DNA from: Rhizobacter sp. Root1238
Lineage (GTDB): Bacteria; Pseudomonadota; Gammaproteobacteria; Burkholderiales; Burkholderiaceae_C
NCBI RefSeq assembly: GCF_001425825.1
Contig: NZ_LMDM01000027.1
Coordinates: 1 to 50,779, forward strand
DNA length: 50,779 nucleotides
Direction of reading: 5' to 3'
Shown: in pieces, positions 1 through 50,779 of the stretch
Numbering within the stretch: position 1 is the stretch's first letter
Layout of the letters: each line of letters opens with the position of its first letter
Position numbers and translations under genes: made by a program
Notes under the pieces: generated by a model
Database searches by the model: none
What the model saw: only the letters and a program-made list of their open reading frames with translations
Told to the model about the DNA's origin: nothing

Positions 1-720
1 GTCCGTCTTGTTGAAGAACGGCTCGGGCATCAACAGGTTCGAGTTGAACAGGTTCTCCCAGACGGTGTTCTCCAGCGTGTTGGCCGCGAGCGTCAGGTCG
101 GCGTCCGAGATCGCTTCGTCGGAATAGAACGCGAAGTGGGCCGACTCCTTGACGAGCCTGAAGCTGGCCTGGTCGGGGTTCGGGCCGCCGGCGCGCCAGG
201 TGCCCGGCGTGACGGTGGGCTTCGGGGTGGTGCCGGGGGCAGCCCAGGTGGTCAGCGTGCTGCCTGGGTCGACCACCGACGGGGCCGGTGCGGGTGCGGG
301 TGCGGGAGTGGGAGCCGGTGCAGGCGCAGGTGCCGGTGCAGGGGTCGGTGCAGGGGTCGGTGCTGGCGCTGGTGCGGGAGTTGGTGCAGGCGCTGGAGCC
401 GGCGCAGGTGCCGGGGCCGGGGCCGGGGCCGGCGCTGCCACCAGCGGACCGATCGCGCAGGCCTTCTTCTTGCCGACGATCGGGTCGCCGAAGGTCGCGT
501 TGGTGCAGGCGATCGTGCCCGACTTCGCCTTCACCACCCACTTGCCTTGCGCGCCGTACGACACCTGGCGCGGCTTGGAGCCCACCGCGCAGTTGGTGCG
601 CTCGCTGGCGCAGAAGGTGTAGCCGCTCGGCCAGTCCGCCGCGAAGGCCGGTGCGGCCAACGTGCTGCCCACCACCGTCGCCGCGGCGGCGACGATCGTC
701 ATGCGATTCATCTTCTTCAT
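1..720 (-). CDS. Secreted protein with Cys-rich N-terminal module and Ala-Pro linker (3' end outside window)
   Basis: At least 240 residues are visible; the C-terminus runs off the left edge. The start at 720 has an AAGGGGATGAGG Shine-Dalgarno and begins MKKMNRMTIVAAAATVVGS, a Sec signal peptide ending near AFA. Residues about 25-90 form a small module with four Cys (FCASERTNC ... IACTNATFGDP ... KKAC) that resembles the roughly 60-residue YTFCA...FGDP...K.C module found at the ends of secreted polysaccharide-active enzymes (family memory, not searched). A long Ala-Pro-rich linker follows (codons in 280-435), then the beginning of another domain containing AHFAFYSDEAISDADLTLAA. The catalytic part is not visible, so no enzymatic function is assigned. 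It shares strand and linker style with the chitinase at 3420. Confidence 0.75.
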   Translation of the reverse strand, partial: MKKMNRMTIVAAAATVVGSTLAAPAFAADWPSGYTFCASERTNCAVGSKPRQVSYGAQGKWVVKAKSGTIACTNATFGDPIVGKKKACAIGPLVAAPAPAPAPAPAPAPAPAPTPAPAPAPTPAPTPAPAPAPAPAPTPAPAPAPAPSVVDPGSTLTTWAAPGTTPKPTVTPGTWRAGGPNPDQASFRLVKESAHFAFYSDEAISDADLTLAANTLENTVWENLFNSNLLMPEPFFNKTD

Positions 721-850
721 CCTCATCCCCTTGTGTGATTTCGGTCCACCCGAAAGTGGCGCGATTCTGGGAGACGTCGGCAAGTCAGTGATGACCGCGG
801 CATTCCGGAGATCTGCCCGTCTGTCATCAAACGTAAGGCCCAAAAACAAA

Positions 851-874
851 AGCCCCCGGCTCGTGCCGGGGGCT
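851..874 (-). terminator. Rho-independent terminator of the beta-helix protein gene
   Basis: A perfect 10-bp stem AGCCCCCGGC / GCCGGGGGCT closes a TCGT loop. Read on the minus strand it is followed by TTTTGTTTTTG. It lies 23 bases past the stop of the gene at 897, the classic arrangement. Confidence 0.9.
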
Positions 875-896
875 CGTTTCAGGGAAGAACGTCGGG

Positions 897-3068
897 TTAC
901 GGGAAGGTGGTCACCGTCGGCGTGAACGACGCATTGCAGCCGGTCTGCGAGCCGGTGTTGTTGATGACGTGGACGATGCCGCCGTTGCCCCCCAGGCACA
1001 CCGAGATCATGTCGTGGAAGCGCACGCCCGACGTGGTCGGCACCTCGATGGCGCGGTCGAGCAGGATGCCGCCATTCGTGAACACGCTGTAGATGCCCAG
1101 GCCCCAGGCCTCATGGCTGGTCACGTTGTTCGACACCTTGTACGACGCCCAGCCGCGGCCCGTCGTGCTGTTCCAGGCCGACTGGCTCGGCGGGTCGTAC
1201 GGGATCTCCGACTGGTAGAAGTACACGCGCCCGCCGTTGCCGTTCCACACCACCTGGTGCTGCTGGAAATGCTCGACGAACAGGCCGTAGATGGTCACGT
1301 CGTTGCCGTTCACCCACAGGCCGTTGGCCGACGGGTTGTCGGTCCAGCTGACGCCGTCGCCATGGTCGGCACGCCACAGCCAGGTGTGGTCGACGATCGT
1401 GTTGTTGGCATTGATGCTCAACGCGATGCCGACCCGGCCGGCCGCCGCGCCGCCGATGCGGAAGAACAGGTCGTGCAGCGCGATCGGGTTGGCCGCATGG
1501 CTGGCGCTGGCGCCGTTCGGGCCGACCTCCATCAGCACGCCCGATTCGGCACGGCCCGCATCGAGGAACAGGCCCGAGATGGTGAGGCCGTCCACGTCGG
1601 CCGTCTTGATCAGCGGTTGCCCGTTGTCGGACCGCAGCGTGGCAAAGCCCAGCCCCAGGATCACCGTGTTGGGGTTGTTCACCTGCAGCGTCTGCGTCAG
1701 CACGTAGGTGCCGGGCGTGAACAGGATGTGCTTGCCCGCCGCCAGCTGCGCGTTGAGGGTGGCCGCACTGTCGCTCGGCTTCGCAAGGAAGAAGCTGCCG
1801 ATCGGCAGCGTGGTGCCCGGCGTGGTGGCGCCGTTGCTCCAGCTGATGCCGGCGCTGTTGGTGCTCAGTGCCGGCACGCGCACCGCATAGCTGCCGTTGG
1901 CATCGATGAACAGGTACGGCTTCTCGCGGATGACCGGCGTCTGCGCGATCTTGGTGTAGCGCTGGCCCTGCGTCGGGAAGTTGCCGGCCGGTGCGTTCGG
2001 CACGCCGACGAACACCATGTTCCAGTTCGAGCCGCTCCAGCTGCCCCACTGGCTGTTGCGCGAGATCCATTGCTGCTGCGACGCCGAGTTGACGTTGCCG
2101 TCGACCAGCACGTCGGAGAACCAGCCGCCGCTCGACCAGCCGTTGTTCTGGTTCAGCTTGATGTTGCCGCGCACGTGCATGCGGCGGAACGGAATCGCCT
2201 GCGAGACGGCCCACTGCATCGTGTTGTTGCCGATGCCCTGGCTGGGCGTGACCGAGAAGTTCTCGGCGCCGCGCCAGAAGTTCTGGGTCGCGTTGTCGCC
2301 GCCGAGGAAGGCGTTGGAGCGCAGGTCGCCGTTGACGTGCACCTGGTCCGGGTGGCTGCCCAGGCCCAGCACCTGGGTGTAGAAGCCCACCGGGATGCGC
2401 AGGTTGTTGTAGGTGCCCGGCGTCAGCAGGATCGCATCGCGGCGCGGGCCGAAGTGGTTCGGCTGCTGCGCGTTGTAGATGCCGTCGATCTGCCCCTGCA
2501 GGTTCGGCGTCGACGGGTTGAAGACGTGCACGTTCGGGCCGAAGTCGGGCGTCGTGCCGGTCGGCGGGTTGGTCGGCGGGTTGGTCGGCGGGGTCGTCGT
2601 GGTGTCCGACAGCACGAACTGCTCCCAGGCCTGCACCGTGGGGCGGTCGGCGACAAGGAAGCCGCCGCGGTTCAGGTCGGCGCTGACGTAGAGACCGGTC
2701 GTCGCCGAGCGGATCGCGACCGTGCCGTTGGCCTGCGTCTCCAGCGTGAACTGCTCCCACGCGTTGATGGCCCCGCGGTTCGAGATCAGGCGGTTCGTGT
2801 TCGGCGCGCCGAGGCCCTGGTCGGCGGACACGATGTTGCCGCTGATGGTGGCCCGGAACGAGACCGTGCCGTTGCCGTTGCGGATGACGTCGAAGTCTTC
2901 CCAGGTGCTGGCGACGGGTGCGGTCGCGTTCAGGAACGAGGTTCCGGTCGCGGTGGCGCTGACGAAGTTGTTGTTGGCGACGGCGCGAAGGGTCGCTGCG
3001 TCTGCCGTGGCGCCAAAGGCGCCCAGCATCGCGGCCATCGCGACGACCTGTCGGGTACTCCACTGCAT
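897..3068 (-). CDS. Secreted beta-trefoil + right-handed beta-helix protein, probable polysaccharide-active
   Basis: 723 residues. The start at 3068 is preferred over upstream in-frame codons because of AGGAGAAGAG just before it and because it opens a clean signal peptide (MQWSTRQVVAMAAMLGAFGA...ADA). Residues about 24-165 contain repeated W-E-x-F units and paired 'NNNFVSA' / 'TGLYVSA' turns typical of fascin/ricin-like beta-trefoils. A TNPPTNPPT linker follows (about 170-182). The rest is rich in regularly spaced N-x-V/I ladder motifs, as in pectate-lyase-type parallel beta-helices (LFLDAG, NNTIVDHTWLWRADHGDG, GNDVTIYGLFVEH). Close relatives in Streptomyces are often auto-labelled 'adenylyl cyclase' or 'coagulation factor 5/8' without biochemical basis (memory). 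Role inferred: extracellular glycan binding or cleavage, working with the neighbouring chitinase. The active site cannot be named from sequence alone. Confidence 0.8.
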   Translation of the reverse strand: MQWSTRQVVAMAAMLGAFGATADAATLRAVANNNFVSATATGTSFLNATAPVASTWEDFDVIRNGNGTVSFRATISGNIVSADQGLGAPNTNRLISNRGAINAWEQFTLETQANGTVAIRSATTGLYVSADLNRGGFLVADRPTVQAWEQFVLSDTTTTPPTNPPTNPPTGTTPDFGPNVHVFNPSTPNLQGQIDGIYNAQQPNHFGPRRDAILLTPGTYNNLRIPVGFYTQVLGLGSHPDQVHVNGDLRSNAFLGGDNATQNFWRGAENFSVTPSQGIGNNTMQWAVSQAIPFRRMHVRGNIKLNQNNGWSSGGWFSDVLVDGNVNSASQQQWISRNSQWGSWSGSNWNMVFVGVPNAPAGNFPTQGQRYTKIAQTPVIREKPYLFIDANGSYAVRVPALSTNSAGISWSNGATTPGTTLPIGSFFLAKPSDSAATLNAQLAAGKHILFTPGTYVLTQTLQVNNPNTVILGLGFATLRSDNGQPLIKTADVDGLTISGLFLDAGRAESGVLMEVGPNGASASHAANPIALHDLFFRIGGAAAGRVGIALSINANNTIVDHTWLWRADHGDGVSWTDNPSANGLWVNGNDVTIYGLFVEHFQQHQVVWNGNGGRVYFYQSEIPYDPPSQSAWNSTTGRGWASYKVSNNVTSHEAWGLGIYSVFTNGGILLDRAIEVPTTSGVRFHDMISVCLGGNGGIVHVINNTGSQTGCNASFTPTVTTFP

Positions 3069-3220
3069 GTGCTCTTCTCCTTGAAGGTGTTGTCTGCTTC
3101 CGCGCGTGCACCGCACCTCGTGGCGAGGCCGCACCGTGGCAAGTCATCCCAATCTATGAGCCCGCCGGATTGATTCCTGTGTCCCTTTGCAAGACTCGTA
3201 CTGCCGGAGACCTCGAAAAG

Positions 3221-3234
3221 TGGAACCGATTCCA
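3221..3234. promoter_or_regulatory. LacI-family-like operator TGGAACCGATTCCA
   Basis: A 14-bp palindrome with perfect arms TGGAA / TTCCA and a central CG inside an AAnCGnTT core, the hallmark of LacI-family operators. It lies about 155 bases upstream of the beta-helix gene start. No LacI gene is in the window, so the cognate regulator is unknown. Confidence 0.5.
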
Positions 3235-3343
3235 GTCAGGTGGGCGATTTGATCATTCCTGGAGGGCGAGCGCCCGAGGGTAAGTCCGGACTTTCGTGTG
3301 TATCAGGGTGTTGTCTCCAACCGACTCTTCGCCCCGAAACGAA

Positions 3344-3375
3344 AAAGGCCCGCCCCGGTGAGGGCAGGCCCTTTG
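3344..3375 (-). terminator. Probable terminator of the chitinase gene
   Basis: An imperfect GC-rich hairpin (AAGGCCCGCCC with AGGGCAGGCCCTT on the plus strand, one bulge and one mismatch), followed on the minus strand by TTTTTCGTTTC. It sits 45 bases beyond the chitinase stop. Confidence 0.75.
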
Positions 3376-3419
3376 ACGCGCAGGCCGCACACCGGTGGGG
3401 TGTGCGATGGCGGCGTGGC

Positions 3420-5384
3420 TTACTTCGCGGCGGCGGTCGCCTTCATCAGCTCGCCGTTCAGGTCACCGTCCAGCGACCAGCTGAAGATGCCGCCCAGGCC
3501 CTTGGACTTCAGGTAGTTGATCTTGGTCTGGATCACTTCCGGCGTGTCGTAGCTCCAGAAGTTCGTGCCGTCGAACTTGTAGCTCTGCTTCGTCACCGGG
3601 TGCACATACACCGTGCCCGGGGCGCTCTTCAGGACCTTGTAGTCCTCGATGCCCGCCTCGTAGGTGCCGCGTGCCGGCGACGTGGCCTTCTGGTACAGCC
3701 CGTTGTTGACGTTGGGCACGCCCGTCCAACCGCGGCCGTAGAACGGAATGCCGAGGTTGATCTTGCCCGCCGGCATGCCGGACTGCAGCAGGATGCCCAC
3801 CGCTTCGTCGATGTTGTAGTACGACGCGACGGAGCGCACGCCCGGCTTCAACGGATCGTAGTAGTTCGGGCCCGACGGATCCGGATAGAGGTTCGACTGG
3901 AAGTCGGTCGGGCCTTGCGGCTCGAACCCACCGTGGAAGTCGTAGCTCATCAGGTTGACCCAGTCCATGTACTGCCCGTACTGGCCCGGCTCGGTGGCGT
4001 CGATCTTGTCCTTGCCCGAGCCGAGCGCCGCGGTCAGCAGGTAGTGCTTGCCGTTGATCGCATCGAGCTGGGTGCGGAACTCCTTCATCAGCAGCGTGAA
4101 GTTGTGGCGATCCGCCGCGCTCACGGTGTTGTACGGCTGGCCGATCACGGCCGGGAATTCCCAGTCGATGTCGATGCCGTCGAACACGCCCGCCAGCACG
4201 CCGTCGCCGCCCTTGCCGCTGTAGGCCGGCAGGTTGCCCTTGATGTAGATGTTCAGGCAGGAACTCACCAGCTGCTTGCGCAGCGCGTCGGTCTGCGAGG
4301 CGGCGGAGAACCACTTCGACCACGTCCAGCCGCCGAGCGAGATCAGCACCTTCAGGTTCGGGTACTTCGCCTTGAGGCCCTTCAGCTCGTTGAAGGAACC
4401 GGCCAGCTTCGAGTCCCACGTGGGCGCGGCGCCGACCAGGCGCAACGGCGTGCGGCCGTAGTCGGCCCAGGCGTCGCCACCGGTGCCGGCGCTCGGATCG
4501 TTCGGGTTCGTCGCACCCGGCTCGAGCTTGTCGATGCCTTGCGCGCACTCGTAGCCGCCGTTCTTCTGGTAGATGTTCGCGAACGCGTAGTTCACGAAGG
4601 TCATCGAGCCGGCCGAGCCCGACGAGATCATGTCGGCGACTTCATAGCCGCGGCCGTACACGCCCCACTGCGTGAAGTACGAGCCGACCTGGCGGCCGCC
4701 GGGCGCAGGTGCCGGGGCGGGCGCGGGGGCCGGAGCCGGTGCGGGCGCCGGGGCCGGCGACGGCGCGGGAGCCGGTGCGGGGGCCGGCGCGGGTGACGGC
4801 GCAGGCGCAGGCGCGGGAGCAGGCGCCGGTGCACCGGCGCAGTTGCCGACGGCGGTCCACGGCTGGCCGCTGCCGGCCGGGCCGCTGCTGGACGCCGGGT
4901 TGTTGTTCTGCGTCCAGTAGTTGGCCTTGTAGTTCACGCCGTTGTAGCTGACGGTCGCGCCGCTGGTGTAGGCGGTGCCGGACACCCACGCGAGGTAGCA
5001 GGTGCCGCCGGGGTTCGGCGCGGGGGCCGGTGCGGGCGCCGGGCTCGGCGCCGGCGCGGGTGCGGGCGACGGGGCGGGTGCTGGCGCCGGTGCCGGCGCG
5101 CTGCCGTTCGTCGGCGACCACAGCGACGGCGTGGCCTCCGGCGTCCAGTTCGTGCCGGCCCATGCGGTGTGCGTGACGAGCGCGACATAGTCGCGGCCGC
5201 CATAGCTCACCACCGTGCCGACGGTGTAGGTGACGCCTTCGCGCCAGGCGGGCGCGCTGGACTGCGCCAGTTGCACGTCGCTGCTCCACGCACCTTGCAC
5301 GTCGTGGGCCGACGCGGCCTGGACCTGCCCCCACAGGCTGCCGATCGCGACGGCAACCATGCTCATTCCCAGTGTTTTCTTCAT
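3420..5384 (-). CDS. GH18 chitinase with two CBM5/12 chitin-binding modules
   Basis: 654 residues, secreted. The start at 5384 has GGAGATCAGAG upstream and a signal peptide (MKKTLGMSMVAVAIGSLWGQVQAASA). Two aromatic-rich CBM5/12 modules follow, at about 44-92 (APAWREGVTYTVGTVVSYGG ... WTPEATPSLW) and about 128-183 (YLAWVSGTAYTSGATVSYNG ... QPWTAVGNC), each followed by a long (Ala-Pro)n linker. The GH18 barrel runs from about 231 to the C-terminus. It carries the SxGG motif (LISLGGWTW) and the DxxDxDxE signature as DGIDIDWE, with the catalytic acid at Glu409. The substrate-contacting MSYDFHG and the late W (FSWSLDGD) are also present. Expected reaction: retaining endo-hydrolysis of beta-1,4-GlcNAc polymers outside the cell. 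It is apparently monocistronic, with its own terminator and operator-rich upstream region. Confidence 0.95.
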   Translation of the reverse strand: MKKTLGMSMVAVAIGSLWGQVQAASAHDVQGAWSSDVQLAQSSAPAWREGVTYTVGTVVSYGGRDYVALVTHTAWAGTNWTPEATPSLWSPTNGSAPAPAPAPAPSPAPAPAPSPAPAPAPAPNPGGTCYLAWVSGTAYTSGATVSYNGVNYKANYWTQNNNPASSSGPAGSGQPWTAVGNCAGAPAPAPAPAPAPSPAPAPAPAPAPSPAPAPAPAPAPAPAPAPAPGGRQVGSYFTQWGVYGRGYEVADMISSGSAGSMTFVNYAFANIYQKNGGYECAQGIDKLEPGATNPNDPSAGTGGDAWADYGRTPLRLVGAAPTWDSKLAGSFNELKGLKAKYPNLKVLISLGGWTWSKWFSAASQTDALRKQLVSSCLNIYIKGNLPAYSGKGGDGVLAGVFDGIDIDWEFPAVIGQPYNTVSAADRHNFTLLMKEFRTQLDAINGKHYLLTAALGSGKDKIDATEPGQYGQYMDWVNLMSYDFHGGFEPQGPTDFQSNLYPDPSGPNYYDPLKPGVRSVASYYNIDEAVGILLQSGMPAGKINLGIPFYGRGWTGVPNVNNGLYQKATSPARGTYEAGIEDYKVLKSAPGTVYVHPVTKQSYKFDGTNFWSYDTPEVIQTKINYLKSKGLGGIFSWSLDGDLNGELMKATAAAK

Positions 5385-5435
5385 CTCTCTGATCTCCGGT
5401 TGAGATGCATCACAAAAACCAGGGAGGGAGTGTGC

Positions 5436-5494
5436 TGGTACTGGATTGGTATTCCTACCTCGGTTTCTCAAAGATACCAATTCAAACCGGTTGC
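5436..5494 (-). promoter_or_regulatory. Operator cluster upstream of the chitinase gene
   Basis: Two direct copies of TGGTAYT separated by four bases (TGGTACT 5436-5442, TGGTATT 5447-5453). This spacing resembles the TGGTATT-N4-TGGTATT boxes I recall for the GntR regulator NagQ of GlcNAc/chitin genes in Xanthomonas. The same stretch also holds an 8-bp inverted repeat ATTGGTAT (5445-5452) / ATACCAAT (5474-5481) and an AACCGGTT core (5485-5492) with the AAnCGnTT form of LacI-type sites. It is 50-110 bases upstream of the start codon. Confidence 0.5.
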
Positions 5495-5547
5495 AAAAGC
5501 AGGAGTCACTGCGCACATCGCGCGCCGGCGGCGCGCCCCGGGCGCGG

Positions 5548-5955
5548 TCACGTCGCGGGCATCGCGGCCGGGTCCATCCAGAGCGCGCCCCACAGGTGCC
5601 CGTCGGGATCCGCGAGGTCGCGGCCGTACATCGCGCCATGGTCCTGCACCGGGTTCACGTCGGCCTGGCCGCCGTGTCCGGCAGCGGCCTGGTTCATCCG
5701 GTCGACGGCCTCCCGGCTGTCCAGCGACAGCGCGAGCATCACCTGGCTGGTGCCGGCCGGCGAGATCGGTCGATCGGTGAAGCTGCGCCACTTGGCATGG
5801 GTGAGCAGCATCGCGTGGATCGTCTCGCTCCACACCATGCAGGCGGCGGTGTCGTCGCTGAATTGCGGGTTCTGCGCAAATCCCAGCGCCTTGTAGAAGG
5901 CGACCGAGGCGCTCAGGTCGGTGACCGGCAGGCTCACGAGGATCATCTTTGTCAC
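5548..5955 (-). CDS. VOC-superfamily (glyoxalase/bleomycin-resistance-like) protein
   Basis: 135 residues, the usual size of a single VOC protein. The GTG start at 5955 has AGGAGA six bases upstream. The N-terminal TKMILVSLPVTDLSASVAFYKALGF and the C-terminal VQDHGAMYGRDLADPDGHLWGALWMDP are the two beta-alpha-beta-beta-beta halves of the fold. The last segment has the D-P-D-G-x-x-W signature of PhnB-like or lactoylglutathione-lyase-like members. Substrate cannot be read from sequence. It is divergent from the membrane protein at 6066. Confidence 0.85.
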   Translation of the reverse strand: MTKMILVSLPVTDLSASVAFYKALGFAQNPQFSDDTAACMVWSETIHAMLLTHAKWRSFTDRPISPAGTSQVMLALSLDSREAVDRMNQAAAGHGGQADVNPVQDHGAMYGRDLADPDGHLWGALWMDPAAMPAT

Positions 5956-6065
5956 GGGGGTCTCCTGGGTGATGTCAAAAACGGGCGAAGCCTCTGCGCT
6001 TCGCAGGCTCCACTCCCACGACGTTCGGCCGCTGTTCTAATCGACAGCCACACGAGGAGGACCCG

Positions 6066-6572
6066 ATGACCGACCCCACCGCCACGCCCGCCGTGGCCGC
6101 TGCTCCCGCTTCCATCGCCGCCGCTGCCGTGGCGCCGACACCGCGTGCGCTGGCCGAATCGATGCCGCTCGTGCAGGCGGGCGCGCGCTGGTTCTGGTGG
6201 ATCGCCGGCCTGTCGGCGGTGAACGTCGGGATGCAGCATTCGGGCAGCGACACCCACTTCGTCGTCGGCCTGGGCATCACCGGCGTCGTCGATGCGGTGT
6301 TCTCCGGGCTGCCGGTTGCCGGCCTGGTGCTGGACGCGCTGGTGCTGGCCTTCTTCTTCGCGATGGGCCTGGTGGCGCAGCGCGGCAGCCTGCGGGCTTT
6401 CTACATCGGCGGCGGCGTGTACGCACTCGACGCGCTGCTGTACCTGGCCGCGGCCGACTGGCTGCCGGTCGGCTTCCACGTGCTGGTGCTCTTCTTCGTC
6501 GGCAAGGGCGCGCTCGCCCTGCGCGAGGCGCTGCGGGCGCAGCCGCCCGCCGTGCCCGGCGCGGCCGCATGA
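6066..6572 (+). CDS. Small integral membrane protein of unknown function
   Basis: 168 residues with AGGAGG five bases before the start. An Ala/Pro-rich cytoplasmic-type N-terminus (about 1-35) precedes four probable membrane segments: about 40-56 (WFWWIAGLSAVNVGM), 65-100 (GLGITGVVDAVFSGLPVAGLV and LVLAFFFAMGLVA), about 110-128 (YIGGGVYALDALLYLAA) and 132-150 (FHVLVLFFVGKGALAL). No catalytic motif is recognised. It precedes the TetR gene but is separated from it by an operator/promoter, so co-transcription is unlikely. Confidence 0.75.
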   Translation: MTDPTATPAVAAAPASIAAAAVAPTPRALAESMPLVQAGARWFWWIAGLSAVNVGMQHSGSDTHFVVGLGITGVVDAVFSGLPVAGLVLDALVLAFFFAMGLVAQRGSLRAFYIGGGVYALDALLYLAAADWLPVGFHVLVLFFVGKGALALREALRAQPPAVPGAAA

Positions 6573-6654
6573 CGGGAAGGCCGGTCGACGCCTTGTGCCC
6601 GGCGACCGCGATCCTCACACACCGGCCATCCGGCCGACGGGTTCGGCGTCGACG

Positions 6655-6684
6655 TTGACCGATCAGTCAAATTAGGCCTAGAAT
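6655..6684 (+). promoter_or_regulatory. TetR autoregulatory operator overlapping a sigma-70 promoter
   Basis: TTGACCGATCAGTCAA (6655-6670) is a 16-bp near-perfect palindrome. Its left half supplies a -35 (TTGACC), followed after 18 bases by a -10 (TAGAAT, 6679-6684). Predicted transcription would begin at about 6690, where the ATG lies. A closely matching site stands before the SDR gene at 7328. Confidence 0.75.
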
Positions 6685-6689
6685 CGGCC

Positions 6690-7274
6690 ATGCCCCGCGA
6701 ACGCCACTTCTCCGAACCCGAAGTCCTGGACCGCCTGACCGACGTCTTCAGCACGCACGGCTACACCGGCACCAGCCTGGCCCTGCTGCAGGAAGCCACC
6801 GGCCTGGGCAAGCAGAGTCTCTACAACACCTTCGGCGACAAGCAGGCCATGTACCTGCAGGCCATCGACTGCGCAGTGCAACGCGGTGCGCAGGTCGCCG
6901 CGGCGATGCAGGCCGCGAAGGACGGGCGCACGGCGCTGGCGCTCCAGTTCGATGCCATGGTGCAGAGCTGCGCCAGCGACGACCCGGCGCAGAGGGCCTG
7001 CATCGTGACCGGCGGCCTGCTCGAAGGCCTGGACGAAGCGCCGTTGACATGGGCATTGACGAGCCGCTGGCAGGCCAGCCACGAAATGCTGCGCTCGACG
7101 GTGGAGCGCGGGCAGCGCGACGGCTCGATCCGCAGCACGGCAGCGTCGGCCGAGCTGGCCGAAGTGCTGATCGCGCTGGTCAGCGGCCTGCGCGTCGCCG
7201 CGCGCGCCGGGCGCAGTCGCGCCCAGATGGAGCGCCTCGTCGCGCTCACGTTCGGGGTCCTCGACATGGCGTGA
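6690..7274 (+). CDS. TetR/AcrR-family transcriptional regulator
   Basis: 194 residues. The N-terminal TetR helix-turn-helix spans about 8-55, with FSEPEVLDRLTDVFSTHGY and the recognition region GLGKQSLYNTFGDKQAMY. The C-terminal ligand and dimer domain has CIVTGGLLEG and SAELAEVLIALVSGLRVAAR, typical of the YezE/AcrR-like subgroup. There is no Shine-Dalgarno before the ATG, and the predicted start of transcription coincides with it, so the mRNA may be leaderless. A palindromic operator overlaps its own promoter, and a second copy sits before the next gene. It most likely represses itself and the downstream SDR until a small molecule is bound. Confidence 0.9.
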   Translation: MPRERHFSEPEVLDRLTDVFSTHGYTGTSLALLQEATGLGKQSLYNTFGDKQAMYLQAIDCAVQRGAQVAAAMQAAKDGRTALALQFDAMVQSCASDDPAQRACIVTGGLLEGLDEAPLTWALTSRWQASHEMLRSTVERGQRDGSIRSTAASAELAEVLIALVSGLRVAARAGRSRAQMERLVALTFGVLDMA

Positions 7275-7327
7275 GCCCCCGCCCCACCCCCCGCTGGCCG
7301 CTCGCGCGGCCTTTCTTTCCACTTTTA

Positions 7328-7343
7328 TTGACCGATTGGTCTA
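7328..7343 (+). promoter_or_regulatory. TetR operator before the SDR gene
   Basis: TTGACCGATTGGTCTA keeps 13 of 16 positions of the operator at 6655-6670 and is itself a partial palindrome (GACCgatTGGTC core). It lies immediately upstream of the SDR Shine-Dalgarno (GGAG 7347-7350). Confidence 0.7.
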
Positions 7344-7356
7344 TTTGGAGAACATC

Positions 7357-8106
7357 ATGAGCAGATCCCTCGAAGGAAAAATCGCCCTGGTCACCGGGGC
7401 CTCGCGTGGCATCGGTGCCGCCATCGCACAACGGCTGGCCGCCGACGGTGCCGAGCTGGTGCTGCACTACGGCAGCGGCCGGGCCGAAGCCGAGGCGCTG
7501 GCCGCGTCGTTGCGCGACGCCGGTCACACCGCGCACCTGCTGCAGGCCGACCTGGCCGCGGTCGACGGCGGCCGGCAACTGGTCGAACGCCTCGCGGCGT
7601 TGCAGCTGCCGCGCATCGACATCCTGGTCAACAACGCCGGCGTCGCGCTGTTTGCCGGGCTGGCCGACACGCGCGCGGAGGCGTTCGAGACGCTCGTCGG
7701 CGTGAACATGCGCAGCCTGTTCTTCATCACGCAGGGCGTGGTGCCGCTGATGCCCGACGGCGGACGCATCGTCAACATCGGCACCGCGGCGACGCGCATC
7801 GCCTTTCCGGGCATCACCGCCTACTCGGCCAGCAAGGGCTTCGTCGATGCGCTGACCCTTCAACTGGCGGCCGAACTGGGGCCGCGGGGCATCACCGTCA
7901 ACGTGGTCGCTCCCGGCGCCATCGACACCCGCATGAGCGCCTGGATCCATGGCCCCGGCGGCAAGGAAACGCTGGCGCAGGTGCAGGCCCTGCCGGGCAT
8001 CGGCCAGCCGGCGCACATCGCCGGCGTGGTGGCCTTCCTCGCCGGGCCGGACGGCGCGTGGACCACCGGGCAGGTGGTCGACGCCAGCGGCGGCACCAAG
8101 CTGTAG
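7357..8106 (+). CDS. SDR-family NAD(P)-dependent oxidoreductase under TetR control
   Basis: 249 residues, the classical SDR length. The start at 7357 is chosen because GGAG lies six bases upstream and MSRSLEGKIALVTGASRGIG matches the family N-terminus; an earlier TTG would lie inside the operator. The cofactor-binding TGASRGIG, the NNAG motif (LVNNAGVALF) and the catalytic YxxxK (AYSASKGF) are intact. Toward the end, PGAIDTRM and the final DASGG are typical of FabG-like 3-oxoacyl/alcohol dehydrogenases. The basic residue after TGAS suggests NADPH preference (inference). Substrate is unknown. The preceding TetR gene and paired operator suggest induction by its substrate or a toxic carbonyl compound. 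Confidence 0.9.
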   Translation: MSRSLEGKIALVTGASRGIGAAIAQRLAADGAELVLHYGSGRAEAEALAASLRDAGHTAHLLQADLAAVDGGRQLVERLAALQLPRIDILVNNAGVALFAGLADTRAEAFETLVGVNMRSLFFITQGVVPLMPDGGRIVNIGTAATRIAFPGITAYSASKGFVDALTLQLAAELGPRGITVNVVAPGAIDTRMSAWIHGPGGKETLAQVQALPGIGQPAHIAGVVAFLAGPDGAWTTGQVVDASGGTKL

Positions 8107-8179
8107 GCACCTGCCGGGTCGGCGTCGCGTGCCGCCGGCCGCGCGGCAGCGGGGCGCCTGCCCATGCCGGTGTCGGATG

Positions 8180-8252
8180 CACTTGAGCGGTGCATTCGTG
8201 CTCAAGTGAGCTCCGAGGCGACCGATAGAACGGCATGGCGCCGTGCTATCGG
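8180..8252. repeat. Two adjacent inverted repeats around the chemoreceptor promoter
   Basis: CACTTGAGC (8180-8188) / GCTCAAGTG (8200-8208) is a perfect 9-bp inverted repeat with 11 bases between arms, overlapping the -35. CCGATAG-ACGGC / GCCGT-CTATCGG (8222-8252) is a 31-bp palindrome with one mismatch, starting in the -10. Confidence 0.7.
8202..8228 (+). promoter_or_regulatory. Sigma-28 (FliA)-type promoter for the chemoreceptor gene
   Basis: TCAAGTGA, 11 bases, then ACCGATAG, compared with the enterobacterial FliA consensus TAAAGTTT-N11-GCCGATAA. Spacing is exact and 6 of 8 bases of the -10 agree. The gene it serves, 44 bases further on, is a methyl-accepting chemotaxis protein, a normal member of the flagellar late class. 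Confidence 0.7.
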
Positions 8253-8271
8253 CCGCCCCATGGAGCCGTCA

Positions 8272-9843
8272 ATGAAGAGCTTTCTCAATCTCAAGATCGG
8301 CGTGCGCCTCGCGGTGGCCTTCGCCTTCGTGCTCGTGCTGCTCGCGGCCGTCGTCGGCGCCGGCCTGCAACGGCTGACCGACCTGCGCGACCAGCTGAAC
8401 CTGGTCGTGGACAACCGCTATCCGAAGGTGCTGCTCGCGGTCGACATCAAGAACGATGTCAATGCCATCGTGCGCAGCGTGCGCGCGATGCTGATCGACA
8501 AGGATGCGCAGAGCCTGCGCAAGACCGCAGCCGACCTCGCCGCGGCGCAGGGCCGGATCACCGAGTCCATCGACGGGCTCGATCGCACGCTGCAGGCGCC
8601 CGAGACGCGGCGCATCCTCGCCGACGTGAAGGAATCTCGCGCGGTTTTCGTCGCCGACCAGCAGGCCTTCAAGGACCTGCTCGCCGCCGGCAACAACGAC
8701 GCGGCCGTCGAGCTGGTGCTCGGCAAGATGCGCAAGGACCAGCACAGCTACCAATCGGCGCTCGACGCGCTGCTCGCGGAGCTGGGCCGCCAGTTCAAGG
8801 ACGCGGGCGAAGCGGGGAACACCGCGTATCAGGTCGGCCGGACCGTGATGCTCGTGCTCGGTGCCGCGGCGATCGGCCTGGCGGTGCTGATGGCCTGGAT
8901 CGTCACGCGCTCGATCACGCGTCCGATCGGCCGTGCGGTGCAGGTGGCGCAGCGCGTCGCTTCCGGTGACCTCGGCTCCGACATCCAGGTCGACACGAAG
9001 GACGAGACCGGGCAGTTGCTGCAGGCGCTGAAGGAGATGAATGCCAGCCTGCTGCGCATCGTCGCCGAGGTGCGGCAGAGCAGCGACGGCATCGCCACCG
9101 GCTCCGGCCAGATCGCGATGGGCAACCAGGACCTGAGCCAGCGCACCGAAGAACAGGCGTCGAACCTGCAGCAGACGGCGGCCTCGATGGAACAGCTGAC
9201 CGGCACCGTTCGCAACAACGCCGACACCGCCCGCACCGCGAGCGAAGTGGCCGATGCGGCGCGCCGCGTGGCCGCCGAAGGTGGCGAGGTGGTGGAGCGG
9301 GTCGTGCACACGATGGCCGAGATCGCCGAAGCCAGCCGGAAGATCGCCGACATCACCGGCGTGATCGACGGCATCGCGTTCCAGACCAACATCCTCGCGC
9401 TCAACGCCGCGGTGGAGGCGGCGCGGGCCGGCGAACAGGGCCGCGGCTTCGCGGTTGTGGCCGGCGAAGTGCGCACGCTCGCACAACGCAGCGCCCAAGC
9501 GGCCCGCGAGATCAAGGCCCTGATCGGCGACAGCTCGGGCAAGGTCGCGACCGGCGGCCGGCTGGTCGGCGATGCCGGCCGCACGATGACCGAGATCGTG
9601 TCGCAGGTGCGCCGCGTCAACGACATGCTGTCGGAGATCAGCAGCGCCACCGAGGAGCAGACGACCGGCATCGGCCAGGTCAACGACGCGGTGTTGCAGC
9701 TCGACCAGGTGACGCAGCAGAACGCGGCGCTGGTCGAGGAATCGGCGGCCGCCGCGGAGAGCCTGAAGCAACAGGCTGCGCGGCTGGTGAGTGCGGTGTC
9801 GGTGTTCCGGTTGGGAACGGCCGAGCGCGCGCTGCCGGCCTGA
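8272..9843 (+). CDS. Methyl-accepting chemotaxis protein
   Basis: 523 residues. The start at 8272 has GGAG six bases upstream. Topology is standard: TM1 about 10-31 (LAVAFAFVLVLLAAVVGAGL), a periplasmic four-helix-bundle sensor about 32-190, TM2 about 192-214 (VMLVLGAAAIGLAVLMAWIV), a HAMP linker about 215-268, then the cytoplasmic signalling hairpin. The highly conserved tip is present (IDGIAFQTNILALNAAVEAA followed by RAGEQGRGFAVVAGEVRTLA). The C-terminus ends in a short basic/hydrophobic tail without an NWETF-type CheR-docking pentapeptide. It acts as an inner-membrane receptor controlling CheA. The ligand is not predictable, because 4HB sensors bind diverse amino acids and aromatics. A sigma-28-like promoter ties its expression to the flagellar regulon. 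Confidence 0.95.
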   Translation: MKSFLNLKIGVRLAVAFAFVLVLLAAVVGAGLQRLTDLRDQLNLVVDNRYPKVLLAVDIKNDVNAIVRSVRAMLIDKDAQSLRKTAADLAAAQGRITESIDGLDRTLQAPETRRILADVKESRAVFVADQQAFKDLLAAGNNDAAVELVLGKMRKDQHSYQSALDALLAELGRQFKDAGEAGNTAYQVGRTVMLVLGAAAIGLAVLMAWIVTRSITRPIGRAVQVAQRVASGDLGSDIQVDTKDETGQLLQALKEMNASLLRIVAEVRQSSDGIATGSGQIAMGNQDLSQRTEEQASNLQQTAASMEQLTGTVRNNADTARTASEVADAARRVAAEGGEVVERVVHTMAEIAEASRKIADITGVIDGIAFQTNILALNAAVEAARAGEQGRGFAVVAGEVRTLAQRSAQAAREIKALIGDSSGKVATGGRLVGDAGRTMTEIVSQVRRVNDMLSEISSATEEQTTGIGQVNDAVLQLDQVTQQNAALVEESAAAAESLKQQAARLVSAVSVFRLGTAERALPA

Positions 9844-9891
9844 CGCTTCGCCGGCGACTGTGCGGTCTTCTGCCCGCCGTGTTGACAGGCC

Positions 9892-10776
9892 TTAGCGCTG
9901 CCGGATCGCTGCCAGCGCGTCGAGCATGTGCCGCGTCGCGGGCTCCGGCTTTCCGGCCCGGTGCGCGAGGCCCAGCGGGCGCCACAGGCGCGGCGTGAGC
10001 GGCGCGATCGCGATGCGCTTGTCCACCGTGGCCGCGCCCTCCTCGCGCGGCAACAGCGCGGCGCCATAGCCGGCCGCCACCAGGCTCTTGATCGCGTCGT
10101 TGTAGTTCAGCTCGATGCGCGCCTGCGGCTGCTCGCCGGCGGCGGCGAACCAGTCCATCGTCATGCGGTGCAGGCGGGTGGTGGCATCGTTGAGGATCAG
10201 CGGGCGGGACGCGAGCCAGACCGGCGTGATCGCGCGCGGCAGCGTCCAGGTGCGCGGCACGAAGGCCATCACCGGGTCGCGGCGCCACGGCACGATCTGC
10301 AGCCCCGGAACGGCCGCCTGCGGCAAGGCCACCAGGCCGATGTCGAGCGTGCCGCCCTGCAGGCGCGACAAGGCCTCCTGCGACGTCAGCACCGCGACCT
10401 GCACGTCGATGCCGGGGTGGTCCCGGCCCATCGTCTCCAGCGCCTGCGGCAGCAGCCAGGCCAGCGCGCCGGTGGACGCACCCAACCGCACGCGGCCGGC
10501 ACGGCCTTCGACCTGGTGGGCCACGTCCTCGAGCGCCGCGTCCACATCGACCAGCAGGCGGCGGGCGCGCTCGACCAGCCCCTCGCCGATGCCGGTGGCC
10601 ACCACGCGCTGGCGCTGGCGCAGCAGCAGCGGCGCGCCGAGGCGCGACTCGAGTTCGGCCACATGCAGGCTGACGGTCGGCGCGGCCAGGTGCAGCGCGC
10701 GCGCCGCGGCGGCAAACGAGCCGAGCTCGGCGATGGTCACCAGCGTGCGCAGCTGGTCGAGCTTCAGTTCTCTCAT
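9892..10776 (-). CDS. LysR-family regulator divergent from argC-argD
   Basis: 294 residues, normal for the family. The winged HTH is at about 4-62 ([20 protein letters not shown] ... [20 protein letters not shown]). The effector domain, about 90-290, begins [20 protein letters not shown]. It is divergently transcribed from argC with 96 bp between start codons, and a perfect 8-bp palindrome lies in that gap. By the usual LysR logic it autoregulates and activates argC-argD in response to a pathway ligand, which cannot be read from the sequence. Confidence 0.9.
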
Positions 10777-10789
10777 GGTCGTTCAGGCT

Positions 10790-10810
10790 TCATGAACTTC
10801 GGGTTCATGA
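10790..10810. promoter_or_regulatory. LysR-type operator between the lysR gene and argC
   Basis: TCATGAAC (10790-10797) and GTTCATGA (10803-10810) are perfect inverted repeats with a 5-base spacer. The site lies 14 bases from the lysR start and 62 from the argC start, inside the divergent gap. Confidence 0.65.
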
Positions 10811-10872
10811 CATTCAACTTTACCAATCCTCGGCGCAGCCGCAAGCTCCGCTCCTCACTCCAGGAGCACCCC

Positions 10873-11840
10873 ATGCGCGCGAGCGTTTTCATCGACGGCG
10901 ACCAAGGCACCACCGGCCTGCAGATCCTGGCGCGGCTGTCCGGGCGACGCGACATCGCGCTCGTCACGCTGCCGGACGCGCTGCGCAAGGACCCCGCTGC
11001 GCGGGCAGCGGCGATCAACGATTGCGACGTCGCCGTGCTGTGCCTGCCCGACGAGGCGGCGCGCCAGGCGGTGGCCGGCATCCGCCATCCGCGCGTGCGC
11101 GTGATCGACGCGTCGTCGGCGCACCGCACCGATGCGGCCTGGGTCTACGGCTTTCCCGAAATGTCGCCGCAACAGGCCGGCCGCATCGCCGAGGCGCGGT
11201 TCGTCAGCAACCCGGGCTGCTACCCGACCGGTGCCGTCGCGCTGCTGCGCCCGCTGGTCGAGGCCGGCGTGCTGCGCGCCGACGCGCCGCTCAGCATCCA
11301 TGCGATCTCCGGCTACTCGGGACGCGGGCGCGCCGGCATCGACGCCCACGAAGGCCCGGGCGCCGCGAGCGCGCTGCCGTTCCAGACCTACGGCCTGGCC
11401 TTGCAGCACAAGCATGTGCCCGAGATCCAGCAGCATGCGGGCTTGCAGGGCCGGCCGTTCTTCGTGCCGTCGTACGGCGCCTTCCGGCAGGGCATTGCGC
11501 TGACCATCCCGCTGCATGCATCGATGCTGCAGCGCCCGCTCACCGCGCAGGCGGTGCGCGAGCTGCTGATGCAGCGCTACCGCGATCACCGCCATGTGCA
11601 GGTGCTGGACGCCGAGCGCACGCAGGCGATGACCGGGCTGGACCCGCAAGCGCTCAACGGCAGCAACGACCTGCAGCTGGCGGTGTTCGGCAACGACGCC
11701 ACGGGCCAGCTGCTGCTCGGCGCCGTCTTCGACAACCTTGGCAAGGGCGCCTCGGGCGCCGCGGTGCAGAACCTGGCGCTGATGCTGGGGCTGGACGAGG
11801 CGCCGACGATCGATGCCGATGAACTTCTGGAGGAGGCCGC

Positions 11841-11844
<4 letters not shown>
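10873..11844 (+). CDS. argC: N-acetyl-gamma-glutamyl-phosphate reductase (short, type 2 ArgC)
   Basis: 323 residues; AGGAG lies six bases upstream of the ATG at 10873. ArgC reduces N-acetylglutamyl-5-phosphate to the semialdehyde with NADPH. The N-terminal Rossmann part keeps the dinucleotide region [13 protein letters not shown]. The catalytic cysteine lies in [20 protein letters not shown], and the later H-V-P-E-I motif (KHVPEIQQH) is present. The length and the D-G-x-x-G-T-T-G form of the cofactor loop are those of the short ArgC type found beside classical ArgC in many proteobacteria. It overlaps the next gene by four bases (ATGA), giving translational coupling. Confidence 0.92.
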
Positions 11845-13061
<1,217 letters not shown>

Positions 13062-13078
13062 GCCCATGGGCATGCGGA

Positions 13079-13097
13079 TTGCCCCGAGCCGGGGCAA
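13079..13097. other. Small GC-rich hairpin between argD and the hydrolase gene
   Basis: TTGCCCC-gagcc-GGGGCAA is a perfect 7-bp stem. No U-tract follows, so termination is possible but weak; it lies in a 51-base spacer. Confidence 0.45.
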
Positions 13098-13112
13098 CCT
13101 GCGGAGAAGACG

Positions 13113-13961
13113 ATGGAGAAGATCGAACTCGCGGACCACGGCGTCGAGATCGCGGTGCGACGGGCCGGCGTCGCGAGCCGTCCGGCGCTGTTGCTGCTGC
13201 ACGGCTGGCCCCATTCGCACGCGCTGTACGAGCCGGTGATCGATGCGCTGGCCGAGCGCTTCTTCGTGCTCGCGCCCGACTTGCCCGCGGTCGGCGAATC
13301 GCGCGGTGCGCCGAGCTCGGCCGAGAAGACGGTGCTCGCCGACGTGCTGCTCGCCGCCGCCGAGCGCGCGGGTGCGCACGACATCGTCGTCGCCGGCATC
13401 GACGTCGGCGGCATGATCGCGTTCGCCGCGGCCCGCGACCACGGCCGGCGCATCCGCGGCGCGGTCGTCACCAACACCGTCATCCCCGGGCTCGACCCGT
13501 GGGAGCAGCTGCTGGCCGATCCGCGCATCTGGCACTTCGCCTTCCACGCGATTCCCGAGCTGCCCGAGACGATGGTGCAGGGACGGCAGCGGCCCTACTT
13601 CGACTACTTCTGCGACCTGCTGGCCGGCCACAAGAGCGCAGTGACCGACGCGTACCGCGAGCGCTTTGCCGCGGCCTACGCGCGACCGCAGGCGTTGAAG
13701 GCCGGTTTCGACTGGTACCGCGCGCTCGCCGCCGATGCGAAGCACAACGCCCGCCCGAAGGCCATCGAGACGCCCCTGCTCTACCTGCGTGGCGACGCCG
13801 ACGGCCGCTCGCCCGACGACTACCTGCCCGGCCTGCGCCGGGCCGGCGCGCGCGAACTCACGGCCGCGGTGCTGCCCGATTGCGGCGAGTTCGCGCCGCT
13901 CGAAGCGCCGCGGGCGTTCGTCGACGCGCTGGTGCGTTTTGCGCCGTCACTGCACGCCTGA
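13113..13961 (+). CDS. Alpha/beta hydrolase, epoxide-hydrolase/haloacid-dehalogenase-like, with altered catalytic His
   Basis: 282 residues, start supported by GGAG. The oxyanion motif LLLLHGWPHS (HGxP) and the nucleophile elbow VVAGIDVGGMIAF place it in the Asp-nucleophile branch (epoxide hydrolases, fluoroacetate and haloalkane dehalogenases), with Asp97 as nucleophile. A candidate acid is Asp226 in LYLRGDADGRSPD. The C-terminal position normally held by the general-base His (G-H-F-x-P-x-E-x-P) reads DCGEFAPLEAP, with Glu259 in place of His. The usual His before the nucleophile (GHDxGG) is Ile here. It is therefore either a variant mechanism or a non-hydrolysing member. The gene tail overlaps the convergent PEP-CTERM gene by 15 bp. 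Confidence 0.85.
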   Translation: MEKIELADHGVEIAVRRAGVASRPALLLLHGWPHSHALYEPVIDALAERFFVLAPDLPAVGESRGAPSSAEKTVLADVLLAAAERAGAHDIVVAGIDVGGMIAFAAARDHGRRIRGAVVTNTVIPGLDPWEQLLADPRIWHFAFHAIPELPETMVQGRQRPYFDYFCDLLAGHKSAVTDAYRERFAAAYARPQALKAGFDWYRALAADAKHNARPKAIETPLLYLRGDADGRSPDDYLPGLRRAGARELTAAVLPDCGEFAPLEAPRAFVDALVRFAPSLHA

Positions 13962-14837
13962 GACCGTCGACCGGCGGCGCCACCCCAGCACGGCCAGGCC
14001 GACCAGCATCGCCAGCCAGGTGCTCGGTTCGGGGATGCCGGGCACGTCGGTCGCCGACGCCAGCAGCGACACCTCGAAGCTGCCGAACATCGACTGGTTG
14101 GATCGGTTGAAGATCGTCAGCGAAAGATGTCCGTCCGGATCGGTGCTGTACGCGAAATCGTCCGGCCCCGGCACACGGCCGAGGAAGGGCGCGTGGAAGT
14201 CCCTCGGGTCCTGGTTCAGGATGTTCGCGATGATGCCGATGCCGTTGATCCAGCCCAGGCTCGTGTTGTCGCGAAACGTGAGCCAGGCCGAGTTCGCGAT
14301 GGTGTCCCGCGGGTTCGGCGTGGTGCTGTAGTTCACCACCGGCGCGAGCGGTACCGACGAGTCGAGCTTCAGCAGTCCGGACAGCGTGACGGAGCTGTTC
14401 GGGTCGAGCGTGAAGGCCCGTTGCCAATCGACAGAGGTCTCGACCCTGTCCGAATTCTTCTGGCGCGACACGTCGGCATGCAGGTGCCCGGGCTCCACCG
14501 CCACATGGCCGGACGGCGCGTCGGCGGCCACCGGATCCACGCCCCGGCTGTAGTTGCCGAACGGCTGGGTGCCGACGGCGCTGGCGACGAGGGCGCTCGA
14601 CGAGAACGAGTTCTCGCGGAAGGAGGTCGACTGGTCGGCCCAGTAATGGACGGCGGTCGCCGACCCGGAGAAGCTGTTCGGCGTGATCCAGTGGCCGACG
14701 GTGCCGGCCGGCGAACTGCTGTCGGTGGACAGCCCGGTGATCGGGTCGAGCTGGAAGTCGGCAACGATGTTCTGGGCCCGGGCCGCGCCGGCCAGCCCGA
14801 CGGCGGCCAGCACGATGAGCAAGAGGGGGGTCTTCAT
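13947..14837 (-). CDS. PEP-CTERM sorting-domain protein (paralogue A)
   Basis: 296 residues with a signal peptide (MKTPLLLIVLAAVGLAGAARA). At the C-terminus there is PGIPEPSTWLAMLVGLAVLGWRRR, i.e. PEP motif, transmembrane helix and basic cluster, the sorting tag cut by exosortase/EpsH. The exported body is predicted beta-rich and resembles the upstream paralogue throughout: both begin with A-D-F-x-L-D-P-x-x-G-L-S-x-x-S-x-P and share E-P-G-H, GWxNGIGxIAxIxN-like and DDFAYSxDxxGHLSLTxFN motifs. Such proteins are exported and anchored or released at the cell surface in exopolysaccharide-producing bacteria. No exosortase gene is in the window. Confidence 0.88.
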   Translation of the reverse strand: MKTPLLLIVLAAVGLAGAARAQNIVADFQLDPITGLSTDSSSPAGTVGHWITPNSFSGSATAVHYWADQSTSFRENSFSSSALVASAVGTQPFGNYSRGVDPVAADAPSGHVAVEPGHLHADVSRQKNSDRVETSVDWQRAFTLDPNSSVTLSGLLKLDSSVPLAPVVNYSTTPNPRDTIANSAWLTFRDNTSLGWINGIGIIANILNQDPRDFHAPFLGRVPGPDDFAYSTDPDGHLSLTIFNRSNQSMFGSFEVSLLASATDVPGIPEPSTWLAMLVGLAVLGWRRRSTVSGVQ

Positions 14838-15781
14838 GCGGCACCTCCGACGACGGTGGCAGTGGGAGCGTTGTGCGCGGCGGCAGAAGCCCTGCGGCGC
14901 CAGCCCAGCACGCCCAGTCCCAGCAGCATCGCCGACCAGGCGGTGGGCTCGGGAATCGGCGAGATGAACGGCGCCACCGCGAACGCCCCGATGGACAGGC
15001 TGGTGAACATCAGCTCATTGGAATGGTTGAAGAGGGTCAGCGACAGGTGGCCCTGCTCGTCGCTGCTGTACGCGAAGTCGTCGACCGAACCGACGCGCCC
15101 GAGCGACGGCGACCCGGCCGGCAACCGCGGGTCGAAATTCATGATGCGGGCGATGAAGCCGATGCCGTTGGTCCAGCTCTGGCCATCGTCCAGCACGCTG
15201 TGGAACGACAGGACGCCGCGGTTCGCGTACTGCGGGTTCAGGTTGGGCGAAGCCTCGAAGGTGGTTGCCTTCGTCGTCGCCTGGTCGGCGTCGAGGGTTG
15301 CGGTGCCCGAGAAGGTGATGGCGGTGTGGGGCAGCAGCGAGAACGTGCGCTCCCACGTGACGCTGGCGTTGGACTCGTCCCACGGGTGCTCTCTCGTCAC
15401 ACCGGCCAGCATGTGGCCCGGTTCGACCAGCGAGTGGGCCGACGGCGAATCGGCGGCCAGCGCCGGCATGGTCTGGTCGCGCAGCGGGCCGAAGGGGTCG
15501 CCGTTCCTCGTCGCGAGCGGCAGCCCGGCCGCGGTGTAGCTGTCCTGGTTGGTCGATCTGCTGCCATCGGCCCAGGTGTAGTAGACGGTCGTGTAGCCGG
15601 TGTAGGCATTGGGCGTGAGCCACTCGCCGACACTGCCCGGCACCGGACTTCCGCTGCTCGACAGGCCGACCACCGGATCGAGCCGGAAGTCGGCGGAGGT
15701 CTCGTGGGCCTGTGCCGTGGCGGCCATGCCGGCCGACAGCAGCAGGGCGAACATCGTCGCTGTCTTCATCGCCTGTTTCAT
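14834..15781 (-). CDS. PEP-CTERM sorting-domain protein (paralogue B)
   Basis: 315 residues. The start at 15781 has GGGAGAGG upstream; an internal ATG at residue 5 is an alternative. The signal peptide ends near AQA. The C-terminal tag SPIPEPTAWSAMLLGLGVLG plus WRRR is followed by an unusually long tail of about 19 residues (ASAAAHNAPTATVVGGAA). The body is paralogous to the gene at 13947, with matching N-terminal VGLSSSGSPVPGSVGEWLTPN and the DDFAYSSDEQGHLSLTLFNHS block. Its stop overlaps the next start (ATGA), so the two paralogues form a translationally coupled pair. Function unknown. Confidence 0.88.
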   Translation of the reverse strand: MKQAMKTATMFALLLSAGMAATAQAHETSADFRLDPVVGLSSSGSPVPGSVGEWLTPNAYTGYTTVYYTWADGSRSTNQDSYTAAGLPLATRNGDPFGPLRDQTMPALAADSPSAHSLVEPGHMLAGVTREHPWDESNASVTWERTFSLLPHTAITFSGTATLDADQATTKATTFEASPNLNPQYANRGVLSFHSVLDDGQSWTNGIGFIARIMNFDPRLPAGSPSLGRVGSVDDFAYSSDEQGHLSLTLFNHSNELMFTSLSIGAFAVAPFISPIPEPTAWSAMLLGLGVLGWRRRASAAAHNAPTATVVGGAA

Positions 15782-15878
15782 CGCCTCTCCCGGTGGTGGA
15801 TCGATGCCCGATTGAAGGCGAAAAGACCGGTGCGGCGCAAGCCGTGGCCCTGATGGCCACCCCGGGAAAACCTACCGT

Positions 15879-15898
15879 GGCGGCGCCTCGGCGCCGCC
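15879..15898 (-). terminator. Candidate terminator of the catabolic operon
   Basis: A perfect 8-bp stem GGCGGCGC / GCGCCGCC with a CTCG loop, 11 bases beyond the stop of the FAD monooxygenase gene. On the minus strand the T-rich stretch (GGTTTTCC) comes only after seven bases, so efficiency is uncertain. Confidence 0.45.
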
Positions 15899-15909
15899 CG
15901 GCGGGCATG

Positions 15910-17445
<1,536 letters not shown>

Positions 17446-17528
17446 CGTTCGCGTGCTCCATCGTCGGAGCGGGGATTGTGCCCGCGGTGCCCGTGGTGCC
17501 CGTGCCACGTCAACGCCGACCGGTGCGA

Positions 17529-18422
17529 TCACTGCCGGACGGCCACCCCCTTCGCCAGCTCCAGCCGGTACTGCTCCCAGCCCGACGCCGGCACGATCTC
17601 GTCGGCGCGCGCGGTGACTTCGCCGAGCCGCTCGCACAGCCGCTCGGCCACGTCGTGCGCATCGTCCAGGTAGACGCCCTGCGTCATCGTGATGTTCGCG
17701 CTCTCGAAGCTGCCGGCCCCCGCCAGCAGGATCATGCGCGATGGCGCCTCGTCGCCCACCAGCGCGAGCAGCGCCGGGCTGACGCGCTCCGCGGTCAGCC
17801 GGGCCAGTGCGTCCGGCGGCAGCACGCCTTCGGTCATCGCCGTCGCGGCCGTCGGCGCCAGGCAGTTCACCTGCACGCCGTACTTCGCGCCTTCCAGCGC
17901 CAGCGTCTGCATCAAGCCCACCAGCGCCATCTTCGCCGCGCCGTAGTTCGACTGGCCGAAGTTGCCGTACAGGCCGCTGGACGAGGTCGTCATCACGATG
18001 CGGCCGTAGCGCTGCGCCTGCATCTGCGCCCACACCGCCTTGGTCGCGTTGACGGCGCCCATCAGGTGCACGTCCAGCACCAGCCTGAAGTCGTCGAGCG
18101 ACATCTTCGCGAAGCTCTTGTCGCGCAGGATGCCGGCGTTGTTCACCAGGATGTCGATGCGCCCCCACCGGGCCACCGCGGCGTCGGCCATCGCCTGCAT
18201 GTCGGCGAGCGCCGTCACGTCGCCGAGCTGCACCAGCGCCTCGCCGCCGCGCCGCCGGATCTCGTCGGCCACCGCCTGCGCCGCGGCGCCGTCGTCGCGC
18301 CCCGCGAGGTCGTTGACGACCACCCGCGCGCCGTGGCGGGCGAGCTCCAGCGCATGCGTGCGCCCGAGCCCGCCGCCGGCGCCGGTCACGATGGCCACCT
18401 TGTCTTGCAAACGCTTCTTCAT
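17529..18422 (-). CDS. SDR of the multifunctional-enzyme type-2 (hydroxyacyl-CoA dehydrogenase-like) group
   Basis: 297 residues; start with GAAGGGA upstream. The N-terminus MKKRLQDKVAIVTGAGGGLG followed by RTHALELARHGARVVVND is the signature of the (3R)-hydroxyacyl-CoA dehydrogenase domain of MFE-2-like enzymes, longer than ordinary FabG. NNAG is present as LVNNAGILRDKSF and the catalytic pair as SNYGAAKMAL. The C-terminal part (about 215-297) includes GSFESANITMTQGVYL. Expected role: NAD-dependent oxidation of a hydroxyacyl-CoA or related hydroxy acid to the keto form. It lies 29 bases downstream of the BKACE gene, which would act on such a keto acid; the functional link is inference. Confidence 0.88.
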   Translation of the reverse strand: MKKRLQDKVAIVTGAGGGLGRTHALELARHGARVVVNDLAGRDDGAAAQAVADEIRRRGGEALVQLGDVTALADMQAMADAAVARWGRIDILVNNAGILRDKSFAKMSLDDFRLVLDVHLMGAVNATKAVWAQMQAQRYGRIVMTTSSSGLYGNFGQSNYGAAKMALVGLMQTLALEGAKYGVQVNCLAPTAATAMTEGVLPPDALARLTAERVSPALLALVGDEAPSRMILLAGAGSFESANITMTQGVYLDDAHDVAERLCERLGEVTARADEIVPASGWEQYRLELAKGVAVRQ

Positions 18423-18451
18423 GGGTCCCTTCGGGGTTGGTTGCGGGTGAT

Positions 18452-19393
18452 TCAGATCGACGTGGCGTCGCTGCCCTTCAGCGCCAGCATCGTGCGCACC
18501 TCGGCCGGCGTCGCGACGTCGAGCGACAGCTCCTCCAGGATGCGGCGGATCTTGCGCACCTGCTCGGCGCACGAGCGCGCCAGCCGGCCGCGCTCCAGGT
18601 ACAGGCTGTCTTCCAGGCCGACGCGCACGTTGCCGCCCATCACCGCGGCCATCGTCAGCAGCGGCATCTGGTGGCGGCCGGCGCCCAGCACCGAGAAGCG
18701 GTAGTGCTTGCGGCCGAACAGCCGGTCGGCCGTCGCGCGCATCGTGAACAGGTTCTCCGGGTCGGCCCCCACGCCACCGAGGATGCCGAAGATGCTCTGG
18801 ATGAACAGCGGTCCGTCGACCAGCCCTTCGTCGACGAAGTGCGCCAGCGTGTAGAGGTGGCCGACGTCGTAGCACTCGAACTCGAAGCGAGTGCCGGCGT
18901 CCTCCCCCAGCACCTTCAGGATGTGCTTGATGTCGGCGAAGGTGTTGCGGAAGATCAGGTCTTCCATGCCCTCGACGTGCGGCTTCTCCCACTCGTGGCG
19001 CCACGCGCCGACCTTGCGCGCCATCGGGTGGATCGAGAAGTTCATCGAGCCCATGTTCAGCGAGCACATCTCCGGCCGGGCCTGCAACGGGTAGGCCAGG
19101 CGCTCCTGCAGCGTCATGCGCGTGCTGCCGCCGGTGGTGATGTTGATCACCGCATCGGTCGCGGCCCGGATGCGCGGCACGAACTGGTCGAACACCTTCG
19201 GGTCCGGCGTCGGCCGGCCATCGCGCGGGTCGCGCGCATGCAGGTGCAGGATGGCCGCGCCGGCCTCGGCGGCCTCGATGGCCTGCTCGGCGATCTGGTC
19301 CGGCGTCAGCGGCAGGTGCGGCGACATCGTCGGCGTGTGCACCGAGCCGGTCACGGCGCAGCTGATGATGACCTTGTCTGGGGGGGTTGCCAC
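18452..19393 (-). CDS. BKACE-family beta-keto acid cleavage enzyme (former DUF849)
   Basis: 313 residues, usual family size. The start is GTG at 19393, with AGGAG seven bases upstream. Kce/BKACE enzymes use Zn2+ to condense a beta-keto acid with acetyl-CoA, giving a CoA ester and acetoacetate (established for 3-keto-5-aminohexanoate cleavage enzyme). Seen here: the metal-binding pair in GAAILHLHARDP (His50, His52), NITTGGS, the MCSLNMGSMNF strand, and the C-terminal GAGRHQMPLLTMAAVMGGNV followed by RVGLEDSLYL. The flanking importer and dehydrogenases suggest a natural catabolic substrate. Specificity pocket residues were not assigned. Confidence 0.9.
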   Translation of the reverse strand: MATPPDKVIISCAVTGSVHTPTMSPHLPLTPDQIAEQAIEAAEAGAAILHLHARDPRDGRPTPDPKVFDQFVPRIRAATDAVINITTGGSTRMTLQERLAYPLQARPEMCSLNMGSMNFSIHPMARKVGAWRHEWEKPHVEGMEDLIFRNTFADIKHILKVLGEDAGTRFEFECYDVGHLYTLAHFVDEGLVDGPLFIQSIFGILGGVGADPENLFTMRATADRLFGRKHYRFSVLGAGRHQMPLLTMAAVMGGNVRVGLEDSLYLERGRLARSCAEQVRKIRRILEELSLDVATPAEVRTMLALKGSDATSI

Positions 19394-19416
19394 GGGATCT
19401 CCTGAGGTGGGTTGAG

Positions 19417-20139
19417 TCAGACCGCGAGCCACTGCTGCTGCATCTCGCGGTCGGCCAGCAGTTGCGCCGGGCTGCCTTCGAAGACGATGTGGCCGTGGCC
19501 CATCACGCAGACGCGGGTCGAGACCTTCAGCGCGATCGCGAGCTTCTGCTCCACCAGCACCACCGAGACGCCCTGCCGCCGCATGTCCTCGATGCACTCG
19601 GCGACCTGCGCGACGATCTTCGGCGCCAGGCCCTCGGTCGGCTCGTCGATCAGGATCGCCAGCGGGTTGCCGAGCAGCGAGCGGCACATCGTCAGCATCT
19701 GCTGCTCGCCGCCCGACAGGCTGCCGGCCTTGGTGCCGCGGCGCTCCTTCAGGCGCGGGAAGTAGTCGAACATCTGCGCGATGCTCCAGCGCACCGCGCC
19801 GGCCACCGGCGGCTGCTGGCCCATGCGCAGGTTCTCGTCGACGGTGAGGTTCGCGAACACCTCGCGTTCCTCCGGCACATAGGCCAGCCCGGCGCGGCAG
19901 ATGGCATGCGGCGGCGCGCCGGCCAACGCGCGGCCGCCGAGTTCGACCCGGCCGGCGCTCGGCGGCACCAGGCCCATCATCGCCTTCAGCGTCGTCGAGC
20001 GGCCCGAGCCGTTGCGGCCCAGCAGGCTGACGACCTCGCCGCGGCCGACCTGCAGCGTCACGCCGCGCAGCACATGGCTCTTGCCGTAGTGCGCCTGCAG
20101 GCCGTCCACGCGCAGCAGGGGTTGAACGACGGCGTTCAT
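19417..20139 (-). CDS. livF: LIV/HAAT-type ABC transporter ATP-binding protein LivF
   Basis: 240 residues. ABC ATPase motifs in order: Walker A LLGRNGSGRSTT, Q-loop region near LAYVPEEREVF, signature SLSGGEQQML, Walker B LAILIDEPTEGL and H-loop equivalent VSVVLVEQKL. The short length, the P-E-x-R-x-x-F block and the Q-K-L ending are diagnostic for LivF rather than LivG. The canonical Walker A lysine is Arg47; I recall this form in other betaproteobacterial LivF proteins. It overlaps the upstream livG by four bases (ATGA). It powers uptake of an amino-acid-like or carboxylic substrate delivered by the binding protein at 23095. Confidence 0.93.
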   Translation of the reverse strand: MNAVVQPLLRVDGLQAHYGKSHVLRGVTLQVGRGEVVSLLGRNGSGRSTTLKAMMGLVPPSAGRVELGGRALAGAPPHAICRAGLAYVPEEREVFANLTVDENLRMGQQPPVAGAVRWSIAQMFDYFPRLKERRGTKAGSLSGGEQQMLTMCRSLLGNPLAILIDEPTEGLAPKIVAQVAECIEDMRRQGVSVVLVEQKLAIALKVSTRVCVMGHGHIVFEGSPAQLLADREMQQQWLAV

Positions 20140-20906
20140 GCGGCGTGCTCCTCGCCCAGGTAGGCTTCGCGCACGCCGTCGTGCCGGCGGATCTCGTCCG
20201 GCGTGCCGGTCGCGATGACCTGGCCGTAGACCAGCACGCTGACGCGCTCGCCGAGCGAGAACACCACGTCCATGTCGTGCTCCACCAGCAGCAGCGTGCG
20301 GCCGGCCGTGACCTCGCGGATCAGCTCGGCGGTGTACTGCGTCTCTTCGCTCGACATGCCGGCCATCGGTTCGTCGAGCAGCACCACCTGCGGGTCCGAG
20401 GCCAGCGTCATCGCGAGTTCGAGCGAGCGCTGCGCCGAGTAGGTCATCTCGCCGCCGAGCGTCGCGGCCTGGTGCTGCAGTCGCACCCGCTCCAGCAGCC
20501 GCTCGGTCTCTTCGCGCAGGGCTGGCAGCCGCTCGATGCGGCGCCAGAGCTTGTACTGCAGCCGGTGACGCTGCATCACCGCGATGCGCACGTTCTCGAA
20601 CACGCTCAGCTTCGGAAAGATGTTGGTGATCTGGAACGAGCGGGCCAGCCCGCGGCGGTTGACGCGCTCCGGCGTCCAGCCGCCGATCGGCTGGCCGTCG
20701 AGCACGATCTCGCCGGCGCTCGGCCGCAGGTTGCCGGAGATCAGGTGGAACAGCGTCGACTTGCCGGCGCCGTTCGGCCCGATCAGCGCGTGGCGTTCAC
20801 CGGCGCGCAGGTCGAGGTCGACGCCGCGGATGATCTCGGCCGCGCCGAAGGACTTGCGCAGGCCGCGCAGGCTGAGGATCGGGATGGCGGTGCGGTCGTT
20901 CGTCAC
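20136..20906 (-). CDS. livG: LIV/HAAT-type ABC transporter ATP-binding protein LivG
   Basis: 256 residues. The GTG start at 20906 overlaps the livM stop (GTGA) and has GGGAG upstream. Walker A LIGPNGAGKST (Lys49), Q-loop RSFQITNIFPKLSVFENV, a signature written MTYSAQRSLELAM instead of the canonical LSGGxxR, Walker B PQVVLLDEPMAGM and H-loop TLLLVEHDMDVVF are present. The Y-S-x-Q/G-x-x-R form of the C-loop is common in LivG. Partner of LivF in an asymmetric ATPase dimer at the inner membrane. Confidence 0.93.
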   Translation of the reverse strand: MTNDRTAIPILSLRGLRKSFGAAEIIRGVDLDLRAGERHALIGPNGAGKSTLFHLISGNLRPSAGEIVLDGQPIGGWTPERVNRRGLARSFQITNIFPKLSVFENVRIAVMQRHRLQYKLWRRIERLPALREETERLLERVRLQHQAATLGGEMTYSAQRSLELAMTLASDPQVVLLDEPMAGMSSEETQYTAELIREVTAGRTLLLVEHDMDVVFSLGERVSVLVYGQVIATGTPDEIRRHDGVREAYLGEEHAA

Positions 20907-22132
20907 GTCGCGCTCCCGACGCGGCGCCGTGCGAGGACGGCCAGCCAGCTGCCGCACGCGAGCAGGCCCGCCGGCAGCATCCACGTCGACAGCGCCGTCG
21001 GCGACCAGGGCCGCTCCAGCAGGCGGACCGCCGGCAGCTCCGCGGCCGCTTGCGCCAGCGCGCGGTAGTCCTGCGAGCACAGCCGCTGCAGCATCTCGAC
21101 GATGAACACGCCGCCCGCGCCCAGCAGCACGGTCGCGCCGGCCGCCAGCAGCGCGACCGATGCCGCCGTCCGCCAGCCCCGCCGCTCGACCAGGCGCGCA
21201 CCCGCGGTGACCAGCCCGGCCAGGCCCGCCGGCGCGAACATCATCACCAGCACGAACAGCACGCCCTGGTACAGCAGCCACGACTGCGTGGCGTCGGACG
21301 CCGCGTAGCCGAAGAAGGTCATCAGCGCGGCGCCGAGTGCCGGGCAGGGGAAGCTGCCGACCCCGCCGATGGTGCTGTTCAGCACCACGCCGGCCGACAC
21401 GCCGGCATCGAACACCGCGTAGTTCGCGGCCTCGTTGCCCAGCGCCTGCAGCGCGCCGGCCACGCCGGAGAACATCGCCGAGATCGCGAAGGCCGACACG
21501 CCGAGGCCGTGCACGTCGTAGCCGAGGAAGCGCAGCCGGTGCCCGTTCTCGCGCAGCGCGAGCATCAGGCGGCCGGCCGGCGTGCGGCTGTGGAAGTACA
21601 GCAGCCCGAGGCACAGCAGCACCCACGCGAGGGTCAGGTAGTAGACCTGCACCGTCGATCCGAAGCCGAGGCCCCAGGCCGGCGCCCGCATCGTCGACAG
21701 GCCGGACTCGCCGCCGAACAGGCCCTTCAGCTGCGGGGCCAGCGCGTGCAGCAGCTCGGCGATGGCCAGCGTGATCATCGCGAAGCTGGTGCCGCTGCGC
21801 TGCGTCGCGAACCAGCCGGCGACGATGCCGACGGCCAGGCCGGCCGCGGCGCCGACCAGCGGCATCAGTGGCGTCGGCAGCAGCCCGCTGCCGCCGAGCG
21901 CATTCATCGCATGCACCGTCGCGAACGCGCCGATGCCGAAGTAGGCCGCATGCCCGAACGACAGCATGCCGGCGCGGCCGCTGAGCATGCCGTAGGCGCT
22001 GGCGAACAGCGCCGCGACCAGCATCTGGATCGACGCGATCAGCAGCCCGGCGGGCAGCAGCGCGGGCAGCGCCACCAGCAGCGCGACGCCGGCCATCAGG
22101 AGGACGACGGGAAGTGGAAGGGTCGTGCGCAT
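20903..22132 (-). CDS. livM: LIV/HAAT-type ABC transporter permease LivM
   Basis: 409 residues, longer than typical LivM (about 320-360). The conserved block SGRAGMLSFGHAAYFGIGAF is at about 51-70, and the EAA-like cytoplasmic loop region LRENGHRLRFLGYDVHGLGV at about 195-215. About 300-409 add an extra portion with membrane segments (VALLAAGATVLLGAGGVFIVEML and MLPAGLLACGSWLAVLA) separated by an Ala-rich loop. Many transmembrane helices are spread through the protein. It starts four bases after the livH stop. Forms the translocation channel with LivH. Confidence 0.92.
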   Translation of the reverse strand: MRTTLPLPVVLLMAGVALLVALPALLPAGLLIASIQMLVAALFASAYGMLSGRAGMLSFGHAAYFGIGAFATVHAMNALGGSGLLPTPLMPLVGAAAGLAVGIVAGWFATQRSGTSFAMITLAIAELLHALAPQLKGLFGGESGLSTMRAPAWGLGFGSTVQVYYLTLAWVLLCLGLLYFHSRTPAGRLMLALRENGHRLRFLGYDVHGLGVSAFAISAMFSGVAGALQALGNEAANYAVFDAGVSAGVVLNSTIGGVGSFPCPALGAALMTFFGYAASDATQSWLLYQGVLFVLVMMFAPAGLAGLVTAGARLVERRGWRTAASVALLAAGATVLLGAGGVFIVEMLQRLCSQDYRALAQAAAELPAVRLLERPWSPTALSTWMLPAGLLACGSWLAVLARRRVGSAT

Positions 22133-22136
22133 CGCG

Positions 22137-23090
22137 TCAGGCCTTCTCGCCCATCAGCCCGCCCGGGCGGACCAGCAGGATCAGCAGCATCAACGCGAAC
22201 GGCAGCGTGGCGGCGAGGCTCGACAGCTTCAGCGTCAGCAAGCCGCCGATGCCTTCGGCCCACGCGCCGGCGCCGACGACGGCCAGCAGGTCGGCGAGGC
22301 TGCGGTCCACCCCCACCGCCAGCGAGGTGACGATGCCGATCAGCAGCGACGCCAGCATCGCGCCGCCGAGCGAGCCCAGCCCACCGACGACCACGACGAC
22401 GAAGGCCATCACGCCGACTTCGAGCGCCATGTTCGGGTTGGTGGTGTAGAACGCGCCGGCGATCGCGCCGGCCAGGCCGGCCAGCGCCGCGCCGACGCCG
22501 AACACGCCCATGAACACCAGCTGCACGTTGTGGCCCAGCGCCTGCGCCATGCGCGGCTTGTGGATGGCCGCCCGCACGACGATGCCGATGCGCGTGCGCG
22601 TCAGCAGCAGCCACAGCACGCCGAACATCGCCAGCGCCACCACCGCCATCAGCACGCGGTAGGCCGGGTACTGCTGGCGGCCGAGCGTGAACGCGGCGAC
22701 GTCGAGCGCCGGCGGAATGCGGTAGTCCACCGGGTGGTTGCCGAAGAACAGCTTGATCGCCTCGGCGATGATGAACGACAGCCCGAAGGTCAGCAGCAGT
22801 TCGTGCGCGTGGCCGTGGTGGTGCACGCGCCGCAGGAACCAGCGTTCGACCACGACGCCGACCGCGCCCGACAGCAGCGTGGCCGCCACCACCGCCGGGC
22901 CGAAGCCGACGAGGCCCTGCAGCGTGTACGCGAAATACGCGCCGAGCATGTAGAACGAGGCATGGGCGAAGTTCAGCACGCCCATCATCCCGAACACCAG
23001 CGTCAGCCCGGCCGAGACCATGAACAGCAGCAGGCCGTAGACCGTGCCGTTCAGCAGTGAAAAGACGAGGGTGTCCACCGCGTGTCCCAT
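22137..23090 (-). CDS. livH: LIV/HAAT-type ABC transporter permease LivH
   Basis: 317 residues. The N-terminal LLNGTVYGLLLFMVSAGLTL and the conserved VFGMMGVLNFAHASFYMLGA are diagnostic for LivH. The cytoplasmic loop RTRIGIVVRAAIHKPRMAQA precedes LGHNV, and GGLGSLGGAMLASLLIGIV is the conserved C-terminal helix. About eight membrane segments. It starts four bases after the stop of the binding-protein gene. Confidence 0.93.
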   Translation of the reverse strand: MGHAVDTLVFSLLNGTVYGLLLFMVSAGLTLVFGMMGVLNFAHASFYMLGAYFAYTLQGLVGFGPAVVAATLLSGAVGVVVERWFLRRVHHHGHAHELLLTFGLSFIIAEAIKLFFGNHPVDYRIPPALDVAAFTLGRQQYPAYRVLMAVVALAMFGVLWLLLTRTRIGIVVRAAIHKPRMAQALGHNVQLVFMGVFGVGAALAGLAGAIAGAFYTTNPNMALEVGVMAFVVVVVGGLGSLGGAMLASLLIGIVTSLAVGVDRSLADLLAVVGAGAWAEGIGGLLTLKLSSLAATLPFALMLLILLVRPGGLMGEKA

Positions 23091-23094
23091 CGCC

Positions 23095-24330
23095 TCAGCC
23101 GGGGCGCTGCATCTTGCAGGCGGCCTGCGCCGGCACCGCAGCCTGCTCGGCGCTGAAGACCTTCACCGGCTTGAAGCCCAGCTCGGTGTCGTCGGCCTTG
23201 TACTTCGCGTCGCGGGCCACCACCGACACCACCAGCGGCAGCAGCACCTGGTGGTCGCTCGCGCGCATGCTGGCCTCGCCCATCGGCGTCTTGAGCCGCG
23301 TGGTCTCCAGCGCGCGTGCGAGCGCGTTGACGTCGAGCGAGTCGTTCACCGGCTTCGTGCGCTTCAGCGCATCGGCCACCATCTCCAGCCCGAACACCGT
23401 CTGCGGCTCGGTCGCGACCGGCCAGTGGCCGCTCTTCGCCTTGTAATCGGCCATGAAGCGGTCGCCGTCCGCGCCGGCGGCCTCGGCGTTGAAGGCCTGC
23501 ACGACGAAATGACCCACCGCCTGCTCGCCGGCATTCGCGATGTTGCCCACCTGGTCGAGGTACACCGTGCCGAAGCGCACCTTCAGCCCGGCCGCCTTCG
23601 ATGCCTTCATCATCAGCAGCAGGTCGTTCGACCAGTTGCCGGTGATCACCGTGTCGGCGCCCGACGCGCCGATCTTCGCGACGTAGGGCGCGAAGTCCTG
23701 GATCTTGTTGACGTCGTGCAGCGTCTTCTCGACGACCTGATAGCCGCCGGCGCCGGCGTTGTCGACGATGGCGCGCTCCATGTCCTGGCCCCACGAGTAG
23801 TTCTGGTTGATCGCGTAGACCTTGGTGCCCAGCGCCTGCCCCTGCTTCATTGCCTGCACCAGCGCCTTGGTGCGCACCTGCGCGTTGCCGGCGAAGCGGA
23901 AGTGGTGGAAGTTGCACTTCTCGCCGGTCAGCTCCAGCGCCTCGGCACCGACGTTGATGTAGACGATCTCCTTGCCCGGGTTGCGCAGGTTGTGCTTGCG
24001 CACGTCTTCGGTGATCTGGCCGCCGATCGCCGACGAGCCGCCCTGCACGACGATCTGCACGCCGTCGGCGGCCGCGGCCTTCAGCTTGTCGGAGGCACCG
24101 GCCGGGCCGCCCTGGTTGTCGTACTCCAGCAGCTGCACCGGCTGGCCGTTCCAGCCGCCGGCCGCATTCAGCTTGTCGACCGCGTAGCGCACCGCGGCGC
24201 GATAGGCCTGGCCGGTCGAGGCCTGCGGGCCGGACAGCGTCTCCAGCACGCCGATCTTGACCGGGGCGGCGTGCGCGGCGACGGCCAGCAGCGCGAGCAT
24301 CGGAAGGCTTGCGATTCGAACGGCGTTCAT
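23095..24330 (-). CDS. LIV/HAAT-type periplasmic substrate-binding protein
   Basis: 411 residues with a signal peptide (MNAVRIASLPMLALLAVAAHA) and AGGAGA before the start. The mature protein begins APVKIGVLETLSGPQASTGQ, the canonical opening of type I periplasmic binding proteins of the Leu/Ile/Val and aromatic-acid families. Later conserved parts are VQIVVQGGSSAIGGQITEDV, NQNYSWGQDMERAIVDNAGA and DTVITGNWSNDLLLMMKAS. No lipobox. Ligand not predictable from sequence; neighbouring genes favour an organic acid or acyl compound over a proteinogenic amino acid (inference). Confidence 0.92.
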   Translation of the reverse strand: MNAVRIASLPMLALLAVAAHAAPVKIGVLETLSGPQASTGQAYRAAVRYAVDKLNAAGGWNGQPVQLLEYDNQGGPAGASDKLKAAAADGVQIVVQGGSSAIGGQITEDVRKHNLRNPGKEIVYINVGAEALELTGEKCNFHHFRFAGNAQVRTKALVQAMKQGQALGTKVYAINQNYSWGQDMERAIVDNAGAGGYQVVEKTLHDVNKIQDFAPYVAKIGASGADTVITGNWSNDLLLMMKASKAAGLKVRFGTVYLDQVGNIANAGEQAVGHFVVQAFNAEAAGADGDRFMADYKAKSGHWPVATEPQTVFGLEMVADALKRTKPVNDSLDVNALARALETTRLKTPMGEASMRASDHQVLLPLVVSVVARDAKYKADDTELGFKPVKVFSAEQAAVPAQAACKMQRPG

Positions 24331-24350
24331 CTTTTGTCTCCTGGAGTTTT

Positions 24351-25142
24351 TCAGAGGTACTCGACGTTGCCGTCGATGCTGATGGCCTGGCCCGTCATGT
24401 TCCGGGCCGCGGGCGAACACAGGAACAGCGCCAGTGCCGCCACGTCGTCGGCGCTCACCATGCGGCGCAGCGAGATCTTGTTGAGGTACTGCTGGCGCAT
24501 CTCGTCGACACCGAGGCCGGTCGACGCCGCGCGCGCCGCGATCACGCCGTTCATGCGCTCGCCCTCGACGGTGCCGGGCAGGATCGCGTTGACGCGGATG
24601 TCGTGCAGCCCGAGCTCGACCGCCAGCGACTTGGTCAGGCCGACGATGGCCCACTTGCTGGCGGCATACGGCGTGCGGTACGGGTAGCCGAGCCGGCCCG
24701 CGACCGAGGCCATCGAGATCAGGCAGGGGCCGGCCGCCGAGCGCTTCAGCATCGGCACCGCGCGCCGCGCGAAGTAGTACTGGCTGTTCAGGTTGACGGC
24801 GATCGTGCGCTCCCAGCCGGGGCCGTCGATGTCCTCGATGGCGCCGGTGGGTCCGGCGATGCCGGCGTTGTTGACCAGCACGTCGAGCCCGCCGAATGCG
24901 CCCTGCACGTCGTCGAACACCAGGTCGACATCGGCCGGCACCGACGCGTCGGCCATGCTGCCAGTGACACCGGGCAGCTCGGTCGACAGGCGGTCCAGCG
25001 CGCTGCGGTCGATGTCGCAGACATGCACCCGCGCCCCCGCCTCGTGGAAGCCCCGCGCGATCGCGGCACCGATGCCGTTCGCACCGGCCGTCACGAGGAC
25101 GCGCAGGTTCGGCGCGGGTCGAAGCGAATCGAGAAGGGGCAT
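24351..25142 (-). CDS. SDR-family oxidoreductase, first gene of the importer/catabolic operon
   Basis: 263 residues. The start at 25142 (AGAGGA upstream) is preferred over the much longer in-frame extension, which runs into the divergent regulator gene. The cofactor motif is RVLVTAGANGIGAAIARGF, i.e. TAxxxGIG with Ala where Gly is usual. DIDRS (an acidic residue after the second strand) suggests NAD preference. NNAG (LVNNAGIAGPTGA), the catalytic Ser region (ISMASVAGRLGYPYRTPYAAS) and YAASKWA are intact. The carboxyl end reads GQAISIDGNVEYL. Twenty bases separate it from the binding-protein gene. The divergent PucR gene starts 214 bp away, so the operon promoter probably lies in 25143-25356. 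Confidence 0.9.
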   Translation of the reverse strand: MPLLDSLRPAPNLRVLVTAGANGIGAAIARGFHEAGARVHVCDIDRSALDRLSTELPGVTGSMADASVPADVDLVFDDVQGAFGGLDVLVNNAGIAGPTGAIEDIDGPGWERTIAVNLNSQYYFARRAVPMLKRSAAGPCLISMASVAGRLGYPYRTPYAASKWAIVGLTKSLAVELGLHDIRVNAILPGTVEGERMNGVIAARAASTGLGVDEMRQQYLNKISLRRMVSADDVAALALFLCSPAARNMTGQAISIDGNVEYL

Positions 25143-25356
25143 GCAGGTCCTCTGTGCGCGCTGTGCGCTCCGTGCGTGAATGACGGCAGTCTCCGGGCGA
25201 TGCGGCCCGCGGCCTATGTGCGGCGCGCACACCTTGCGGCCGGATTCAGTGTCTTTCGCGGCCCGCGGCGGCCCCGGTTCGGCGCACGCCCCTCTGGTAG
25301 CCTCTGCGCACACCGACGCCGACCACCGCGCACATGCAGTACCCAGGAGACAAGCC

Positions 25357-27327
25357 ATGAGGAGCGTTGCCCCGCCCTTCGTCGACGGCACCGGCCAGCG
25401 GGTCGCGGAGCTGATCCACCTGCTCCACCAGGGCGCGCCGGCCGACGATTTCGCACGCCGCCTGGCCGAGGTCGAGGCGCTGCCGGACGACATCGCGGCC
25501 AAGTCCATGCTGGCCGAGACGGTGCGCATGGCGATGGCCATCCGCAACCGGCTCGAACTGCAGCAGCAGCGCGAGCGCGGCATGCTGGCGGTGATCGATT
25601 CGGCGCAGGCCCTGTCGAGCCGGCTCGACCTGCAGAGCCTGCTCGCGGCGCTGGTGCAGCGTGCGCGCAACCTGCTGGGCTCCGACATCGCGTGGCTGTC
25701 GATCTACGACACCAACCGCGGCGAGTTCCACGTGCTGGCCGCCGACGGCGCGATGCAGCAGACCACCTCCGGCATGGTGGCGCGGCACGACCGCGGCGTG
25801 GCCAGCGTCGTGATGTCGACGCGCCTGCCCTTCATGACGCCCGACTACCTGCACGATGCGCGCTTCGAGCACGACGCCGCGCTCGACGCCGCGTTCCAGG
25901 ACGAAGGCATCGCGGCGCTGGTGGGCGTGCCGCTGGTCTGGGACGGCGAGGTGACCGGGCTGTTGTTCGTCGCCGACCGCTACCACCGGCTGCACACCGC
26001 GCAGAGCATCGCGATCCTGTGCACGCTGGCCACGCACGGCGCGGTGGCGCTGAAGAACGCCCGCGATTTCGAACGCGCCAACGCGGCGCTGCGCGATGCG
26101 GACCAGGCCCGTGCCGAGCTGGAACGGCATGTGCGCAGCATCCAGGCCGCGACCGATGCGCACGAGCAGCTGACCTCGCTGCTGGCGCGCGGCGCGTCGC
26201 TGTCGACGCTGTGCGAATCGGTCGCGCGCCTGCTGGGCGGCAGCGTGCTGGTGCTGGACGAGGCCTCGCAGGCGGTCAGCGCGGCAGCGGCACCGGGGTA
26301 TGCGGGCCCCGGCGCTTCAGCCCACGCGCCGCACGGCCCGCGCAGCGCCGAGGTGGCGCGCGCGCTGCGCCAGAGTCGCGAGACCGGGCGCTCGGTGCTG
26401 GCCTGGCAGCAGGACGACGAATCCTGCCGCGTGATGCCGGTGATCGGCGGCGACGACCTGCTCGGCGCCGCGCTGCTGTTCCACGGCGGCACGCTGGAAG
26501 AGATCGCGATCCGCACCTTCGAGCGCAGCGCGAGCGTGATCGGCGTCGTGCTGCTGTCGCGCCAGCGCCTCGAAGCGTCGAAGAGCCACGACGCGTCGGA
26601 CCTGCTGCGTTCGCTGGTGTGGCCGCGCCAGGGCGAGCTGACCGAGCTGATGGGCCGTGCCGATCACCACGGCGTGGACCTGTCGCGCCCGCTGGCGCTG
26701 ATGCTGGTGGAGGTGGACGGCCCGAGCGCCGGGTATGCCGCGCGGCGTTTCAGGACGACGCGACCGCTGGCCAATGCGCTGGTCGACGACCTCGACGGCA
26801 CGCTGGTGATCCTGTGCGGCGCCACCGGCGCGCTCGACGCGCGACAGGCCGTCTCGGCGTGGGCGCGCGGCGAGCTTCGCGCCACGCACCGCGGCGTGCT
26901 GTCGCGCCCGATCGGCGGGCCGGCCGAGGTCCCGGCGCTGTACGCGACGCTGGGCCGCGCACTGCCGGTGCTGCGGCGCATCGGCGTGCAGGGCCAGATC
27001 GTCAACCAGAACGAACTGGCGCTGTACTCCACGCTGTTCGAGACCCACGACCACGGCAGCCTCGACAGCTTCCTGCAGGCCACCATCGGCCCGCTGATCT
27101 CGCTGGACCGCAAGCGCAGCGCCGAACTGGCGCCGACCCTGCTGTGCTACTTCGACCACAACCAGAACGCGAAGACCACCGCGCAGCGCCTGGGCATCCA
27201 CGTCAACACGGTGCGGCAGCGCCTGGCCACCATCGAGACGCTGCTCGGGCACTGGGGCCAGGCCTCGCGCGCGCTGGAGATCCACATCGCGCTGCGGCTG
27301 TGGCACCTGAGCGCGCCCTCGGCCTGA
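25357..27327 (+). CDS. GAF-domain/PucR-family transcriptional regulator
   Basis: 656 residues; start at 25357 with AGGAGA upstream. An N-terminal helical segment (about 1-75) is followed by a GAF sensor domain about 80-235 (SLLAALVQRARNLLGSDIAW ... IAALVGVPLVWDGEVTGLLF). A coiled-coil helix spans about 235-270, then a second, less conserved sensory region up to about 400. The C-terminus (about 575-650) is the PucR helix-turn-helix: LCYFDHNQNAKTTAQRLGIH followed by VNTVRQRLATIETLLG. Divergent from the operon starting at 25142, it is most simply its ligand-responsive activator. Regulators of this layout often sit beside acyl-CoA and terpenoid/steroid catabolic genes (family memory). It ends 15 bp from the convergent esterase gene. 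Confidence 0.9.
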   Translation: MRSVAPPFVDGTGQRVAELIHLLHQGAPADDFARRLAEVEALPDDIAAKSMLAETVRMAMAIRNRLELQQQRERGMLAVIDSAQALSSRLDLQSLLAALVQRARNLLGSDIAWLSIYDTNRGEFHVLAADGAMQQTTSGMVARHDRGVASVVMSTRLPFMTPDYLHDARFEHDAALDAAFQDEGIAALVGVPLVWDGEVTGLLFVADRYHRLHTAQSIAILCTLATHGAVALKNARDFERANAALRDADQARAELERHVRSIQAATDAHEQLTSLLARGASLSTLCESVARLLGGSVLVLDEASQAVSAAAAPGYAGPGASAHAPHGPRSAEVARALRQSRETGRSVLAWQQDDESCRVMPVIGGDDLLGAALLFHGGTLEEIAIRTFERSASVIGVVLLSRQRLEASKSHDASDLLRSLVWPRQGELTELMGRADHHGVDLSRPLALMLVEVDGPSAGYAARRFRTTRPLANALVDDLDGTLVILCGATGALDARQAVSAWARGELRATHRGVLSRPIGGPAEVPALYATLGRALPVLRRIGVQGQIVNQNELALYSTLFETHDHGSLDSFLQATIGPLISLDRKRSAELAPTLLCYFDHNQNAKTTAQRLGIHVNTVRQRLATIETLLGHWGQASRALEIHIALRLWHLSAPSA

Positions 27328-27342
27328 GGGCGCCCCCACCCG

Positions 27343-30300
27343 TCATTGCACGCTGATCTGCTTCGCGGCCGGCGAGGCGTCGAACACCAGCGTCGCCGGC
27401 CACTGCGGCCAGGGCAGGCCCAGCGCGGTGTTGTTCGGGTCGCCGTTGCGCGCGAACGCGCCGATGCTGCGCATCATCGCGTCCGACAGCGCCAGCCGGC
27501 CCGGCGCGTTGGCGGTGGTGTTCGCGAAGTTGGCATACAGCGACGGCCCGAAGTTGCCGAACGCGAACGGCAGGTCGAACGCATGCGCCGCGCCGTAGAT
27601 CTCGTTGAACGGCGCCGGCATCTCGTCCCAGTCGAAGCGGTAGTACCAGATCGGGTTCTGCTGCGACTGCAGCGCGGCCAGCACGCTGTCGCGGCTGTTC
27701 AGGAAGAAGATCCTGTTCAACTGGTCGGAGCGCGCGGTGAAGCCGGTGACCGGCGCATCCATCGGCAGGTACGACGGCGGGATCCACTGCGCGAGCGTCG
27801 TCGTCGCCGGGCCGTTGGGCTGGTAGTTGAAGGCCATCGCGAAGACCGACGGATCGTCGAGCAGGCGGCCGCTGCCGGTGCCGCCGGCCAGCGGCAGCAG
27901 CGTCGGGAACAGCTTGCCTTCGTCGCGGGTGTTGCCGGCGAGCACCGGCACCTTCAGGTACTGGCCGGCCTGGATCGCCGCGATCGGGCTGACCGGCAGC
28001 ACGTTGCCGTCGGCGATCGGCCCGGAGCCGGAGGCGCCCACCGGTGCGAGCTTGCCGGTCACCGTGTTGATGATGGCTGCGGCGCTCTTGCCGCGAAGGT
28101 AGCTCGCGACCTGCTCCGGCGTGCGCGACGCGACGTAGCCGTAGGCCGCGGTCAGGTCGGCGGCCAGCCCGTCGGCGAGCACCAGGTTCGCGACCAGGAA
28201 ATCGGCCTGGTTGCGGAAGTCCGTCGGCGACGCCAGCGTCGCGACGCTGCCGGCCGGCAGCTCGCTGGCCCGCGAGATGCCGCCGCTGATCGGCAGCACG
28301 CGATGCACCAGCGCCGGATTCGCCTGCACGACGAGCGGCGAGGTCATCAGCGCATAGACGTTGACCGCGCCCGCCGACTGGCCCATCAGCGTGACGTTGC
28401 CCGGGTTGCCGCCGAAGGCCGCGACGTTGCGGTTGACGAACTTCAGCGCCTGCACGATGTCGAGCAGCGCGAAGTTGCCGGAATCGTCGAGCGCGTCGCC
28501 GGTCTTCAGCTGCGCCAGGTTGATGAAGCCGAGCAGGCCGAGCCGGTAGTTCACCGTGACGACCACCGCGTTGGCGGTGCGGGCCAGCGCCGCGCCGTCG
28601 TAGACCGGGTCGGCGGTGTAGCCGGTGACGTTGCTGCCGCCGTGCACGAACACGATCACCGGCAGGTTCGTCGCGCCGGTGGTCGGGCGCCAGATGTTCA
28701 GGTAGAGGCAGTCTTCGGATCCGACCGGCTGGCCGATGGTGGTGCCGATGGTGGCGTCGTACCTGTTGTTCGAGCCGGGGCCGTACAGGCGGCCGAACGA
28801 TGCACAGGCATTGCCGAACTGCTGCGTGGCTTTCGGCGACGTCCAGGCGTCGGGCTCGGCCGGCGCCTTCCAGCGCAGCTCGCCGACCGGCGCCTTCGCA
28901 TACGGGATGCCCTTCCAGGCGTAGGTGCCGCTGCTGGCGGAGTGGTCGGTGCCGATCACGTCGCCGAGCGATGTGCTGCGCTGCGTCGGCGAGGCGGCCT
29001 CGCGGTTGGCACAGGTGAACGAGGCAGCCATGTTGACGTCTCCGGTGCCGTTGTAGCGCGGCCAGGCAGGGTAGTCGCACAGCGGCCGGGTGCGGCCGGG
29101 CACGCCGGCGGTGTCGGCCACCACCGGGGCGCTCGGGGCCGTGCCGTCCTCGGCCCAGTGCTCGAGCGCGGTCAACGAATCCCACGCGGCATTGAAGGCC
29201 GTGCTGACCGCATGGCCGAGCCCGGGGATCTCGTAGTAGCGCACGAAGGTGTCGACTTCCGACGGGCCCATGCGGGCCTGCAGGCGCTGGTAGTACTCCT
29301 CGGTGGCGCGGGTGCTGACCAGGATGTCGGCCACGCCATGCGCCAGCAGCAGCTTGCCGCCCCTGGCCGCGAACGCGTCGAGGTCGACGCGGGTGTCGAG
29401 CAGCGTGCTCAGCTGGCTGACGCGGCCGGCCCACGGGCCGGGGTTTTCCGGGTCGAAGGACAGCGAGTCGTAGCCGGCATCGCGCGTCACCGAGTACTTG
29501 ATCCACTGGTCGAGCAAGGTGCCGATGTACGGCGAATTGCGCGGCATCGGCATCGCCGGCGCCGCGGTGCCCAGCGCCAGGAAGGTGACCGTCGGCTGCA
29601 GCGGCGACGGGTTGGTGGTGATGCCGAGGTCGGCGCCCCAGACGTTGGAGCCGGGGTAGTGCGTCTCGCCGCTGGCCACCGCGAAGTTGAAGTGCGAGTC
29701 GGTGTTCATCACCTTCAGCGCGGTGATCTGCGCATCGGACAGGCAGCTGTCGCCGGCCTCCGCGCCATCGGGGCAGCGCAGCGGGTTGCCGTTCGCGCTG
29801 GCGGTCGCCGGGTCGAACACCGCGTTGCAGCGCTGCTGGTTGCTGATGAGGCCGTCGACCACGCCGTCAAGGCCGTCGCAGGCCTGCATCGCCGCGGCGT
29901 AGACCAGCGCGCGCTTCGCGGGGCTCGGGTAGGCGCCCGGCTTCGAGAGGGCGCGGCTGACGCGCTGGCCGTGCAGCAGCGCGGCGGCGTCGTTCCAGGC
30001 CGGGTACAGCGAGATCGCGCCGTCCCAGTCGGCGGGCCAGCGGGTGATGGCGGCAAGCGCCTCGCGCCCGCCGGTGGAGCCGCCGGCGAAGTAGGCCTTG
30101 CCGATCGACGCGACCGCATAGCGCGCCTTGATCAGGAACGTGGCCGCGTCGCGGGTCTTCTTGATCGCGTCGCCGCCGAAGTTGGCTGCCGCTTCGTCGT
30201 TGAGCGCGAACGAGCCGTCCTGCGAGCCGAACGCGTTGGCCTGGTGGCCGGAGTCGCTGGCGAAGGTGGCATACCCGCGGCCCAGCGGGTTGGGCTGGTC

Positions 30301-30723
30301 GGTGGGGCCGACCGGCACGTTGCCGGTGACCGGGGGGATGCTGCCGTCGAAACCGCCGCCGCCGAACATCACCGCCTTGTGGTTCCAGGTGGTGGGCAGC
30401 GCGAGGTTGAAGCGGATGTCGGGTGCGGCAGGATCGACCGGCGAGATCTTCGCGACGACGAGGCAGTGCTCGGGAATCGCCTTCGGCGCGGTGCCGCTGG
30501 GGGCGACGACGGTGGCCGAAACGACGCTGGCGCCGGCGGTCGGCAGGCCGATCGCGCCGGCGGGGATGGCGGTGCCTTCGAGCTGCGCGCAACTGAGCGG
30601 CGTGGACGACGGAGGCGGGGGCGCGTCTCCACCGCCGCCGCTGTCTCCGCCGCCGCATCCCGCCAGCAGCAGGGACAGGACGAACAGTGGCAGAAGCCGA
30701 TGGCCGGACCGGGGCTGTCTCAT
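27343..30723 (-). CDS. Fused tannase/feruloyl-esterase-like + type-B carboxylesterase lipoprotein
   Basis: 1126 residues as one uninterrupted frame, with AGGAGA before the start. The N-terminus LLPLFVLSLLLAGCGGGDSG is a lipoprotein signal with lipobox LAGC. Domain 1 (about 45-560) is tannase/feruloyl-esterase-like: YFAGGSTGGREAL (Ser216), LLLAHGVADILVS (Asp466) and IPGLGHAVS (His504) form a plausible triad. Domain 2 (about 590-1126) is a type-B carboxylesterase: GSEDCLYLNIWRP, VIVFVHGGSNVTGY (oxyanion region), VTLMGQSAGAVNVY (Ser783), NTRDEGKLF (Glu935) and GAAHAFDLPFAFG (His1047). Each is normally a separate protein of about 500 residues. An envelope-anchored two-step esterase for complex plant-type esters is a reasonable inference. 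Confidence 0.92.
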   Translation of the reverse strand: MRQPRSGHRLLPLFVLSLLLAGCGGGDSGGGGDAPPPPSSTPLSCAQLEGTAIPAGAIGLPTAGASVVSATVVAPSGTAPKAIPEHCLVVAKISPVDPAAPDIRFNLALPTTWNHKAVMFGGGGFDGSIPPVTGNVPVGPTDQPNPLGRGYATFASDSGHQANAFGSQDGSFALNDEAAANFGGDAIKKTRDAATFLIKARYAVASIGKAYFAGGSTGGREALAAITRWPADWDGAISLYPAWNDAAALLHGQRVSRALSKPGAYPSPAKRALVYAAAMQACDGLDGVVDGLISNQQRCNAVFDPATASANGNPLRCPDGAEAGDSCLSDAQITALKVMNTDSHFNFAVASGETHYPGSNVWGADLGITTNPSPLQPTVTFLALGTAAPAMPMPRNSPYIGTLLDQWIKYSVTRDAGYDSLSFDPENPGPWAGRVSQLSTLLDTRVDLDAFAARGGKLLLAHGVADILVSTRATEEYYQRLQARMGPSEVDTFVRYYEIPGLGHAVSTAFNAAWDSLTALEHWAEDGTAPSAPVVADTAGVPGRTRPLCDYPAWPRYNGTGDVNMAASFTCANREAASPTQRSTSLGDVIGTDHSASSGTYAWKGIPYAKAPVGELRWKAPAEPDAWTSPKATQQFGNACASFGRLYGPGSNNRYDATIGTTIGQPVGSEDCLYLNIWRPTTGATNLPVIVFVHGGSNVTGYTADPVYDGAALARTANAVVVTVNYRLGLLGFINLAQLKTGDALDDSGNFALLDIVQALKFVNRNVAAFGGNPGNVTLMGQSAGAVNVYALMTSPLVVQANPALVHRVLPISGGISRASELPAGSVATLASPTDFRNQADFLVANLVLADGLAADLTAAYGYVASRTPEQVASYLRGKSAAAIINTVTGKLAPVGASGSGPIADGNVLPVSPIAAIQAGQYLKVPVLAGNTRDEGKLFPTLLPLAGGTGSGRLLDDPSVFAMAFNYQPNGPATTTLAQWIPPSYLPMDAPVTGFTARSDQLNRIFFLNSRDSVLAALQSQQNPIWYYRFDWDEMPAPFNEIYGAAHAFDLPFAFGNFGPSLYANFANTTANAPGRLALSDAMMRSIGAFARNGDPNNTALGLPWPQWPATLVFDASPAAKQISVQ

Positions 30724-30860
30724 GGGTGTCTCCTGTTTCTTGTCGCTCCAGTCTTGGCGGGCCTGCCCGGGGACTCAATGGCGGAAAGGCACATCCGGGA
30801 GGCCCGGCCGATGTGCGCGTGGTCCATCGTGAAAACCCTGGGAGGCCGCCGTCGGGAGGC

Positions 30861-31766
30861 CTATCGACGCGATGCCAGCAGCTCGCGCGCCAGATCGATG
30901 AAGGCGCGCAGCTTGGGGGCCTGCGCCGCGCGGCGCGGGAAGTACAGGAACAGGCCGGGCTCTTCGATGGCCGTTCGTGGCAGAAGCTGCCGCAGCGACC
31001 CCGCCTGCAGTTCGGCACGGACCAGCGGCTCGAAGAGGTACGCGATCCCGACATCCGCCAGCGCCAGTTCCTTCGCGCAGAGCGCGTCGGTGACGCGCAC
31101 CGTGCCATTCACCGAGACGGCCACGTCGCCGCCACGACCGCGCAGGTCCCAGTCGTAGACGGCGCCCGAGGTCACGAAGCGATAGCCGATGCAGTTGTGG
31201 TCGGCCAGGTCTTCCAGCGCGCCGGGCTCGCCGCGCGCCGAAAGATAGCCGGGCGACGCCACCATGATGGCCTCGAAGGGCGGTGTCAGGCGGACCGCGA
31301 CCATGTCCTGCGCCACGGTGTGGCCGAGCCGGATGCCGGCGTCGTATCCCTCGGCGACGATGTCGGCAAGGCCTTCGTCGCACGTGATCTCGACCGTCAG
31401 TCCGGGATGGCGGCGGCCCATCTCCTGCAGCAGCGGCGTGACGGCGATCGGCAGCGCGGTGCGCGGCGCATTGATCCGCAAGGTCCCGCCGACCTTGCCA
31501 CGCGCCGCACCGATGTCGTCGACGGCCGTCGAAATTTCACCGAGCGCAGGCCCGAGCACGTCGACCAGGGCGGCCCCGGCTTCGGTGAGGCGCACGCTGC
31601 GCGTCGTGCGTGCGAACAACGGCTGCCCGAGCCGCTCTTCGACGCTCTTCACCGCGTGGCTGACGGCCGACGTGCTCATGCCCAGTTCGTTGGCCGCCGC
31701 GGCGAATCCGCCTCGGCGGTGGACCGCCAGGACGATGGGCAGATGGGCGAGAAGCGTTCGATCCAT
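30861..31766 (-). CDS. LysR-family regulator divergent from SDR gene
   Basis: 301 residues. HTH about 5-64: LPIVLAVHRRGGFAAAANEL then GMSTSAVSHAVKSVEERLGQ. The substrate domain begins GGTLRINAPRTALPIAVTPL; ITCDEGLADIVAEGYDAGIRLG is typical of the CrgA/DmlR-like group that controls neighbouring oxidoreductases. It starts 119 bp from the divergent SDR start with an inverted repeat between. Likely regulates itself and the SDR. Confidence 0.9.
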   Translation of the reverse strand: MDRTLLAHLPIVLAVHRRGGFAAAANELGMSTSAVSHAVKSVEERLGQPLFARTTRSVRLTEAGAALVDVLGPALGEISTAVDDIGAARGKVGGTLRINAPRTALPIAVTPLLQEMGRRHPGLTVEITCDEGLADIVAEGYDAGIRLGHTVAQDMVAVRLTPPFEAIMVASPGYLSARGEPGALEDLADHNCIGYRFVTSGAVYDWDLRGRGGDVAVSVNGTVRVTDALCAKELALADVGIAYLFEPLVRAELQAGSLRQLLPRTAIEEPGLFLYFPRRAAQAPKLRAFIDLARELLASRR

Positions 31767-31779
31767 TCATGCAGCATAT

Positions 31780-31803
31780 CGAACAACGCATTCGATCTGT
31801 TCG
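31780..31803. promoter_or_regulatory. Inverted repeat CGAACA-N12-TGTTCG between the lysR gene and SDR gene
   Basis: Perfect 6-bp arms (31780-31785 and 31798-31803) in the divergent gap, close to the lysR start. Size and spacing fit a LysR-type site. No other palindrome of comparable quality was seen in the gap. Confidence 0.5.
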
Positions 31804-31885
31804 CCTTGATCGTTCAATGCCGTGCGACGACAGTTGCTGCATGCGCCACAGGGCCGCATCAACCCCCGCATCGAAAGGCATCGAC

Positions 31886-32728
31886 ATGACGCACCACCCC
31901 CAGACCTGGTTCATCACCGGCACCTCCTCCGGCTTCGGCCGCGCGTTTGCCGAGCACGCGCTGGCAAGAGGTCATCAGGTCGTGGCCACCGCGCGCCGGA
32001 CCGACCGTCTCGCCGACCTCGTCGCCATGGCGCCCGACCGCGTCCTGGCGGTCGCGCTCGACGTCGACGTGCCCGGTGCCGCCGAGGCCGCGATCCAGGC
32101 CGCGGTGAAACGGTTCGAGCGCATCGACGTGTTGGTCAACAACGCGGGCTACGGCGCCGTCGGCGCACTCGAGGAAACGTCGGACGCCGAACTTCGCGCG
32201 CTGATGGACACCAACTTCTTCGGTGCGATGGCGGTCATGCGCGCCGCCCTGCCGGTCCTGCGCCGGCAAGGGTCGGGTGCGATCGTCAACATCTCGAGCC
32301 TCGGCGGCCAGTTGTCGTTCGCCGGTTTCAGCGCCTATTCGGCATCGAAGTTCGCGCTCGAAGGCGCGAGCGAAGCGCTGGCGCAGGAGATGGCCCCGTT
32401 CGGCGTGAAGGTGCTCATCGTCGAACCCGGGCAATTCCGCACGCAGCTCGCGGGCACCGGCATGCGCCACCTGCCGGCGATGCAGGCGTACCAGTCGGTG
32501 GTCGGCGCCACGCGCGAATTCGCCCGCACCATGCACAACACGCAGGCCGGCGACCCGCGCAAGGCGGCCGCGGCGATCGAGCAAGCGCTGGCCGCCGAGC
32601 GAACGCCGTTGCGGCTGCAACTCGGCGGCGACGCTGTCGAGGCCGTGCGCGCGCATGCCGAGGCATTGCTGAAAGACATGAAGGACTGGGAGGCCGTCAG
32701 CCGGGCCACGGATTTCGACGCCGACTGA
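31886..32728 (+). CDS. SDR-family oxidoreductase (retinol-dehydrogenase-like classical SDR)
   Basis: 280 residues; GAAAGG precedes the ATG at 31886. The N-terminal WFITGTSSGFGRAFAEHALA and ARRTDR indicate an NADP-type classical SDR of the ketoreductase/DltE-like group. NNAGYG, ISSLGGQLSF and the catalytic YSASKFALEG are intact; the VEPGQFRTQ segment and a roughly 60-residue C-terminal tail with KAAAAIEQAL are typical of that group. Substrate unknown. Controlled, by position, by the divergent LysR gene at 30861. Confidence 0.9.
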   Translation: MTHHPQTWFITGTSSGFGRAFAEHALARGHQVVATARRTDRLADLVAMAPDRVLAVALDVDVPGAAEAAIQAAVKRFERIDVLVNNAGYGAVGALEETSDAELRALMDTNFFGAMAVMRAALPVLRRQGSGAIVNISSLGGQLSFAGFSAYSASKFALEGASEALAQEMAPFGVKVLIVEPGQFRTQLAGTGMRHLPAMQAYQSVVGATREFARTMHNTQAGDPRKAAAAIEQALAAERTPLRLQLGGDAVEAVRAHAEALLKDMKDWEAVSRATDFDAD

Positions 32729-32747
32729 TGCCGGGGCTCAAGAGCCG

Positions 32748-33638
32748 TCAGTCGTCCCTCGCCGCCTTGGCACACGCCAGCAGCAGCGCATGGAACACCG
32801 ACGATGCGGCGGGCACCGCGAGCCCGATGCCCACGCCCAGTTCGTCCCCCTCCTTCAATGCCCGGTAGCGCACGCCGGCCCTCTTCAGCGACATGAACGA
32901 TTCGGGCAGCAGCGCCATCGCACGGCCGCTCGCGACGCCCGACAACAGCACGTGGTGGTCGGTGGGTTCTTTCACGACGTTCGGCGTGTAGCCGTGGCGC
33001 GCGAACACGCGCTGGCAGTGATCGAAGAACGCCGGTTGCCGCGCACGCTCGAACAGGAAGACCGGCTCGCGACCGAGTTCCACCAGGCCGATCGTCCGCC
33101 TGCGGGCCAGCGGATGCGATGCGGCGATGCCGAGCACCATTCGCTGGCGCTCCAGCGGGGTCACGTGCAGACCCTGCGCTTCGGTGGGCAAGGCGATGAA
33201 GGCGGCATCCAGCCGGTGGTTGCGAAGCGAGCGCACCAGCCGGGGCGAACTGTCGGAAACACTCACCACCGAGAGCCCCGGCCGGGCCGTGCCCAGGCGC
33301 GACGCCAGCGCGGTGAACCAGCCGGGCTCGACGGCCGACGTGAATCCGACACGAAGCTGCGAGGGTTCATCGGCGTGGGCCACGGCCGCCTCGGCCTCGT
33401 CCATCAGCCGAAGCACGCGGCTGGCAAGCGGCAGCAGGCGCTGGCCGGCTTCCGTCAGTGCGACGCCGCGCGTGTCGCGAAGGAACAGGCGCGCGCCCAG
33501 CCGCTCTTCCATCTCGCGGATGGCGCGGCTCAGCGGCGGCTGGGAGATGTGCAGCGACTCGGCAGCCTGCCGGAAGCTGAGCGAGGTCGCCACGGCAACG
33601 AATTGCTCGATCGAGCGCGAATCAAGACGTCTCTTCAT
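32748..33638 (-). CDS. LysR-family regulator divergent from a carboxymuconolactone-decarboxylase-family gene
   Basis: 296 residues. HTH about 6-65 (IEQFVAVATSLSFRQAAESL, ISQPPLSRAIREMEERLGAR). Effector domain about 92-290 (LRVGFTSAVEPGWFTALASR), in the style of CatR/BenM-type aromatic-pathway regulators. It starts 85 bp from the divergent gene at 33724. The pairing with a carboxymuconolactone-decarboxylase-family protein fits aromatic or peroxide-related regulation; neither is proven. Confidence 0.9.
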   Translation of the reverse strand: MKRRLDSRSIEQFVAVATSLSFRQAAESLHISQPPLSRAIREMEERLGARLFLRDTRGVALTEAGQRLLPLASRVLRLMDEAEAAVAHADEPSQLRVGFTSAVEPGWFTALASRLGTARPGLSVVSVSDSSPRLVRSLRNHRLDAAFIALPTEAQGLHVTPLERQRMVLGIAASHPLARRRTIGLVELGREPVFLFERARQPAFFDHCQRVFARHGYTPNVVKEPTDHHVLLSGVASGRAMALLPESFMSLKRAGVRYRALKEGDELGVGIGLAVPAASSVFHALLLACAKAARDD

Positions 33639-33723
33639 ATCGAAAAGGTATCACCAAACAAGTCTTTCACGACGAGCCGCTGCGTTCCTACAGTGAGGCC
33701 TTCACATCAACCGGGGAAACGGC

Positions 33724-34122
33724 ATGCAGGCGACATCGGATCGATACAAGCGCGGGGTGGTGCAACTCGGCGCCGTCGACGGCGAAGCGGGAATGGCGGT
33801 GGTCGACGGGCTCGCCCAATCGTTTCCGGACTTCGCGACGTACGTGCTGGAGTTTCCGTTCGGCGACATCTACTCGCGCCCCGGCCTCGGCCTGCGCGAA
33901 CGTGAGATCGCCACGGTGGCGGCGCTCTGCGCGATGGGCACCGCCGGTCCGCAGCTGCGCGTGCATCTGCACGCCGCGCTGCATGTGGGCTGCACGCCGC
34001 AGGAGCTGGTGGAAGTGCTGATGCAGATGTCGGTCTATGCCGGCTTTCCGGCGGCACTCAACGGGCTGGCGGCTGCGAAGGAAGTCTTTGCGCTGCGAGG
34101 CATCGCGTTGCCACTGGACTGA
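33724..34122 (+). CDS. Carboxymuconolactone decarboxylase (CMD) family protein
   Basis: 132 residues, one CMD domain. Seen: FPDFATYVLEFPFGDIYSRP, then GLGLREREIATVAALCAMGT and the C-terminal AALHVGCTPQELVEVLMQMS with VYAGFPAALNGL, matching PcaC-type gamma-carboxymuconolactone decarboxylases. It lacks the AhpD CxxC redox pair, so peroxidase activity is unlikely. Other pca genes are not in the window; a related lactone or cyclised substrate is possible. The last 88 bp overlap the 3' end of the convergent JmjC-like gene. Confidence 0.85.
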   Translation: MQATSDRYKRGVVQLGAVDGEAGMAVVDGLAQSFPDFATYVLEFPFGDIYSRPGLGLREREIATVAALCAMGTAGPQLRVHLHAALHVGCTPQELVEVLMQMSVYAGFPAALNGLAAAKEVFALRGIALPLD

Positions 34123-35345
34123 AGGCGGGCCGGCATTTCACGGGCTTCGGCGACGGATTGAATCTCCTCGACCAGTGCCGCGAAATGAGGATGGCTTGCC
34201 AGCAGCTTCCTGCGCCGGGCCGGCGACCACCGTCGCTGCCACTGCGTCAGCCCGAGAGCGGAGCAGTCCAGGCCCCAACGCTCCTGGCTCTGCCGGGTCT
34301 GCCGGCGCAATGCCCGCAATTTGCGCGTCATTGCGATCGCGATGTCGTCGACCAGGTCGCGGTTCTCGCCCGCAGGGTCGTCCAGCGACCACAAGGCCCC
34401 GTGGTGGTACCAGCGACTCAGGTTTTCAAGACCCGACGCCGGTGTGCAATAGAAGCTGCCGATGCCGAGGTAGGACTCCAGCGTCACGACCCGATGCGAG
34501 AGCCGACCGGGCAGGAACAGCGTCTCTCCGGGCGACACCGTCCACCACCTGGCGCTCTTCAACGAGGCGAATGCGGCCAGATCGAAGCGGGCGTTCTGGT
34601 CGATCTCGTCGCGCGAGCAATCCTGCAGGCCCGCCCTTCGGCCTTCGAAGGTCTCCCAGGCCAGCCAGAGCTTGCGGCCGACAAAGCAATGATTGCTTCC
34701 GTCGGGGTCATCGGAATGCGAGTCGGTGACATTGCCGCGCGAGCTGACCACCAGCGTCATCATCTCCTGGCGCCGCATGCCTTCCGTGCCGAGCGGCAAC
34801 AGGTTGAATCGCGACAGTTCGGTGGTGTCGATGTCGCGCTCGAGACTCGTGCCGCGGGCATGCAAGTCGGTGATGCTGACGACATGCCGCCCGCTCGCCC
34901 AGCGGCGCAGGAGTTCGCGAACGGCCAGGTTGCCGCGCTTGCCCTGTCGCCCGACCTGGGCACTGGCGGTCTCGCGCGGTTTGAAGGCGCGGGACAGGCC
35001 ATGCAGCAGGGCCGACTTCACCCCGAGCTCGGACTCCCGGGCGACAGGGACCCGGGTGGTCGTCGACAGGATGGGGCGGCCTTCGGCGATGGCGGCGAAC
35101 AGCGCTTCGCGCGCCTGGTCCGGGGTCGCCCCCTGCGCCGCGGGCCAGACCCGCTTGCCGGCCAACGCAGCCCGGACCTTGTCGGTCCCTCGCAAGGCGC
35201 GATCGAATCTCGCACCCGTCAACAGCGGCTCCATGCTTGCACTTTTCAAGTCGCGCCCCTTCGACAAGGAAGCCCCTGGTTGCACTGCAGGCCAGGTGAG
35301 AGTTTCTCTGCCTTGTTTTTCGGAAGCATCCGCAACGTTGACCAT
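34035..35345 (-). CDS. JmjC-like Fe(II)/2-oxoglutarate oxygenase-fold protein
   Basis: 436 residues. An N-terminal alpha-rich region (about 1-185) precedes a cupin/JmjC core. The metal triad can be read as His210-x-Asp212 in VTDSHSDDPDGSNHCFVGRK and His284 in LFLPGRLSHRVVTLESYLG; KLWLAWE after the first ligands matches the G-x-K-x-W strand of JmjC proteins. The C-terminal third is Arg/Trp-rich (LRALRRQTRQSQERWGLD). Such folds hydroxylate or demethylate proteins, but the substrate here is unknown. The start at 35345 has only a weak purine stretch; Met38 is an alternative. It has no obvious operon partner, and its 3' end overlaps the convergent gene at 33724. Confidence 0.7.
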   Translation of the reverse strand: MVNVADASEKQGRETLTWPAVQPGASLSKGRDLKSASMEPLLTGARFDRALRGTDKVRAALAGKRVWPAAQGATPDQAREALFAAIAEGRPILSTTTRVPVARESELGVKSALLHGLSRAFKPRETASAQVGRQGKRGNLAVRELLRRWASGRHVVSITDLHARGTSLERDIDTTELSRFNLLPLGTEGMRRQEMMTLVVSSRGNVTDSHSDDPDGSNHCFVGRKLWLAWETFEGRRAGLQDCSRDEIDQNARFDLAAFASLKSARWWTVSPGETLFLPGRLSHRVVTLESYLGIGSFYCTPASGLENLSRWYHHGALWSLDDPAGENRDLVDDIAIAMTRKLRALRRQTRQSQERWGLDCSALGLTQWQRRWSPARRRKLLASHPHFAALVEEIQSVAEAREMPARLQSSGNAMPRSAKTSFAAASPLSAAGKPA

Positions 35346-35386
35346 TGCTTTTCGATCGCCGCCCGCCGGGCGCCGGGCGCTGCGCG

Positions 35387-36121
35387 TCAGAGTTGCGCCA
35401 GGCCGCCGTCGACGGCGAGCTCGCTGGCCGTCATGAAGCTGCTGTCCGGCGACGCAAGAAAGGCCGCCGCCGCTGCGATCTCCGCTGGATCGGCCATGCG
35501 CTGGAGCGGCGTCATCGCGCCGTAGGCCTTCTGCCCCTCCTCGCCCAGCGCCTGCTTCGCGAGTTCGGTCGCCGTCGCGCCGGGCGACAGCACGTTGACC
35601 CGGATGCCGGTGCCCTTCAGGTCCTCTGCCCAGGTGCGCGCGAGGTTGCGCACCGCCGCCTTGCTCGCGCTGTAGGCGCTGAAAGCCGGCGCGCCGGTGG
35701 TGCCGGCGCTCGATCCGGTCAGGATGATCGAGCCGCCCGGGCCCATCAGCGGCAGCGCCTTCTGCACCGTGAAGATCGAGCCTTTCACGTTGGTGTCGAA
35801 GGTGTCGTCGATGTGCTCGCCGGTGATCTTGCCGAGCGGAAGCGGGCTCCCCGTCCCGGCATTGGCGAAGACGATGTCGAGGGTTCCGCGCTCGGCCTTC
35901 ACCGCCGCATAGAGCCGGTCGAGGTCGGCCTCGTCGGAGACCGAGCCCGTCACCGCGCGGGCGTTGGGCCCCAGGTCGGCCACGGCGGCGGCCAGCGCTT
36001 CGTGCCGGCGGCCGAAGATGAAGACAAAGGCGCCTTCGTCGATGAAGCGCTGGGCCGCGGCGCGGCCGATGCCGGTGGCGCCGCCGGTGATCACGGCGGT
36101 CTTTCCATTCAGTCTGGTCAT
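35387..36121 (-). CDS. SDR-family oxidoreductase divergent from an HxlR regulator
   Basis: 244 residues, starting MTRLNGKTAVITGGATGIGR. Motifs: TGGATGIG, FANAGTGSPLPL (NAG), ILTGSSAGTTGAPAFSAYSA with SKAAV (Ser-Tyr-Lys). It ends SELAVDGGLAQL, a standard FabG-like close. F-G-R-R after the second strand suggests NADP use. The partner HxlR gene starts 114 bp away in the opposite direction, with paired direct repeats between. This HxlR-SDR arrangement is recurrent in proteobacteria, usually induced by reactive carbonyls, quinones or hypochlorite (family memory, hedged). Confidence 0.92.
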   Translation of the reverse strand: MTRLNGKTAVITGGATGIGRAAAQRFIDEGAFVFIFGRRHEALAAAVADLGPNARAVTGSVSDEADLDRLYAAVKAERGTLDIVFANAGTGSPLPLGKITGEHIDDTFDTNVKGSIFTVQKALPLMGPGGSIILTGSSAGTTGAPAFSAYSASKAAVRNLARTWAEDLKGTGIRVNVLSPGATATELAKQALGEEGQKAYGAMTPLQRMADPAEIAAAAAFLASPDSSFMTASELAVDGGLAQL

Positions 36122-36169
36122 GTCATGAATCCGTAGTTGCGATGGCAGGAAAGCGAGAGAAATGCTTGC

Positions 36170-36217
36170 CTGAGGACAACTATGGAGTTCTGATAACCTA
36201 AGGACAAGTATGCACTT
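36170..36217. promoter_or_regulatory. Tandem direct repeats in the HxlR-SDR divergent promoter
   Basis: CTGAGGACAACTATGGAGTT (36170-36189) and CTAAGGACAAGTATGCACTT (36198-36217) agree at 16 of 20 positions with a 28-bp period. HxlR dimers bind direct or inverted repeats in such gaps, so these are the best operator candidates. Confidence 0.65.
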
Positions 36218-36233
36218 TTTGGTAAGTACCAAA
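36218..36233. promoter_or_regulatory. Palindrome TTTGGTA-AG-TACCAAA before the hxlR start
   Basis: A perfect 7-bp inverted repeat with a 2-base spacer ends two bases before the ATG at 36236. It could be an operator or a start-masking hairpin. Confidence 0.55.
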
Positions 36234-36235
36234 GA

Positions 36236-36601
36236 ATGACGACGCCCTCTGAAGACATCTGCGACACCGGCTGCGGGCTCAACGCCACGCTGCGCGTCAT
36301 CTCGGGCAAGTGGAAGCCGCTGATCCTGTTTTTTTTGCGCGACGGCCCGAAGCGCTACGGCGAACTCAAGCGCCTGACCCAGGGTGTCAGCGACAAGGTG
36401 CTGATCCAGCAGTTGAAGGACCTGGAGGCCGACCGGGTGCTGGCGCGCAACGACTACAAGGAGGTGCCGCCGCGCGTGGACTACACGCTGACCCCGCTCG
36501 GTCGCAGCCTGGCCGAGGCGATCGTCCCGCTGTGCACCTGGGGAACCCAGAACGCGGCGGAGATGGCGGGCATCTTCGCGACGCGCGACGCTTTGCCTTA
36601 G
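36236..36601 (+). CDS. HxlR-family transcriptional regulator
   Basis: 121 residues, winged helix. The HxlR signature is complete: an N-terminal Cys (EDICDTGCGLNATLRVISGK), then WKPLILFFLRDGPKRYGELK, RLTQGVSDKVLIQQLKDLEA, and the wing/dimer end DYTLTPLGRSLAEAIVPLCT. The Cys pair near residues 9 and 13 could sense oxidants or electrophiles as in YodB/HypR-like members (inference). No Shine-Dalgarno is visible because the palindrome at 36218-36233 occupies its place. Confidence 0.93.
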   Translation: MTTPSEDICDTGCGLNATLRVISGKWKPLILFFLRDGPKRYGELKRLTQGVSDKVLIQQLKDLEADRVLARNDYKEVPPRVDYTLTPLGRSLAEAIVPLCTWGTQNAAEMAGIFATRDALP

Positions 36602-36784
36602 CGGGATGCTGAAGCGCTGCTGAGTCGCGCGCGCGGAAGGCAGGAGAAGCGCATGGACCGGGCTCAGGTTCGCAGCATGCGCGCGAGCGTTTTTCCTACC
36701 TGCCGCCGGTGCGCCCGACCTACAGACCCAGCCTGGCGCGCACCCTACCGTGAGGCCCTCGACATCTTCGCGACACGAGCCTCC

Positions 36785-38476
36785 ATGCCCCGTCCCCGCA
36801 GCAAGCCCGGCATTGCATCCATCCAGCGCGCGCTGCGCCAGAAATTCCACCTGAAGCGACTGCGCGATGGCCAGCAGGACGTCATCGATCGCGTGATGCG
36901 CGGCCTGCCGACGCTGGCCGTGCTGCCTACCGGCGCCGGCAAGTCGCTGTGCTACCAGCTCCCTGCCGTCGTCAACGGCGGCCTCACCGTCGTGGTCTCG
37001 CCGCTGATCGCGTTGATGAAGGATCAGTGCGACGGCCTGGCCGAGCTGGGCATCAGCGCGGTGCAATTCCACAGCGGCTGCAGCGCCGCCGAAGTTGCCG
37101 CTGCCGAGCAGGCCCTGGTCGCCGACGACCCGCTGATCCTCTTCACGACGCCCGAGCGCCTGGCGGACGCCGACTTCCGTGCCCGCCTCGTCGCCCGCGG
37201 CGTCGCGCTGCTCGCGATCGACGAAGCCCATTGCATCTCGCAATGGGGGCATGACTTCCGTCCCGCCTTCCTGCAGCTCGGCAGCCTGCGCGGCTCGCTG
37301 GGCGGCCCGCCCGTCCTCGCGCTCACCGCGACGGCGACGCAGGGCGTCATCGACGACATCGCCGAGCTCTTCGACATCCCGCGCGCCGGCGTCATCGGCA
37401 CCGGCGTCTACCGCCCGAACCTGCACTACCGCGCCGAGGCCATCGGCCGCGCCGAAGACAAGCTCTCGCGCCTGCTCGCGCTGGTGCGCTCGTCCGAGGG
37501 CTCGGGGCTGGTCTACGTTGCCACCGTCAAGGCCGCGCAACAGGTGTTCGACGCGCTGCAGGCCACCGGCGAATCGGTCGGCCTCTACCACGGCCGTCTC
37601 GCCGCCGGCCGACGCCATGAGCAACAGGATGCGTTCATGGCCGGCCGCGTGCGCGTGATGGTCGCCACCAATGCGTTCGGGCTCGGCGTCGACAAGCCCG
37701 ACATCCGCTTCGTGCTGCACTACCAGATCCCGCCCGGCCTGGACGCCTACTACCAGGAGTCGGGCCGTGCCGGGCGCGACGGGCTGCCGGCCGAATGCAC
37801 GCTGCTCTTCTCCGACAGCGACCGCTCGGTGCAGCAGTTCTTCCTGTCGGGCCGCTACCCGCAGCTGCAGGATTTCGAGGCCGTGCTGCGGCTGCTGCGT
37901 TCCCGCGAGCGGCCGTGGGACGAGGCCGAGCTCGACGCCGCGCTTGATGCCATCGAGCGCCCGCGCCGCAAGCTCGACGTCGCGTTGAACATGCTGCGCC
38001 AGCACGACCTGGTCGACGCTGCAGCAACGGTCGACACCGCCGCGCTGGTCGAGATCGCCGAACGCTACGGCGGCAGGGCCGAGAGCGACAGCGCCGCGCT
38101 GGAGGCGATGGTCGCCTACGCGCAGAGTGGGCGCTGTCGATGGCAATTGCTGCTCGCGCACTTCGAGCCGTCGGCCGGGCATCCGCGTTGCGGAACCTGC
38201 GACAACTGCGTGCGCCTGGCCCGCCATGAAGCGGTGCAGGCCGAGGCGCAGGACGACGCGCGGCCACCGCGGGTGGAGCGCTCCGCGTTCGCGCTCGGGC
38301 AGCCGGTTCGCACGCGCCGCCATGGGGTCGGCACGGTGAAGGCGGCCGATGCGCTGAGCGTCACGATCGAATTTCCGAACGGTGCGCAGCGAAGCTTCCA
38401 GCCGCAGTTCGTTGCGGCGGTCCGCCGGGCGGAGCGCCAAGGCCCGGCGCGAGGCGCTGCGGGCGCGGCCGCCTGA
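36785..38476 (+). CDS. RecQ-like ATP-dependent DNA helicase (short form)
   Basis: 563 residues from the ATG at 36785. An in-frame ATG at 36653 with AGGAG seven bases upstream would add 44 residues containing a CRRC pair and may be the true start. Motifs: 0 (LRDGQQDVIDRV), I (LAVLPTGAGKSLCYQLP), Ia (VVVSPLIALMKDQ), II (LLAIDEAHCISQWGHDFRP), III (VLALTATAT), V (VMVATNAFGLGVDKPDIRFV) and VI (YYQESGRAGRDGLPAECTLL). The C-terminal zinc-type cluster is CRWQ...RCGTCDNCVRL. There is no HRDC domain; about 90 residues after the zinc motif form a basic tail (GQPVRTRRHGVGTVKAADAL). Role: 3'-5' unwinding in recombination and repair. Confidence 0.9.
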   Translation: MPRPRSKPGIASIQRALRQKFHLKRLRDGQQDVIDRVMRGLPTLAVLPTGAGKSLCYQLPAVVNGGLTVVVSPLIALMKDQCDGLAELGISAVQFHSGCSAAEVAAAEQALVADDPLILFTTPERLADADFRARLVARGVALLAIDEAHCISQWGHDFRPAFLQLGSLRGSLGGPPVLALTATATQGVIDDIAELFDIPRAGVIGTGVYRPNLHYRAEAIGRAEDKLSRLLALVRSSEGSGLVYVATVKAAQQVFDALQATGESVGLYHGRLAAGRRHEQQDAFMAGRVRVMVATNAFGLGVDKPDIRFVLHYQIPPGLDAYYQESGRAGRDGLPAECTLLFSDSDRSVQQFFLSGRYPQLQDFEAVLRLLRSRERPWDEAELDAALDAIERPRRKLDVALNMLRQHDLVDAAATVDTAALVEIAERYGGRAESDSAALEAMVAYAQSGRCRWQLLLAHFEPSAGHPRCGTCDNCVRLARHEAVQAEAQDDARPPRVERSAFALGQPVRTRRHGVGTVKAADALSVTIEFPNGAQRSFQPQFVAAVRRAERQGPARGAAGAAA

Positions 38477-38481
38477 CTCGA

Positions 38482-38545
38482 TCAGTCGAACTTGATCAAG
38501 TCCTTGAAGACGATCGACGAGATCGCGACGACTCCGCTGAACTCT
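38482..38545 (-). pseudogene. Possible 3' remnant of a lost gene
   Basis: On the minus strand a short open stretch reads AAEFSGVVAISSIVFKDLIKFD and stops at 38482-38484. It looks like the end of a real protein, with no start or upstream body, in the gap between the helicase and SDR genes. It also contains the palindrome ACTTGATCAAGT (38490-38501). Chance is not excluded. Confidence 0.2.
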
Positions 38546-38555
38546 GCCGCTGCAC

Positions 38556-39368
38556 CTATCCCGCCAGAAATCCGCCGTCGGCCGCCAACACATGGCCCAC
38601 GACATAGCTCGCCTCATCGGACATCAGCCAGATGACTGCGGCGGCCACTTCCTCGGGGTGTCCCATCCGGCGCAGCGGCAGGCCGGCCGCGACGCTGCGC
38701 ATGTCGGCAATGCCGGACGACAGCATCATGTCGGTCAGCACGCGTCCCGGCGCGATCGCGTTGATCCGGATCCCCGCCGGCGCATATTCCATCGCCGCAG
38801 AGCGCGTCAGCGAGTTGGCGGCCGCCTTCGAAGCGCTGTAGAGCGACAGCCCTGGATTGGGGTTGCGGATGCCGCTGACGCTGGTGTTGTTGACGATCGT
38901 GCCGCCGCCGCTCGTCAGCATCGCCGCAATGGCATGCCGCATCGCATGGAAGAGCGCTCGCACATTGGTGTCGAACACCTGCGCGTACACCTCGTCGCCT
39001 TGCTCCGCCAGCGGCCTGCGCCGTTCCTGGCAGCCGGCATTGTTGAACACGGCGTCCAGCCTGCCGAAGCGGGCCAGCGCCTGCTGAAGGGCCGCGGCGA
39101 CGTCATCCTCTCGCGTCGCATCGGCTGCAACAAACAGGGCCTCGGCACCGCGTTCGTGGATCTCGTCCGCGAGCGCCTGCCCGAGCGCCTCGCGACGGCC
39201 CGTCACGACCACGGCGGCCGCGCCTTCCGCGGCCATGCGCAGCGCGGTGGCCCGTCCAATCCCGCTGGTCCCGCCGTTGACCCAGCACACGCGACCCGTC
39301 AGCCGGCCCGACGTTGGAAGGCAAGGTGCCGCGCCGGCCAGTTCCTCGATCGTCGGCGTCGAATTCAT
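38556..39368 (-). CDS. SDR-family oxidoreductase downstream of a MarR/GNAT gene
   Basis: 270 residues; a perfect AAGGAGG lies upstream and the ATG overlaps the stop of the preceding gene (ATGA). A roughly 22-residue extension comes before the Rossmann start GRLTGRVCWVNGGTSGIGRA, where the usual TGxxxGIG has Asn in place of Thr. Remaining motifs: FNNAGCQERRRP, NTSVSGIRNPNPGLSLYSAS with KAAAN, and a C-terminal VVGHVLAADGGFLAG. Substrate unknown. Coupled translation with the regulator indicates a joint function, as in aldehyde or electrophile handling (inference). Confidence 0.9.
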   Translation of the reverse strand: MNSTPTIEELAGAAPCLPTSGRLTGRVCWVNGGTSGIGRATALRMAAEGAAAVVVTGRREALGQALADEIHERGAEALFVAADATREDDVAAALQQALARFGRLDAVFNNAGCQERRRPLAEQGDEVYAQVFDTNVRALFHAMRHAIAAMLTSGGGTIVNNTSVSGIRNPNPGLSLYSASKAAANSLTRSAAMEYAPAGIRINAIAPGRVLTDMMLSSGIADMRSVAAGLPLRRMGHPEEVAAAVIWLMSDEASYVVGHVLAADGGFLAG

Positions 39369-40318
39369 GGTCGCCTCCTTGTGAACCGCTGGAGCAGAAC
39401 CTCCCTGCCCCACTGCGCATCGGGCCGCGTTTCCATGCGCGTGAAGCCATGCAACTCGCAGGGATGCCAGGCTCCCGTCGCGCCGTCGACGGCCCATAGG
39501 TCTGTCTCGGCGAAGCCGCGGCTGTCGGCGAAGTCCAGCGCAGCGGCGAGCAGCGCATGCGCCACGCTGCCACCGTCGACGGCGCCATCCACGACGAACC
39601 AGCGCAGGTGCGCGACACCGTCGCCCGCACCGTCGCCATCGATGGCAGCCGAGCCGAGGATCCCGCCGCCTTGCCTGGCCGACCAGAGGCCGTTCCCCGG
39701 CCGGTCGAGCCGGTCGCAGAAGTCCGCCAGGCCCGCGGCGACCGCCGACTCGAAGCGCTGCCCGAAGCCGGCTTCGCGTCCGTAGTGCAGCGCATGCAAT
39801 TGGGTGATCCTGGCCAGAAGCCCGAGCTGGTAGCCTGGCACCACCTCGACCGCGTATGGATCGGGACGCGACCCTTGCCCGCCCGCGAGCGCCACGCTGT
39901 ACAGCCGAAGCCCGTCGAGCACGGTGCGGTGCCGGTCGCGCGGCAGGCGGCCCAGCGCGTCCGTCACCTGGGCGCGCGCGTGGGCGTGGATCGCCGCCAC
40001 GCGCCGCCGCCCCGCCGCGGTCAGCGAGAGCAGCTTGATCCGGCTGTCGTGCCCGGCAACGGCCTCGACGACATCGCCCGCTTCCACCAGCTTGCGCAAC
40101 ATCCGGCTGACGCTGGACTTTTCAAGCCGCAGACGCGTGCCAAGGTCGCCGGCACTGACGGCGCCGGCATCGATCTCGATCAGCCCATGGACGGCGGACG
40201 GAGGCAGCTCCACGCCCGCGAACCGGCTGCCCATGAAGCCCCAGTCGCGCGCCATCGAGCGCGAGGCGGCACGGATCTCCTCGACGAGCGAACGCTCCGT
40301 ATTCATGACATCGACCAT
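39365..40318 (-). CDS. MarR-GNAT fusion protein (regulator/acetyltransferase)
   Basis: 317 residues. The N-terminal MarR winged helix (about 1-150) includes LIEIDAGAVSAGDLGTRLRL and EKSSVSRMLRKLVEAGDVVE, then a D-S-R-wing (AGHDSRIKLLSLTAAGRRRV). The C-terminal half (about 165-315) has a GNAT fold (YQLGLLARITQLHALHYGRE; AHLRWFVVDGAVDGG). The acetyl-CoA loop, normally R/Q-x-x-G-x-G/A, reads DGGSVA, so catalytic activity is doubtful. Start codons at 40318 and 40306 are both possible; neither has a strong Shine-Dalgarno. A palindrome stands just upstream. Operon with the SDR. Confidence 0.88.
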   Translation of the reverse strand: MVDVMNTERSLVEEIRAASRSMARDWGFMGSRFAGVELPPSAVHGLIEIDAGAVSAGDLGTRLRLEKSSVSRMLRKLVEAGDVVEAVAGHDSRIKLLSLTAAGRRRVAAIHAHARAQVTDALGRLPRDRHRTVLDGLRLYSVALAGGQGSRPDPYAVEVVPGYQLGLLARITQLHALHYGREAGFGQRFESAVAAGLADFCDRLDRPGNGLWSARQGGGILGSAAIDGDGAGDGVAHLRWFVVDGAVDGGSVAHALLAAALDFADSRGFAETDLWAVDGATGAWHPCELHGFTRMETRPDAQWGREVLLQRFTRRRP

Positions 40319-40321
40319 ATG

Positions 40322-40336
40322 GTTGCACGATACAAC
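40322..40336. promoter_or_regulatory. Candidate MarR-type operator upstream of the fusion gene
   Basis: GTTGCACGATACAAC has 4-bp perfect ends GTTG / CAAC and lies three bases from the 40318 start. Adjacent ACCATATGGT (40314-40323) is a second perfect palindrome covering the start codon. Confidence 0.4.
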
Positions 40337-40516
40337 TATTCGGGATCGGCGCGCAATACACCGGCACGCTGCCGCTTGATTTCCCGGCTAGCGGCGCTGA
40401 CGCGACCAGCAGGGGGAGAACGTCGCGTCCATCAGACCGGACGGGATCTTGGCCCACGCGAGTCCGATGATCGTATGCCTCGGTCACGGGGCCGCGACTC
40501 GGCGTCAGCCGTGTGT

Positions 40517-41968
40517 TCACTTCTTGAAGAAGCGCGGGTTGGTGCATTCGGGAGCCACTGCGGCGCACAACGGCAGCTTTGCCTCGACCTTCCGATCGTC
40601 ATCCCCGGGAAATAGAGACAGCAACTCACTCCTACAAATGAGTTGCCGCCGACTGAGGTCATCAATTGCGAGCAACTTATATTCCCGGGACTTAGCCAAA
40701 TCAAAGATCAATCGCCGAAAAAGCCCAGGCTCATTTCCATGCATCTCTTGAGATATGAAATGGCCGACGCAGTCCGCAGACTCCTCCGACTCAATTCCAC
40801 CGACAAAATGCCCCAACTCGTGCCCCAGGGTAAAATCTATACCCTCAGACATACACTGATTCATTTTTGCCACATCACCCCTTGCCGCAAACGTAGCATC
40901 GCTCAAATCTGCTTCAGATCTTCGCCCGGCCAGATATTCCTTAAGCACTATTTTTAGTCGCGGAGTTAACGACGCGTCGTAGTGAGTCGATGCAATGCAT
41001 CTGATAAAAGCAGCACGAACAAAGGCCGGCGAGATGTAGACCATTCTCTCATACTGTGTTTGCAGAGGTCGCACTTTACCGAATGCATTAAACATGCCGC
41101 GCGCATAATCAACTCCGATCGCAGGCAGCCCCATCCTTTCACGATCAAACGTCAAAGCCGGGTAAGGCAAATTAACAGAAGTACTTTTCGCGCCACTCGG
41201 AAGACTAAGCAAAATTATATCCCACACACGCCTCAATGAGATCTCAGCACGTTGCCTCAGATATTCTGGGACTGGGATACCCCTATCAGGCGTCTTGATA
41301 AAGAGTTGAGCTTGTGCAAGCGTCAATGCGTTAGTCGATTTACTGGAAACCGCATAGAAATCAGCAACTTCATCCAGTCGACTGCGGAGTGCGGTGTAGT
41401 TCGAATTGGCATCCCGACATCGAACGACAACAAGGCGGAACTTCGCATCTAGGGTCTTGACTTGGCTTCTAGTATCCGACGATTCCCATATCGGCGTTAA
41501 CGCAGAACTGGGCGGCGGACTTTGGCCGTCGCAGGAGCCAAGTAAAATCGGCATCGTTCTGCCGCTCCAATACTCATATACGATCTCATTGTCATCTGGA
41601 CCGCTCCATTTGGAAGATTCAGCCCTCTCCAAGAACTGATGAAAGAGGTGGCTTTCAGGACTGGCTTTCCGATTGACGAGCAAGTCGAACCACTTCGACG
41701 GCAACTCCTCATCTGAAACCGTACTTTCATTGCCAGTCAAGTAAACGATCGCAAGGCGTCGAAATAGTATTGCGTTGAGCGCTCCATCGGGTCCACGTCG
41801 CTCCAACAACGCTTGATTGGCGGCAAGACTAGAAGCAGTCGTAGGAGATTCACTCCCGGAACTGTCGCTTACACCAGGAGCGTTCGATCCGCATCCAATC
41901 AACGCTGCGGCTACTAGGGCTATAAAGCGAGGCGGCGCGTGCATCATCGGAACGAGTTCGGCATGCAT
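40517..41968 (-). CDS. Lipoprotein with HELGH zinc-metallopeptidase motif, unrecognised family
   Basis: 483 residues. The start overlaps the upstream stop as TAATG. A lipoprotein signal follows (FIALVAAALIGCGSN, lipobox LIGC, Cys26). A long alpha/beta body has no recognised domain. Near the end DFTLGHELGHFVGGIESEES followed by ADC gives HExxH at 383-387 and an E-S-A-D stretch at 396-399, the geometry of a zincin with a third acidic ligand shortly after the histidines. The remaining 85 residues carry several Cys, consistent with periplasmic disulfides. GC content is visibly lower than in the preceding 40 kb, with AT-rich codons, suggesting acquisition. Predicted role: envelope-anchored protease acting with the partner lipoprotein. 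Family and substrate unknown. Confidence 0.75.
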   Translation of the reverse strand: MHAELVPMMHAPPRFIALVAAALIGCGSNAPGVSDSSGSESPTTASSLAANQALLERRGPDGALNAILFRRLAIVYLTGNESTVSDEELPSKWFDLLVNRKASPESHLFHQFLERAESSKWSGPDDNEIVYEYWSGRTMPILLGSCDGQSPPPSSALTPIWESSDTRSQVKTLDAKFRLVVVRCRDANSNYTALRSRLDEVADFYAVSSKSTNALTLAQAQLFIKTPDRGIPVPEYLRQRAEISLRRVWDIILLSLPSGAKSTSVNLPYPALTFDRERMGLPAIGVDYARGMFNAFGKVRPLQTQYERMVYISPAFVRAAFIRCIASTHYDASLTPRLKIVLKEYLAGRRSEADLSDATFAARGDVAKMNQCMSEGIDFTLGHELGHFVGGIESEESADCVGHFISQEMHGNEPGLFRRLIFDLAKSREYKLLAIDDLSRRQLICRSELLSLFPGDDDRKVEAKLPLCAAVAPECTNPRFFKK

Positions 41969-42732
41969 TAAAATTGAACGCCCATAACAACCAAAGCGGA
42001 CTTTACCGGTCGAGCTTCGAGAGTCTGTCCAGTAGCTCCGGTGGTAACCAAAGCCAATTCCACAGGCTTAATACAGACATTTACTGGCTGCGGGAACTTC
42101 TTCTTCAAGCGAACAGTGTTGGCATCCGAAAAGTCACCTGCAGTCAGATTAGCCTTTGCCACCTCTTTAACTTTTGCCTCAACTCCAAGCTTGACAAGAT
42201 CCGCCTTTTGAATCTCATAGTCGACTTCCGGGCTCTGTATTGCTTCGCGAACCAGAAAATATCGAACTCCGTCTGTCGCCGTAAATCCACTCTCCCTAAA
42301 CCACAAAATTGCCTTCGATTCTGGCTGTCCTTCGGAAATCTGGAGCATCGTGTTGCTGTATTTCGACGACACTGTCAGCGTACTAGATGCCCCGGTATCT
42401 AGCACGGCGCTTATACCTGTAGATGCCGTGAAGTCAGAAAGGCTGCTAAGCAAGATTTTTGACCCTATAGAGACTTTCGAGGTGTACTCCGGAAATCCCG
42501 CATCAGTTGGGGGAAGCGCTTGAATTTTGTCAACTCTTCCAAGTCGGAGAGTTATGCCATTGGAGTCCAACGAAAATACACTACCGACCTCCTTCCACTT
42601 ACTCGGTACGGGAAGGCACTGATATTCGCTGTCTTTAGATGAAAGTGCTTGACTGGTAGTCTTACTCGACGGAAGACAGCCCGCCATCGTCAATAGCACA
42701 AGCAGCAGAGCAAGCAATCTGTAGTTGCGCAT
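41968..42732 (-). CDS. Lipoprotein of unknown function, partner of the metallopeptidase-like lipoprotein
   Basis: 254 residues, with AGGGAG before the start. The signal is MRNYRLLALLLVLLTMAGC with lipobox MAGC (Cys19). The mature part is Ser/Thr/Lys-rich and mostly beta-predicted, with two later Cys and several polar/hydrophobic alternations (ITLRLGRVDKIQALPPTDAG; SKILLSSLSDFTASTGISAV; ARPVKSALVVMGVQF). No known domain was recognised. Its stop codon shares a base with the next start (TAATG), so both lipoproteins are made together. Low GC like its partner. It could be a substrate, inhibitor or scaffold for the protease; this is speculation from operon structure only. Confidence 0.7.
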   Translation of the reverse strand: MRNYRLLALLLVLLTMAGCLPSSKTTSQALSSKDSEYQCLPVPSKWKEVGSVFSLDSNGITLRLGRVDKIQALPPTDAGFPEYTSKVSIGSKILLSSLSDFTASTGISAVLDTGASSTLTVSSKYSNTMLQISEGQPESKAILWFRESGFTATDGVRYFLVREAIQSPEVDYEIQKADLVKLGVEAKVKEVAKANLTAGDFSDANTVRLKKKFPQPVNVCIKPVELALVTTGATGQTLEARPVKSALVVMGVQF

Positions 42733-43180
42733 CGGTACATCTCCCTGAAGTAGGGGATTTATAGCGGGGAATCAAGCGCAGTCAACATTAAGTTTGATGA
42801 CTTCAAGTCGTCAGGGCAGCCGTGTGGTGATGCCCGCAGTGAATGCTGGGTGCGCGCATTCTCGCCGGCAGGGTCTGGGTCATCAGCTAGGTCTGCCCCT
42901 GATCCCGGCCAATGTGTGCCTTCCGCTGTGAGGCCTCCTTCGAGCGAATGTGGGGGGCCCGACCGGGAACTTCCGTGGGAGGCCAGATCTCGCTCACCAA
43001 AGGCAGTTCTGAGCCGATACCCGCGCTCCGCTGCTCGCAACATCAGCGGGAACCAACAAGTTGCGCAGCAAAGGTCTCGTTTCGGTCCGAGCTATCGTTC
43101 GGCTTCCAAATCTGAGCGGCCGCGCAACTAGCATGAACCAACAGCAACGGCCGGACGATGGCCATGCGGCGGTAGCAGTG
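42733..43180. other. Gene-free stretch between the lipoprotein operon and phage remnants
   Basis: 448 bp. The first part is the leader/promoter side of the lipoprotein operon. The rest has open frames on both strands (for example 42759-43043 minus), but none shows a recognisable motif or convincing start. It is probably degraded intergenic DNA. Confidence 0.6.
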
Positions 43181-43459
43181 TCAGTCCTGAGTGCCTGCGT
43201 CTAGGGTCACCGCGTTGTCCATCGCAACGCGGTCGGCCTGCTCACGCGCCAGGCGTGCACGCTCGCGCGCCAGCTCGCCGTCGGCGCCGCGGCCCGCGGC
43301 CTGCTCACGCAGGTGCTTCGTGTACGCGCGCAGCCAGGTCGCCGCCGGCTGGCCGGCCTGCAGGATCGCGCGGCCGAGCAGTTCGCTCACCGCCTGCTGG
43401 CTGATGCCGACCAGGTCGCCGAACTGCTCCTGCGTCATCGGATGTTGGAGTGCTTCCAT
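43181..43459 (-). pseudogene. Truncated phage terminase small subunit (Nu1-like)
   Basis: 92 residues, from an ATG at 43459 with AAGGGGG upstream. MTQEQFGDLVGISQQAVSEL is the Nu1-type winged HTH. The following helical block ATWLRAYTKHLREQAAGRGA and ELARERARLAREQADRVAMD matches terminase small subunits of Burkholderiales prophages up to NAV, then stops after a few unrelated residues. Full-length relatives are about twice as long (memory), so the 3' half is lost. Confidence 0.7.
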
Positions 43460-43597
43460 GGGTACAACCCCCTTAGGAACGCCCCGCAACTGCGGTGCAA
43501 ACGGGGTTCGAATTACCCTTGACCGACCTCTCCCGGGAGGACCCGATGAGGGGGGTGGGGGGTGGGGTCGAGGCCTTCGCCGACCGAGGTGCGAACG

Positions 43598-44002
43598 TCA
43601 TGCGCCCTGCCCTCCGGCCGACAATCCAAGCGTCGCGAGCTGCTTGTGCATGCGCTGCTCGTAGTGCGACTTGAATCGCGTATCGATCACGCGCTGTGCC
43701 GTGCCCACGAAGTCGAAGCGCTTGCCATACCGCGTTCCGTTGACGAACAGCAGCACGGGTTTCACCGCACTGCCCGCACTGAAGCGATACCGCGCCCACA
43801 CGCCGCGCCGCAGGTGCTGCATCTTGTCGCCGTGCTTCCACGATCCGCGGCCTTGCCTCGACTCGCCGCCGTGCGCAACGAAGTACTCGACCTTGCTGCG
43901 CTTGGCCTTCGAGCGCTTGCTGTTCGTGGCGTTGGCGTCCGAGCCCGCGAGGTTGAAGGCCTGCAGCTGACTCAGGATCTGCACGATCTGCCCTCGCCCC
44001 AT
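43598..44002 (-). pseudogene. Phage tail/head-joining-like protein fragment
   Basis: Open frame of 134 residues, continuing a few codons upstream of the ATG (SGYGN-M) to a junction with DnaB sequence. Features seen: MGRGQIVQILSQLQAFNLAG, a basic KRSKAKRSK stretch, a cluster of aromatic and basic residues (RRGVWARYRFSAGSAVKPVL), and a C-terminal helix FDFVGTAQRVIDTRFKSHYE. The pattern resembles minor tail or head-tail joining proteins of siphophages. It appears N-terminally truncated by the deletion joining it to the DnaB fragment. Confidence 0.5.
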
Positions 44003-44011
44003 GTTGCCGTA

Positions 44012-44415
44012 GCCCGATCAGGTCGGCCGCGCCCTCGATGTCACCGCTGTCGCGCAGGTCGCTCATCTGCGGTATGCCGGTCGGACGCTTCTCCGAGTCG
44101 CGGTTCAACTGCGACAACAGGATGATCCAGACGCCGAACTCCTTGGCCGCGCGCTTCAAGCCGTTGGCGATCTTCCCCAGCTCCTGATTCCGGTTGTCAC
44201 CGTCGCCCTCCATCAGCTGGAGGTAGTCGATGATCACGAGGCTGAGCTGCTTGCGCCGACGCTTCACCTGCTGGATCTTGCGGCGCACATCCATGATGCT
44301 GAGCGCCGCCTGATCGTCCATCTTCGACATCGCCGATGCGGACCTGCTGCCTGACGCCGGCAGTTGCACCGCCTGCTGGAAGCGCTCGGGCAATGCGCCG
44401 GACTTCGCGGAAATG
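44012..44415 (-). pseudogene. Fragment of replicative DNA helicase DnaB
   Basis: Only the central/C-terminal part of the RecA-like domain remains. Readable residues include LSIMDVRRKIQQVKRRRK, Walker B LVIIDYLQLMEG, NQELGKIANGLKRAAKEFGV, IILLSQLNRDSEKRP and MSDLRDSGDIEGAADLIG, after which homology ends abruptly near 44012. Upstream (44300-44415) the match weakens (ALPERFQQAVQ). Walker A is missing. A relic of phage or plasmid replication DNA, not a functional helicase. Confidence 0.75.
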
Positions 44416-45138
44416 ACTGAAGCCGTCAGCACGGGCGACAGCCGAAAATCGGATTCGGCGCGGGGCAGTGCAGACGTCTGCACTGATCCGGACTGCTTCG
44501 CGGAGAAGAAGAAAGTCCACCTCCTGCGGGTCGTGCCGCGTGCGGCCGAAGGCGCTGCAGCGGCCACCCCGCAGCCCATCAAACACGAACCGGCCGCTCA
44601 GCATGCCGAGCCAGCCGCCCCAACCGGCGACGCATCAGACCGCGATGCGCACGAGGCGGCGGCAGCGAATGTGGCTTCGGCGCCCAGCGACATGGAAGCA
44701 GATCAGACGGAACCGGCTGCGGTGCCACCGGCAAAGCCCGTCCGCGTGCAAAGGCGAAAGGCGATCGACGAAGACGCCACTCCGTCCACCCTCGCCTGCC
44801 GCAACCGACTCGACCTGCTCAAGCGCGTTCGCGAGCGCGCCCTTGCCACCGAACGCAGCGCATTCGACCTGCGACTGGTCGCCAAGTTCGTCTGCGAATC
44901 CATCGCATGGCGCCACCGCGCGACCCTCGAAGGTCTGTACGACTGCGGCGTTGGAAACCTGGCGGCGCGCATCGATACGCTGCAGCCCTCCGAGATCGCG
45001 CTCTTCCTCCTCGACTGCGCACTCGCGACGAATGTGATGGTCGGGGAAGGCGATGCTGTGGAGCAGCCCTCCTACCTCCTGGCCGCGGCCGAGCACTACC
45101 TCTCGACTCCTACGCTGCCGACGCAACCCACAACGTGA
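44413..45138 (+). pseudogene. N-terminally truncated ParB-family partition protein
   Basis: 241 residues from the first ATG, but homology begins only at GSADVCTDPDCFAEKKKVHL, the Cys-containing segment after the HTH of mobile-element ParB proteins. The N-terminal ParB/CTPase and HTH domains are missing. A Pro/Ala-rich linker (about 45-115) leads to the C-terminal helical domain LDLLKRVRERALATERSAFD ... FLLDCALATNVMVGEGDA. The 5' boundary meets the DnaB fragment in opposite orientation, marking a rearrangement joint. Confidence 0.65.
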
Positions 45139-45167
45139 CCCGATATCAACAGCCCGACAAAGAGCAA

Positions 45168-45425
45168 ATGACCAAACTCGATCCGATCTACCTCGACCTT
45201 CCTGACGTTGCCGCCTTCACCTCGCTGTCTGAGTCGACGGTGGAAAAGCTCGTCCGCGAGGACGCTTTTCCGAAGCCTCGACTTCTCTCCGGCAGGCGTG
45301 TCGCGTGGCTGGTACGCGAGGTGACGGCTTGGTGTGAAGAACGCCCGGTGTCCAACCTCCTGCCGCCGCCGTTCACGGGCCGCCGCAAGACAGCTCTCGC
45401 GCCACAAGCCCATCGAGGTGCGTAG
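45168..45425 (+). CDS. AlpA-family phage/ICE excision regulator
   Basis: 85 residues; start at 45168 with a weak AAAGAG. YLDLPDVAAFTSLSESTVEK then LVREDAFPKPRLLSGRRVAW and VREVTAWCEERPVSN is the complete AlpA/MerR-like winged HTH (P-K-P-x-x-L-S-G-R-R-V-A-W). AlpA proteins control integrase or xis genes in cryptic prophages and ICEs; no integrase is in the window. It lies 29 bp after the ParB remnant. Confidence 0.85.
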   Translation: MTKLDPIYLDLPDVAAFTSLSESTVEKLVREDAFPKPRLLSGRRVAWLVREVTAWCEERPVSNLLPPPFTGRRKTALAPQAHRGA

Positions 45426-45675
45426 CTTGACGGGCAGCGCGGCCTGTAGCTCAGAGATACATCGAGCGGAGCCGCGCTGTCTGGCAGAGCGCGGCATCTT
45501 CCGTCAGCTATGTTCTGTTGAACGCCCGCACTTACGAGCGGCGAACTGCCGATGTCGCCCCGTTGCGCTCCTTCTGATTCTCGATCACAGCGCCGCAAAG
45601 CAGTCACCCGGGGCACAGCGATGGAGCCCAGTCACGAGGTATCTGTCGACCCCGGCGGCCAAATTCCCTTGGACT

Positions 45676-45924
45676 TCAAGGTCGCGATCTCGCGATGCTG
45701 ATCATCATCCAGATCAGCAGACCCAAGTGAATGGCGCCGATGACTGTCGCGCCCGGAGGCGGGAGTACGTAGGCCAGTCCCCAGACAGCAAGAGGCGCGC
45801 CCGCGAAGATTGGCAGGATCGAGATACTGCTCCGTCCCTCAGAGGCCAGTCGCTGAAGTGAGGACGCCGGCATCCAGACGATCCAAGTGAGCGTTGCGAT
45901 GATGAGAACCTGAAGATGCGTCAT
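45676..45924 (-). CDS. Small hydrophobic membrane protein, unknown
   Basis: 82 residues. Predicted helices at about 4-22 (LQVLIIATLTWIVWMPASSL), about 35-54 (SILPIFAGAPLAVWGLAYVL) and about 57-78 (GATVIGAIHLGLLIWMMISI). The Shine-Dalgarno is weak. Not recognised; consistent hydrophobicity argues for a real gene. Confidence 0.5.
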   Translation of the reverse strand: MTHLQVLIIATLTWIVWMPASSLQRLASEGRSSISILPIFAGAPLAVWGLAYVLPPPGATVIGAIHLGLLIWMMISIARSRP

Positions 45925-46044
45925 CTAGCCGTCGCTCTTTCCGATTTGGCAGGCCTCGCTCGCCATTGTCTCTGCAGGCAGTCGCTGGCGACTGACAGCA
46001 CGTGGCCGGCTGTTGCCGGTCGTCGGAAGGTGAACCCACCGCGC

Positions 46045-46572
46045 CTATCTCCTTGTCCAAACCCGCATACGTTTGACCAAGAACACAGCCGTGTTGAACA
46101 CCAGCGTGCCCACGCTGATGAAGAATGCCGCGGCGAAAAGCAAAAGCCACAGCGACTGCGAAGTCATACCGCAGTTGACTTGATAGTCCTCGCACAGGTA
46201 TGCCTTTTCAGACGAAGTGACATCGTCACCCGCGCCATCCTCGTCACGACCATTGCGTCCCGCGGAGTGAATCTCGAACCCGAGCTTTGATGGTGTTCGC
46301 CGATAGATGTACAGATTCCCCCAAGCGTCGCGCGGTAGTCGCTCGAGCAAGCGTGGCGTGCCATGGACCAGGACATCAAGCCCCTGTGACTCGGTTGGAA
46401 GGTCGCCGTGATCTCCTCGATAGATGTCAACGGCCTGATAAAGATTCGCGATGTCTACTAAGCTCACCTGAAGTCGGTATCCACGGTGGTCGATGCTGGA
46501 CAAGGGACCGAGTATCGAGCATGCCAACGCTCCGAAGGCAACAACGGCAGCGACTAGTGTTGATCGGCGCAT
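46045..46572 (-). CDS. GspG-like (T2SS major pseudopilin fold) domain protein, atypical
   Basis: 175 residues from the ATG at 46572 (an upstream TTG at 46611 is less likely). After an N-terminal membrane segment (about 4-25) comes LVDIANLYQAVDIYRGDHGD, LPTESQGLDVL and PRDAWGNLYIYRRTPSKLGF, then EIHSAGRNGRDEDGAGDD. This is the calcium-loop end of T2SSG-type pseudopilins. The prepilin cleavage motif and FTLIE helix are absent. A second membrane helix lies at about 143-165 (LWLLLFAAAFFISVGTLVF). It is therefore a double-spanning protein displaying a pseudopilin globular domain. No secretion genes adjoin it except the PilP-like gene about 330 bp upstream. Confidence 0.65.
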   Translation of the reverse strand: MRRSTLVAAVVAFGALACSILGPLSSIDHRGYRLQVSLVDIANLYQAVDIYRGDHGDLPTESQGLDVLVHGTPRLLERLPRDAWGNLYIYRRTPSKLGFEIHSAGRNGRDEDGAGDDVTSSEKAYLCEDYQVNCGMTSQSLWLLLFAAAFFISVGTLVFNTAVFLVKRMRVWTRR

Positions 46573-46899
46573 GGAATGCCCACTGAATCTCGTTCTCCCC
46601 GTTAGGACCAAGCTGCCGCGCGTCGCCTGCTCGCCCCGGCGTGACTAACGGCAACATCGTAGCCGCTCATCGCTTACCGGAAGAGCGGTCGTTTCTGAAG
46701 GGCAGCCTCTGCCCGGCTACAGCCTTTCGAGCGCTGCAGCCGCCAGGTCCTGAGCGACCCTGAGTGACTTGGCCGAGCGCGCGAGGTCGAGCGCTCCAAA
46801 GCTGTCATTCAACGTTTGACATGAGCGGCACTGGCCAGCGTACCGGACGGCACCCTCACGACGGACACAGAGGCTCCCGCCTTCAGACCAACGGCGTTC
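46573..46899. other. Gene-free spacer between the GspG-like and PilP-like genes
   Basis: 327 bp without a convincing gene. It contains GGGCAG-cct-CTGCCC (46700-46714), and GTAGCCG / CGGCTAC arms enclose roughly the same area (46661-46721). These look like degenerate structured repeats. Confidence 0.5.
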
Positions 46900-47280
46900 T
46901 CAGTTCCTTGGGAACTCCACGAACTGCTCGACCCATTCACCATTTCGTTCAACCACTTGTCTCAGGACAATGACCCGCTTGTCGATCTTCACGATCTTCC
47001 CGGTGTTCTCGCCCATATAGTCGCCGAGACTGAGGTGATGCACTGTTCCCCGCTCGTCCTGAATCAGCACGACTTCCCGGCCACGCTGGGTGACCGAACC
47101 GACAAACCTCAAGCAATCGAGAGTTACCGTGTCTTGAAGTGCGCCGAACGAACCTGGACCATCGAGCTGAGCCGGCTCATTGGGTTGACGTTGAAACCGC
47201 ACGCATGCGGTTGAAGTCACCGGAACGACCAGTGTGCTCAAGCAGGCGAGGAGGATTGCAATGTGAAGCACGGCGTTCAA
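46900..47280 (-). CDS. Orphan PilP-like exported protein
   Basis: 126 residues. The TTG start at 47280 is preceded by GGAG at five bases. A signal sequence (VLHIAILLACLSTLVVPVTS) ends before Cys26, which is a poor lipobox. Residues about 50-124 match the PilP beta-sandwich pattern: LRFVGSVTQRGREVVLIQDE, VHHLSLGDYMGENTGKIVKI, IVLRQVVERNGEWVEQFVEF. Genuine PilP works with PilN/PilO/PilQ in type IV pili and is longer. None of those genes is here. Inferred: a detached paralogue. Confidence 0.65.
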   Translation of the reverse strand: MNAVLHIAILLACLSTLVVPVTSTACVRFQRQPNEPAQLDGPGSFGALQDTVTLDCLRFVGSVTQRGREVVLIQDERGTVHHLSLGDYMGENTGKIVKIDKRVIVLRQVVERNGEWVEQFVEFPRN

Positions 47281-47349
47281 GGTCTCCGAAGACCACTGTA
47301 CCCGCTAGCCGTCGTTGTGCCAGACTGTGCGCCTTCGCACGTCGCCCCG

Positions 47350-47455
47350 AAAGCGGTCGCACGTGCCGGCCGACCAAGCAACGACCGACTGCCTGCAGGC
47401 GAATGCACGAACATACACTGTCGGCCAATACCGGCCGGTCGCAGGCGACCGCTTT
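47350..47455. repeat. Nested long-range inverted repeats
   Basis: AAAGCGGTCGC (47350-47360) pairs perfectly with GCGACCGCTTT (47445-47455). Inside it GGCCGAC (47368-47374) pairs with GTCGGCC (47420-47426). The intervening 45 bases are unpaired at this level. It lies in the gap between the divergent genes at 46900 and 47528. Confidence 0.6.
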
Positions 47456-47527
47456 GAGGTAGGCTGAAGCGCAATGGTTTCTTGAGTCATATCCGTTCAA
47501 CTGGCGCACGCGTTCTTGCCGACCAAA

Positions 47528-48397
47528 ATGAACATACGCCGCCTCATCGTCAGTCTCTTCATCAGCGTCCTTCTCGTTGCGGTGGCCTTTGGTGGGGCCG
47601 GCGAAGCTCTGAGTCGGCCTGCAACGGGATCTGTCGGCCCGGCGCCGCTGGATCTGCACGCCACCTCGGTCGTCGTTCGCACAGCTTCCGGGGGAGCCGT
47701 TTCTGGTTGGCTTGTTCTTGGCCGGCCTCGCTCGGGTGCGGTCCTTCTACTGCATGGCGTACGGAGTGATCGACGACAGATGGTCGAACGTGCCAGGCTG
47801 CTTAGCGGTTTGGGGTATACGGCATTCCTGATCGACCTTCCCGCTCACGGCGAGAGCACTGGTGACCGAATCACGTTCGGAGTTCGTGAAGCCGAAGGCG
47901 TCAGCGCCGCATTGGACTATCTCCGGAACAGACTCCCAAGCGAAAGAATCGGAATCGTCGGAGTGTCACTCGGTGCGGCATCTGCGGTGCTTGCGAAAGC
48001 GGTGCCGTCACCGGACGCGGTTGTTCTGGAGTCCATGTTCCCCACCATTGCAGAAGCGGTCTCCGACCGGCTGGTAAGGCAGTTGGGGCCGGCCGGGCGA
48101 TATCTGGCCCCGCCCTTGCTGTGGCAACTCCCGCTGCGTCTCGGACTGCATCCTGAACAGATTCAGCCAATCATGGACATCCCGTCGCTGAATGCGCCCG
48201 TCCTCATCGCCTCAGGCACAGCGGACGAGCACACAACCCTCGCGGAGAGCAAGCGCATATTCGAGGCGGCACGTGAGCCAAAACAATTCTGGGCAGTCGA
48301 AGGGGCTGCTCATGTAGACCTTTATAGGCATGGCCCAAAAGCGTATCAAAACACGGTCCTACCGTTCCTGGAAAAGCACCTCCGAAGTGGGATCTGA
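47528..48397 (+). CDS. Exported or membrane-anchored alpha/beta hydrolase
   Basis: 289 residues from the ATG at 47528. An N-terminal hydrophobic signal (IVSLFISVLLVAVAFGGAG) is followed by a serine-hydrolase fold: VLLLHGVRSDRRQMVERARL (oxyanion His-Gly), IDLPAHGESTGDRITFG, nucleophile elbow IGIVGVSLGAASAVLA (Ser147), acid in LIASGTADEHTTLAES (Asp233) and base in VEGAAHVDLYRHG (His262). This layout is typical of the Bem46/YfhR-like peptidase/lipase group. The catalytic triad is complete. Substrate unknown. Confidence 0.88.
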   Translation: MNIRRLIVSLFISVLLVAVAFGGAGEALSRPATGSVGPAPLDLHATSVVVRTASGGAVSGWLVLGRPRSGAVLLLHGVRSDRRQMVERARLLSGLGYTAFLIDLPAHGESTGDRITFGVREAEGVSAALDYLRNRLPSERIGIVGVSLGAASAVLAKAVPSPDAVVLESMFPTIAEAVSDRLVRQLGPAGRYLAPPLLWQLPLRLGLHPEQIQPIMDIPSLNAPVLIASGTADEHTTLAESKRIFEAAREPKQFWAVEGAAHVDLYRHGPKAYQNTVLPFLEKHLRSGI

Positions 48398-48566
48398 TGC
48401 TTTCGTCAGCCACGTATGCAAGCGTTGGTGCTGCCTACCACCCGGGTCAGTTTCTGCCGCCCCGGGCCATGTGCTCGAGTGTCGGAGGCCGGCCAGTTGC
48501 GGGTATTAGCGATAGACTGCTTTCGGGCATGCTGACGGCGCAACTAACGGCCCAGGATTGCCGTCG

Positions 48567-48740
48567 TCATTCAGACTTGTTGCTTGCCACGAAGGCGAGG
48601 AGCAAACATAGCGCTGCGCCACAAATTGCCAATGCGTCGGCCCAGAGCGGTGTGTAGGCAGATAGCAATCTCTGACCGATCAACAGTACACAGGCCAGAA
48701 CTACCAACGCAATTCCAGCGGCGTTCATTCCGCTTTTCAT
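48567..48740 (-). CDS. 57-residue two-helix membrane protein, candidate immunity or partner protein
   Basis: MKSGMNAAGIALVVLACVLL begins the first helix (about 6-24) and LWADALAICGAALCLLLAFV the second (about 32-51), with a charged SNKSE tail. Its ATG overlaps the stop of the mini-RHS gene (ATGA), so synthesis is coupled. Not recognised. Position directly after an RHS-tip protein is what one expects of an immunity protein, but that is inference. Confidence 0.6.
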   Translation of the reverse strand: MKSGMNAAGIALVVLACVLLIGQRLLSAYTPLWADALAICGAALCLLLAFVASNKSE

Positions 48741-49291
48741 CTGACCTCGCACATCGGTGGCTTGATTTCGCAGTGACTCAACAACGGGCCCACTGCATAC
48801 CCCAAGGATCCTGCTGCTGTTGCAGGGTTGGTGAACACAGAAACACCTCTCCCAATTAGGCTCATGAGGCGGGTTCCAGCGCCAAGTCGCGTTGCAATCT
48901 CGGGCACCTGATTTGCGACAACATTCCCCGCTACGGCACCCCCGCCCTTGCCCACAACACCTATGCCAAGTATGCACATTGTGTCGTACCGCTTCACGCT
49001 CCCATAGTAGGGAGGTGGAATGCCGGCCGCTGCCATCGACTCAGCGCACAGTGAATCAGGAGACGTGTCGCAAATACCCGGCCGCCGCACCGTGACCACT
49101 GGGTCATAGCCATTGCCGGGGCGCCCATACGGCAGTCCGGCAGCTTCGTCCGCATTGGTCAAGAGCACATCCAATCCGTTGGGATCGATGTAGGAGAGTG
49201 GGTTGCCATTTACATAGGTCGCATGAGCGCCGCCTTGCAAAGCGACAAAGAGCGATGCTCCAAAGTACAGCTTCCTGGGCCACTTGTTCAC
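48737..49291 (-). CDS. Signal peptide fused directly to an RHS-core tip (mini-RHS effector-like protein)
   Basis: 184 residues. The GTG start has a perfect AGGAGG eight bases upstream. The signal peptide KLYFGASLFVALQGGAHA is followed immediately by TYVNGNPLSYIDPNGLDVLL. Y-V-x-N-x-P-x-x-x-x-D-P-x-G-L is the conserved end of the RHS repeat-associated core domain, the point where polymorphic toxin tips begin. The remaining ~145 residues contain a Cys-rich section (RRPGICDTSPDSLCAES), a Gly/Val membrane-like stretch (CILGIGVVGKGGGAVAGNVV) and a C-terminal CEIKPPMC. No toxin family is recognised. The RHS shell is completely missing. Confidence 0.7.
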   Translation of the reverse strand: MNKWPRKLYFGASLFVALQGGAHATYVNGNPLSYIDPNGLDVLLTNADEAAGLPYGRPGNGYDPVVTVRRPGICDTSPDSLCAESMAAAGIPPPYYGSVKRYDTMCILGIGVVGKGGGAVAGNVVANQVPEIATRLGAGTRLMSLIGRGVSVFTNPATAAGSLGYAVGPLLSHCEIKPPMCEVR

Positions 49292-49315
49292 GGGTCAATC
49301 CTCCTGAATGATTAT

Positions 49316-50368
49316 TTATTGCTTGGCCGTTCTGGCCAGCCGAATTCTCTCGCGGTATGCAGCTTCCATGGCGGGTGTTGGCGGCCTGTAGCCGAGGGCT
49401 TTGGCCTTGGTGCCCCAATAGGCCCACCCGCTTTCGATCTGCTCGTATCGTGGCCGCATGTTCACGGGGATGTCGGACGGCTGCGGGTACTTCTCCACAA
49501 ACAAGTGTTGCCGGAGCCCGAGATACCCGAAGTAGGCATGGACCATGGCGACCACGTCTTTCGGGTAGTGGTCCACCAGCAGCAGAGCAAGCTTGACGCG
49601 CGCCTCCTCGCCGTCGGCGGACCTGTCGCTTTCGTATTTGTCCAGCAGCGGCTCGGCGATGACGGCCACGGTTTCCTTCTTCGTCAGCGGCTGAAGATAG
49701 ATGCCGCTCGCGAGCGCATCTGCCGTCAGGCTGGGGAACTGCTTCTTCTGCCACTCATCATCCGCCCAACCACCTCCGCTGGTGGTCTCGACGCCATACC
49801 ACTGCCCATTGTCGCCCTTGAATTTCACGTAGATGTGGGCGGGAGCCTTCACGAGGGTGACCGGGATCCCCAGCTTCTGTCCGAGGATGACGAACAAAAT
49901 GGGCATCGAGACGCAGTTGCCTTTGTGGGTGCGCAGGTAGACGGAGAGCAGCTTCGCGCTCGGATTGCGATCGTCTTCCAGGTTGTACACGTACGGCAGC
50001 CTGGCGCTCAGAAGTGGTGGCTGATAGAGGTAGTCCCGCAACACCTTGAACTTGGCGAGATTGCTGGCGCCGAGCGGGAAGGCAGCGCGGACCTCCCCGG
50101 CCATGTCGCCCAGTTGTTTGAGGACGGCGGCCTTGTCGATCGATGGGTCGAGGATCTTGTCGACGGTCAGCTTGATGACCGCGAAGTCCATCTGAGCTTC
50201 CGGCTGCTGGAGCATCGAGCGCACGGTCTCGAAATTCGAATCATAGACACCGGTGCGACGCGCCTGGGCCGTGGGTGACGCAAGCACCAGCACCAACAAA
50301 ATCAAGAGCAGCAGCGTTGTCGGCCACTGCTTGATTGACGAAGGAAAAAGGGTCGGATTGGTCGTCAT
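49316..50368 (-). CDS. Exported transglutaminase-like (SirB1/Transglut_core2-type) protein
   Basis: 350 residues with signal peptide/anchor (TLLLLILLVLVLASPTAQA). The papain-like triad is readable: Cys152 in LRTHKGNCVSMPILFVILGQ, His178 in VTLVKAPAHIYVKFKG and an acidic residue at Glu194 in WYGVETTSGGGW. The DFAVIKLTVDKILDPSID block before the catalytic domain resembles SirB1/YchA-like proteins. A helical repeat-like C-terminus follows. The small 24-bp gap to the mini-RHS gene suggests one transcript. Possible role: protein maturation or a cell-wall/protein amide reaction in the periplasm; substrate unknown. Confidence 0.85.
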   Translation of the reverse strand: MTTNPTLFPSSIKQWPTTLLLLILLVLVLASPTAQARRTGVYDSNFETVRSMLQQPEAQMDFAVIKLTVDKILDPSIDKAAVLKQLGDMAGEVRAAFPLGASNLAKFKVLRDYLYQPPLLSARLPYVYNLEDDRNPSAKLLSVYLRTHKGNCVSMPILFVILGQKLGIPVTLVKAPAHIYVKFKGDNGQWYGVETTSGGGWADDEWQKKQFPSLTADALASGIYLQPLTKKETVAVIAEPLLDKYESDRSADGEEARVKLALLLVDHYPKDVVAMVHAYFGYLGLRQHLFVEKYPQPSDIPVNMRPRYEQIESGWAYWGTKAKALGYRPPTPAMEAAYRERIRLARTAKQ

Positions 50369-50779
50369 CGTGAGGCTGATGCCAGGCGCTGTGGTGGCGA
50401 GGTATACAGCTTCCGTCGTCCAATTCGGGCCGGGTGGGAGAACGTGAGAGCGTACCAGAGACCGAGAGACCAGCAGTGCGTCCGAGAGGCTGTCGAAGCA
50501 CTCGGTGAACTAGAGAGACTTGATGGCGCTGCCGCAGAGGTTTCCAACGAACAGTCTGGCAAGAGAGCCAAGTGGTTTGCCAACGATGGAACCACAGTCC
50601 GTTGTCCGTTGGCTTCGGCTTTGTGCGATTGGGACGCTTCGCCATGTCGTCACGTACGGGGCTGTCAGGATTTCTGTGTGCGAGGCGGTTGAGCTGAATT
50701 GGCTATTGGCCGACTCGCTTATCGACTGCCGTGCGCCGGCAGTGTGAATCGCTCCTCGTAGACCACAGCGAATTGGTTC
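50369..50779. other. Right-edge stretch without a recognised gene
   Basis: 411 bp. Short open frames exist on both strands (for example 50520-50747 plus), but none has a recognised motif. It includes the upstream region of the transglutaminase-like gene. A gene cut by the window edge cannot be excluded. Confidence 0.5.

What the first reader, a model, noticed from the sequence alone, without database searches (positions are those of the whole stretch)
48567..50368. Mini-RHS: signal peptide joined straight to an RHS-core terminus, with a coupled two-helix protein and a transglutaminase-like gene
The 184-residue protein starts with a Sec signal and continues directly with YVNGNPLSYIDPNGLD, the conserved boundary normally found after a >1000-residue RHS shell. 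It is followed with ATGA overlap by a 57-residue membrane protein and preceded after 24 bp by a transglutaminase-like exported protein. The start has a perfect AGGAGG, so it does not look like a dead fragment. It may be a free-standing RHS tip exported by Sec, with an immunity protein.
Basis: partly seen in the sequence, partly recalled or inferred. Interest (0 to 1): 0.7.

Follow-up and report, generated by a model that had tools for sequence, protein, structure and literature searches.

The report
Shell-less RHS toxin with transglutaminase partner
A short bacterial protein that looks like a stray fragment of a giant RHS toxin belongs to a recurring three-gene set: an exported transglutaminase-like enzyme, a small exported toxin-like protein with a swappable end, and a small protein that probably protects the producer.

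Summary
A 350-aa exported transglutaminase-like protein (TG) is followed after 24 bp by a 184-aa protein (signal peptide, RHS-core terminus, 144-aa tip) and, by ATGA overlap, a 57-aa two-helix protein. It is not a dead fragment. A TG-family scan kept 80 loci; 75 carry an RHS-core-terminus frame, in 65 of 79 scorable loci just downstream on the same strand, against 0 of 79 on the other strand and 0 of 69 further downstream. Where located, the core usually starts right after a signal-peptidase-like Ala. Tips are polymorphic: 84 fall into 56 clusters, including colicin E5, EC869-type nuclease, Tlde1, NlpC/P60 and TseH. Some downstream genes are Imm26, SUKH, Imm32 or Imm58. In three Rhizobacter loci TG is 85-90% identical while tips are unrelated. 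I read this as a Sec-exported, shell-less RHS polymorphic toxin system with a dedicated TG-TPR partner, which my literature searches did not find described. The window's own tip and 57-aa gene have no detected homologue, so their activity is inferred. TG chemistry and export beyond the periplasm are open.

The parts
49316..50368 (-). Exported transglutaminase-like protein with helical (TPR-like) C-terminal half, 350 aa; candidate triad C152, H178, E194
   Evidence: Pfam Transglut_core2 E 9e-12; C152, H178, E194 invariant in 67 of 67 aligned homologues (C and H partly favoured by the search patterns); AlphaFold2 pLDDT 91, pTM 0.85; TPR-type sequence matches at profile positions about 225-300
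49300..49305 (-). Shine-Dalgarno AGGAGG, 8 nt before the GTG start
   Evidence: read directly
48737..49291 (-). Mini-RHS protein, 184 aa: signal peptide + RHS-core terminus + polymorphic tip
   Evidence: family evidence
49220..49291 (-). Signal peptide, residues 1-24 (cleavage expected after AHA)
   Evidence: sequence; Ala directly before the core in 66 of 71 located cores of the family; judged by hydropathy and AxA only
49172..49219 (-). Short RHS-core terminus TYVNGNPLSYIDPNGL, residues 25-40, lacking the usual first DPIGL half
   Evidence: TIGR03696 sub-threshold match; similar short form in both Dyella minis of L143
48740..49171 (-). Variable C-terminal tip, residues 41-184; Gly/Ala-rich hydrophobic C-terminal part; no known family
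   Evidence: Pfam and NCBIfam none at E<=0.01; residues 42-184 have no match at E<=0.001 in 398 other genomes of the order
48567..48740 (-). 57-aa protein with two predicted membrane helices, candidate immunity protein, ATGA-coupled
   Evidence: the same gene position holds Imm26, SUKH, Imm32 or Imm58 proteins in some relatives; no match at E<=0.001 in 298 other genomes of the family

Best explanation
The locus is one copy of a widespread polymorphic toxin-immunity module of three genes: TG, mini-RHS, immunity. Shown by sequence comparison: this TG subfamily and a signal-peptide-bearing RHS-core terminus travel together; the tip behind the DPxG boundary is exchanged; the next gene in some loci belongs to a known immunity family. 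Inferred: the mini-RHS enters the periplasm by Sec, its mature N-terminus being the RHS-core terminus itself, and is then released, most likely by the type II secretion system, to act on neighbouring bacteria. Inferred: the exported TG-TPR protein binds the conserved core segment of the mini-RHS and processes it (or joins it to something), which is why TG and core stay linked while tips turn over. For the window, inferred: the hydrophobic tip acts on the envelope or inner membrane and the 57-aa two-helix protein protects the producer there.
For: Linkage: 65 of 79 scorable TG loci have the core in a frame within about 1.2 kb downstream on the same strand; other strand of the same stretch 0 of 79; 2.5-3.8 kb downstream 0 of the 69 loci that have DNA there; upstream same strand 7 of the 77 with DNA there, six of these having no downstream copy; 75 of 80 anywhere in the locus; 0 of 12 loci of other TG homologues, 1.5 kb flanks. 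It is the only frequent neighbour found: 46 loci in one BLAST cluster, next family 5. Coupling: gap -10 to +77 nt in the 55 loci scored strictly. Export: Ala at -1 of the core in 66 of 71 located cores against 1 of 13 long RHS frames. Polymorphism: 56 clusters among 84 tips; of 29 locus pairs with TG identity >=70% only 2 have homologous tips while mean core identity is 0.75; TG and core identities correlate (rho 0.38, 0 of 500 permutations as high). Tip exchange: TG 85-90%, signal+core 60-72%, tips 40-45% nt in three Rhizobacter loci. Toxin domains. Immunity families. Tips related to those of longer RHS frames: L113 with L060, L121 with L049. T2SS: GspD over the cut-off in 23 of 25 module-bearing genomes, and a GspD-type secretin beside the module in L138, L140, L122.
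Against: No experiment. The window's tip and 57-aa gene have no detected homologue and the tip model is useless (pLDDT 38). Signal peptides were judged by hydropathy and AxA sites only; a looser cleavage rule also fits 8 of 13 long RHS frames, so only the Ala is discriminating. C152 and H178 invariance is partly built in by the search patterns; E194 is not. Nuclease-type tips need entry into a cytosol, which Sec plus T2SS alone does not explain. Five of 80 TG loci lack a core hit, of which L169 runs off the contig and L093 has only 806 nt after TG. Three downstream frames are cut short (L119, L134, L171). In the window's genome 3 of 6 minis have no TG in the fetched 1.5 kb flanks. Two of 25 genomes have no GspD over the cut-off. 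Only a minority of tips and of neighbours match a named family. TG-core correlation was not corrected for host phylogeny.
Confidence: 0.75

Rival explanations
1. Split RHS: the mini-RHS is the separately made tip of an RHS toxin and must assemble in trans with a tipless RHS/YD shell, with TG helping or covalently joining the parts.
For: In L140, L138 and L122 a YD/RHS gene stops just where the mini's core begins (ends after ...LNARYMDP.LGR[FY]VP) and lies directly before TG or the mini. Homologues of the L140 shell occur in 7 of 80 loci, one (L172) a 43-aa fragment. TG lies between shell and tip genes in L138 and L140.
Against: The other 73 of 80 loci have no match to that shell in the fetched flanks (E<=1e-8, one query); a distant shell in the same genome was not systematically excluded. 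Long RHS frames of the same genus carry their own C-terminal regions.
Confidence: 0.12
2. Secreted lytic enzymes or predation factors without a toxin-immunity role, exported by T2SS with a vestigial RHS remnant.
For: Several tips resemble peptidoglycan hydrolases or transpeptidases (Tlde1, NlpC/P60, TseH); GspD is present in 23 of 25 genomes.
Against: Nuclease-type tips (colicin E5, EC869-like) and immunity families downstream do not fit; neither does tip polymorphism.
Confidence: 0.08
3. Fragments of displaced RHS C-termini that by chance gained a start and signal-like sequence, mostly non-functional.
For: The window's core is very short and sub-threshold. The genome has an RHS frame on contig C26 that ends soon after RYTQSDPIGLA. 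L119, L134 and L171 frames are cut short.
Against: Recurrent architecture with TG in many taxa, ribosome-binding site and close coupling, TG-core co-variation.
Confidence: 0.03

Closest known systems
RHS polymorphic toxins delivered by T6SS (e.g. Photorhabdus Rhs1, PMC8636562)
   Same: RHS-core terminus with DPxG-type motif before a variable C-terminal toxin; neighbouring immunity gene (general knowledge)
   Different: No YD-repeat shell, no T6SS N-terminal part; signal peptide instead; partner TG. The paper places the Rhs1 C-terminal cleavage site after two DPLGL motifs 17 residues apart (passages seen); a first Asp was recognised in 70 of 84 minis, the window keeps only the second
MafB/MafI toxins of Neisseria (PMC4287609)
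   Same: Signal peptide, conserved N-terminal part, variable C-terminal toxin, immunity gene directly downstream (passages seen)
   Different: MafB carries DUF1020 rather than an RHS terminus; no TG partner appears in the passages seen
Inactive transglutaminase domains in RHS polymorphic toxins (Zhang et al. 2012, PMC3482391 section 19)
   Same: Transglutaminase domain associated with signal peptides and RHS toxins
   Different: There the domain is fused ahead of the RHS array and has lost one or more triad residues (section read); here it is a separate gene with C, H and E kept
Bacterial teneurin-like proteins (PMC13018210)
   Same: Sec signals on shell-type toxins with polymorphic C-termini (passages seen)
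   Different: They have the full shell
Menin (TG-like domain plus TPR, recalled), best Foldseek match of the TG model
   Same: Overall architecture (E 9.5e-4, TM-score 0.37 by query length)
   Different: Weak match; eukaryotic scaffold protein; no function inferred from it

Membership tests
RHS toxin (shell type) | YD-repeat beta-barrel shell | tested here: not met
   the window ORF is 184 aa and its RHS match covers residues 24-40 only
RHS toxin (shell type) | RHS-associated core terminus before the tip | tested here: met
   TIGR03696 in 80 of 84 family members at E<=0.01; window itself sub-threshold, 13.8 bits
RHS toxin (shell type) | N-terminal PAAR/T6SS module | tested here: not met
   signal peptide instead; no Pfam hit at E<=1 in the window protein; VipB absent in 7 of 25 module-bearing genomes
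Polymorphic toxin system | constant N-terminal part with exchangeable C-terminal toxin domain | tested here: met
   56 tip clusters in 84; tip exchange behind the boundary
Polymorphic toxin system | cognate immunity gene directly downstream | tested here: met
   family level only: Imm26 4, SUKH-type, Imm32 and Imm58 1 each among 74 scanned genes; the window gene matches no family
Polymorphic toxin system | toxicity and specific neutralisation | not testable with these tools
   needs expression assays
MafB-like secreted toxin | DUF1020 domain | tested here: not met
   no Pfam match in the window protein; DUF1020 not among the 15 families found in 84 members
Lipoprotein toxin (SitA-like, recalled) | lipobox with Cys at +1 | tested here: not met
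   residue after AHA is Thr in the window
Transglutaminase-like protein | Cys-His-Asp/Glu active site | tested here: met
   C152, H178, E194 in 67 of 67 aligned, with the caveat that patterns include the Cys and His stretches; activity untested
T2SS substrate | secretion dependent on the Gsp system | not testable with these tools
   only circumstantial: GspD in 23 of 25 genomes, secretin beside 3 loci

The most novel reading that the evidence does not exclude
The transglutaminase-like TPR protein is a dedicated maturation enzyme that recognises the RHS-core terminus as a tag and covalently transfers the toxin tip, in trans, onto an acceptor such as a tipless RHS shell, the cell surface or a secretion pilus. 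The RHS boundary would then be a portable ligation or cleavage tag, and these would be modular toxins assembled after export.
Probability: 0.12. Interest if true: 0.92.

Novelty: new variant of a known kind. Interest (0 to 1): 0.74.

Why it matters
RHS toxins are understood as cages that hide the toxin; here the cage is gone but the boundary peptide is kept, now as the N-terminus of an exported toxin-like protein and linked to one enzyme subfamily. That separates what the boundary does from what the shell does and gives a defined two-gene system in which to test both. It also suggests that at least some short proteins that look like RHS debris are intact genes. The TG gene is a genomic marker for new toxin-immunity candidates: most of the 84 tips collected here match no known family.

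Tried and rejected
Dead RHS fragment: rejected for the family. T6SS as a general route: not favoured, VipB in 18 of 25 genomes only. A fourth conserved gene: none found, next most frequent neighbour family in 5 loci. Homologues of the window tip and of the 57-aa gene: none found. An earlier search with the whole mini in 60 genomes gave five genomes with weak matches; the one covering the tip (L016, 29% identity, frame with a stop) and L015 did not hold up with the tip alone (best E 0.64). Structure of the window mini-RHS: single-sequence model useless. PDB profile search with TG matched mainly designed TPR proteins.

Tip type against neighbour location is post hoc and small: nuclease-like tips L162 and L126 (over cut-off) and L148, L141, L101 (weak, E 0.013-0.046, below cut-off) have soluble neighbours; peptidoglycan-type tips L103, L112, L110 (over cut-off) and L047 (below cut-off) have signal-peptide or membrane neighbours. 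L153 (Ntox10, soluble neighbour) and L116 (M91, signal-peptide neighbour) were left out because the target is not clear. Forty of the 84 members were scanned one by one, chosen partly by neighbour class.

Rows dropped: ten of 84 downstream genes were not (one mini had no next ORF in the fetched DNA; nine skipped by hand because the gene call looked unreliable or, for L120, the next ORF was TG itself). Of 80 loci, 66 passed my length and frame filter for TG; 62 of these plus five others made the 67-row alignment (L093, L094, L115, L146 left out, L094 being a duplicate of L076). In one search the core start was not located in 13 of 84 minis, and three of the five non-Ala cases are misplacements by the pattern. 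In one search the second motif of at least L118 and L154 was misplaced. In one search eleven of the 12 control loci are distant or unlinked TG homologues and L079 is a truncated close one.

Full report
What is there. On the minus strand of the window lie, in order, a 350-aa TG-like gene (50368-49316), a 184-aa gene (49291-48737) and a 57-aa gene (48740-48567), spaced by 24 bp and by an ATGA overlap, with AGGAGG 8 nt before the GTG start. The 184-aa protein reads as a signal peptide ending AHA, then TYVNGNPLSYIDPNGL, then a 144-aa tip. Pfam finds nothing in it at E<=1 and TIGR03696 only a 13.8-bit match to its last 17 positions. The window is a complete contig of a 6.52-Mb genome. Third-position GC is 0.57-0.63 in the mini and 57-aa genes and 0.80 in TG, in a window of 67.8% GC; but three neighbouring genes are as low (0.62-0.65), so this says little about the module itself. 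The host genus is inferred to be Rhizobacter: loci of two same-genus genomes are 100% identical in DNA to loci of Rhizobacter sp. SG703 and OV335 (names).

More copies in the same genome and genus. A search for the RHS terminus shows frames from 185 to 2747 aa in this genome among the 22 of 26 matches with E<0.05. Among them are other short frames with a hydrophobic N-terminus followed by the RHS terminus, on contigs C8, C45, C34 and C49 (two). TG relatives lie directly upstream at C8 and C45, and at loci of sister genomes G005 and G008; two sister loci (L047, L048) have a truncated or missing TG. With the window that makes six minis in this genome, three with TG upstream. The pattern TG, mini, small envelope-type protein also appears in two other genera of the family (L076, L078).

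Independent test of the linkage. A profile of seven TG proteins, all taken from loci with a mini, was used to scan a collection of 84,980 species genomes; 158 stretches matched a pattern, 81 encode a relative, the best 80 were kept. By their titles they are mostly beta-, gamma- and alphaproteobacteria, but also records labelled Archangiaceae, Mariprofundaceae, Calditrichia, Zixiibacteriota, Bacteroidia and Rhodothermia. A strict regular expression found minis in 55. A profile HMM of the core found a core in 65 of 79 scorable loci in the 1.2 kb after TG on the same strand. Controls: other strand of that stretch 0 of 79; 2.5-3.8 kb downstream 0 of the 69 loci with any DNA there (64 with the full stretch); upstream same strand 7 of the 77 with DNA there, in which the order is reversed or doubled. 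Over whole loci 75 of 80 have a core hit, two of them on the other strand (L136, L159); the five without are L093, L115, L168, L169 and L172. The HMM was trained on most of these minis, so recall on those is built in; the controls and the loci first missed are not. Twelve loci of other TG homologues, with 1.5 kb flanks, gave no core hit. No other gene family was found in more than 5 of the 80 loci.

Anatomy of the family. In the 55 strictly scored loci mini length is 143-312 aa and the TG-mini gap -10 to +77 nt. Where the core start was located, Ala stands immediately before it in 66 of 71 minis, against 1 of 13 long RHS frames from the genus; a looser small-residue rule fits 66 of 71 and 8 of 13. 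This is as expected if signal peptidase cuts right before the core. A few groups (Mesorhizobium, Calditrichia, Bacteroidia, Rhodothermia) have about 20-45 further residues between signal and core. A second D..G motif was found in 84 of 84 by a loose rule that misplaced it in at least two; the first Asp was recognised in 70 of 84. Several of the other 14 are pattern misses; the window, both L143 minis and L159 lack the first half. The Photorhabdus Rhs1 paper places the C-terminal autocleavage site after two DPLGL motifs and names the Asp of the second as catalytic (PMC8636562, passages). Whether a mini without the shell can cleave itself is unknown.

Polymorphism and toxin domains. Eighty-four tips fall into 56 clusters, 40 of them singletons, the window among them. 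In three Rhizobacter loci the TG gene is 85-90% identical at DNA level, signal plus core 60-72%, tips 40-45%, that is without recognisable relation. Over 63 loci, TG and core identity correlate (rho 0.38, 0 of 500 permutations as high), whereas among the 29 locus pairs with TG at least 70% identical only 2 have homologous tips; host phylogeny was not controlled for. Pfam families among 84 members at E<=0.01: Tlde1 3, Ntox10 2, Peptidase_M91 2, and one each of TseH, EC869-like CDI nuclease, NlpC/P60, Ntox23, colicin E5 and others, some below their cut-offs. Two mini tips resemble C-terminal regions of longer RHS frames (L113-L060 42% over 160 aa; L121-L049 32% over 108 aa).

Immunity. Of 83 minis with a next ORF, 55 have one that is membrane, lipoprotein-like or signal-bearing by a crude hydropathy rule. 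Among 74 such genes scanned, Imm26 occurs 4 times and SUKH-type, Imm32 and Imm58 once each. Where a tip is recognised, the neighbour's location fits: soluble beside nuclease-like tips, exported or membrane-bound beside peptidoglycan-type tips; this was noticed after the fact, with five strong cases and four weak ones. By this logic the window's two-helix neighbour points to a membrane- or envelope-acting tip.

The TG partner. Sixty-seven aligned TGs share G150, N151, C152, S154, M155, P156, P176, H178, E194 and Y224. The scan selected for stretches containing the Cys or the His, so only E194 and Y224 are free of that bias. AlphaFold2 gives a confident model (pLDDT 91) with a TG-like part and a helical C-terminal half; the profile of the latter matches TPR proteins, mostly designed ones. 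Foldseek's best matches include menin, S. pyogenes TglA, a TGase and the periplasmic domain of TgpA, only one of them (menin) at E<=0.001. A protein acting on the constant core is the simplest reading of the linkage; protease, ligase or chaperone cannot be told apart here.

Route out of the cell. GspD is over the curated cut-off in 23 of 25 module-bearing genomes, the T6SS protein VipB in 18 of 25. The 25 were chosen by me: the window's genome and 24 named isolates. In Mesorhizobium L138, L140 and L122 a GspD-type secretin lies beside the module on the same strand (in L122 only the N-terminal part of the frame is open), and an RHS/YD gene stops where the mini's core would begin. These loci suggest a split RHS with a neighbouring T2SS gene in that lineage; for the rest T2SS is only plausible.

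Literature. Searches combining transglutaminase, Rhs, polymorphic toxin, signal peptide, type II secretion, orphan or truncated Rhs and TPR listed no paper whose title or shown start of abstract describes this module; some searches listed only part of their matches (20 of 84, 15 of 34, 10 of 23). The nearest is Zhang et al. 2012 (section 19 read; other passages), which describes fused, inactive TG domains before RHS arrays. MafB (passages) is the closest in working principle. Two further papers were looked at by passages without finding the module. The library holds only open-licence papers, so absence there is weak evidence.

Verdict. A real, conserved, apparently undescribed variant of polymorphic toxins; toxicity, immunity, TG chemistry and export remain to be shown.

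Noticed in passing
window 46900-47280 (-) and 46045-46611 (-): About 1.3-2.5 kb beyond the module lie a single-domain PilP-like protein (Pfam PilP 1e-15) and a GspG-like protein (T2SSG 5e-13) that by eye lacks the usual pseudopilin start and has a C-terminal membrane helix; with an 82-aa membrane ORF at 45676-45924 they could be orphan envelope or immunity genes.
   Followed up: partly
L138, L140, L122 (Mesorhizobium): Gene order tipless RHS/YD shell, TG, mini-RHS, then a type II secretin in L138 and L140; in L122 shell, mini, neighbour gene, TG, secretin.
   Followed up: partly
L112, L143, L151, L165: Second mini-RHS in the same locus, with a core like the first, suggesting duplication or accumulation of tips.
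   Followed up: no
L175 (C34), L176 and L177 (C49) of the window's genome: Minis with no TG close by; the C49:5187 mini has a close relative in sister genome G008 (L061, tip 95% identical), also without a TG hit.
   Followed up: partly
L173:6966-8849 and 9277-9753 (contig C26): Signal-peptide RHS frame that ends soon after RYTQSDPIGLA, followed by a protein that looks SUKH-like by eye: a tipless RHS with orphan immunity, or decay.
   Followed up: no
L010 (contig C50:35767): Intermediate form: signal peptide plus roughly 120 residues of RHS C-terminal region plus tip (322-aa frame), suggesting a graded series from full shell to mini.
   Followed up: no
L103 and L093 downstream flanks: Related ankyrin-like lipoprotein-type genes (by eye) lie after a TG in Caenimonas (L093, no mini found) and further downstream in Rhizobacter L103; possibly orphan immunity.
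   Followed up: no
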